DNA from: Candidatus Woesearchaeota archaeon | GTDB taxonomy: Archaea; Nanobdellota; Nanobdellia; Woesearchaeales; UBA12501 | Length of the DNA: 36,981 nucleotides | Direction of reading: 5' to 3' | Assembly (NCBI GenBank): GCA_016180035.1 | Contig: JACPCA010000030.1 | Span: 1-36,981, forward strand | Part shown: positions 1 through 36,981 of the stretch, piece by piece | Layout of the letters: each line of letters opens with the position of its first letter | Numbering within the stretch: position 1 is the stretch's first letter | Translations under genes and position numbers: made by a program | The notes under the pieces: generated by a model | The model's database searches: none | The model's input: the letters and a program-made list of their open reading frames with translations, nothing else | What the model was told of the DNA's origin: nothing

Positions 1-102
1 CCGAATGGGGCATCCCCCTGCGACGCGCCCGACAAAGAAATCGAGAGGATTTCGACCTTAATGATGCTCCCCCTGCTCCAGAAAGCTAAACAAATACGAT
101 AG
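1..102 (-). repeat. Partial copy of hairpin repeat family D, truncated by the window edge
   Basis: The reverse complement (GGAGCAGGGGGAGCATCATTAAGGTCGAAATCCTCTC...GGGCGCGTCGCAGGGGGATGCCCCATTCGG) closely matches 16595-16680. Confidence 0.8.
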
Positions 103-158
103 AAGGGAAAAAGAAAAGATAAACAATGCTAACCAGCTCATTACAATCTAACTCTTAT

Positions 159-287
159 TTATCCGCTAGTATCATCAGCAGAGTCTGCTTCGTCATCTAA
201 CTCTTCATCAGAACCAGAAAGATCAGCCTCTTCCTCATAGAAGGCTTCGTAGTCTTCAAACTCATCCTCACGCTTATGCCTGCCCAC
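159..287 (-). CDS. Very small acidic protein (about 42 aa, MGRHKREDEFEDYEAFYEEEADLSGSDEELDDEADSADDTSG), GTG start
   Basis: Strong Shine-Dalgarno (AGGAGGTGATC) just upstream of the GTG on the minus strand. Highly acidic; too short to be in the ORF track. Confidence 0.45.
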   Translation of the reverse strand: MGRHKREDEFEDYEAFYEEEADLSGSDEELDDEADSADDTSG

Positions 288-343
288 AAGGATCACCTCC
301 TCTAAAAAAATAAGACAACAACAACTATTTAAATGTTGTTGTT

Positions 344-535
344 ATGGTGGCAGACATGGCATCATTAACAGCAGGATCAACAGCAAAAATAGCGGCAGGC
401 ATCGTCATTGCAATGCTGGTGGCGAACATGATTCTCTTTGCGCTAAAAAAAATACAAGGGCTTGTCTTCTGGCTGGTCATCATCATTGGCGCGCTGATTG
501 CGTATTTTATTCTCCCAAAATTCGCATCGCGTTAA
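344..535 (+). CDS. Small two-TM membrane protein
   Basis: 63 aa with two hydrophobic segments; AT-rich TATA-like sequence directly upstream. Confidence 0.55.
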   Translation: MVADMASLTAGSTAKIAAGIVIAMLVANMILFALKKIQGLVFWLVIIIGALIAYFILPKFASR

Positions 536-539
536 GCTT

Positions 540-1045
540 TCGGCGAGTTTGAGAAATCAGCAAGAAGGATAGTTTCGCTAACGTTCAGACACTAACAAGA
601 AGCAACTTCGACCGTTTTGTTAGACTCCGAACGGAGTGAGGAGTCCACCTATGTATTGATATAGTTCATCTTATGGATGCTTATTCTCAAAAAAGCATGT
701 CATTCAAAACTCGCATCTGAAGCAGACCGTTGGCGAGTTTTGGGAATGCCCCAAATCAGTGGATTTCGCTTTGTGCGAAATCCACTTCAGGCTGCAAACT
801 GGCTTAAAAAAGATGAATATTCGCCGGAGCGAAGCGGAGGCTACCTACATATGAATATAGTTCAGTGACGGAAGCTTAACGCCCGGAAAAGCAATGGCTT
901 TTCTTTCCGATACGTTCAGGGAGTTGTGCGAAAGAGGAAAGAAAAGACATTGTCTTAGAAAAGCATTTTGTTTTCCTTCCGATTAATAGGAATAGTTGTG
1001 CGATAAGGAAGGAAAACAAAATGTGAGGAAGGAAAAGAAAATGGG
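540..1045 (+). repeat. Mosaic hairpin repeat family C, copy 1
   Basis: Shares long near-identical blocks with 29130-29515 and, reversed, 16299-16560, e.g. CGCCGGAGCGAAGCGGAGGCTACCTA.ATATGAATATAGTTCAGTGACGGAAGCTTAACGCCC. Confidence 0.85.
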
Positions 1046-1098
1046 TGAAAAGAATAACAAGATTAAGAACGAAAGAAGAGGAAGAACAAGAAGAAAAA

Positions 1099-1326
1099 TT
1101 ATGCCCTGCGCCGAATATTCTTCTTCAAATAGCTTGAATCAAGCTTGAAGATTTCATTCTTACCTTGAAGAATTATCATTCCTTCGACTACTTTTCCGCC
1201 AGCAACTTTTGTTCTGTCTCGCGATGCAAAGTCGAGAGAGTGTATATGGTACGTTCTCCCCCTTCCACCAGCCGTCTTCACTGTTACTGAATCTGTACCG
1301 GTTACTGTCCCTTTTACTTTTGCCAT
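1099..1326 (-). CDS. Conserved-looking small basic protein, function unknown
   Basis: About 75 aa (MAKVKGTVTGTDSVTVKTAGGRGRTYHIHSLDF...). TATA-like tatatata about 50 bp upstream on the minus strand. Confidence 0.6.
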   Translation of the reverse strand: MAKVKGTVTGTDSVTVKTAGGRGRTYHIHSLDFASRDRTKVAGGKVVEGMIILQGKNEIFKLDSSYLKKNIRRRA

Positions 1327-1414
1327 GGTCATACCACCTCAAGTAGTATCAGTTAATAATTGTTGTTCTTATAAGGTGGTTTATATATATAAAGTTTGTG
1401 TTTTAAAATTATGG

Positions 1415-2149
1415 TCAGCACAAAAGATTCTTCACTTTTCCAAAATAATACGTCGTGTCGCCAGCAATGTAGACCTCAAAGCTGGACAGGTCTTGGTGAA
1501 GAAACGGGCTGAGCAGCTCTTCCTGGAGGATGTTTGTGCCTTCGCTCATAGGATGGAAGGAGGGCAGGACGATCAGCTTCTTTTTCTTGTAGGTTCCTTT
1601 GAGAAAGCATTTGTATGTCTCCGCGCGGATCTTGTCACGGATCGTGACAGCAGGATGCTCATGGCCGATGATGATCGTCGCTATCCCTGGCGGCAGGAGG
1701 CTGGGGATCTTGTCGCCGTGAAGAAGAAGGATGTCGCCCAGGATGGCCTGATCCTGGACAGTGAGGTTCCGCTTTCTGGCGATGGGGCCGAGAATGGTGT
1801 CGTGATTGCCGCGGATCAGGACGACCTCTTTCGCGTGAGCAAGAAGGAGGTCGAGAAATTGCAGCGTCTCTCTCCATTCCTGCTCGGAAATCATGCCGAA
1901 CTCGTGCTTGACGTCGCCGATGAGGATCACTTTTTCCGGGCGCGCCTGTTCCAGGATGCGCTCCATCCTGCCCATGATCTCTCCAAAATGGAACCGGGGA
2001 ATCATGATGCCCTGCTTGTTCAGCGCCTCTTCGATGCCGATGTGGACGTCGCCGACGACGATAGTGGTGCCGATCTGAAGAACAAGGTCGATGATGCGGA
2101 CGCCGGGAAGGAGTTCTATTTGGTTTAGCTGTTTAGTATTGTTTGCCAT
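1415..2149 (-). CDS. Metallophosphoesterase (calcineurin-like, archaeal type)
   Basis: Motifs GDVHIG, LIGDVKHEF, LIRGNHD, LLHGDK, IIGHEHP. Confidence 0.9.
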   Translation of the reverse strand: MANNTKQLNQIELLPGVRIIDLVLQIGTTIVVGDVHIGIEEALNKQGIMIPRFHFGEIMGRMERILEQARPEKVILIGDVKHEFGMISEQEWRETLQFLDLLLAHAKEVVLIRGNHDTILGPIARKRNLTVQDQAILGDILLLHGDKIPSLLPPGIATIIIGHEHPAVTIRDKIRAETYKCFLKGTYKKKKLIVLPSFHPMSEGTNILQEELLSPFLHQDLSSFEVYIAGDTTYYFGKVKNLLC

Positions 2150-2200
2150 GCGCCGATGAGCAAAGAAGATAACGTTGATTATAAAGGTATCCGTGCCCTC

Positions 2201-2403
2201 GGCTTTGTAGAAAATGTCATCCTGATTTGGGGCGCCGCTGTACCTAAACTTTGTTTACTCTCTTTTATCTCCCACCCTGCCCGGGCGAGGTGGGAGATAA
2301 AAGAAGAGTTCATAGAAAATCACGGCGGCGCCCCAAATCTGTATTTTTTAGTCAAAAACAGCGATTTGACGACTGACTATGAAGAAAGACTTTCTACAAA
2401 GCC
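2201..2403. mobile_element. MITE-like element family A, copy 1 (203 bp)
   Basis: TIRs GGCTTTGTAGAAA.../...TTTCTACAAAGCC; nested stems GATTTGGGGCGCCGC and CTTTTATCTCCCACC; flanked by perfect 9-bp direct repeats CGTGCCCTC (2192-2200, 2404-2412). Confidence 0.9.
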
Positions 2404-2567
2404 CGTGCCCTCCCTGTATTCACCACGAGCATCTTCTTGTCCTTGGGCAGCCTGTTTTTCATCTGCAGCATCAGCGCCAGCCCGGCAATGCCGGACGGCT
2501 CGCAATCGATGCCCTGCGCTTGTGCGATGGCCATGGCTTCGCCGAAGTATTTTTCCTGGACATTCAT
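2394..2567 (-). pseudogene. C-terminal fragment resembling a fold-type II PLP-dependent enzyme, 3' end interrupted by element A
   Basis: 57-aa ORF MNVQEKYFGEAMAIAQAQGIDCEPSGIAGLALMLQMKNRLPKDKKMLVVNTGRA...; EPSG-A-AL motif. ATGA overlap with the upstream nucleotidyltransferase stop; stop codon supplied by the element. Confidence 0.55.
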
Positions 2568-2950
2568 GCCGCCACCTCCCTGTTCAGAGCTTCCAGAGAA
2601 TGCTTATAATATTTTTCAAAGCTGCTGAATTCTTTGATGACAACAGTGTATTGTTCAATCATAAACTGGGGATTATCGCAGTACAATAGCTTTCCCGATA
2701 ATACCTCGTTCTGCACAGTCAACGGGAGATCTTGAAATATCTGAGCATCAACCTTATCCGGAAGCTCGCCAGACATCTTGATGCGAAAGGCGAACCTGTC
2801 TTTCGTTGGCGCGTCGTAGTACACGGCGATATCAATATCAGAAAGCGGTGTGTTTCTACCTTGAGCAACGCTGCCGAAAAGAACAATAAAGCGGATGGCT
2901 TTCTTCTTGTCCAGCTTCAGGATTTTCTGCTTAATAGTTTTCAAGTCCAT
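2564..2950 (-). CDS. Nucleotidyltransferase (MNT/KNTase-like, DNA polymerase beta fold)
   Basis: GSVAQGRNTPLSDIDIAVYYD motif (GSxxxG-x8-DxD). Confidence 0.85.
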   Translation of the reverse strand: MDLKTIKQKILKLDKKKAIRFIVLFGSVAQGRNTPLSDIDIAVYYDAPTKDRFAFRIKMSGELPDKVDAQIFQDLPLTVQNEVLSGKLLYCDNPQFMIEQYTVVIKEFSSFEKYYKHSLEALNREVAA

Positions 2951-3027
2951 GCTGCACCTTATGGTTTATTTCTATATAAAGCTTCCTACCCCCAAAATTT
3001 AAATATACCAACCGGCCCTATCAACAG

Positions 3028-3999
3028 GTGAAACAGCTTGCTATCGTCAGCATCGTCCTTGCCTTGATCTTTCTTATCGGATGCAGCCCTGGCATACTCC
3101 CTCAAAGCCCACAACAGCCAATGCCTCCGCCGGAAACGGAAGCTTTGAATCCAGCCGCGCGGGCTGCTCCTGCCTCCCCAGAAGACGCTGTTCCAAACAT
3201 TGTTCCAAACGAAACTTTGGCTTCCTTCTGCCAGCAGCAATCATGGCCGCCATTTTGTGAGATGATCCCGTTCCCCCAGGGAAGAACGATGTGTGAGGCG
3301 TGTAAAGAGATAGTAGGGAACAAAGAAAATGCGCCGGCAGAAGCAAAAGAGCAAGGGGAAGGCCGTGAAGCGTTCATCACGTCAAATCCGCTGAACCTGT
3401 CTCAAATACTGCAAATCTCAAAATTCCGCAGCTGCGCCGGCCATGATTACAGCGGAGTGAACGCTCAAGGAGAAAAAGAAACCTTGAGATCCATGAAGCA
3501 CTACATTGACAGCCCGCAGGATGTTCTTGGCTCTGAAAAGGCAGTCCCTGTCTTTTCCCCGTTCGATGGCAAGGTGACAGAGATTCAAGAATCACAAGGA
3601 GAGAGCGTATATATTTCTGCTCATGCAGCTCCGACGTGGCAGTTCATCTTTTTCCATGTCAATCTGGAGCCAGGCATTGAGGTTGGGACGCAGCTCCAGT
3701 CAGGCCAGCTCGTTGGCTATGCCTTGGCCAACCGGCCGAATTTTGACATGGCGTTAAAACGGTTCAGCTGGACAGGGCAAGTGTTTGAGTCACCATTTCT
3801 CCACATGCAGGAAGATATTGTAGAAGAATATGCGGCGCATGGTATCACGCTGGAAAATATCATCATCCAAAAAGAGTTCAGGGATGCTAATCCCTGCCCT
3901 GTCACAGAACGGCGTGAGCAGGGAGACGTATTCTTTGCAGGCGGGATAAGAAAAGAGGATTATGTTATGGTAACAAGTTCTGCTAATACAAAGGAATAG
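3028..3999 (+). CDS. Lipoprotein with degenerate LytM/M23-like domain
   Basis: GTG start; lipobox LIGC; Pro/Ala-rich linker; GHDYSG ... SPFDGKVTEIQ ... FHVNLEPGIEVGTQLQSGQLVGYA pattern. Confidence 0.6.
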   Translation: MKQLAIVSIVLALIFLIGCSPGILPQSPQQPMPPPETEALNPAARAAPASPEDAVPNIVPNETLASFCQQQSWPPFCEMIPFPQGRTMCEACKEIVGNKENAPAEAKEQGEGREAFITSNPLNLSQILQISKFRSCAGHDYSGVNAQGEKETLRSMKHYIDSPQDVLGSEKAVPVFSPFDGKVTEIQESQGESVYISAHAAPTWQFIFFHVNLEPGIEVGTQLQSGQLVGYALANRPNFDMALKRFSWTGQVFESPFLHMQEDIVEEYAAHGITLENIIIQKEFRDANPCPVTERREQGDVFFAGGIRKEDYVMVTSSANTKE

Positions 4000-4025
4000 C
4001 AACATACGCTTGAATGCAATCTTCC

Positions 4026-4083
4026 TATCCCCTCCTTCCCAGCGCAATCTTCGCCATGACGTGCTCGTGCATCCTTTCAAGGA
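4026..4083 (-). repeat. Second copy of the lhr 3' end (58-bp direct repeat with 4483-4540)
   Basis: 52/58 identical to 4483-4540. Encodes VLERMHEHVMAKIALGRRG* on the minus strand versus Lhr FLKRMHEHVMAKIALGRRG*. Confidence 0.9.
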
Positions 4084-4087
4084 CTGC

Positions 4088-4315
4088 TTAAACATTCCGC
4101 AGAAATTCTTCCCGCTCAATCTTCAAGTCATGCTTCACGATCTTATTGAGCAGGCCACGATCAATATCTTCACCACCATGATTTGGGATGATCGTTGTTC
4201 TTCCATCTGGATGCTCAAAGAACATATGGCTGCCTTCCTGCCGGATCAGTTGGAAGCCGATCTTTTCAAGAATTCTGGAAAGTTCTCGAGCGTTCAATAA
4301 AGGAAGCTTTGGCAT
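4088..4315 (-). CDS. hicA: HicA-family toxin (YcfA-like)
   Basis: SRILEKIGFQLIRQEGSHMFFEHPDGRTTIIPNHGGEDIDRGLLNKIVK matches the HicA pattern (GSH..., IPxH, G-L--I). Confidence 0.88.
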   Translation of the reverse strand: MPKLPLLNARELSRILEKIGFQLIRQEGSHMFFEHPDGRTTIIPNHGGEDIDRGLLNKIVKHDLKIEREEFLRNV

Positions 4316-4479
4316 TAGGCTTCAACTTCAAGGTGTTGAAGGCTCACAAATTTTGGGGCGTCTTCAGCCGGCTTTTTACATTTCAGATAAAGATGGATGG
4401 CCTCTTTTGTTCGCTTGATAAGCTCATCATACGTTTTTGCCTGAGTATGGCAGCCTGGAAGCCCAAGAACTTCTGATAG
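4315..4479 (-). pseudogene. hicB: N-terminally truncated HicB-like antitoxin
   Basis: In-frame LSEVLGLPGCHTQAKTYDELIKRTKEAIHLYLKCKKPAEDAPKFVSLQHLEVEA*, stop overlapping the hicA ATG (TAATG). The LPGCxTQ...EAI.LYL motif is typical of HicB. No start codon or N-terminal strand; the reading frame runs back into the lhr 3' end. Confidence 0.7.
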
Positions 4480-4481
4480 TC

Positions 4482-7067
4482 TTATCCCCTCCTCCCCAGC
4501 GCAATCTTCGCCATCACGTGCTCGTGCATCCGCTTGAGGAATTCGACGCGGTCCTCCATCTTCAGGATGTCCACATGGCCCATCAAGACAAGATTAAACG
4601 CGAATGGCGACGGCACAGTGGTATTGATCTCCTTGAGCTTGATGGCATCGTTCTCGATCATCTGGATCACGCGCTTGGCGTTGGCGATGTCCATCAGGTC
4701 CTCCAGCACTTCGCGCCGCGCCTCTCGAAGGATGAAAAAATCAGGAGAGATGCGCTTGACAGCATTCATCAGGATCTGGGACGACACCTGCTGCCGCCCG
4801 ACGCGCTTGACCCTGCCGCCGTATGACCGGAGGATCATCAGCGCCCTGCCGGCGCAGTGGCGGAACCGCCGCCGAAGGACTTCAGACCGGTCAATGGCGT
4901 TCTGAAGGATGGAAGAAAACTCGCTGGCCTTCAGGAGCTTCAAGGCACGGAGCGCCTGGACCTTCTGAGGACAGTGCAGGTAAAAGCCATTATCAGTTAC
5001 GCCGATCTCGACGTCATGATGCTGCGTCTTCGAGATGGCGTATCCCAGCGCGCGGGACAGGCAGTCATTGACCCTCCTGCCGAACAGCGCGTGGGCAACG
5101 ATGTACTTGTTGCCGTGCTCGTCAATATAATGCTCCAGGACCAGCGTCTTGTCAGACGGGATGAGGCCGACATAGTCGTATTGTTCCTTGACGTATTCAT
5201 AGATGGCGTTGGCGGCGTTCTCGTCAACGTACAGGTAGCTGTTGATGAATTCGAGAATCTCTTTTTTGGGCTGGCCTGCAGCGAAGCGCTCCGAAAGAAG
5301 CCGCCGGAATTTCCCGATCTCCATGGCAAGATCAAAGCTGAGCGGCAGCATCTCTGAAAACCAGCTCGGCACGGTAGGCGATCTCGTGACAGAAGCATCG
5401 ACCTGGACCGTCATCCCCCTCGAAAAGCGGAACTCGTAGGTATTGCCGCCAAGGACGAACACGTCGCGCGGCTTGAGGCGCTCCAGGAAGGCTTCCTCAA
5501 TGACCCCGATTACCCTGTCGCCGACCTTGACCTTCACCCCAGTCTGGTCAGGGATGGTGCCGATGTTGGTCATGTGGATCACCCTGCTCATCCTGCCGCG
5601 CTTCCCGATCATCCCTGTCTTCTCGTCGTACCATATCTTGGCATAGATGCTCCTGTCCTCAAGCGAGATGAACTTCCCCGCCAGGTACTCCACGAGCTGA
5701 AGCAGGTCTTTCTTTTCCAGCGCAGCATAGCAGTAGGACTTCCGGAACAAGGCAAGCATGTTGTCCATAGTGACATCTCCTTCAAGCGCAAGCCCGTGGA
5801 TGTGCTGCACCAGGACATCGAGGCAGTTGGTCGGGATATGGATGGTGTCTATCTTTTTCTCGACGGCAAGCTTGAGCAGCACGCTGCATTCCACCAAGTC
5901 GTCCCGGTCAAGCACGATGATTCTCCCTTTCGTTGTTGCGTGCAGCTGATGGCCGCTCCTGCCGATGCGCTGCAGGGCGCGGGCTACGGACTTCGGGCTT
6001 CCGAGAAGGATGACGAGATCGATATATCCTATATCAATGCCTAATTCCAGCGAGGTCGAGCATACCACGGCCTTGAGGTTTCCCTTTCGAAGATTGTCTT
6101 CCAGCGAAAAGCGGTGGTCTTTTGACAGGCTTCCGTGATGCGCGCCGATGTTGGCATCATGGTACGACTTGGGAAACTTGTCTTTTAGATAATGCACGAC
6201 GCGTTCGGTTGCTGACCGCGTGTTCGTGAAGATGAGCGTTGTCTTGTGCTCCTGCACCAGCTGGTGGAGAAGCGTGTACATCTCCTGATGCATGGAATCA
6301 TGGGTGGTGTCGATAAGATTAGGGACAGGGCTGATCACTTTCAGGTCCATCGGCTTGAGAAACTGCACGTTGACGATGACGCAGTCCCGCTCCGGCCCGA
6401 CCAGGAATTTTGCGATCTCTTCCAGCGGCGCCACCGTGGCGCTCAGCCCGATCCTTGCCATGCCAGGGCTCCAGCGCTGCAGCCGCTCCATGCTTAAAGA
6501 GAGGTGGGCGCCGCGCTTGTTCTCTGCAAGAGAGTGGATCTCATCAACGATAAGCCAGTCCACCTGCTGGAGCGACTCCTTGAACCGGAGGGAAGCAAGG
6601 ACGATAGACAGGCTTTCCGGCGTCGTGATAAGGATGTGCGGCGGCGCCTTGAGCATGGCAGACTTCTGCGCTGCCGTCGTGTCGCCGGTCCTCACGCCGA
6701 CGCGGATGCCGAGCTGCTTCCCTGCCATCTTCTCGATCTCTGCCAAGGGCTGGAGAAGATTGATCTTGATGTCCTCGTTCAGCGCCTTGAGGGGCGAAGC
6801 GTACACGGCGTACACTTTTTTTTGAAGGATCCCCTGAAGTGACGCGTCAACCAACTCATTGAGGATCGCCAGGAACGAGGTCAGCGTCTTGGTCGCGCCA
6901 GTCGGGGCGCATACAAGGATGTTTTTCCTGCCATGGATCTCTGACACGCCAAACAGCTGGGGAAGAGAAAACGAGGGGAACCTCGAGAAGAACCATGCCT
7001 TCACCAGAGGGTGCAATCTCTGCGAGAGAGCTTCTTCTGTATCCGGCTGTTCTTTGAACGAGATCAT
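4482..7067 (-). CDS. lhr: Lhr-type ATP-dependent helicase (SF2)
   Basis: APTGATKT (Walker A), VDEIHSL (DExH), SATVAPLEE, TNTRSATERV, GRSGHQ. Start at MISFKEQ preferred over the listed upstream Met. Confidence 0.93.
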   Translation of the reverse strand: MISFKEQPDTEEALSQRLHPLVKAWFFSRFPSFSLPQLFGVSEIHGRKNILVCAPTGATKTLTSFLAILNELVDASLQGILQKKVYAVYASPLKALNEDIKINLLQPLAEIEKMAGKQLGIRVGVRTGDTTAAQKSAMLKAPPHILITTPESLSIVLASLRFKESLQQVDWLIVDEIHSLAENKRGAHLSLSMERLQRWSPGMARIGLSATVAPLEEIAKFLVGPERDCVIVNVQFLKPMDLKVISPVPNLIDTTHDSMHQEMYTLLHQLVQEHKTTLIFTNTRSATERVVHYLKDKFPKSYHDANIGAHHGSLSKDHRFSLEDNLRKGNLKAVVCSTSLELGIDIGYIDLVILLGSPKSVARALQRIGRSGHQLHATTKGRIIVLDRDDLVECSVLLKLAVEKKIDTIHIPTNCLDVLVQHIHGLALEGDVTMDNMLALFRKSYCYAALEKKDLLQLVEYLAGKFISLEDRSIYAKIWYDEKTGMIGKRGRMSRVIHMTNIGTIPDQTGVKVKVGDRVIGVIEEAFLERLKPRDVFVLGGNTYEFRFSRGMTVQVDASVTRSPTVPSWFSEMLPLSFDLAMEIGKFRRLLSERFAAGQPKKEILEFINSYLYVDENAANAIYEYVKEQYDYVGLIPSDKTLVLEHYIDEHGNKYIVAHALFGRRVNDCLSRALGYAISKTQHHDVEIGVTDNGFYLHCPQKVQALRALKLLKASEFSSILQNAIDRSEVLRRRFRHCAGRALMILRSYGGRVKRVGRQQVSSQILMNAVKRISPDFFILREARREVLEDLMDIANAKRVIQMIENDAIKLKEINTTVPSPFAFNLVLMGHVDILKMEDRVEFLKRMHEHVMAKIALGRRG

Positions 7068-7217
7068 GGGGTAATACGGGTTGGGTGGTGCAAGAAAGAG
7101 AAGTGCAGAGGGTTTAAAAGACTTTTGGAGATTCAAGACAGAGGAGAAGAAATGACGAAAATGTCTTGGCAATAGCACAATCTTGAATAAAATTTGGAAC
7201 AGGGCAACAACAAGGCA

Positions 7218-8615
7218 TTAAGCAGGATACAAGTGCCCCAGTATCCCTTTCGCTGCCAGGATCCCATTGCTTGCCGCTCCGACAATGCCGGAGCTGAGCC
7301 CTGCGCCGTTGCCGGCGACGTAGAAATGGGGAATTTTAGTTTCCAGCGTGCCAGAAACATCTACTTTCACGCTCTGAAATTTTATTTCTGGCGCGTACAG
7401 CAGATTGTCAGGATGCATGACGCCAGGCATATCCTGCCCAAGCCGCATAAGGATGTCGCGGATGTTATGGACTGTTCTTGCAGGATAGACAATGTTGATA
7501 TCGCCAGGCATGACAACGCCGATGGACCCGTCTGTCCGCACAACAGGCAAGGTTGGCTGGACTCGCTCGCCGTTTCCAAAATGGCCTGGTTTGCTGCGGC
7601 GGTAGTCTAAAAACCTTCCAAGGCGCTGGACGATAGGCTTCCACCCGCCAGCACGGAAGGTTTTGACAATAAGGTCAAGAGCGTACGCTTCAGTATCTCC
7701 CTCTGGCTCGACCAACCCGATTTTGTTAAGAATCGCAAAGTTCGTGTTGGGCGTGGAGCTGTTCCGCCGGCCATCCCCATTGATCATGGTGAGTGTCCTT
7801 CCCTTGTAATGAAGCGCCTGTTCGGGCATGTCAAACCTGATCTTCCCTCCGGGATTCGTGCAGAAGGTCTTGACCCTGTCGCCATTTTCTGCTGTCATCT
7901 TAATTTTGGGGTCGCGGATTACTTCGGCGATGGGATAATCTGTCCGCAGCATTTCGATCCGGACACCAACCTCGATGGGGGATAATGAATAAGGAATATC
8001 AAGTGTGTCAAGCTGGTTTCTGAACCATTGGCTTCCAGACCTTCCGGGTGATAAAAGAAGATAGTCGCACGTGATTGTCCCAGGGATGCCTTCCCTTTCA
8101 AGGCTGACTTCAAATAAGCCATCCTGCCGAGGTATGATCTCGGTAACTCCCTGCCCCAGCTCGAATTCGATGCCTGCTCCTTGAAGCTCTTCCCGCATAC
8201 TATTGATGACCTGCTTGCTTCGGTCCGTCCCGATATGGCGTTGCCTTGTTTCTGTCACCAGTTCGAGCCCATGCGTCGCAAGCCGGTCTCGCCAGACTCC
8301 AACAACGCGCTCGTCAATCCCTGTCAGCTCGGGATTTGCGCCGTGGCGGACAAGAATCTCATCAAAGAAGTGGATGTGCTCCCATGCGGTTGGCAAGTCG
8401 ATCCGATTATCAGTATAATCATCCATACCAATGAAAGGTGTCAGGTTCATCTTGCCATCATTGATCAGCCCGCCGGAAGGGTACCTTGTTTTGTCAACGA
8501 TGGCGACAGAAACTGGATTGGGGATATAGGCAGGAACATTTTTTTTCATCCAGAACGCAGCCGCCAGCCCGGCAGGGCCGGAGCCCACAATAAGAACAGT
8601 ATAATGCTCCTTCAC
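7218..8615 (-). CDS. FAD-dependent dehydrogenase/oxidoreductase
   Basis: N-terminal dinucleotide-binding motif VGSGPAGLAAA; C-terminal FYVAGNGAGLSSGIVGAASNGILAA. Confidence 0.88.
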   Translation of the reverse strand: MKEHYTVLIVGSGPAGLAAAFWMKKNVPAYIPNPVSVAIVDKTRYPSGGLINDGKMNLTPFIGMDDYTDNRIDLPTAWEHIHFFDEILVRHGANPELTGIDERVVGVWRDRLATHGLELVTETRQRHIGTDRSKQVINSMREELQGAGIEFELGQGVTEIIPRQDGLFEVSLEREGIPGTITCDYLLLSPGRSGSQWFRNQLDTLDIPYSLSPIEVGVRIEMLRTDYPIAEVIRDPKIKMTAENGDRVKTFCTNPGGKIRFDMPEQALHYKGRTLTMINGDGRRNSSTPNTNFAILNKIGLVEPEGDTEAYALDLIVKTFRAGGWKPIVQRLGRFLDYRRSKPGHFGNGERVQPTLPVVRTDGSIGVVMPGDINIVYPARTVHNIRDILMRLGQDMPGVMHPDNLLYAPEIKFQSVKVDVSGTLETKIPHFYVAGNGAGLSSGIVGAASNGILAAKGILGHLYPA

Positions 8616-8690
8616 CTGTCACCCCTTCCGGTTCTTCAGCAGAACCGTGCGTTTCAAGCGCAGGGATTATATAAAGATAGTGGGACTGGA

Positions 8691-8927
8691 GGCTCTGTCC
8701 TGAATTCCTGTTAAAGGGGTGCTACAACAGGAAATTTTGGATTTCCTTAGTTGCGCTCGCTTCGCTCGGCAACTGCCAAGCGCCGTGCCTGATATCCTAA
8801 GCAGATGCCCGGATACTCGGAATACAAGCGGTTGGCATATACGAACAGAGCGCAGTAGCACCCCTTTAAGGAAGAGGTTGCTGAGCGAAGCGAACGCAAC
8901 CTCTGAAAAAAGATTTAGGACAGAGCC
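8691..8927. mobile_element. MITE-like element family B, copy 1 (237 bp)
   Basis: TIRs GGCTCTGTCCTGAAT / GATTTAGGACAGAGCC; internal 15-bp stem TTAAAGGGGTGCTAC (8711-8725)/GTAGCACCCCTTTAA (8855-8869) around the conserved core. Flanking 9-mers only 6/9 similar. Confidence 0.85.
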
Positions 8928-8964
8928 GAGAGTAGAGAAGCGGGAGATAGTTTTTACGGTTTTC

Positions 8965-9234
8965 TTACTTACCCTCCCCCATCGCCGTCCTGCACGCCTC
9001 GCTTGCCACGCCGAAGACCTTCTTGAGCAGGCGGCACTTGGCAGGGCTGGCAGGATCACTATCAGCGCTTCCTGCTTGGCTTGAGGGCGGCTGATACGCC
9101 TGGCCGGCAAGGGACGATGGCTGCTGGCTGCGGGAGTCCTGCCTGGCTTTGGCTGACCACATGGCAGTCCCGACGAGAAGCATGATAAGGATGAGTGCGG
9201 CAATCGCGTGGTTCATCGTCTTTCTGGAGATCAT
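8965..9234 (-). CDS. Small membrane-anchored/secreted protein, unknown
   Basis: 89 aa with N-terminal TM/signal segment and Ser/Gln/Ala-rich linker. Confidence 0.45.
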   Translation of the reverse strand: MISRKTMNHAIAALILIMLLVGTAMWSAKARQDSRSQQPSSLAGQAYQPPSSQAGSADSDPASPAKCRLLKKVFGVASEACRTAMGEGK

Positions 9235-9352
9235 GGAGCTTTTGGAGATGGCCCTGTTTTTAATGTTGTTGTTTTCTGGTAACTATCTGGATAGGACAGG
9301 TATCCACAGAATATGTCCAACCTTTAAATATAACCCTCCCCCCTATATCGTT

Positions 9353-10018
9353 ATGGTATGGCGAATTGGGCATCGGGGGGCTATGGGATACGCTCCGGAG
9401 AACACGCTCAGCTCTGTCAAGAAAGCGATGGAGCTTGGCGTGGACATGATCGAGATAGACATCGTCACCTGCAAGTCCGGAGAGCTGCTGGTGTTTCATG
9501 ACGAGCACCTGAACATCAAGACGAACGGTGTCGGCAGGCTGATCGATAAGACGTATAACGAGATCAGAAAATTTCTTGTCCATGACAAAGAAAAGATTCC
9601 GACCTTGGAAGAGGTGTTCAAGCTGGTCCAGGGGAAAGTCCCGCTCATGTTAGACATCAAGAGCAAGAATATCGCCAGGCGCCTGGTAGTGCTGATAAGC
9701 CGGTATCAATTGGAGGGATCTGTCATCATTTCCGCATTTAGGCCAAGCATCATCAAGGAAGTGAAAGCGCTTCATCCAGAGATAAAGACCTCGTTGAACA
9801 TGCGATTTCGGCCTCTCAGCCTGTCCTGGTTTGCTCGGCGGCACCAGCTGGATTACTTAAAGCCTCACAAGCGCTTGGTCAGCGCCTCATTCATGGAAAC
9901 AGCAAAAGAGCTCGGTCTTCCGGTGTATGTCTGGACGCTGAATCAGGAGGAGGAGATCAAGCATTACAAGAGCCTTGGCGTGGATGGGATCATTAGTGAC
10001 TATCCGGATATGATCTGA
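9353..10018 (+). CDS. Glycerophosphodiester phosphodiesterase family protein
   Basis: GHRGAMGYAPENTLSSVKKAMELGVDMIEIDIVTCKSGELLVFHDEHL and VDGIISDYPDMI. Start reassigned to MVWRIGHRG; TATA-like tttaaatata upstream. Confidence 0.93.
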   Translation: MVWRIGHRGAMGYAPENTLSSVKKAMELGVDMIEIDIVTCKSGELLVFHDEHLNIKTNGVGRLIDKTYNEIRKFLVHDKEKIPTLEEVFKLVQGKVPLMLDIKSKNIARRLVVLISRYQLEGSVIISAFRPSIIKEVKALHPEIKTSLNMRFRPLSLSWFARRHQLDYLKPHKRLVSASFMETAKELGLPVYVWTLNQEEEIKHYKSLGVDGIISDYPDMI

Positions 10019-10067
10019 GATGTTGTTTAAAAGACCGCACAAAAGAATTGTAATCTTATCTATCCAT

Positions 10068-11012
10068 TTATACGTTAATCTCAACGTATTGTCGGGAAAG
10101 AATACCCTGGCAATGCTTTGCTATGTTCTGCCAGTTTTGCTTTCTTAGAAGGATGACAGGCGCGTATTGCCCTGGCTGCTTTCCTTGGTTGTCGTTTCGT
10201 TTTCTTTTATACACTCTGATGCTACCACCATCAATTTCTGCTTTGGGGATTGCTGCAGCGAAAAGGGAGACGACATCTTCTGCGTAATGCTGTGCTTGCG
10301 TTCTTGCAGCACACTCCCTCAATCGCAAGAATCCAACAGGAGCATCGTTATGAAAAGAAACTCCTTCTTCAAAGAACATGCTTGCCGATTGCCTTAACAT
10401 CTTCATCTCTTTAGAGTAGGAAGATGGCTGTGCATCAATCATAGCCTTAAGATAATCAGGAAAGCATCTCGGCTCGCCAACAGCCGGGACTCCCATGGCA
10501 TGCATCGCTCTTCCTATCACGCTCCATCCTTCTTTTGGAGAGACATAGAATCCTGTTTTTTCTTTTGTTAATGGTATCTTGGATATTTTTGTTTTGATGC
10601 CGTACATGGATAATTGGGCATGGCGTGCACGGATGTAGCTCTCATCACTGGAACAAAAAGAAGCGGCAAACCTGTAGTTGGACCAGATAAGCGATCCGGT
10701 GACATGGACGAGCATGGCGAAATAATGAAGCCCTTGAAAGCTTGGCACTGTGGTTGTTATTGCCGCCTCATCAAGATCAAGCATGCCAAGCTGCGCCAGA
10801 GATTCAAGGCCGCTGACGCTTGGAGGCTTTTGGCGGCCGTGCCCCCAATTGAGTATAGTGGAATAGTGCATTCCTGTTGATCGGGCAACCTCGCTTGGCG
10901 ACACTTTCTGCTCGAGCATGCTTATAGCACGATAATATGCGTCTGCTTTTTCAACACCCCCTTTGTAGGTATCTAAAAAGTCTTCTGCTGTTGCAACAAC
11001 AATTCCTGCCAT
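10068..11012 (-). CDS. HTH protein with a degenerate LAGLIDADG-like region, probable DNA-binding regulator
   Basis: HTH SPSEVARSTGMHYSTILNWGHGRQKPPS followed by GLHYFAMLVHVTGSLIWSNYRFAASFCSSDESYIRARHAQLSMYGIKTKISK, which resembles a LAGLIDADG unit without its acidic residue. Confidence 0.5.
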   Translation of the reverse strand: MAGIVVATAEDFLDTYKGGVEKADAYYRAISMLEQKVSPSEVARSTGMHYSTILNWGHGRQKPPSVSGLESLAQLGMLDLDEAAITTTVPSFQGLHYFAMLVHVTGSLIWSNYRFAASFCSSDESYIRARHAQLSMYGIKTKISKIPLTKEKTGFYVSPKEGWSVIGRAMHAMGVPAVGEPRCFPDYLKAMIDAQPSSYSKEMKMLRQSASMFFEEGVSFHNDAPVGFLRLRECAARTQAQHYAEDVVSLFAAAIPKAEIDGGSIRVYKRKRNDNQGKQPGQYAPVILLRKQNWQNIAKHCQGILSRQYVEINV

Positions 11013-11076
11013 ACCATCTTGAAAAACGGGTTTTATTTAAGGCTGTGGGATGATTTTGCCCTACCAATGCGACTGA

Positions 11077-11150
11077 TCTAAACCACGCGGCCTAAACCGT
11101 GCTGACCTACTCTGTGCTGACCTAAACCGTGCTGACCTAAACCGTGCCAT
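11077..11150 (+). repeat. 15-bp tandem repeats immediately upstream of the leuS promoter
   Basis: cctaaaccgtgctga / cctactctgtgctga / cctaaaccgtgctga / cctaaaccgtgccat at 11091-11150, plus a degenerate copy at 11077. Confidence 0.9.
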
Positions 11151-11164
11151 AAACTATATATACC
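11151..11164 (+). promoter_or_regulatory. Putative TATA box for leuS
   Basis: aaactatatatacc about 25-30 bp upstream of the start codon at 11186; typical archaeal TATA-like sequence. Confidence 0.5.
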
Positions 11165-11185
11165 CTCCCCCTTCTTCGAACCTGT

Positions 11186-14158
11186 ATGGTTACCCCAAAC
11201 AACGCTGAATTCCTTCAGAACATCCAATCGAAATGGCAGAAGAAGTGGCAGCAGGCCCGCTCCTTCCATGCTGATGCCAACCCGTACCATAAAAAGAAGT
11301 TCTTTCTCACGTTTCCGTATCCGTACATCAATGGCCTTCCTCACGTCGGCCACCTGTTCACGATCATGCGCGTTGAGGCCTTCGCGCGCTACAAGCGCCT
11401 TCAGGGATTCAATGTTCTCTTTCCGCAAGGCTGGCACGCTACCGGCTCCCCCATCGTGGACGCTGCCCAGCGCGTCCGTGAAGGGGAAGAGAAGCAGCTC
11501 AAGATCCTGCGCGACTGCGGCGTTCCAGAAGCAGACATCAGCAAGTTTGCCGAGCCAGAACACTGGATCTCGTATTTTGTCCCAGAATACCGCAAGGATA
11601 TCCAATCGTTAGGGCTCTCCATCGACTGGCGGCGGGAATTTTTCACGACGGAGCTCAACCCCCACTACAACAAGTTCGTCCAATGGCAGTTTTCCATCCT
11701 CAAGAAGAAAGGGTATGTGAAGAAAGGAAAATTTCCTGTCGTGTGGGACCCGAAGAACAACTGCCCTGTCCCGGACCATTCTAGGATCGAAGGAGAAGGC
11801 GAGACGCCCCAGGAATTCCTCCTCGTCAAGCACAAGCTGAAGAATGGAACCTCCATCGTCACGGCAACCCTGCGCCCGGACACGATCCTTGGCGTGACCA
11901 ACCTGTACATTAATCCTGATGTCATGTACGTCCGCGCAAAGGTGGATGAGGAAGACTGGATTATCTCCAAAAAAGTGGCAAAGGCTCTTGCTGACCAAGA
12001 CAAGAAGGTCACTGTCATCGAGGAGGTTCAAGGAAGCTCGCTCATCGGCCAGACCGTGCTGGAATTCTCCGGCCTGTCCGTCCCTATCCTGCCTGCTTTT
12101 TTCGTGCAGGAACAGTTCGGAACAGGGATAGTGCATTCTGTCCCGTCGGATTCAGCCGACGACCTGATCGCTCTCGACGATCTGAAGAAGGATACTGCCC
12201 TGTGCCAGAAGTACCGGCTGGACATGGCGATGGTCAAGGCTGTTGAGCCGATCTCCGTGCTGGACGTTCCTGGCTTCAGCCCGATTCCGGCGCGGGACGT
12301 GCTCACCCAGCTCGGCATCAAGAGCCAGCATGACCGCCAAAAGCTCGAGAAGGCAAAGGACATCCTCTACAAGAAGGCATTCTACGAAGGAAAGGTCAAC
12401 AAGCTTTACCAAAAGGCCCGGTTCAAGGGATTATCCCAAGACTATGCCGGCCAGCCGGTGGAAAAAGCAAAAGAAGGCATCAAGCACGACATCCTCAACA
12501 GCGAGTTCGGAGATGTGTATTACCAGCTCACCGGAAGAGTGGTGTCCCGAAGCATGATGGAGTGCGTCGTCCGGATCGTGGAGGACCAGTGGTTCCTGGA
12601 CTACGGCGACCCGGTGTGGAAGAAGCTGGCGCACGACGCCCTGAACAATCTCACGCTGTATCCTGAAAAGGCGCGGGCGCAGTTCACCTACGTCATCGAC
12701 TGGCTGCATCAGTGGGCCTGTACCCGGGAGACCGGGCTTGGCACGCGCCTTCCGTGGGATGAGAAGTGGCTCATCGAGTCGCTCTCGGACAGCACCGTGT
12801 ACATGGCGTACTACACGATCGTCCATCTTCTTCAGAAGATTGACGTAAGAAACGTCAATGGCGCGCTGTTCGATTACGTCTTTCTCGACGAGAACACCGG
12901 AAAGCTCCTGGTGGACAAAAAGGATGCTGATGCCATGCGGCGCGAGTTTGACTACTGGTACCCTGTTGATTTCAGGAATTCCGGCAAGGACCTGATCCAG
13001 AACCATCTCACGTTTTACCTGTTCAACCACACTGCCATCTTCCACAAGGACAAGTGGCCGAAGGGCATCGGCGTCAATGGCTGGGTCACTGTTGACGGCA
13101 GCAAGATGTCCAAGTCGCTGGGCAACGTGATCCCCGTGCGGGAGATGGTAAAGACGTATTCGGCTGACGCAGCGCGCATCACGATCCTGACTGGAGGAGA
13201 GGGGATGGACGACCCGAACTGGGACACGGAGTTTGCAAGGTCCATCATCCCCAAGCTGGAGCAGTTCTACACTCTTGCGAGGGACGTGGCAGCTGCTAAA
13301 GATATGACGACAGCAAAAGATAGGGCAGCTGCCAAAGGCACTGCAGCAGGTGAAACAAGCACAGGTAAAACGAGCACCGATGGCGGGAGGTACACGATGA
13401 AGCCGATCGACCTCTGGGCCCTGTCCAACCTTCACCAGATCATCCACGACGCCACGGCGCTGATGGAAGAGACCTCCTTCCGGAGCGCCATCCAAAAGAT
13501 CTTTTTTGACCTCCAGCGCCTCCTGCGATGGTATCTGCGCAGGACAAAAAATTCACCGAACACGACCGTAATAAAAGAGCTGGTGGATGCGCAGGCCGTC
13601 ATGCTCTCCCCGTTCACGCCCCACCTTTGCGAAGAGATCTGGAGCATGCTCGGCAAGAAGGGGCTTGCCTGCGAAGCATCCTGGCCGGTTGCGCAGCAAG
13701 ACAAGATTGACGAGCAGGCCAATGCTGCAGAGAATCTCGTCCAGGAGACAGCAGCAGACATCCAATCCGTGCTCAAGCTGCTGGACATCCAGAAGCCCGC
13801 ATCGATCGCGCTCTTCGTTTCACCAGCCTGGAAATATCAGCTTTTTGCGATCGTCAGGAAACAGCTGGACACCACAAGAAACCCCGCAGAGGTTCTTGCT
13901 GCCGTGATGAAAAACGCGCCAGCCGAGCTCCGGAGCCACGGGCAGGACATCTCCAAACTAATTCCGAAACTCGTCCAGGGCGGCCTTCCACCGATGATCC
14001 TGCCGCAGGAGAAGGAGCTTGCTGCCTTGCGCGATGCAGTTGATTTTCTATCGGCAGAAGCGGGATGCCCTGTCCAGATAGCCAGCGCTGATGAAGCTTC
14101 AGAACCGAAGGCCAAGCAGGCCCAGCCAGGAAAAGTGGCGATTGTGGTGAAGCAGTGA
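11186..14158 (+). CDS. leuS: Leucyl-tRNA synthetase, archaeal type
   Basis: YPYINGLPHVGHLFT (HIGH), TLRPDTILGVTNLY (editing domain), DGSKMSKSLGN (KMSKS). Confidence 0.96.
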   Translation: MVTPNNAEFLQNIQSKWQKKWQQARSFHADANPYHKKKFFLTFPYPYINGLPHVGHLFTIMRVEAFARYKRLQGFNVLFPQGWHATGSPIVDAAQRVREGEEKQLKILRDCGVPEADISKFAEPEHWISYFVPEYRKDIQSLGLSIDWRREFFTTELNPHYNKFVQWQFSILKKKGYVKKGKFPVVWDPKNNCPVPDHSRIEGEGETPQEFLLVKHKLKNGTSIVTATLRPDTILGVTNLYINPDVMYVRAKVDEEDWIISKKVAKALADQDKKVTVIEEVQGSSLIGQTVLEFSGLSVPILPAFFVQEQFGTGIVHSVPSDSADDLIALDDLKKDTALCQKYRLDMAMVKAVEPISVLDVPGFSPIPARDVLTQLGIKSQHDRQKLEKAKDILYKKAFYEGKVNKLYQKARFKGLSQDYAGQPVEKAKEGIKHDILNSEFGDVYYQLTGRVVSRSMMECVVRIVEDQWFLDYGDPVWKKLAHDALNNLTLYPEKARAQFTYVIDWLHQWACTRETGLGTRLPWDEKWLIESLSDSTVYMAYYTIVHLLQKIDVRNVNGALFDYVFLDENTGKLLVDKKDADAMRREFDYWYPVDFRNSGKDLIQNHLTFYLFNHTAIFHKDKWPKGIGVNGWVTVDGSKMSKSLGNVIPVREMVKTYSADAARITILTGGEGMDDPNWDTEFARSIIPKLEQFYTLARDVAAAKDMTTAKDRAAAKGTAAGETSTGKTSTDGGRYTMKPIDLWALSNLHQIIHDATALMEETSFRSAIQKIFFDLQRLLRWYLRRTKNSPNTTVIKELVDAQAVMLSPFTPHLCEEIWSMLGKKGLACEASWPVAQQDKIDEQANAAENLVQETAADIQSVLKLLDIQKPASIALFVSPAWKYQLFAIVRKQLDTTRNPAEVLAAVMKNAPAELRSHGQDISKLIPKLVQGGLPPMILPQEKELAALRDAVDFLSAEAGCPVQIASADEASEPKAKQAQPGKVAIVVKQ

Positions 14159-14233
14159 GGAGATAACCTTCGCAAAGCTAAACAGGGGTCTTTTCCGCAA
14201 TCATTAAATACTTCTTTCTCACCAGGGAAGAGA

Positions 14234-14473
14234 ATGGACCGAATTGACCTGCTGAAGAAAGCCATGAACCGCGCTATTTCCACGCCAAGCTTAGAAGACA
14301 GGCGATCATTCTTCCTCCGCGGCGCACGGCTTGACACGGACCTCTTTGATAGCCTGCATCTTTCGAAAGGAGTCATCCAAAAGCTGGAAGATGACATGAC
14401 GCTCCGCAACAGCCTCACGGGCATGGAGCCGAAAGAGCGCCTGCTGGCAGCGAAGAAGATAGTTCTGGAGTGA
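14234..14473 (+). CDS. Small hypothetical protein
   Basis: 79 aa, charged helical composition; tttaaatact TATA-like element upstream. Confidence 0.5.
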   Translation: MDRIDLLKKAMNRAISTPSLEDRRSFFLRGARLDTDLFDSLHLSKGVIQKLEDDMTLRNSLTGMEPKERLLAAKKIVLE

Positions 14474-14571
14474 GTTTTAATTCCGTTTTCTGTAGTCTGT
14501 AACAAAAAATGATAAATGTGCCAAAGGGTATTAACGAACACCTGCGCCGTCTCTTTTAATTTCAGAAAAAA

Positions 14572-14805
14572 ACATCAAAACAGGCCAGAGGCCTGTAACG
14601 GGACACACGCGCCGCGAATAAAGACGTTACAAGGAAGTACAACAGATCAAAACAAAACCGGCAGAGCCGGTAACGAGTTACGGCGCCGCCACGCATCGTT
14701 ATGTTGCTCATGTCCGTTTTTCTTGCTCCACACTGGTGTAGAGCAAGAAAAATGGAATTGATTGGGAATCGCAATCGTGGCGGCGCGTGTGTCTCGTCAC
14801 CCGCT
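14572..14805. repeat. Multi-hairpin intergenic element (family E, single copy in window)
   Basis: GTAACGGGACACACGCGCCGC (14595-14615) pairs with 14780-14800 (19/21). CGGCGCCGCCACG (14681-14693) pairs with the overlapping arm. 12-bp hairpin TTTTTCTTGCTC...GAGCAAGAAAAA at 14717-14752. Confidence 0.8.
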
Positions 14806-15242
14806 GAGCGAAGCGAAGCCGGGTATTTTATTAAATATTCTTACTTTTGAGAAACGAACAAGAAAAAAGAATAAAAAAACAACGTAAAAAGTAGGCAGGC
14901 GTGCCGCCCAATGGACCCTTGCAATAGCCATGGCTGACCTTGATTCGTTCTCCTCTCCGCTTCCCCGGAAGCACCAGCCAGAACAGGTAGTGCTGCTCCA
15001 TTCCTGGCCTGACACGGTTGCTGAAGAGGCTGATCCTCCAGGACAGAGACTCAGCGTCGGAATCAAGACCATGCCTATCGCAAGAGCCGCTTGAACAGCG
15101 TCGGCCCCATCATGTATCCCGTTTATGGTTACAGGAGAGGGTTAGCCTCCCAGCCTAGCCTGCCCAGCAGCACAAAAGGAGGGCGTTATAAAAACTTTAT
15201 GGAAATCAAACTCGTGAAGCACGTTTTGCCTTCGTTTCATGC

Positions 15243-16253
15243 TCAAAACCACAGCAGAAGGAGAACCAGCCCATACCCCGCCAAGCAGCCAAGGCTGATG
15301 AAGGGCATGGCAGGATAGAACTTGTCTTTTTTCGCAAAATACAGGAGCAGGAACAGGGAGGCAGTGGTGGCAAGGGCGATAATGCTCGACATCAAGAACG
15401 CTTTTCCGATGGAGAGCATGGATGACTGGAGAAGGTCCACCATGACTGTGGAGGAGAACAGGAGGGGGAAGGCGATATCTCCCCCGCCAAGGATAGCAGT
15501 CCGCCCTTCGGAGCTGGCAGGCTTCTGCTTCTTCCCCTGCTGCTTGCTGATCAGCAGGCGCTTCATCCCGCCCGAACGAAGCTTGTAGGGGATCAGCAGC
15601 CCGGCAAAAATGTTCGACTTGGCCTGGAACCGGGCAAGCTCGACCATGTGGCCGGACTTCCAGACTGCAATCATGTCATAGATAGAGATGAGGACGAGGA
15701 GGACGATGACGGAAAAGATTGAAAAGATCGGCAGGAAGATGATGGTGATTCCTGTATAGATAAAAATTTCGGTGATGTTGTGCACGATCACATTAGGGCG
15801 ATAGACTTTCCAAAGGCTGAATCCCGCAGCGAGCAGGGCAGCGATGGGCTTGCTGAGGTAGGCGCTAAGGCTGAACCCCGCAGCGGCCAGGACAGCGATC
15901 AGCTTGCTGACGTACACGTTGACTGATATCGCCAGCGTGATGAACACGCTCAGCAGGAACCAGTACTTCCAGAAGTTTCCGACACGGAGCTTGATGAGCA
16001 GGAAAAGCAGAGACGTGCCGATGAGGACGCCGATGAGGAGATAGACCCCGGACCAGTTTTTGTGCGCTACCTGGATCGGCTCTCCGATAAAGGTATCCTC
16101 GTACGAGACTGTGGTGACCTTCTCTCCAGTCGTTTCGTTGATGGTAGTGAACACCTGGAGATAGTCGCTGTTGCTGATCGTGAAAAGGCCGACAATCTGG
16201 GTGATGAAGAACAGCCCCACCAGCAGACAGGTGATCTGGAGAGAATGCTTCAT
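15243..16253 (-). CDS. Presenilin/signal-peptide-peptidase family intramembrane aspartyl protease
   Basis: YDMIAVW (YD motif), GGGDIAFPLLF (GxGD motif), PAMPF (PAL-like motif), many TM segments. Start moved to MKHSLQI because the listed upstream start lies inside a repeat hairpin. Confidence 0.85.
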   Translation of the reverse strand: MKHSLQITCLLVGLFFITQIVGLFTISNSDYLQVFTTINETTGEKVTTVSYEDTFIGEPIQVAHKNWSGVYLLIGVLIGTSLLFLLIKLRVGNFWKYWFLLSVFITLAISVNVYVSKLIAVLAAAGFSLSAYLSKPIAALLAAGFSLWKVYRPNVIVHNITEIFIYTGITIIFLPIFSIFSVIVLLVLISIYDMIAVWKSGHMVELARFQAKSNIFAGLLIPYKLRSGGMKRLLISKQQGKKQKPASSEGRTAILGGGDIAFPLLFSSTVMVDLLQSSMLSIGKAFLMSSIIALATTASLFLLLYFAKKDKFYPAMPFISLGCLAGYGLVLLLLWF

Positions 16254-16298
16254 TGAAAACAATAGGAGCTGTTCTTTTATAAATGTTACTAAACAAAA

Positions 16299-16560
16299 CA
16301 TTTTCTTTTCCTTCCTCACCGCACAGCTATATCGTGTAATCGGAAGGAAAAGAAAATGCTTTTTTTAGAATAAGCTTCCGTCGGTACAACTACGTTGACG
16401 TGTTGGTAGCCTCCGCTTCGCTCCGGCGAATGAGGATGGAATATTGCATAGCTCCGGTTACTTCTTTCGGGTGACCGAGCTTTAGCGAGGTCGCCCAATT
16501 TGTGGAGTCCCAAAACTCCCCCAAGATCTGCTTTGAATGCGAGTTTGGGATGGTAACGCT
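16299..16560 (-). repeat. Mosaic hairpin repeat family C, copy 2 (reverse orientation)
   Basis: Same module order as 540-1045 and 29130-29515 when reverse-complemented. Confidence 0.85.
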
Positions 16561-16580
16561 TTACCAAGCTAAACAAATAC

Positions 16581-16854
16581 GTAATACTTCAGCTTCCTGA
16601 AGCAGGGAGAGCATCATTGAGGTCGAAATCCTCTCCGTTTCTCTGCCAGGCGCGTTGCAGGGGGTTGCCCCATCCGGGGATGCAGCGCCCACAGGTTCAC
16701 GTCGAGGATTTCTAAGATGCTCTCCCTGCTTCATTGTGAAGCGTTACCGTCTTCTCGCCTCTGCATGGGTTATCAAGGACTGACATTCCCCCGTAAGGGA
16801 CATCCCCCCTTGTCGACCTTTGGACGGTAACGCTTCACAAAGCTGAAGTATTAC
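16581..16854. mobile_element. Multi-hairpin element family D (274 bp), probable MITE
   Basis: Outer inverted repeats GTAATACTTCAGCTT/AAGCTGAAGTATTAC; inner stems GAAGCAGGGAGAGCATC/GATGCTCTCCCTGCTTC and GTGAAGCGTTACCGTC/GACGGTAACGCTTCAC; flanked by ACAAATAC direct repeats (16573-16580, 16855-16862). Confidence 0.75.
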
Positions 16855-16898
16855 ACAAATACAAAAAAAATATAAACCATCACCATTTTAGCAGTACT

Positions 16899-17135
16899 AT
16901 GCTCCCCCTCCTGAAACGGTTTCGCGCTGCCCCATTGTCCAGCGGCTTCTTTGCTGTCAGCATCATCGGCGGCGTGCTGAGCCTTCTGTACTATGAACGG
17001 CTTGGGCCATCGTATGCCTTCAGCTTTCTGCTGTTAAGCATCTTCATGTTCATTGCATCGTTCATCTCGATGACGAGAGCAGATGTTGATGCTGCTATCG
17101 TCCTTGATCATCAGCTGAGAAGCGGAAAAGAATGA
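16899..17135 (+). CDS. Small two-TM membrane protein
   Basis: 78 aa with two hydrophobic segments; AT-rich TATA-like region upstream. Confidence 0.6.
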   Translation: MLPLLKRFRAAPLSSGFFAVSIIGGVLSLLYYERLGPSYAFSFLLLSIFMFIASFISMTRADVDAAIVLDHQLRSGKE

Positions 17136-17161
17136 TAAAAATGAATGATTGGAATAAATGA

Positions 17162-18052
17162 TTGAAAAGAGTTGCCGCCATGATACCACAACACGACCAT
17201 CAACGCTGGCATCAGGTGATCCTCCTCCTTATTGTTCTCTCCACACTCTTGGCAGCCGGCTGTGTGCTCAAGAAGGATAACCGTGCTGCATCCCCCCAGC
17301 TTCCCCCACCAGCAGTGCCAGGGGCAGAGCCTGCAGGGGTTGTTCCCGTGCCTGCAGTCCAGCCAGCGCCTTCAGCGCCGCTTATCCCCGCTCCAGAGCC
17401 GGCTGCAGCCCCTTCAACTCCACCTGTTCAGGCAGCTGCTGAACCAGTGATAGAGCCCTCGGCAGAGAATGTTGCGGTTCCAACCATGCAGGAGATGGAC
17501 AAGAAGGTCCAGACTATCATCACCAAAGCTAAAGAGAAAACAGGCCTTGGATATTCTTTTTATTACACCACCACAAACAACTGGGAATTGTGGCGGGACC
17601 AGTATTTTGTGAAAGACAATTTCATCAAGATCAAGCTGTACAGTGTCAACTTGTATGATCGGGAGAACTATTTTAATACGGTCTATCTCGACACGAGCCG
17701 GAAAACAGCAGTCGGGTATTGTGAAGATCCTTCCCGCTGCCTTGACATGAAGCGTGAATTTACGCTGGATTACACTACGTTCGTCATCCCGACGCCAAGA
17801 GACTGGATTGACGAGCTCACGTATGCCAAATGGGTTGGGGTGGAGCAGTTCGATGATCGGCTGTCCAATGTAATAGAGTACAAGCGCATCGGCGGCGACA
17901 CGGTCCGCGTATGGGTTGACAGCTATTCTGGTGTTCCTGTCCAGGTTCTTATCTATGGAGAGGATGTGGAAGACGTGAAGGAACGGTATGGCTACCGGGA
18001 CTTGACAGTAAGCATCAGCAGCAAGCAGGTCCGCCACGAGCCGATTTCTTGA
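17162..18052 (+). CDS. Predicted lipoprotein with Pro/Ala-rich linker, unknown
   Basis: Signal segment VILLLIVLSTLLAAGC lipobox, PAP-rich linker, then a globular domain. Start may be internal (MIPQHDHQ). Confidence 0.7.
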   Translation: MKRVAAMIPQHDHQRWHQVILLLIVLSTLLAAGCVLKKDNRAASPQLPPPAVPGAEPAGVVPVPAVQPAPSAPLIPAPEPAAAPSTPPVQAAAEPVIEPSAENVAVPTMQEMDKKVQTIITKAKEKTGLGYSFYYTTTNNWELWRDQYFVKDNFIKIKLYSVNLYDRENYFNTVYLDTSRKTAVGYCEDPSRCLDMKREFTLDYTTFVIPTPRDWIDELTYAKWVGVEQFDDRLSNVIEYKRIGGDTVRVWVDSYSGVPVQVLIYGEDVEDVKERYGYRDLTVSISSKQVRHEPIS

Positions 18053-18077
18053 AGATAGTGGTTGAATAGTGGTCTCC

Positions 18078-18128
18078 AACAAAAATCACGGCGGCGCCCC
18101 AGATCTGGACGACATTTTCTACAGGACA
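18078..18128 (-). repeat. Half-copy (relic) of element family A
   Basis: aaaaatcacggcggcgccccagatctggacgacattttctacag; its reverse complement matches the left half of the 2201/29705 copies. Confidence 0.8.
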
Positions 18129-18184
18129 GCATCCCACAACCTTTATATACGAGTAGCCCTTAAAAATCCGAAAAGAGGCGTGAC

Positions 18185-19183
18185 ATGGCTCATTCAAGAC
18201 GACCAGCAACTGCTACCCCTGCCATTCTTAAAGCCGGACTGGTTCTGATCATCCTTCTTATCGGGACAGTCATTACTCTCCGCTTGATCCAAGTCCCGTA
18301 CGATGTGACAGAGGCGTACGAAACAGTAGAGGAGTACCAGGCTGAAGAATCCTATGTCGCCAACGAAACGCAGCTGGTCCGTGTTCCAGTCGTGTCAGAA
18401 GAATTATACCTTGAGGAGAAAAACGTCCAGCTTGGATCACCCAGCGACCTTCTCGATCCGACAGCTTCATCATTCCCCGGCGGAAGCTCCTGCATTTTTG
18501 CGGACTTCAACTACACGGTTGAGTATATCCAGTCTACTCCCTTAGAGGAAAACAAGTATGACCCGGTGACAGAGATCGGATATAACGGCAAGGACAACAA
18601 GCTCCGGCAGGGCGTAGAGATATGCAACCAGGAACCGAAGCGGATGATAGGGAACTTCCGCATCTGCAAATGGGCTGGCGACAATCTTGATAACTGCATT
18701 GACCGGCTTCAGCTTCGCGTGAGGCCCCGGTCCTGTGAAAAGCGGGTTATAGCGTGGGTTACCATGTTTGACGAAGAAAAGCACATGACGTTGGAGCAGA
18801 TTCAGGTCTCCACGAAATTATTGTGCAAGGATTCATCAGGAGAATACTCTGCTGCGACGTATGACCCAACCACGTTGGACTCTGAAGCGCTTGAAGATCT
18901 CACCTCAGAAGAGCCGCCCCATATGCTGACAGGAAGCGGGACGTATCACCCTTCTGCATATCCGTACAGGGGTGTCTTGATTGATGACAGCGTGACGTCC
19001 GCAGTACAAAAGACGAAGGCAACACGCACGGTGACGACGTACCAGGATCAGGAGAAGCTGGTAGAAGTTGAAAAGACAAGGAGCGTTCCCCAGACGCGCG
19101 TCATCCAGCATCAGCGTGTCGTGACAAAGTACCGCAGCCTGTTTGATGACCTGCTGGCGGCGTATCTTCCTGAGTCGTCGTAA
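18185..19183 (+). CDS. Membrane-anchored extracytoplasmic protein, unknown
   Basis: N-terminal TM (AGLVLIILLIGTVITL) followed by a large polar domain; 332 aa. Confidence 0.65.
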   Translation: MAHSRRPATATPAILKAGLVLIILLIGTVITLRLIQVPYDVTEAYETVEEYQAEESYVANETQLVRVPVVSEELYLEEKNVQLGSPSDLLDPTASSFPGGSSCIFADFNYTVEYIQSTPLEENKYDPVTEIGYNGKDNKLRQGVEICNQEPKRMIGNFRICKWAGDNLDNCIDRLQLRVRPRSCEKRVIAWVTMFDEEKHMTLEQIQVSTKLLCKDSSGEYSAATYDPTTLDSEALEDLTSEEPPHMLTGSGTYHPSAYPYRGVLIDDSVTSAVQKTKATRTVTTYQDQEKLVEVEKTRSVPQTRVIQHQRVVTKYRSLFDDLLAAYLPESS

Positions 19184-19238
19184 CCACTTTTAAAGTTTTC
19201 TCAATCTTTATATAGAACATGGTTTCTTTGCCGGTGTT

Positions 19239-19796
19239 GTGGATATCATGAAAAGACAAACAGCGCTGGCATTGCTTGCATTCATAGCTGTTCTTCTCTT
19301 GCTTACCACCGGGTGCTTGTCGCTTATCGGGCGAGAGGATACGATCCAGAAGCCAAAATATGAGCTGACAAAGCATGACGTGTTCGCCAGAACAGGATGG
19401 ACGAGCTCTGATATTTCTGTGCTTGGCGTCGAGTTTGGCGATTCCATGAGCGAGGTCACGGAGAAGATAGGCATGCCAGACCTTCGGACAGACTATCCGA
19501 ACGGCGCTTCCAATTTTGAGTACCGGGAAAGCCTCACGCTGAATGACACCGGCCTCCTTATCCATTTTGACAATGATAGCGTGACGCTCTTCACGGTGCG
19601 CCCATCGATGAACCGGTTTTTGAAGGGCAGCACAAAAATCCAGCACTCAAAAGATGCCATTTTTAGAAGATTTGGCAACCCAGACAATACCACGCTGTTG
19701 AGCTATTTCACCATGTACTCCTACAACCATATCGGGCTTGATGTTCATGTTTCTGGGAAGAAAGAGATCGGGTTTAGCTTGAAGAAAGTGAAATAG
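19239..19796 (+). CDS. Predicted lipoprotein, unknown
   Basis: Signal plus lipobox LLLLTTGC; 185 aa; short spacing after the upstream membrane protein. Confidence 0.7.
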   Translation: MDIMKRQTALALLAFIAVLLLLTTGCLSLIGREDTIQKPKYELTKHDVFARTGWTSSDISVLGVEFGDSMSEVTEKIGMPDLRTDYPNGASNFEYRESLTLNDTGLLIHFDNDSVTLFTVRPSMNRFLKGSTKIQHSKDAIFRRFGNPDNTTLLSYFTMYSYNHIGLDVHVSGKKEIGFSLKKVK

Positions 19797-19837
19797 GCTG
19801 TTGGGCGTAAGCTTTTCCTCACGTTACAAGCACATCT

Positions 19838-20192
19838 GGCTCTGTCCCGAATCTCCAACTGGGCGGTGCTGCTGCCGAGCGTCGTGCCCAATAGTCTAAG
19901 CAGATGCTCGGATACTTGGGATACGAACGATTGGCAAATGCGAACAGAGCGCAGCAGCACCGCCCATTTCATACTAGAAAACCTAATTTTTAATAGTATT
20001 TGTTAGGTTTTCTGGTATATAACAGAGGGAAATCATATTAAAAACTAATGCCCTCCGTTATAGGAGGGGAATGGCACTGCTGCGCTTCGTCAGCACACAT
20101 AATCGGCCGTGATACCGAGTTTTTCATTCATTGGTGGGCAATGGATGACTACGCTAGGCAGCAGTGCCATTCCCGACATTCGGGACAGAGCC
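19838..20192. mobile_element. MITE-like element family B, copy 2 (355 bp, extended with extra hairpin modules)
   Basis: TIRs GGCTCTGTCCCGAAT/ATTCGGGACAGAGCC; perfect 9-bp direct repeats AGCACATCT (19829-19837, 20193-20201); internal stems GGGCGGTGCTGCTGC and GGGAATGGCACTGCTGC. Confidence 0.93.
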
Positions 20193-20242
20193 AGCACATC
20201 TCATTACTTTTTCAACTCAACAAATCTGGCAGCTATTATATC

Positions 20243-21397
20243 TTAAACATTTTCTGATAAAAATGTCTTCAAAGCCTTTAAATCTCTCTTTTCGGAATCA
20301 TAATAATATGCCTTAATACCTGCGGATTCAGCACTCTTTACTGCAGGGGGATTATGTTCAAAATAGATGACATCATCTTTACTAAACCAAAATTGTCGCA
20401 GCATAATTTTGAAGTACTTTGGCTCAGTTTTTTCTGGGTTATGCTTAAGCGTAAAAACTTCATAGGGCATTTTATCCAAACCAAACTTTATAATTTGCTC
20501 ATCATTTGCCCCAGTCAAAATTATTTTTCTATTTGGGAAAGCTTCAAGCAGATCATACATCTCTTTGAAAATCTTAAATTTACCTTTGTCTTCAATTACA
20601 AAAGTATCCACTGCATCAACCAAAATAACTTTTGCTTGCATTAACTTTAAAATCTCTTGATTAACAAACTTCACTTCGCTCTCATTGTGGCGATAATCAT
20701 GACTAATACATGGCATCATAACAAATTGTTTAGGCTGATTGGCGTTATCAAAGATTTCTTTTACATGTTTAGGCAGACAAAACTCATCCAATTCTCCTGC
20801 AGCGACAATTATAGGAACTTTAATTTTTTTCACGGCTCCCATAACATCATATTTCTCTCTATCTCTTACGTGAGAGAATGGAACTCGAAATTCCCTCTTA
20901 TCATCTTTGTTTTCAGGTAAATCCCTATAAGAAATGCTAACGCCTGTCCTTTCCCAGTCTTTATAGCGTTGCCCGGTCATAGTATGTTTGGAAGAAGGCA
21001 TAATTGCAACTACTAAAGAAATTCTGCGGTCTCGTGCAGCATAAATTATTGAAAGCTGCCCACCTCTACTATGACCGCCGAGCAACACATACTCATATCT
21101 TTTACGGTTAAGCATGAATTCAAGCACATTCTTTATATCTTCAATATATTGCGAGTTAGTATAATCGGAGATAGTTCCCTCGCTTTCCCATGTTCCCGTT
21201 GGATCAAACCTAACGACAGTATACCTGATATTGTTTAAAACTTCAGCCAAACCAACCAAGTGTTGGTAGTCTTTAGAATCTAAATATCCAGGGCATAGGA
21301 TAGCAAGCTTTTGGGATTCGCTTTTAGGATAATGAATTACTGCTGAAAGCTTTCCTTTTGATGATAGTATTTTTGTTCTTACTATTTTTTGGCTCAT
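20243..21397 (-). CDS. Alpha/beta-hydrolase fused to a C-terminal HAD-like domain
   Basis: GGHSRGGQ nucleophile elbow, VAAGELDEFC, ISHDYRH. The C-terminal VILVDAVDTFV / IILTGAND / LKHNPEKTEP / YFEHNPPAVKSAESAGIKAYYYD matches HAD motif order. Confidence 0.75.
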   Translation of the reverse strand: MSQKIVRTKILSSKGKLSAVIHYPKSESQKLAILCPGYLDSKDYQHLVGLAEVLNNIRYTVVRFDPTGTWESEGTISDYTNSQYIEDIKNVLEFMLNRKRYEYVLLGGHSRGGQLSIIYAARDRRISLVVAIMPSSKHTMTGQRYKDWERTGVSISYRDLPENKDDKREFRVPFSHVRDREKYDVMGAVKKIKVPIIVAAGELDEFCLPKHVKEIFDNANQPKQFVMMPCISHDYRHNESEVKFVNQEILKLMQAKVILVDAVDTFVIEDKGKFKIFKEMYDLLEAFPNRKIILTGANDEQIIKFGLDKMPYEVFTLKHNPEKTEPKYFKIMLRQFWFSKDDVIYFEHNPPAVKSAESAGIKAYYYDSEKRDLKALKTFLSENV

Positions 21398-22479
21398 GTT
21401 GACTTACCCTGCGTGTTTTGTCTTAATCTAATGTTTGCCTTTTTATTTTTACCAGTTTCTGACAGCTCTTTCTCCAATTCATCAATCGTCGGCAAGCTTG
21501 TCTTTAATTTTTCTGGAATAGCACGAACGATTTTATATTCAGAAACACCCATAGGCTTACTCATATCTTTGAGAGCATACTCCGCTATAACTTTATCCTT
21601 GCTTTTACACAAAACAATCCCTATTGATGGCTTATCGCCTTCCTGTTTCAATGTCTTATCAACAGCAGAAAGATAAAAGTTCAACTTTCCTGCGTATTCT
21701 GGTTTAAACTCTCCTGTTTTCAGTTCAATAATCACAAAACAGCGTAGTCTTAAATGGTAAAACAGCAGATCAATATAGTAATCCTTGCTTGATATTTCAA
21801 GCGGATACTGACTTCCTACAAACGAAAAACCAGCACCTAATTCCAGCAAAAATTTCGTGATATGTTTTGTCAATTCCTTCTCGATTTCTCGTTCCTGTGC
21901 TTCTTCACACAGAGAAAGAAAATCAAAAATATAAGGATCTTTCAGCGTTTGGCGTGCTAAATCTGATTGAGGTGATGGTAAGGTAGCCTCAAAATTATGC
22001 AAAACTTTACTTTTTCTTTGATATAACCCACTTTCGATTTGGTGAATTAAGACATTTCTTGACCAATTATTTCTAATGGTCTCATTGATATAGAAAATAG
22101 CTTCTTGAGGGTCTTTTATCTTATTGACAATAACCATATTATGGCCCCATGGCAATTGTCTAACAAGTTGTTGGACTTTTTCATCCATGGTCGAATAGTA
22201 GAGATGCCATTGACGGACATTGAAGATATTGGCTCTGGAGAACCCTTTCATATTCGGAAATTCTCGTCTCAAATCACCAGCAAGCATATCTACAACGGAA
22301 TCTCCCCATCTCCCTTTTGCTTGTCTTTCGGCAATCATTTTACCAACATCCCAATACAAGCCAATAAGCTCTTTATTGACAGAAATCGCTGCCTTTATCT
22401 GAGCAGACCGGACTCTAACTTTAATCTCGTGGAGCAGTTGAAGATACTCTTTATTTCTGGCTAAAAGCATAGGTAACAC
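21394..22479 (-). CDS. DUF1016/YhcG-family PDDEXK nuclease
   Basis: GLYWDVGKMIAERQ, QLPWGHNMVIVNKI, YYIDLLFYHLRLRCFVIIELKTGEFKPEYAGKLNFYLSAVD. Confidence 0.9.
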   Translation of the reverse strand: MLPMLLARNKEYLQLLHEIKVRVRSAQIKAAISVNKELIGLYWDVGKMIAERQAKGRWGDSVVDMLAGDLRREFPNMKGFSRANIFNVRQWHLYYSTMDEKVQQLVRQLPWGHNMVIVNKIKDPQEAIFYINETIRNNWSRNVLIHQIESGLYQRKSKVLHNFEATLPSPQSDLARQTLKDPYIFDFLSLCEEAQEREIEKELTKHITKFLLELGAGFSFVGSQYPLEISSKDYYIDLLFYHLRLRCFVIIELKTGEFKPEYAGKLNFYLSAVDKTLKQEGDKPSIGIVLCKSKDKVIAEYALKDMSKPMGVSEYKIVRAIPEKLKTSLPTIDELEKELSETGKNKKANIRLRQNTQGKST

Positions 22480-22676
22480 CTTCTTAACTTACACATACCC
22501 CTCTCTTTTAAAAATATTACTCCCAGATTCCTCGTAATTTTGAGACCAAGTGCCAGCCAAATTTCCAGTGAGGAAAAGACTTGCTTCGCACCCCGCTGCG
22601 CTCTCCTCCTTTCAGTTGTCAGGAGGCCTAACAGCAACGTTGTAATAGCGCATGACAGAAAGAGCAGTTCTCCGTA

Positions 22677-25292
22677 TCACAACTTCTCTCTTGGCTTCGT
22701 GATCGCCACTGGCGCAGAGCCGCCGTGCCAGGTGAAGCGCGGCCTGACTTGGATGGAATACAGCCGCTCGTTCGTGTCGTCAAACAGCACAGCAGCCCCT
22801 TTCAGGCGGGGAAGCCCGTCAATGTGGGTGGTGAGGCCTTCCCGCATATAGCTCTGCATGAGCATGCCGAGCGCGTCAACGTCTAACTTTGCCGTGACAC
22901 GATGGCTCAGGACCGTGTCGCTCTGCGTCATGACATCCGTGTGTATCTTTCCCGGCTGCTGGGAAGCAAGGATAAGAGAGATGCCCGGCTGCCTGCCTTC
23001 TCTCATGATCGTGATCAGCGGCTGAGTCGCTGGGTTTTTTCCTTCATTGGGCAGGAACTCGTGCGCTTCGTCAAGCACAAGCCAGACGAGAGGCATGGGA
23101 AGCTTTTTTTGTTTTCCCTCATCGCTGAAGTAGTGGATGGCCGCATGGACTTCATCGTATTCTTCTTTCTTCCTGGCAGACATGCGCTGGATGAACAACG
23201 CCTTGGAGATGATGCCGACAATGACGTGCTTGATCTTCCAGCCGTTGGGCATGGTGGCGTAGCAGCTGACATCGAGAACGCTGACCTGCCCCGCAGCAGC
23301 AAGCTGGCCGAGAGGAGTTCCTTCTCCATGATCAGCAAACACGCCCCAGGTCTTGGCGCTGAGAAACCTGTTCTCGACAGCATCTTTGGTAGCCTGGTCC
23401 GTTTTCATATCTTTTTGGGCTTCCTTGATGATGTCGCTGATGCTGAATGGTTTTCCTTCAGACTTCAGCTGATAGATGACCCGCTCAAGCAGGACGCCCA
23501 TCGGATGATTCGGAGAGATGTCAAACGTCAGCTGCCAGTCTTCAGGATCGAGGTCTGACGGATTGATGGAGAACGGGAAATCTGTCGGTATGCCTTCATC
23601 CTTATACTTCTGGTGGTACATGACTGGCGTGAATATTCTGACGTTGAGGGCCTTTGGCTTAAAGCCCCATGCTTTCAGGCTGTCCTCGTCTTCCTTGTTG
23701 GGATACTTCATCGTCCAGTAGATGCCCATCGTGTCAAGGAGGATGAACGAAAGATTGTCCCGGATTTCTGGAGAGATGTCTGTCATGCCTTCGGCGATGG
23801 CGCCCATGGAGTAAGAGTTATGGACGAGAATGTCATTTGCAACAAAATTATGGTGATTCGGGACCGTGATGTCATAAACAAGGAAGTCACCATCCAGCTC
23901 TTTTATTTGTACAATCTCATCCCAGTAGATGTCCGAGGATGCGAGCATCTGAAGCTGTTCCTGCCCATCAAGCGTTGCTATCTGGAGAAGCTTCTGCCGC
24001 GACGGGGCATAGGCTATGCTTGAGCGTAATGCTTTGGGAGTTGAGTATCCCATCTTTCGCCCAATCTCCGCCCAGTTTGAAGGGCGATAGGTGTCCCATA
24101 TCTCCTGCGGGATGGTGTCTTTGTTAGGATTTCGGCGGATAGATATCCCTTCTCGAAGAGATCGTGCCTGCCGTTCTTCTTTTTTGCCAAAAAATCCTAT
24201 ATTTTGTAAAAAGCGCGATACATTCTCCGAGTCTATTTCTATCTCGTAATGGGTAAACTGCTTCCAGTGCTTTTCTCTCACCCTGCTCACTATTTCAAAC
24301 CGCAGGAGCAGATGCTGAACCTGCTTGATCATTTCGGCTGACGCTGAAGCGTAGGATACCTGCCAGTAAGAATCTCGGCAGTAGATTGATCCGTCGCAAC
24401 TGAAGAGGCGATTAAGGAAGAGAGCGAGTTTTGCTTTTGGCAGCTTGAAAACAAGGCCCGGTATAAATTTTTCCTTCGATAATTTCCAGTACAAGTGAAT
24501 GTCATCAAACCATTTCCTGATGGACCGCCGCGTGTCTTCAAAAATTGGCCCGCTGCAGAATTGGCCAAGAATGTTTCTCTTTGATGGTATCTTAATCTTT
24601 CTTTTTTGGACGAGATTAACAACCCTAAAACAGCCAGGCTTTGAATGCTGCTTCACTTCCAGCTGGGCATCAAATGATCTGACGGCATTTTTAAAGTCAT
24701 CAATGATCTGTTCATCCATGTTTGAGAAGAGAACAAACTTGTTGGACAGGTGGCCTTCTGCGAGAAGATATGCTAATAATTTTACCTTATCCTCACTCAG
24801 GTCTTCTTCCCCAAAAATAGGGATCACTCTGGGGGTAGCAATTCTGGACCCAACAGGCAATTCCTGTACCGGCTTCCAGCCATTAACCGTTAGAAGAGGA
24901 TGCTCTGGTGTGAGCTTCAGTTCTTTCCCTGTTCTTAGATAGATATGGAAAAGCTTGGGGGCATGGCGCTGGTAGAACCCTTCTTTTCTTGCAATGTTTA
25001 GTTTTAGAGAGGTGTCAAGAGCGAGGATGTCATGATCATCAGGGTATAACTCTCTTATTGGCTTTATGGAACCATCATGGAGGGTGATAAGCGTATCCCC
25101 CTCCAAGCATTTCCCACTGCCTCTTTTGCCGCACACGAAGATGACGTGCGATGATGCGATGTCTAAATACACCGGGCTTGCAAGGCTGGTCTGCCTTCCC
25201 ATCGTGACGTACTGCTTGCCAAGAAGGATGGTGCCGGCAGTGCCATACTTTTGCTTGTCTGCTTCTGATCTGCCGATGACGATGTCGTACAT
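22677..25292 (-). CDS. HerA-like P-loop ATPase containing an intein
   Basis: Walker A IFVCGKRGSGK interrupted by intein; VWLVLDEAHEFLP Walker B; IMREGRQPGISLILASQQP. Confidence 0.92.
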   Translation of the reverse strand: MYDIVIGRSEADKQKYGTAGTILLGKQYVTMGRQTSLASPVYLDIASSHVIFVCGKRGSGKCLEGDTLITLHDGSIKPIRELYPDDHDILALDTSLKLNIARKEGFYQRHAPKLFHIYLRTGKELKLTPEHPLLTVNGWKPVQELPVGSRIATPRVIPIFGEEDLSEDKVKLLAYLLAEGHLSNKFVLFSNMDEQIIDDFKNAVRSFDAQLEVKQHSKPGCFRVVNLVQKRKIKIPSKRNILGQFCSGPIFEDTRRSIRKWFDDIHLYWKLSKEKFIPGLVFKLPKAKLALFLNRLFSCDGSIYCRDSYWQVSYASASAEMIKQVQHLLLRFEIVSRVREKHWKQFTHYEIEIDSENVSRFLQNIGFFGKKEERQARSLREGISIRRNPNKDTIPQEIWDTYRPSNWAEIGRKMGYSTPKALRSSIAYAPSRQKLLQIATLDGQEQLQMLASSDIYWDEIVQIKELDGDFLVYDITVPNHHNFVANDILVHNSYSMGAIAEGMTDISPEIRDNLSFILLDTMGIYWTMKYPNKEDEDSLKAWGFKPKALNVRIFTPVMYHQKYKDEGIPTDFPFSINPSDLDPEDWQLTFDISPNHPMGVLLERVIYQLKSEGKPFSISDIIKEAQKDMKTDQATKDAVENRFLSAKTWGVFADHGEGTPLGQLAAAGQVSVLDVSCYATMPNGWKIKHVIVGIISKALFIQRMSARKKEEYDEVHAAIHYFSDEGKQKKLPMPLVWLVLDEAHEFLPNEGKNPATQPLITIMREGRQPGISLILASQQPGKIHTDVMTQSDTVLSHRVTAKLDVDALGMLMQSYMREGLTTHIDGLPRLKGAAVLFDDTNERLYSIQVRPRFTWHGGSAPVAITKPREKL
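23817..25109 (-). other. Intein (431 aa) with LAGLIDADG homing endonuclease domain
   Basis: Starts CLEGDTLITLHDGS, ends NHHNFVANDILVHN followed by S; block B TPEHPLLTVNG; LAGLIDADG motifs LLAYLLAEGHL and LFLNRLFSCDGSI. Confidence 0.93.
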
Positions 25293-25464
25293 CCCTCTTT
25301 ATGTCCAGAGAGCGAATATAAAGGTTTATCACTATTCTTCGGTAGTTAGCCACAAATGTGGTTTCGTGAGAGGGGGTGATAGCCGGAGGGTGATGTCCCA
25401 TGGTTGTTTCAAAAATAGTAATCATTTTATAATCATCTCTTCATTTCTTTGATAGAGGTGACTA

Positions 25465-26463
25465 TTGTTGGAAACTCTTGACATCCTCCTGCTGGCCGGG
25501 CGCTTTGCAGGCGCCATTGCCTTTCTTGCTCTTGCTATTGCTATCTGGCGCTCTTCATTTCGGACAAAGATAGGATTATGGATGTTTCACCGGTTTCATC
25601 ACCATCATCGGATACCAGCCAAAGAGGCAGCTGTTGTCACGATTGCCTGCCTGGCCATCGCCGTCCTTCTTTTCCCTCTCCCGCTTCAACCAGAAAAGAT
25701 AGAGATCAAATGCAGCTTGCCATACACCGTCCTTAATACGGCCTGCTGTTTAGACATGAACAACGACAGCGAGTGTGACACGCCTGAAGAACTGCAGCCT
25801 CCCGCGCCAGAATGTGACGTGGCCAACGTCAGTACCGTTGCTGTCGAAACAATCAAGCCAGAGAGGGCCAAAGCCATGCTCTATCGCGCAGCGTCCATCA
25901 TTGACGGCGACACCTTCGAACTGACGGATGGAGACAAGATCCGCCTGCTCTGCATTGATGCGCCAGAACGGGGGGAATTATTTTATGAAGAATCAAAAAT
26001 GGCGCTTGCCCGCCTCGTCCTAAACAAGGATATTATCCTCACGAACGGAACTACAGACAGGGATCGCTATGGCCGGCTGCTGAGGTATGTGTACGTTCAA
26101 GACAGGTTTGTCAATACCGCGCTTGTTGATGATGGATACGCAGCAGCATACCGCCCCTCCTCCTCTGCGGATGACGATCCGACTTGTGTCGGCTTCCGGG
26201 AATCAGAACAGATCGCAAGGATGAAACGGTTCGGCATGTGGGGCAAGCTGGACCAGCCAGATAATAATCAGTCTGAGTCTATTGTTGTACCCCCCTCGCC
26301 GCCGTACGATTGCACGTCCAATAGGTATGATTGCGACGACTTTACCAGCCGCGACGAGGCACAGGATGCGTATGAGGCCTGCGGCGGTGTGGAGAACGAC
26401 ATCCATTATCTCGATCAGGACCGGGACGGCCAGGCGTGTGAAGGAAGGGCGGTGATTGAGTAG
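25465..26463 (+). CDS. Membrane-anchored staphylococcal-type nuclease with C-terminal Excalibur-like domain
   Basis: SIIDGDTFELTDGDKIRLLCIDAPERG ... TDRDRYGRLLRYVYV (SNase); YDCDDFTSRDEAQDAYEACGG...HYLDQDRDGQACE (Excalibur). TTG start and TM inferred. Confidence 0.9.
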   Translation: MLETLDILLLAGRFAGAIAFLALAIAIWRSSFRTKIGLWMFHRFHHHHRIPAKEAAVVTIACLAIAVLLFPLPLQPEKIEIKCSLPYTVLNTACCLDMNNDSECDTPEELQPPAPECDVANVSTVAVETIKPERAKAMLYRAASIIDGDTFELTDGDKIRLLCIDAPERGELFYEESKMALARLVLNKDIILTNGTTDRDRYGRLLRYVYVQDRFVNTALVDDGYAAAYRPSSSADDDPTCVGFRESEQIARMKRFGMWGKLDQPDNNQSESIVVPPSPPYDCTSNRYDCDDFTSRDEAQDAYEACGGVENDIHYLDQDRDGQACEGRAVIE

Positions 26464-26494
26464 GCTCTGTCTGAAAGAATAGGGCCTGGACGCA

Positions 26495-26699
26495 GGCTTT
26501 GTAGAAAATCTCTCTCGTTTTTACTCGTCAAATCGCTGTTTTTGACTAAAAAAACAAGATTTGGGGGCGCCGCCGTGATTTTCCCTGAAAATTCTCTTTT
26601 ATCTCCCACCTCGCCCGGGCAGGGTGGGAGATAAAAGAGACCATAACTGCGTTATGACACGGCGGCGCCCAAGATAGATATCACCTTTTCTACAGAGCC
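26495..26699. mobile_element. MITE-like element family A, copy 2 (205 bp, reverse orientation)
   Basis: TIRs GGCTTTGTAGAAAAT/TTTTCTACAGAGCC with the same internal stems; flanked by CTGGACGCA/CTGGACGTC (7/9). Confidence 0.88.
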
Positions 26700-26708
26700 C
26701 TGGACGTC

Positions 26709-26967
26709 GGCTCTGTCCTAAATCTCGATTAAAGGTGGTGCTATTGCCGAGCGCCGTGCATGATATCCTAAGCAGATGTCCGGATACTCGGAATACGAGC
26801 GATTGGCACGCTCGAACAGAGCGCAATAGCACCACCTTTAACGGAGGCACTGCCGCGCTCCGTTCGCATAAATACTCTGCGTAATCGCAACGAGTCTTCA
26901 GGTATCGCCAGATAGTCTAAGACTACGTTAGGCGGCAGTGCCTCCGAAAAAGATTTAGGACAGAGCC
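26709..26967. mobile_element. MITE-like element family B, copy 3 (259 bp)
   Basis: TIRs GGCTCTGTCCTAAATCT/AGATTTAGGACAGAGCC; perfect 9-bp direct repeats CTGGACGTC (26700-26708, 26968-26976); 19-bp stem TTAAAGGTGGTGCTATTGC/GCAATAGCACCACCTTTAA and 14-bp stem GGAGGCACTGCCGC. Confidence 0.94.
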
Positions 26968-27013
26968 CTGGACGTCAAAAAGCTTATTAAAGAGAACCTG
27001 TTTTTAGTATCCC

Positions 27014-28180
27014 ATGAAACAAGAAATCTCTTCTCTCGAGCTGAAGCATATCGTCAGTGATCTTCAATCGCTTGTCGGCGGAAAGATCGACAAGGTGTAC
27101 CAGCCGACCCGTGACGAGCTTCTCCTGATCGTTCATGTCTCTGGAAAAGGGCGGCTTATGCTCCGCATCGTTCCGGGCAAATGGCTCTACCTCACCACGA
27201 TCAAGCCCGCCAACCCTGAAAAGCCGTTCGGCTACTGCCTCTATCTCCGCCGCCGCCTCAAGAATGCACGAGTGGTGTCTATCGACCAGCTGGAGAGCGA
27301 GCGCATCGTTGACATCCATCTTCAGGTGAAAGAAAAAGATAAAGAATTCAAGTACCACCTGTTTGTAGAGCTGTTCATGAAGGGAAATGTCATCCTGACT
27401 GATCTCGACGGCGTTATCCTCTCTCCTATGGAAAACCAGGTCTGGAAAGACCGCACCATCAAGCCGAAAGAGCAGTACAAGCATCCGAAGCTCGCAGCAG
27501 ACCTGTTCATCATCAGCAAGCCAAGCTTTGCCAGCCTGCTGAAGGAGTCCAAGAAAGGGCAGCTCGTCAAATGCCTTGCCACGGACCTTGGGCTTGGCGG
27601 CATGTATGCAGAAGAGCTCTGCACGGCTGCATCTGTGGAAAAACAGGCATCAGCAGACAGCCTGACGGACAAGGAGATTTCTGCATTGTATCACGCTCTT
27701 GTCGCCCTGCGGGAGAGGAAGCCAAGCCCCTGCATCATCCGGCAGGACGGCGCAGTACAAGATGTCGTTCCGTTCCCGCTTCAGTGCTATCAAGGGCTGG
27801 AATCTGCAGCTGCTGCAAGCTACAGTGAAGCGCTCGACCGTGTTCTCTCCGAGATGAGGCCGCGCCAGAAGGATGAAGCGCAAAAGAAGAGGGAGACTGC
27901 TGAAGAAAAAACAAACAAGATCGTGGCCATGCAGTCCCGCCAGGCAGAGAAGCTGGACAAGGAAGCCAAAGAATGCCAGCGGAAGGGGGAGCTGATCTAC
28001 GAGAATTACCAGGCGCTCAGCCGCCTGCTCGGCGATCTTCGCAAGGCAAAGCAGCAGTATTCCTGGGAGCAGATGAAGTCCATGCTCAAGCCTCACGCTC
28101 TCGTGAAAGGCGTGGACAGCGTGAGGAAGAAGGTGATTGTAGAGCTGTCCGGCACTAAGGAAGGCGGAGAAAATGGATAA
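27014..28180 (+). CDS. NFACT-family protein (NFACT-N plus coiled coil), apparently lacking NFACT-R
   Basis: MKQEISSLELKHIVSDLQSLVGGKIDKVYQ ... LRIVPGKWLYLT ... FVELFMKGNVILTD; ends shortly after KKVIVELSG. Confidence 0.85.
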   Translation: MKQEISSLELKHIVSDLQSLVGGKIDKVYQPTRDELLLIVHVSGKGRLMLRIVPGKWLYLTTIKPANPEKPFGYCLYLRRRLKNARVVSIDQLESERIVDIHLQVKEKDKEFKYHLFVELFMKGNVILTDLDGVILSPMENQVWKDRTIKPKEQYKHPKLAADLFIISKPSFASLLKESKKGQLVKCLATDLGLGGMYAEELCTAASVEKQASADSLTDKEISALYHALVALRERKPSPCIIRQDGAVQDVVPFPLQCYQGLESAAAASYSEALDRVLSEMRPRQKDEAQKKRETAEEKTNKIVAMQSRQAEKLDKEAKECQRKGELIYENYQALSRLLGDLRKAKQQYSWEQMKSMLKPHALVKGVDSVRKKVIVELSGTKEGGENG

Positions 28181-28203
28181 GAGTGAAGAAATGCCGTGAT
28201 ACG

Positions 28204-28986
28204 TTATGGTCCAGCAAAAAGAGTTGACATCCCAATATAGTCTCGAATGTTCTGTTCCGGCTCATGATCAACATTCTCGAATTTGGAATAGAAATCAAGC
28301 GTCTTCAGCCATAACTCTCTTGTAATCGTGCTATCGTGATACAATCCTGTTGCCACATGAACTTCCGGCCTCGTCGTCACGCCATGGCCTGGATCCGGAC
28401 GTGAGGTATCAAGGGCCCAAGCCCGATGAGCAAGCTCGTGGACGATCAGCATATTTCGGAACATCCACGCCAGCTCTTGATCGCCTAATAATATGCAGTG
28501 CCGCTCGTACATCTGTTCTGCTTTTGTGGCAATGCGGGCAGCAAAATCCTGCGCTGATTCATTGGGGTTCCTTCCAAGGTTGCTCGTAGCGTCATGGTAT
28601 GCGTCAGATAACGAAACAGGTTGGAGAGCAAAGAGGATGCCATTAAGGCTTACGATATTGTCATGGGACCTGGCAAATTCGGGAGTGAAACCAACTTCTT
28701 TATAGATAGCGATAACATAATCTATTGGAGGGGAAAGCGGATTGAACCCAAGCTCCCTTCTCACGGCTTCATATCGGAGAAAGGAGCTCACTTCTCGGGC
28801 GATGCTTTCTTCATGATCACGGAGGTCTTCAGAGAGGCGGATTTCCAGAGATGGCTCATTGCTTCCGATAAGATACTCCAGGCCCTGAGTGATCGGAGAA
28901 TGCTTGCAAGAAGCAAGCGCTGCTGCACCGGCACCAAGCCCAAGAAGGCGAAGGGCGGTCCGTCGGGTTGTTTGGTACTGAGTCAT
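28204..28986 (-). CDS. Tat-exported lipoprotein, putative HExxH metalloprotease
   Basis: Twin-arginine TTRRTALRLLGLGAGAAALASC lipobox; MLIVHELAHRAW zinc-binding motif. Confidence 0.65.
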   Translation of the reverse strand: MTQYQTTRRTALRLLGLGAGAAALASCKHSPITQGLEYLIGSNEPSLEIRLSEDLRDHEESIAREVSSFLRYEAVRRELGFNPLSPPIDYVIAIYKEVGFTPEFARSHDNIVSLNGILFALQPVSLSDAYHDATSNLGRNPNESAQDFAARIATKAEQMYERHCILLGDQELAWMFRNMLIVHELAHRAWALDTSRPDPGHGVTTRPEVHVATGLYHDSTITRELWLKTLDFYSKFENVDHEPEQNIRDYIGMSTLFAGP

Positions 28987-29129
28987 TTCACCGTGCATGG
29001 AGAAGAAGTCATTTTAATACCTTTGGGATTACTTGATCTTTTCTTCGGCATTGCTTCCCTTAACAGGCTGCAAGACGGATTTAAGACGTGATGACAGCTG
29101 TTTTGGCAATGTTGGATTCTTTTTCGCCG

Positions 29130-29515
29130 GAGCGAAGCGGAGGCTACCTATATATGAATATAGTTCAGTGACGGAAGCTTAACGCCCAGAAAAGCATGTC
29201 ATTCAAAACTCGCATCGCTTCAAACTCGTGGGCGAGTTTTGGGAATCCCCAAGAGGGGCGGCTTCACTTCGTTCAGCCACCCGAAAGAAGCAACTTCGAC
29301 CGTTTTGTTAGACTCCGAACAGAGTGAGGAGTCCACCGACACGCCGATATAGTTCCACAAACGGATGCTTATTCCCAAAAAAGCATTTTGTTTTCCTTCC
29401 GGTTAAGCAGTATAGCTGTGCAATGAGGAAGGAAAAGAAAATGTCTTAGAAAAGCATTTTCTTTTCCTTCCGATTAAACGATATAGTTGTGCGATGAGGA
29501 AGGAAAAGAAAATGA
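29130..29515 (+). repeat. Mosaic hairpin repeat family C, copy 3
   Basis: Near-identical blocks to 540-1045; two successive CATTTTCTTTTCCTTCC-type hairpins at 29384-29443 and 29455-29514. Confidence 0.88.
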
Positions 29516-29704
29516 GGTGAACAGCTTTCCGTGTTTCCCGTCTGGAAGACAGTACACCACAGAACGGAGGCGTTCTTGACTTCGGTGTTCGAAAAGGGAA
29601 CCGGTAGAACCACGCCCCTATGGCCGTTCAAGGCAAGAAAATCAGAGGTAATATTTAAAGGTAACGATGGCGGGTAATTTTTTACCGTCTTTTGCTATGC
29701 TAAA

Positions 29705-29908
29705 GGCTCTGTAGAAAATGTCGTTCAGATTTGGGGCGCCGCTGTACCTAAACTTTGTTTAGCTCTCTTTTATCTCCCACCCTGCCTGGGCGAGGTGGGA
29801 GATAAAAGAAGAGTTCATAGAAAATCACTGCGGCGCCCCAAATCCATGTTTTTTAGCCGAAAACTGAGGCTTGACGACTAAAAACGAAGAAAGATTTTCT
29901 ACAGAGCC
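29705..29908. mobile_element. MITE-like element family A, copy 3 (204 bp)
   Basis: TIRs GGCTCTGTAGAAAAT/ATTTTCTACAGAGCC, very similar throughout to 2201-2403; flanks TATGCTAAA/CATGACAAA only 6/9. Confidence 0.88.
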
Positions 29909-29952
29909 CATGACAAAACAATCTTTATAAACCCCCCTTCTTCCCTGCGCTC

Positions 29953-31281
29953 ATGAACTCTTCCATCTTCAAAGCGTATGATATCCGCGGCAAGTATCCT
30001 TCTGAAATCGACAATGAGGCGGCGTATAAGATAGGCAGGGCATTCGTCCACTATCTCCGCTGCAGCACGGTGGTCGTCGGCCATGACATGCGGGCGTCAT
30101 CCAAGCAGCTTCTTCACCACCTGACGCAGGGCATGATGGACCAAGGAGCCAAAGTGCTCAATGTCGGGCTGTGCTGCACGCCGATGCTGTATTTTGCTGC
30201 AAAAGATGCCGAGGCAGGCATCATGATCACGGCATCCCACAATCCTGCGGAATACAACGGCTTCAAGCTGTGCCGCAACAACTGCATCCCGATCAGCGGC
30301 GACACCGGGCTTCAGGACATCCGCCTGCTGGCAGAACAGGGAACATTCCCTGCGCCGGAACGCAAGGGAACAATCATGCCGTATGACGTGCTGGAGAACT
30401 TCATCCGCCACAATCTTCGCTTTGCGCCTCCGCCCCAGCCGGGAAAGAGGCTGACGCTGGTCGTCGACACTGGCAATGGGATGGGCGGGTACACGTTCCC
30501 GAAAGTCTTTTCCCGAGTGTACTGCAATTACATCCCCTTGTTTGAAGAGCTGGATGGCGCGTTTCCAAACCATGAAGCCAACCCAATCAAGGAAGAAAAC
30601 CTCCGCCATCTCCAGAAGGCGGTGGTGCAGCGGCGCGCAACGTTTGGCATTGCGACGGACGGCGATGCAGACCGGTGCATTGCCGTTGATGAGAAGGGGC
30701 AGATGGTTCCAGCAGACCTGATGACGGCGCTGATCGCCAAGCATCTCTTGACAGCAAGGAAAGCGCCGGTCCTGTACGACCTCCGGTCCTCCCGCATCGT
30801 GAAAGAGACGATCCTTGCCAACGGCGGGACTCCTGTCCTGTCGCGCGTCGGCCATTCCTTCATCAAGAAGACCATGCGCGAGCAGAACATCCTGTTCGGC
30901 GGCGAGCTGGCAGGCCATTTCTATTACCAGGACAGCTTTTACACCGAGAGCAGCATCATCACCACGCTGCTGTTGATGGCCATCATCCAGCAGGAAGGCA
31001 AGCCGTTATCCCAGATCATTGCGCCGCTCCGCAAATATGCCCAGTCCGGAGAGATCAATTCTAGCGTGGACAACAAGCAGGCGGCGATGGCGCGGCTTGA
31101 AGCGGCTTTTTCCGACGCTGCCATCTCCCACGTTGACGGCGTGACGATCGAGTACCCTGACTGGTGGTGCAATGTGCGAGCCTCGAACACCGAACCGCTG
31201 CTCCGGCTGAATCTGGAAGCAGATACCAAAGAGAAGATGGAAGAGAAGAGAGAGAAGGTTCTTGAGATTATTCGTGAATGA
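29953..31281 (+). CDS. manB: Phosphomannomutase/phosphoglucomutase
   Basis: KAYDIRGKYPSEI, MITASHNPAEYNGFK, ATDGDADRC, GGELAGHFYY, RASNTEPLLRLNLE. Confidence 0.93.
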   Translation: MNSSIFKAYDIRGKYPSEIDNEAAYKIGRAFVHYLRCSTVVVGHDMRASSKQLLHHLTQGMMDQGAKVLNVGLCCTPMLYFAAKDAEAGIMITASHNPAEYNGFKLCRNNCIPISGDTGLQDIRLLAEQGTFPAPERKGTIMPYDVLENFIRHNLRFAPPPQPGKRLTLVVDTGNGMGGYTFPKVFSRVYCNYIPLFEELDGAFPNHEANPIKEENLRHLQKAVVQRRATFGIATDGDADRCIAVDEKGQMVPADLMTALIAKHLLTARKAPVLYDLRSSRIVKETILANGGTPVLSRVGHSFIKKTMREQNILFGGELAGHFYYQDSFYTESSIITTLLLMAIIQQEGKPLSQIIAPLRKYAQSGEINSSVDNKQAAMARLEAAFSDAAISHVDGVTIEYPDWWCNVRASNTEPLLRLNLEADTKEKMEEKREKVLEIIRE

Positions 31282-31347
31282 ACTGTTTTGTGAGGCCTTA
31301 TAGAAAGCAATATTTAAATACCCTCCCTTCTCTCCCAGCAGTATCCC

Positions 31348-32676
31348 ATGAGACTCACGATCGTCGGCACTGGCTATGTTGGATTAGTTACTGGAGCGTG
31401 CTTTGCAGACCTTGGCAATGACGTCCTGTGCCTTGATATTGATGAGGAAAAAGTCCGGAAGCTCCAGCAGGGGCTCATCCCTATCTACGAGCCTGGCTTG
31501 AGCGACATTGTCAGCCGCAACATGCGTGAAGAGCGGCTCTTGTTCACCACGAACAAGGCAGAGGCGTACGCATTCGGCAGCATCATCTTCATCTGCGTCA
31601 ACACTCCATCGAAAGAGGATGGCGATGTGAACATGGCCTATCTTGAGGCAGCCATAACGGATATTGCCAAGTTCATGAATGGCTACAAGATCCTCAGCAT
31701 CAAGAGCACGGTTCCGATCGGCACGGCAGACTGTGTGAAACAGCTCCTCCAGCAGCATCAGGCCAAGCAGTATGACTTTGACGTGGTCTCGAATCCTGAA
31801 TTCTTGCGCGAGGGCCAGGCAGTCAAGGATTTCATGAATCCAGACAGGATTGTGATCGGCACCGAGTCTGAAAATGCCAAGCGCGTTATGATGTCCTTGT
31901 ACCGATCTCTGGAACGGACAAACAAGCCTATCATGGTGACGGACATCCGAAGCGCGGAAATGATCAAGTATGCGTCCAACTCGATGCTGTCCACCAGAAT
32001 CTCGTTCATGAATGAGATCGCCCGGCTATGCGAGAAGGTCGGTGCCGACGTCAAAGTGGTTGCCAAGGGCATGGGCCTGGATAACCGGATCGGGCCGCGC
32101 TTCCTGCAGGCAGGCGTCGGGTACGGCGGAAGCTGCTTCCCCAAGGACATCCGCGGCATGATCGCCATGGGAAAAAAGCACGGCTTGAGCATGGACGTGC
32201 TCCGTGCTGTTGACAAGGTCAATGAAGAGCAGAAACGGTCCCTTCTTCCCAAGCTGCTTCACTATCTCCCGGACCTCCACGGCAGGCGCATCGCCGTGTG
32301 GGGGCTTGCTTTCAAGCCGAAGACAGATGACATCCGCGAGGCCCCGTCGCTCATCATCATCGAGCAGCTGCAGCAGTTAGGCGCAGAGGTGGTCGTGTTC
32401 GACCCCGAAGCAGAGCCGAGCGCGCGCCGCGTGCTGCAGGGCGTCACCTACGCCAAGAACCCGCTTGGCGCAGTGAAGGATTGTGACGCTTTAATGATCA
32501 TCACGGAATGGGATGAATTCAGGAATCTTGACCTGCTTCAGCTGAAGGCGATGATGAAGCAGCCCATCATCATCGATGGCAGGAACATCTACGAGCTTGA
32601 AGAGATGCGGGGGCTCGGCTTCTCGTACACTGGCGTCGGGCGCGGGTATTGTAATGAACGGCAGGAATGCCCATAA
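31348..32676 (+). CDS. UDP-glucose/GDP-mannose dehydrogenase family (likely UDP-glucose 6-dehydrogenase)
   Basis: MRLTIVGTGYVGLVTGACFADLGNDVLCLDID; NPEFLREGQAVKDF; GVGYGGSCFPKD. Confidence 0.94.
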   Translation: MRLTIVGTGYVGLVTGACFADLGNDVLCLDIDEEKVRKLQQGLIPIYEPGLSDIVSRNMREERLLFTTNKAEAYAFGSIIFICVNTPSKEDGDVNMAYLEAAITDIAKFMNGYKILSIKSTVPIGTADCVKQLLQQHQAKQYDFDVVSNPEFLREGQAVKDFMNPDRIVIGTESENAKRVMMSLYRSLERTNKPIMVTDIRSAEMIKYASNSMLSTRISFMNEIARLCEKVGADVKVVAKGMGLDNRIGPRFLQAGVGYGGSCFPKDIRGMIAMGKKHGLSMDVLRAVDKVNEEQKRSLLPKLLHYLPDLHGRRIAVWGLAFKPKTDDIREAPSLIIIEQLQQLGAEVVVFDPEAEPSARRVLQGVTYAKNPLGAVKDCDALMIITEWDEFRNLDLLQLKAMMKQPIIIDGRNIYELEEMRGLGFSYTGVGRGYCNERQECP

Positions 32677-33713
32677 GGACGATGATGAACGACAGCGCCA
32701 CTGGCAAGCCGCACGAAAGAAACGGGCGAATGCCGGCCGCCAACGAGAGGATACTGGTCACGGGCGGTGCAGGCTTTATCGGCAGCCATCTTGTCGATGC
32801 GTTTCTTGCTGCAGGCCATGACGTGCTTGTGGTGGACAATTTCTCGACAGGGAAGAAAGAGAACCTGCCTGGCCATGTCCGCTGGTACGATGCAGATGTC
32901 ACGGACAAACATGCCCTGCTTGCAATCGTCAAGCGCGAATCCCCTACTATTGTTGTTCATGCTGCTGCCCAGATCAATGTGAGATCCTCTTTTCATGACC
33001 CGCAACGGGATGCAGAGATCAATATCAAGGGCGCTATCAATGTTCTCGAGTGCTGCAAAGATGCCGGCGTAAAACGCGCGCTGTACCTTTCTTCTGGCGG
33101 AGCGGTGTACGGCATCCCCAACCGGCTTCCGTGTACCGAACAGGCCCCTGGTGCTCCCGTGAACCCATATGGCGTGTCGAAGTACACGGCAGAGCTGTAC
33201 TTTTCTCTTTATCATCATCTGTATCAGATCGAGTATGGCATCCTGCGGCTTTCCAATGTGTACGGCCCAAGGCAGGATCCCCATGGAGAAGCTGGCGTGG
33301 TGTCCATCTTTGCGGATGCTGTTCTCCATGACAGGCAGCCAGTGGTGTTTGGCGACGGCACGCAGACAAGGGATTTTGTGTATGTTGCGGATGTTGCTGC
33401 TGCTGCCGTGCTTGCTGTCCGTCGGCTTTCGATGTCCTTCCCGAAGCCTTTTGACGAGCGCATCTTCAACATCAGCAGCGGAGAGGCAATATCAGTGAAT
33501 GACGCTCTTGCTGCCATCCAGCACGCTGCAGGCAATCGCGCAAATCACGCTCTTGCCACCGTTCCCTCTGTTCCTGCCAAGCATCAGGCTGCAGTATCAG
33601 GAGAGGTCAAGCACATGGTGCTGGACTCGTCTCTGGCAAAGAAAGCGCTGGGCTGGATGCCAAGCGTTGGATTTGAAGAGGGGATAGAGAAGACAGTGGA
33701 GTGGATGAGGTGA
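32667..33713 (+). CDS. NAD-dependent epimerase/dehydratase (GalE-like SDR)
   Basis: ILVTGGAGFIGSHLVDAFLAAGHDVLVVDNFSTGKKENL; YGVSKYTAELY; the true start may be the internal MPAANERILVTGG. Confidence 0.92.
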   Translation: MPIRTMMNDSATGKPHERNGRMPAANERILVTGGAGFIGSHLVDAFLAAGHDVLVVDNFSTGKKENLPGHVRWYDADVTDKHALLAIVKRESPTIVVHAAAQINVRSSFHDPQRDAEINIKGAINVLECCKDAGVKRALYLSSGGAVYGIPNRLPCTEQAPGAPVNPYGVSKYTAELYFSLYHHLYQIEYGILRLSNVYGPRQDPHGEAGVVSIFADAVLHDRQPVVFGDGTQTRDFVYVADVAAAAVLAVRRLSMSFPKPFDERIFNISSGEAISVNDALAAIQHAAGNRANHALATVPSVPAKHQAAVSGEVKHMVLDSSLAKKALGWMPSVGFEEGIEKTVEWMR

Positions 33714-33813
33714 TGTAACGGGCAGTTGGTTGTTGGTTCGCACGTTGGACCAACCACCAACTGCCCACCACTCAATCGCTATCCTTAAATACTCCTGTTC
33801 TTCAGACGGTTGG

Positions 33814-35316
33814 ATGGAATACACTCAGCGGGCAGTCCGCGGCGCCGTCATCGTGTTCATCCTGTCTCTTGGCGCTGCTGTGCTCGGCTATCTTGTCCGG
33901 CTCGTGCTGGCGCGAAACTTCAGCAGCGCAGATTATGGCCTTTTCTATGCCGGCATTTCCCTGTTCGGCTTGTTTGCCCTGTTCAAGGAGCTGGGCATGA
34001 ATCAGGCTATTGTCAAGTTCATCCCAGAATATCTTCATGACAAGCGCTGGGACAAGATCAAAGGCCTTCTCGTGGCGGTCTTCTCGTTTCAGTTCATGAC
34101 CTCCGGCATCGTGTCATTGGCATTTATTGCAGCCGCAGACTGGCTGGCAGAGGTGTATTTCCGCACGCCGGCTGCCGCGCCGATCATCCGTGTTCTCGCC
34201 ATTGTCTTCTGGCTGTTCCCTGTCGACAACGTATTCAGGTACGCATTTCAGGGCTTCCAGAAGATGCTGCTGTTCGCTTCAGTGGAATGCATCAGGATGC
34301 TGATCGTCGTCCTGTCGCTGCTCGCCCTTATCCCGTTTCTTGGATCGATCATGGCAGCGCCGTATGCGTATCTGATATCATACGCCGTCCTTCCGCTCCT
34401 GTTCCTCCCGTTCCTGTGGCGGCTGTTCCCTGATTTTTTTTCGACGAAGATGCTGCTGGATAAGGCATTCCTCGGCGACATCTTCAGATTCAGCCTTCCG
34501 GTCATGGTCGGGCTTGTCGGCGGCATTATCTTTTCGTACACGGACACGGCGGTGCTGACATATTTTCGCTCTCTGGAAGAAGTCGCCTTGTACCAGTCCG
34601 CGCAGCCGACCGCAAACCTTCTGCTGTACATAACGTACGCCTTGTCTGCCGTCATCCTCCCGCTCTCGTCAGAATTGTGGGCGAAGAAACAGGCAGGCAA
34701 ACTCCAGGCTGGCATCCATGCGCTGTACAAGTATGCCATGATCGGCATCATCCCGCTATCGCTGACGGCAGCAGTGTTCGCCAGCCCGATCCTCCGTATC
34801 CTGTTCGGGAGCGGCTACATCGGCGGCAGCATCGTGCTTCAGATCCTGTCCTTTGGCGCGATATTCTACACGATCGGGTATGTGAACGGCAACATCCTTT
34901 CCGGGATCGGAAAGCCGGGAATCAACACCACCATTGTCGTCGGCGCGTCTTTGTTCAATCTCGTCTCGAACATCATGATCATCCCATTCTTCGGGATTGC
35001 CGGCGCGTCCTTCACGACATTGCTGAGCTATATCATCATCTTGGTGCTGACGTCGAGAAAGGTGAACGAGCACGTCCATTTCGAGACGCCATGGCTTGAC
35101 TGGGGAAAAACAGCCGGTGCAGGAGCAGTGTTTGCAGGCGTGATGATCGGGATGAAAGCGCTCCTTCACGCCAACGTGCTGATAGAAATGCTTATCGGGG
35201 GTGTGCTTGCGTCATGTGCCTATCTTGGCGTACTCATTGTTCTCCGGGTACTTGGGCCGTATGACATACGGGTGGTTAAAGAGATGGTGAGAAGGGGGAT
35301 TGGGCAGGGGAAGTAA
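33814..35316 (+). CDS. Polysaccharide/oligosaccharide flippase (Wzx/MATE-like)
   Basis: Multi-TM protein with RAVRGAVIVFILSLGAAVLGYLVRLVLARNFSSADYGLFY; start moved to MEYTQRAV, with TATA-like ccttaaatactcc upstream. Confidence 0.9.
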   Translation: MEYTQRAVRGAVIVFILSLGAAVLGYLVRLVLARNFSSADYGLFYAGISLFGLFALFKELGMNQAIVKFIPEYLHDKRWDKIKGLLVAVFSFQFMTSGIVSLAFIAAADWLAEVYFRTPAAAPIIRVLAIVFWLFPVDNVFRYAFQGFQKMLLFASVECIRMLIVVLSLLALIPFLGSIMAAPYAYLISYAVLPLLFLPFLWRLFPDFFSTKMLLDKAFLGDIFRFSLPVMVGLVGGIIFSYTDTAVLTYFRSLEEVALYQSAQPTANLLLYITYALSAVILPLSSELWAKKQAGKLQAGIHALYKYAMIGIIPLSLTAAVFASPILRILFGSGYIGGSIVLQILSFGAIFYTIGYVNGNILSGIGKPGINTTIVVGASLFNLVSNIMIIPFFGIAGASFTTLLSYIIILVLTSRKVNEHVHFETPWLDWGKTAGAGAVFAGVMIGMKALLHANVLIEMLIGGVLASCAYLGVLIVLRVLGPYDIRVVKEMVRRGIGQGK

Positions 35317-35350
35317 GACAACAGGCGGTATGCAGATCCTTTTTTGCTTT

Positions 35351-35617
35351 TCACAATTTTCTCTTGTAAATAACCTGTCGATGGTCAAGAACTTGGACAT
35401 GGAGAGTATGATTTTGAAAATGTACATCAATGAGCGCGCGATACTCTCCAATCCTGAACTTGTAGTAATCTCCCCCTTCAAAATGTTCAAGAAAGTGAAA
35501 TTGGTTCTCTGTCTTTAATTTTTCAAAGCCTTTTTTTATCCTCTCCGCAATATGGTTATCACTCTTTTTTAAGAAATCTTGTGCATCAGGTGATAAAAAT
35601 ACTTTCCACACCGTCAT
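35351..35617 (-). CDS. RelE/ParE-superfamily toxin
   Basis: VFLSPDAQDFLKKSDNHIAERIKKGFEKL...YKFRIGEYRALIDVHFQNHTLHVQVLDHRQVIYKRKL. Confidence 0.9.
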   Translation of the reverse strand: MTVWKVFLSPDAQDFLKKSDNHIAERIKKGFEKLKTENQFHFLEHFEGGDYYKFRIGEYRALIDVHFQNHTLHVQVLDHRQVIYKRKL

Positions 35618-35781
35618 ACCTCTACATAGTCAGAAAGAGGTGTTTTTCTTGCTTTGGCAAGACGAAGTTTTGCAGTATCCGCCAGTTCGCCTTCTTCAGA
35701 AAGGATATATTTTATGAGAGCGATATCCTTCTTTACTTCTTCCATGTCCTGGTGAAGATGTTGCATAACGGCGTCAGCCAT
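35614..35781 (-). CDS. Cognate small antitoxin (55 aa), unlisted in the ORF track
   Basis: MADAVMQHLHQDMEEVKKDIALIKYILSEEGELADTAKLRLAKARKTPLSDYVEV*; stop overlaps the toxin start (ATGA). Confidence 0.8.
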   Translation of the reverse strand: MADAVMQHLHQDMEEVKKDIALIKYILSEEGELADTAKLRLAKARKTPLSDYVEV

Positions 35782-35931
35782 GAATGGTTATGACCAGTCA
35801 TGATTTATATAACTTTCTCTATTTTGTATGCGGAAAGCTCCGTCGGTAAGTGATTAGTTCTCGTCGATAAAAATATGTATTCTGTAGGATATAAATCTTT
35901 ATTTACATAGTGTAGTTACAATGTAACTACT

Positions 35932-36114
35932 ATGGGTACACCGATTAAAATGCAAATGGACGGGTTTGAAGTTGTTGAAAAGATAGCTGAAAAAGGAGGC
36001 AATAGTGCCCGAATTTATGTGCCAAAGAAATGGACTGGCAACTTGAGAAAGCAAAAAAAGCAAGGGGAAAATCTCATTTTATTAGCTCCCATATTAGTTC
36101 AAAATCTTTTCTAA
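35932..36114 (+). CDS. DUF2080/AbrB-like 'transposon-encoded' small protein, C-terminus possibly altered
   Basis: FEVVEKIAEKGGNSARIYVPKKWTG resembles the (F)GNSGRIYVPKKWxGK pattern of this archaeal family; the tail diverges and overlaps the convergent regulator gene. Confidence 0.6.
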   Translation: MGTPIKMQMDGFEVVEKIAEKGGNSARIYVPKKWTGNLRKQKKQGENLILLAPILVQNLF

Positions 36115-36778
36115 ACGCATCAGCAATATTCTTATTTTGGATTCTAATTGATAATGGTTTATCTTTTTCAAATGTAGTAATGAGGACAATATCTTCATGG
36201 ATCACTATCGGTACATTGTTCCAATATTTTTTTGGTATAACTTTTGGTTTTATTCCATAAAGTTTCATGGCTTCTTTTCCCTCAGCACTACTTACAATAA
36301 CTTTTGCCTCTGTTTTTTTATGTGCTTTATGACGTATTTGTGCCATGTGGTAAGGAATTAATTGGTCTGCTTTGCCGACAACATTTAATGCATAGATTTT
36401 TTTTGCTTTAATCCATTCAGAATCAAGGATTTTTAGAGCATCTTTCCCTTCATGAATGGAGACATCAGTAACTTGTGCTAAGATTTTTTGTTTTTCTTCA
36501 ACAGTTTTCATTAAATCTGTTGCAATAAATAACTTTTCTTGTAAAGGAATAAGCAGACTCTCCGCTTTTTTAACAAAAAATCTCTTTTTACCGTTCTTAG
36601 AAATATGTGAAACAAATCCTTTAAGAACAAGATTATCGAGAATATTATAAGTTACCGATCTATCTATACTTACTTTTTTTGAGAGTTCACTAGCGCTTAT
36701 TTCTCCATAATGGACTAATGCTTCAAATACGATGGCTTCATTCTTGGTAAAACCAATTTGCATTAATTTCTCTATCAT
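36074..36778 (-). CDS. TrmB-family transcriptional regulator
   Basis: N-terminal wHTH LMQIGFTKNEAIVFEALVHYGEISASELSKKVSIDRSVTYNILDNLVLKGFV; C-terminal TrmB-type sensor region. Confidence 0.85.
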   Translation of the reverse strand: MIEKLMQIGFTKNEAIVFEALVHYGEISASELSKKVSIDRSVTYNILDNLVLKGFVSHISKNGKKRFFVKKAESLLIPLQEKLFIATDLMKTVEEKQKILAQVTDVSIHEGKDALKILDSEWIKAKKIYALNVVGKADQLIPYHMAQIRHKAHKKTEAKVIVSSAEGKEAMKLYGIKPKVIPKKYWNNVPIVIHEDIVLITTFEKDKPLSIRIQNKNIADAFRKDFELIWELIK

Positions 36779-36860
36779 AGTTTATTTGTAATTTTTCTTA
36801 CTATATAAATGTTGTGTTGTTAGTTCACAACAAAAAGATATAAATAAGCACAGTTATCAC

Positions 36861-36981
36861 ATGGAAGAAAGAATAATATTTGAAAAAATGGCAAAAACTA
36901 AAGACAAAAGGGAGCGAATAACTCCTGATCCACATGATGTTTATGGATGGTATAAGAAAGAGCTAAGGGGCGGACGAACAG
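36861..36981 (+). CDS. Partial CDS running off the window, unknown
   Basis: MEERIIFEKMAKTKDKRERITPDPHDVYGWYKKELRGGRT... open to the window end. Confidence 0.45.
   Translation, partial: MEERIIFEKMAKTKDKRERITPDPHDVYGWYKKELRGGRT

Follow-up and report, generated by a model that had tools for sequence, protein, structure and literature searches.

Gene-less hairpin elements of Woesearchaeales archaea and their probable mobilisation by an IS5-family transposase

Family B in the window and across its source genome

The window, that is, the whole 36,981-nucleotide stretch analysed from a contig of a Candidatus Woesearchaeota archaeon, carries three copies of a repeat designated family B, together with elements of a second family, designated A (Table 1). 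All three family B copies were found where the original prediction had placed them and with the TIRs it had given, and a search of the window with the TIR pattern at up to 3 mismatches returned 13 matches against 3.4 expected, a count that none of 100 shuffles attained. The three repeats are real, gene-less mobile DNA, and family B is a MITE. The lack of coding capacity and the non-autonomous nature claimed for it held; the elements are multicopy at unrelated sites and contain no transposase gene, and the proposed hairpin-modular organisation was recovered as stem modules in each complete copy. The 9-bp target-site duplications (TSDs) that had been described were perfect at copies 2 and 3; the flanks of copy 1 match at only 6/9 positions and therefore represent at best a decayed duplication.

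Table 1. Positions of family A and family B features in the window.
Feature	Positions	Strand	Sequence	Remark
Family A element, diverged	2201..2403	+	GGCTTTGTAGAAAAT...TTTCTACAAAGCC	
Family B copy 1	8691..8927	+	flanks GGGACTGGA / GAGAGTAGA	237 bp; flanks 6/9 matching
Nested double-hairpin insert in module stem of copy 1	8726..8773	+	AACAGGAAAT...GGCAAC	48 bp
Copy 2 TSD, left	19829..19837	+	AGCACATCT	9 bp; perfect repeat
Family B copy 2	19838..20192	+		355 bp; CG subtype; additional AT-rich hairpin between both modules
Copy 2 TSD, right	20193..20201	+	AGCACATCT	9 bp; perfect repeat
Family A element adjoining copy 3	26497..26699	+	GGCTTTGTAGAAAAT...CTTTTCTACAGAGCC	own 9-bp flanks 7/9 (CTGGACGCA/CTGGACGTC)
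Copy 3 TSD, left	26700..26708	+	CTGGACGTC	9 bp; doubles as right flank of adjoining family A element
Family B copy 3	26709..26967	+	ends GGCTCTGTCCTAAAT	complete two-module MITE, 259 bp; TA subtype
Copy 3 module 2 stem, 5' arm	26729..26747	+	TTAAAGGTGGTGCTATTGC	
Copy 3 module 2 stem, 3' arm	26823..26841	+	GCAATAGCACCACCTTTAA	
Copy 3 module 1 stem, 5' arm	26842..26856	+	CGGAGGCACTGCCGC	
Copy 3 module 1 stem, 3' arm	26932..26946	+	GCGGCAGTGCCTCCG	
Copy 3 TSD, right	26968..26976	+	CTGGACGTC	9 bp; perfect repeat
Family A element	29705..29908	+	ends GGCTCTGTAGAAAAT	204 bp; flanks 6/9

The source genome (G000; Woesearchaeales, 1.08 Mb in 66 contigs, 94% complete) contains 62 occurrences of the TIR at up to 2 mismatches, against 1 for the reversed control. 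Pairing of the ends yielded 19 complete family B copies, most of them 259-265 bp long, along with truncated copies and fragments. Copies at unrelated sites share 86-92% identity, and copy 3 is 90% identical to the copy on contig C51. Perfect 9-bp TSDs flank 14 of the 19 complete copies (16/19 when one mismatch is allowed), and none of the 19 shows a perfect duplication of 5-8 or 10-12 bp or at shifted offsets. Elements in other genomes carry perfect 9-bp TSDs in 34 of 55 cases; over the source genome and these genomes together, perfect duplications of other lengths amounted to none at 5-8 bp, one at 10 bp and none at 11-12 bp, with none at shifted positions. When pooled, the TSDs show a preference for GGTTAAACC that is roughly symmetric. 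A 1.9-kb TIR pair on contig C57 of the source genome was considered and rejected, since it encloses no transposase and consists of two unrelated ends. Truncated family B copies (L043 and L046 on contigs C45 and C57 of the source genome, L033, L042) have common breakpoints at stem/loop junctions (GCTAGG| and GCTGCC|), which suggests deletion hot spots at the hairpins.

Family A elements have GGCTCTGTAGAAAAT ends and a length of about 200 bp, and two of their copies in the source genome (L041, L044) possess perfect 9-bp TSDs. As the flanks of the A element beside copy 3 match at 7/9 positions and CTGGACGTC is common to both elements, copy 3 appears to have been inserted into the TSD of that A element. 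A B/A chimera (L033, from 2353) combines a B left end with an A right end, and because it is flanked by a 9-bp repeat (7/9), one enzyme seems to accept both kinds of ends. Two MITE ends stand back to back, in the manner of the A and B elements of the window, on another contig of the order (L112:2017-2181 and 2191 onward; G013:C6) with the 9-bp repeat GGTAAATGG in common, and insertion beside an existing element may be common. The window also holds a further repeat family with AAAAGCATTTTGTTTTCCTTCC hairpins (931-1030, 29351-29521 and 16295-16414).

The hairpin body and the upkeep of its arms

Read in one orientation, a complete copy in the source genome consists of TIR, module 2, module 1 and TIR, and this two-module form measures 262 bp. 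Each module is a near-perfect stem of 15-20 bp with a loop of about 75 nt, and the two modules, as judged by eye from their GAACRGAGCGC motifs, are alike in opposite orientation. Two subtypes exist, with TA or CG at TIR positions 11-12, and both stems differ in step with this dinucleotide. Most relatives carry a single-module form that is size-locked at about 165 bp (162-166 bp outside the genus of the source genome) and comprises a small hairpin beside one TIR, an outer stem of the GGTTAGCAGC type and, at its centre, a core that resembles CTGACATTCCCCGTAGGGGNCAACCCCCTTGTCAG. The interiors of the MITEs showed no similarity to those of the insertion sequences (IS) described below beyond the ends, and therefore did not arise by simple internal deletion; on this sequence comparison, the interior is best described as an older, order-wide hairpin body and not a deleted IS.

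Two kinds of insert were noted within such bodies. A double hairpin of about 48 bp (AACxGGAAAAT...TAGTTGCGCTCGCTTCGCTCGGCAAC) lies inside many MITEs from several families of the order (window positions 8726-8773; L017:1533, L050:8760, L081:3717, L085:826, L117:2012, L171:3412), occupies an identical stem site (C^TGCC) in the source genome and its congener G001 without obvious duplication, and is possibly a second, smaller mobile hairpin. A larger element of 1732 bp (L080:1348-3079, corresponding to G058:C91:1847-3578) is bounded by B-type TIRs, shows a perfect 9-bp TSD (TAAAACAAC) and contains two genes, one for an HTH-nucleotidyltransferase and one for a HEPN protein. They form a pair resembling MNT/HEPN toxin-antitoxin systems, which was apparently inserted near the hairpin loop. 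This pair recurs at 73-74% identity in G024 and G058:C11, where the matched stretch is without element ends.

RNAalifold missed the main outer stem on the order-wide alignment because of misalignment, and a named structure was counted instead. In this structure 92.6% of cells were paired order-wide and 99.1% in G000 and G001, against at most 48% and 51%, respectively, when the arms were slid. Covariation exceeded that of all 500 shuffles; such counts can be inflated by kinship among the sequences, and the kind of change therefore weighs more. In the family B stems, both partners had changed in 63 cells and a single partner in 3, and 2 cells were unpaired. G-U pairs made up 3/463 paired cells (0.6%) in family B and 19/546 (3.5%) order-wide; the corresponding figure for the 5S rRNA of this order, scored on its own RNAalifold structure, was 103/984 (10.5%; p = 1e-14 and p = 6e-7 for the respective deficits). 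G-U and A-C cells were about equally frequent order-wide (19 versus 21), in contrast to 5S rRNA (103 versus 19). The folding energies of the two strands did not differ order-wide (p = 0.90), and the lean of the family B set to one strand was non-significant (p = 0.087). The near absence of G-U intermediates and the lack of an order-wide strand bias indicate that the arms are most likely kept up at the DNA level and not as a strand-specific RNA.

The opposite assumption, that a structured, strand-specific RNA is encoded between the TIRs, the elements being its genes or leaders and the stems being under RNA selection, could draw on the high stability of the folds (z about -9 to -15), on the strong covariation and on stems and a core common to families of the order. 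We consider it improbable given the rarity of G-U pairs, their parity with A-C, which favours neither strand, the similar strand energies and the lack of a convincing Rfam family match: searches of the window returned SRP RNA and 5S only, and permissive searches over the elements returned just sub-threshold miRNA-type models. Strong covariation by itself should accordingly not be taken to indicate a functional RNA, and the elements offer a clean case of inverted-repeat arms that co-evolve while lacking the G-U intermediates that an RNA would be expected to show.

As for the process behind DNA-level upkeep, the arms may be kept complementary by template switching between them, and selection on the DNA hairpin would account for the data equally well. 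Template switching has been described to homogenise the arms of inverted repeats (PMC8604942, PMC8794818). In those cases, as here, the arms change together and near-perfect complementarity is kept; they concern yeast coding DNA and RNA genes, unlike the archaeal transposable element for which we infer the process here, and the idea of arm homogenisation becomes testable in a prokaryotic transposon. More speculatively, and with a low probability in our view, the nested palindrome could be a working part of the element and not a by-product: an order-wide body whose DNA hairpin or cruciform would be needed for transposition or would regulate it. Such a body would be kept complementary by copying from arm to arm, would have retained its length of about 165 bp (one module) or 262 bp (two modules) while the order diversified, and could accept cargo, for example a toxin-antitoxin pair, close to the loop.

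A probable IS5-family partner with the same ends

The search for full-length elements that the original prediction had proposed on the basis of the TIRs was successful in other Woesearchaeales. In G009, two TIRs separated by 896 bp flank the gene for a protein of 272 aa, which became the transposase candidate; the partner IS is about 900 bp long, belongs to the IS5 family and encodes a DDE transposase of about 270 aa. The transposase scored 51 bits against the DDE_Tnp_1 profile (cut-off 23) and 129.2 bits against NF033579 transpos_IS5_2 (cut-off 140), the next family being IS982 with 45 bits, and residues D100, D170 and E222 were invariant in six copies. Two full-length elements have B-type ends and perfect 9-bp TSDs, namely L202 (904 bp, ends GGCTCTGTCCTGAATCTC, TSD GGTTTTATG) and L203 in G081 (898 bp, TSD AATTCAACC). 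Among further copies, L207 has GGCTCTGTTCAAAA ends and the 9-bp TSD CTTAATATT, L215 is full-length with 9-bp flanks matching at 8/9, and L222 (896 bp, ends GGCTCTGTAGAAAATCTC) and L221 are A-ended without a TSD. Searches with the Pfam Transposase_mut, IS1595 and IS240-type DDE profiles gave no candidate bearing these ends, and the two IS256-type (PF00872) matches in G001 and G058 have just weak ends of this kind alongside.

Relatives of the transposase occur in 98/295 genomes of the order; an early search with the DDE_Tnp_1 profile covered ten genomes and left out the informative ones. The congener G001 has B-type IS ends (GGCTCTGTCCCGA) and the transposase C-terminus at two contig breaks, and the source genome retains a decayed, A-ended IS remnant on contig C61. 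No intact transposase was found in the source genome, which is 94% complete, and no relative of it was detected in the MITE-bearing genomes G013, G007 and G003; collapsed repeats in all these MAGs could hide one. The end dinucleotides of IS and MITEs agree within the genome in G008 (TA), G039 (TG) and G001 (CG). In several autonomous copies (L177, L203, L207, L211, L212, L215, L105) two hairpins lie between the left TIR and the start codon of the transposase; the second abuts the start codon in these B-type and related copies and is kept despite sequence divergence, and the hairpins are perhaps a translational guard.

Taken together, the full-length IS5 elements that combine these ends with 9-bp TSDs, the matching dinucleotides and the B/A chimera point to the IS5 family as the source of the mobiliser. 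With a probability of roughly 0.9, we therefore read family B as a MITE on which a DDE transposase of the IS5 family acts in trans, with an order-wide hairpin body whose arms are most likely kept complementary at the DNA level. The transposase would recognise GGCTCTGTCC[YR]AAT(CTC) ends and duplicate 9 bp of target, family A would depend on closely related machinery, and the MITEs would be acted on in trans, the source in G000 presumably being a B-ended IS copy that is now lost or unassembled. Mobilisation in trans, as originally proposed, is thus the most probable explanation, and the resemblance that had been seen to IS256, ISL3 or IS6 ends gives way to an IS5 assignment. The IS903 group of the IS5 family likewise makes 9-bp duplications. 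As in this family (IS5_2-type), the full-length elements combine a DDE transposase of about 270 aa, a length of about 900 bp, short TIRs and a 9-bp TSD; unlike it, the MITEs are gene-less and have only the ends in common, and the partner IS group falls just under the NCBIfam IS5_2 cut-off.

Mobilisation by a transposase of a different family (IS256, IS6 or IS1595), whose ends may also start with GGNTCTGT, seems very unlikely. The first bases of the ends can be in common, and G001 has one IS6/IS240-like transposase; however, PF00872, PF12762 and PF13610 had no match in G000, G013, G007 or G034, the surroundings of the IS6-like gene in G001 contain no end resembling GGCTCTGTCC at up to 2 mismatches, and it is IS5-type elements that carry the exact ends together with 9-bp TSDs.

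Orthologous loci, known MITEs and distribution

For the comparison of loci, 20 kb of the window was set against G001, the sole congener compared, with one genome per species. On whether orthologous loci always carry the element, the observation by which the original prediction proposed to challenge transposition, the outcome was mixed. At the copy-3 locus, upstream of rqcH, a B-type element of G001's own sequence type ends 45 bp from the start codon in G001, against 46 bp in the source genome, and the two elements are either an old shared insertion that was later homogenised or the result of more than one insertion at this position. The copy-2 locus of G001 retains the upstream gene and lacks the element, with different content downstream, and BLAST of the joined flanks against all loci compared returned no clean empty site. 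The near-equal distance at rqcH would suit ancient, fixed, REP-like repeats that never transposed themselves and whose flanking 9-mers are coincidental or part of the repeat, an explanation with next to no likelihood given perfect 9-mers that vary from copy to copy at an unvarying length of 9 with shifted controls at zero, and given the close identity of copies at unrelated sites.

Archaeal MITEs are known from Sulfolobus, Halobacterium, Haloquadratum, Desulfurococcus and several other archaeal genomes (PMC10969869). Family B resembles these prokaryotic MITEs (PMC10969869) in being short, non-coding, stem-loop rich and multicopy, with TIRs, TSDs and presumed mobilisation in trans; unlike them, it has a size-locked body that is common to families of an order and is not a local deletion of one IS. 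A full-text literature search returned nothing pairing DPANN with MITE. Neither MITEs nor IS5 elements are new as such, and, as far as this search shows, the order-wide, size-locked palindromic body and its partner IS5 lineage in Woesearchaeales are new; family B is apparently a large, undescribed family. A mobile-element family of poorly known, mostly uncultured archaea is herewith paired with its likely transposase.

As far as a pattern search reaches, family B appears to be confined to one archaeal group. The paired pattern GGCTCTGTCCNNAAT-N121..151-ATTNNGGACAGAGCC matched 40 stretches across the whole of GTDB r220, each from an entry titled Woesearchaeota or Nanoarchaeota archaeon except one titled just 'archaeon', and a search of IMG/VR gave isolated single-end matches only. 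The TIR at up to 1 mismatch, often paired, was found in 31/61 genomes of the order and, within the family, the TIR was present in 9 of 10 genomes.
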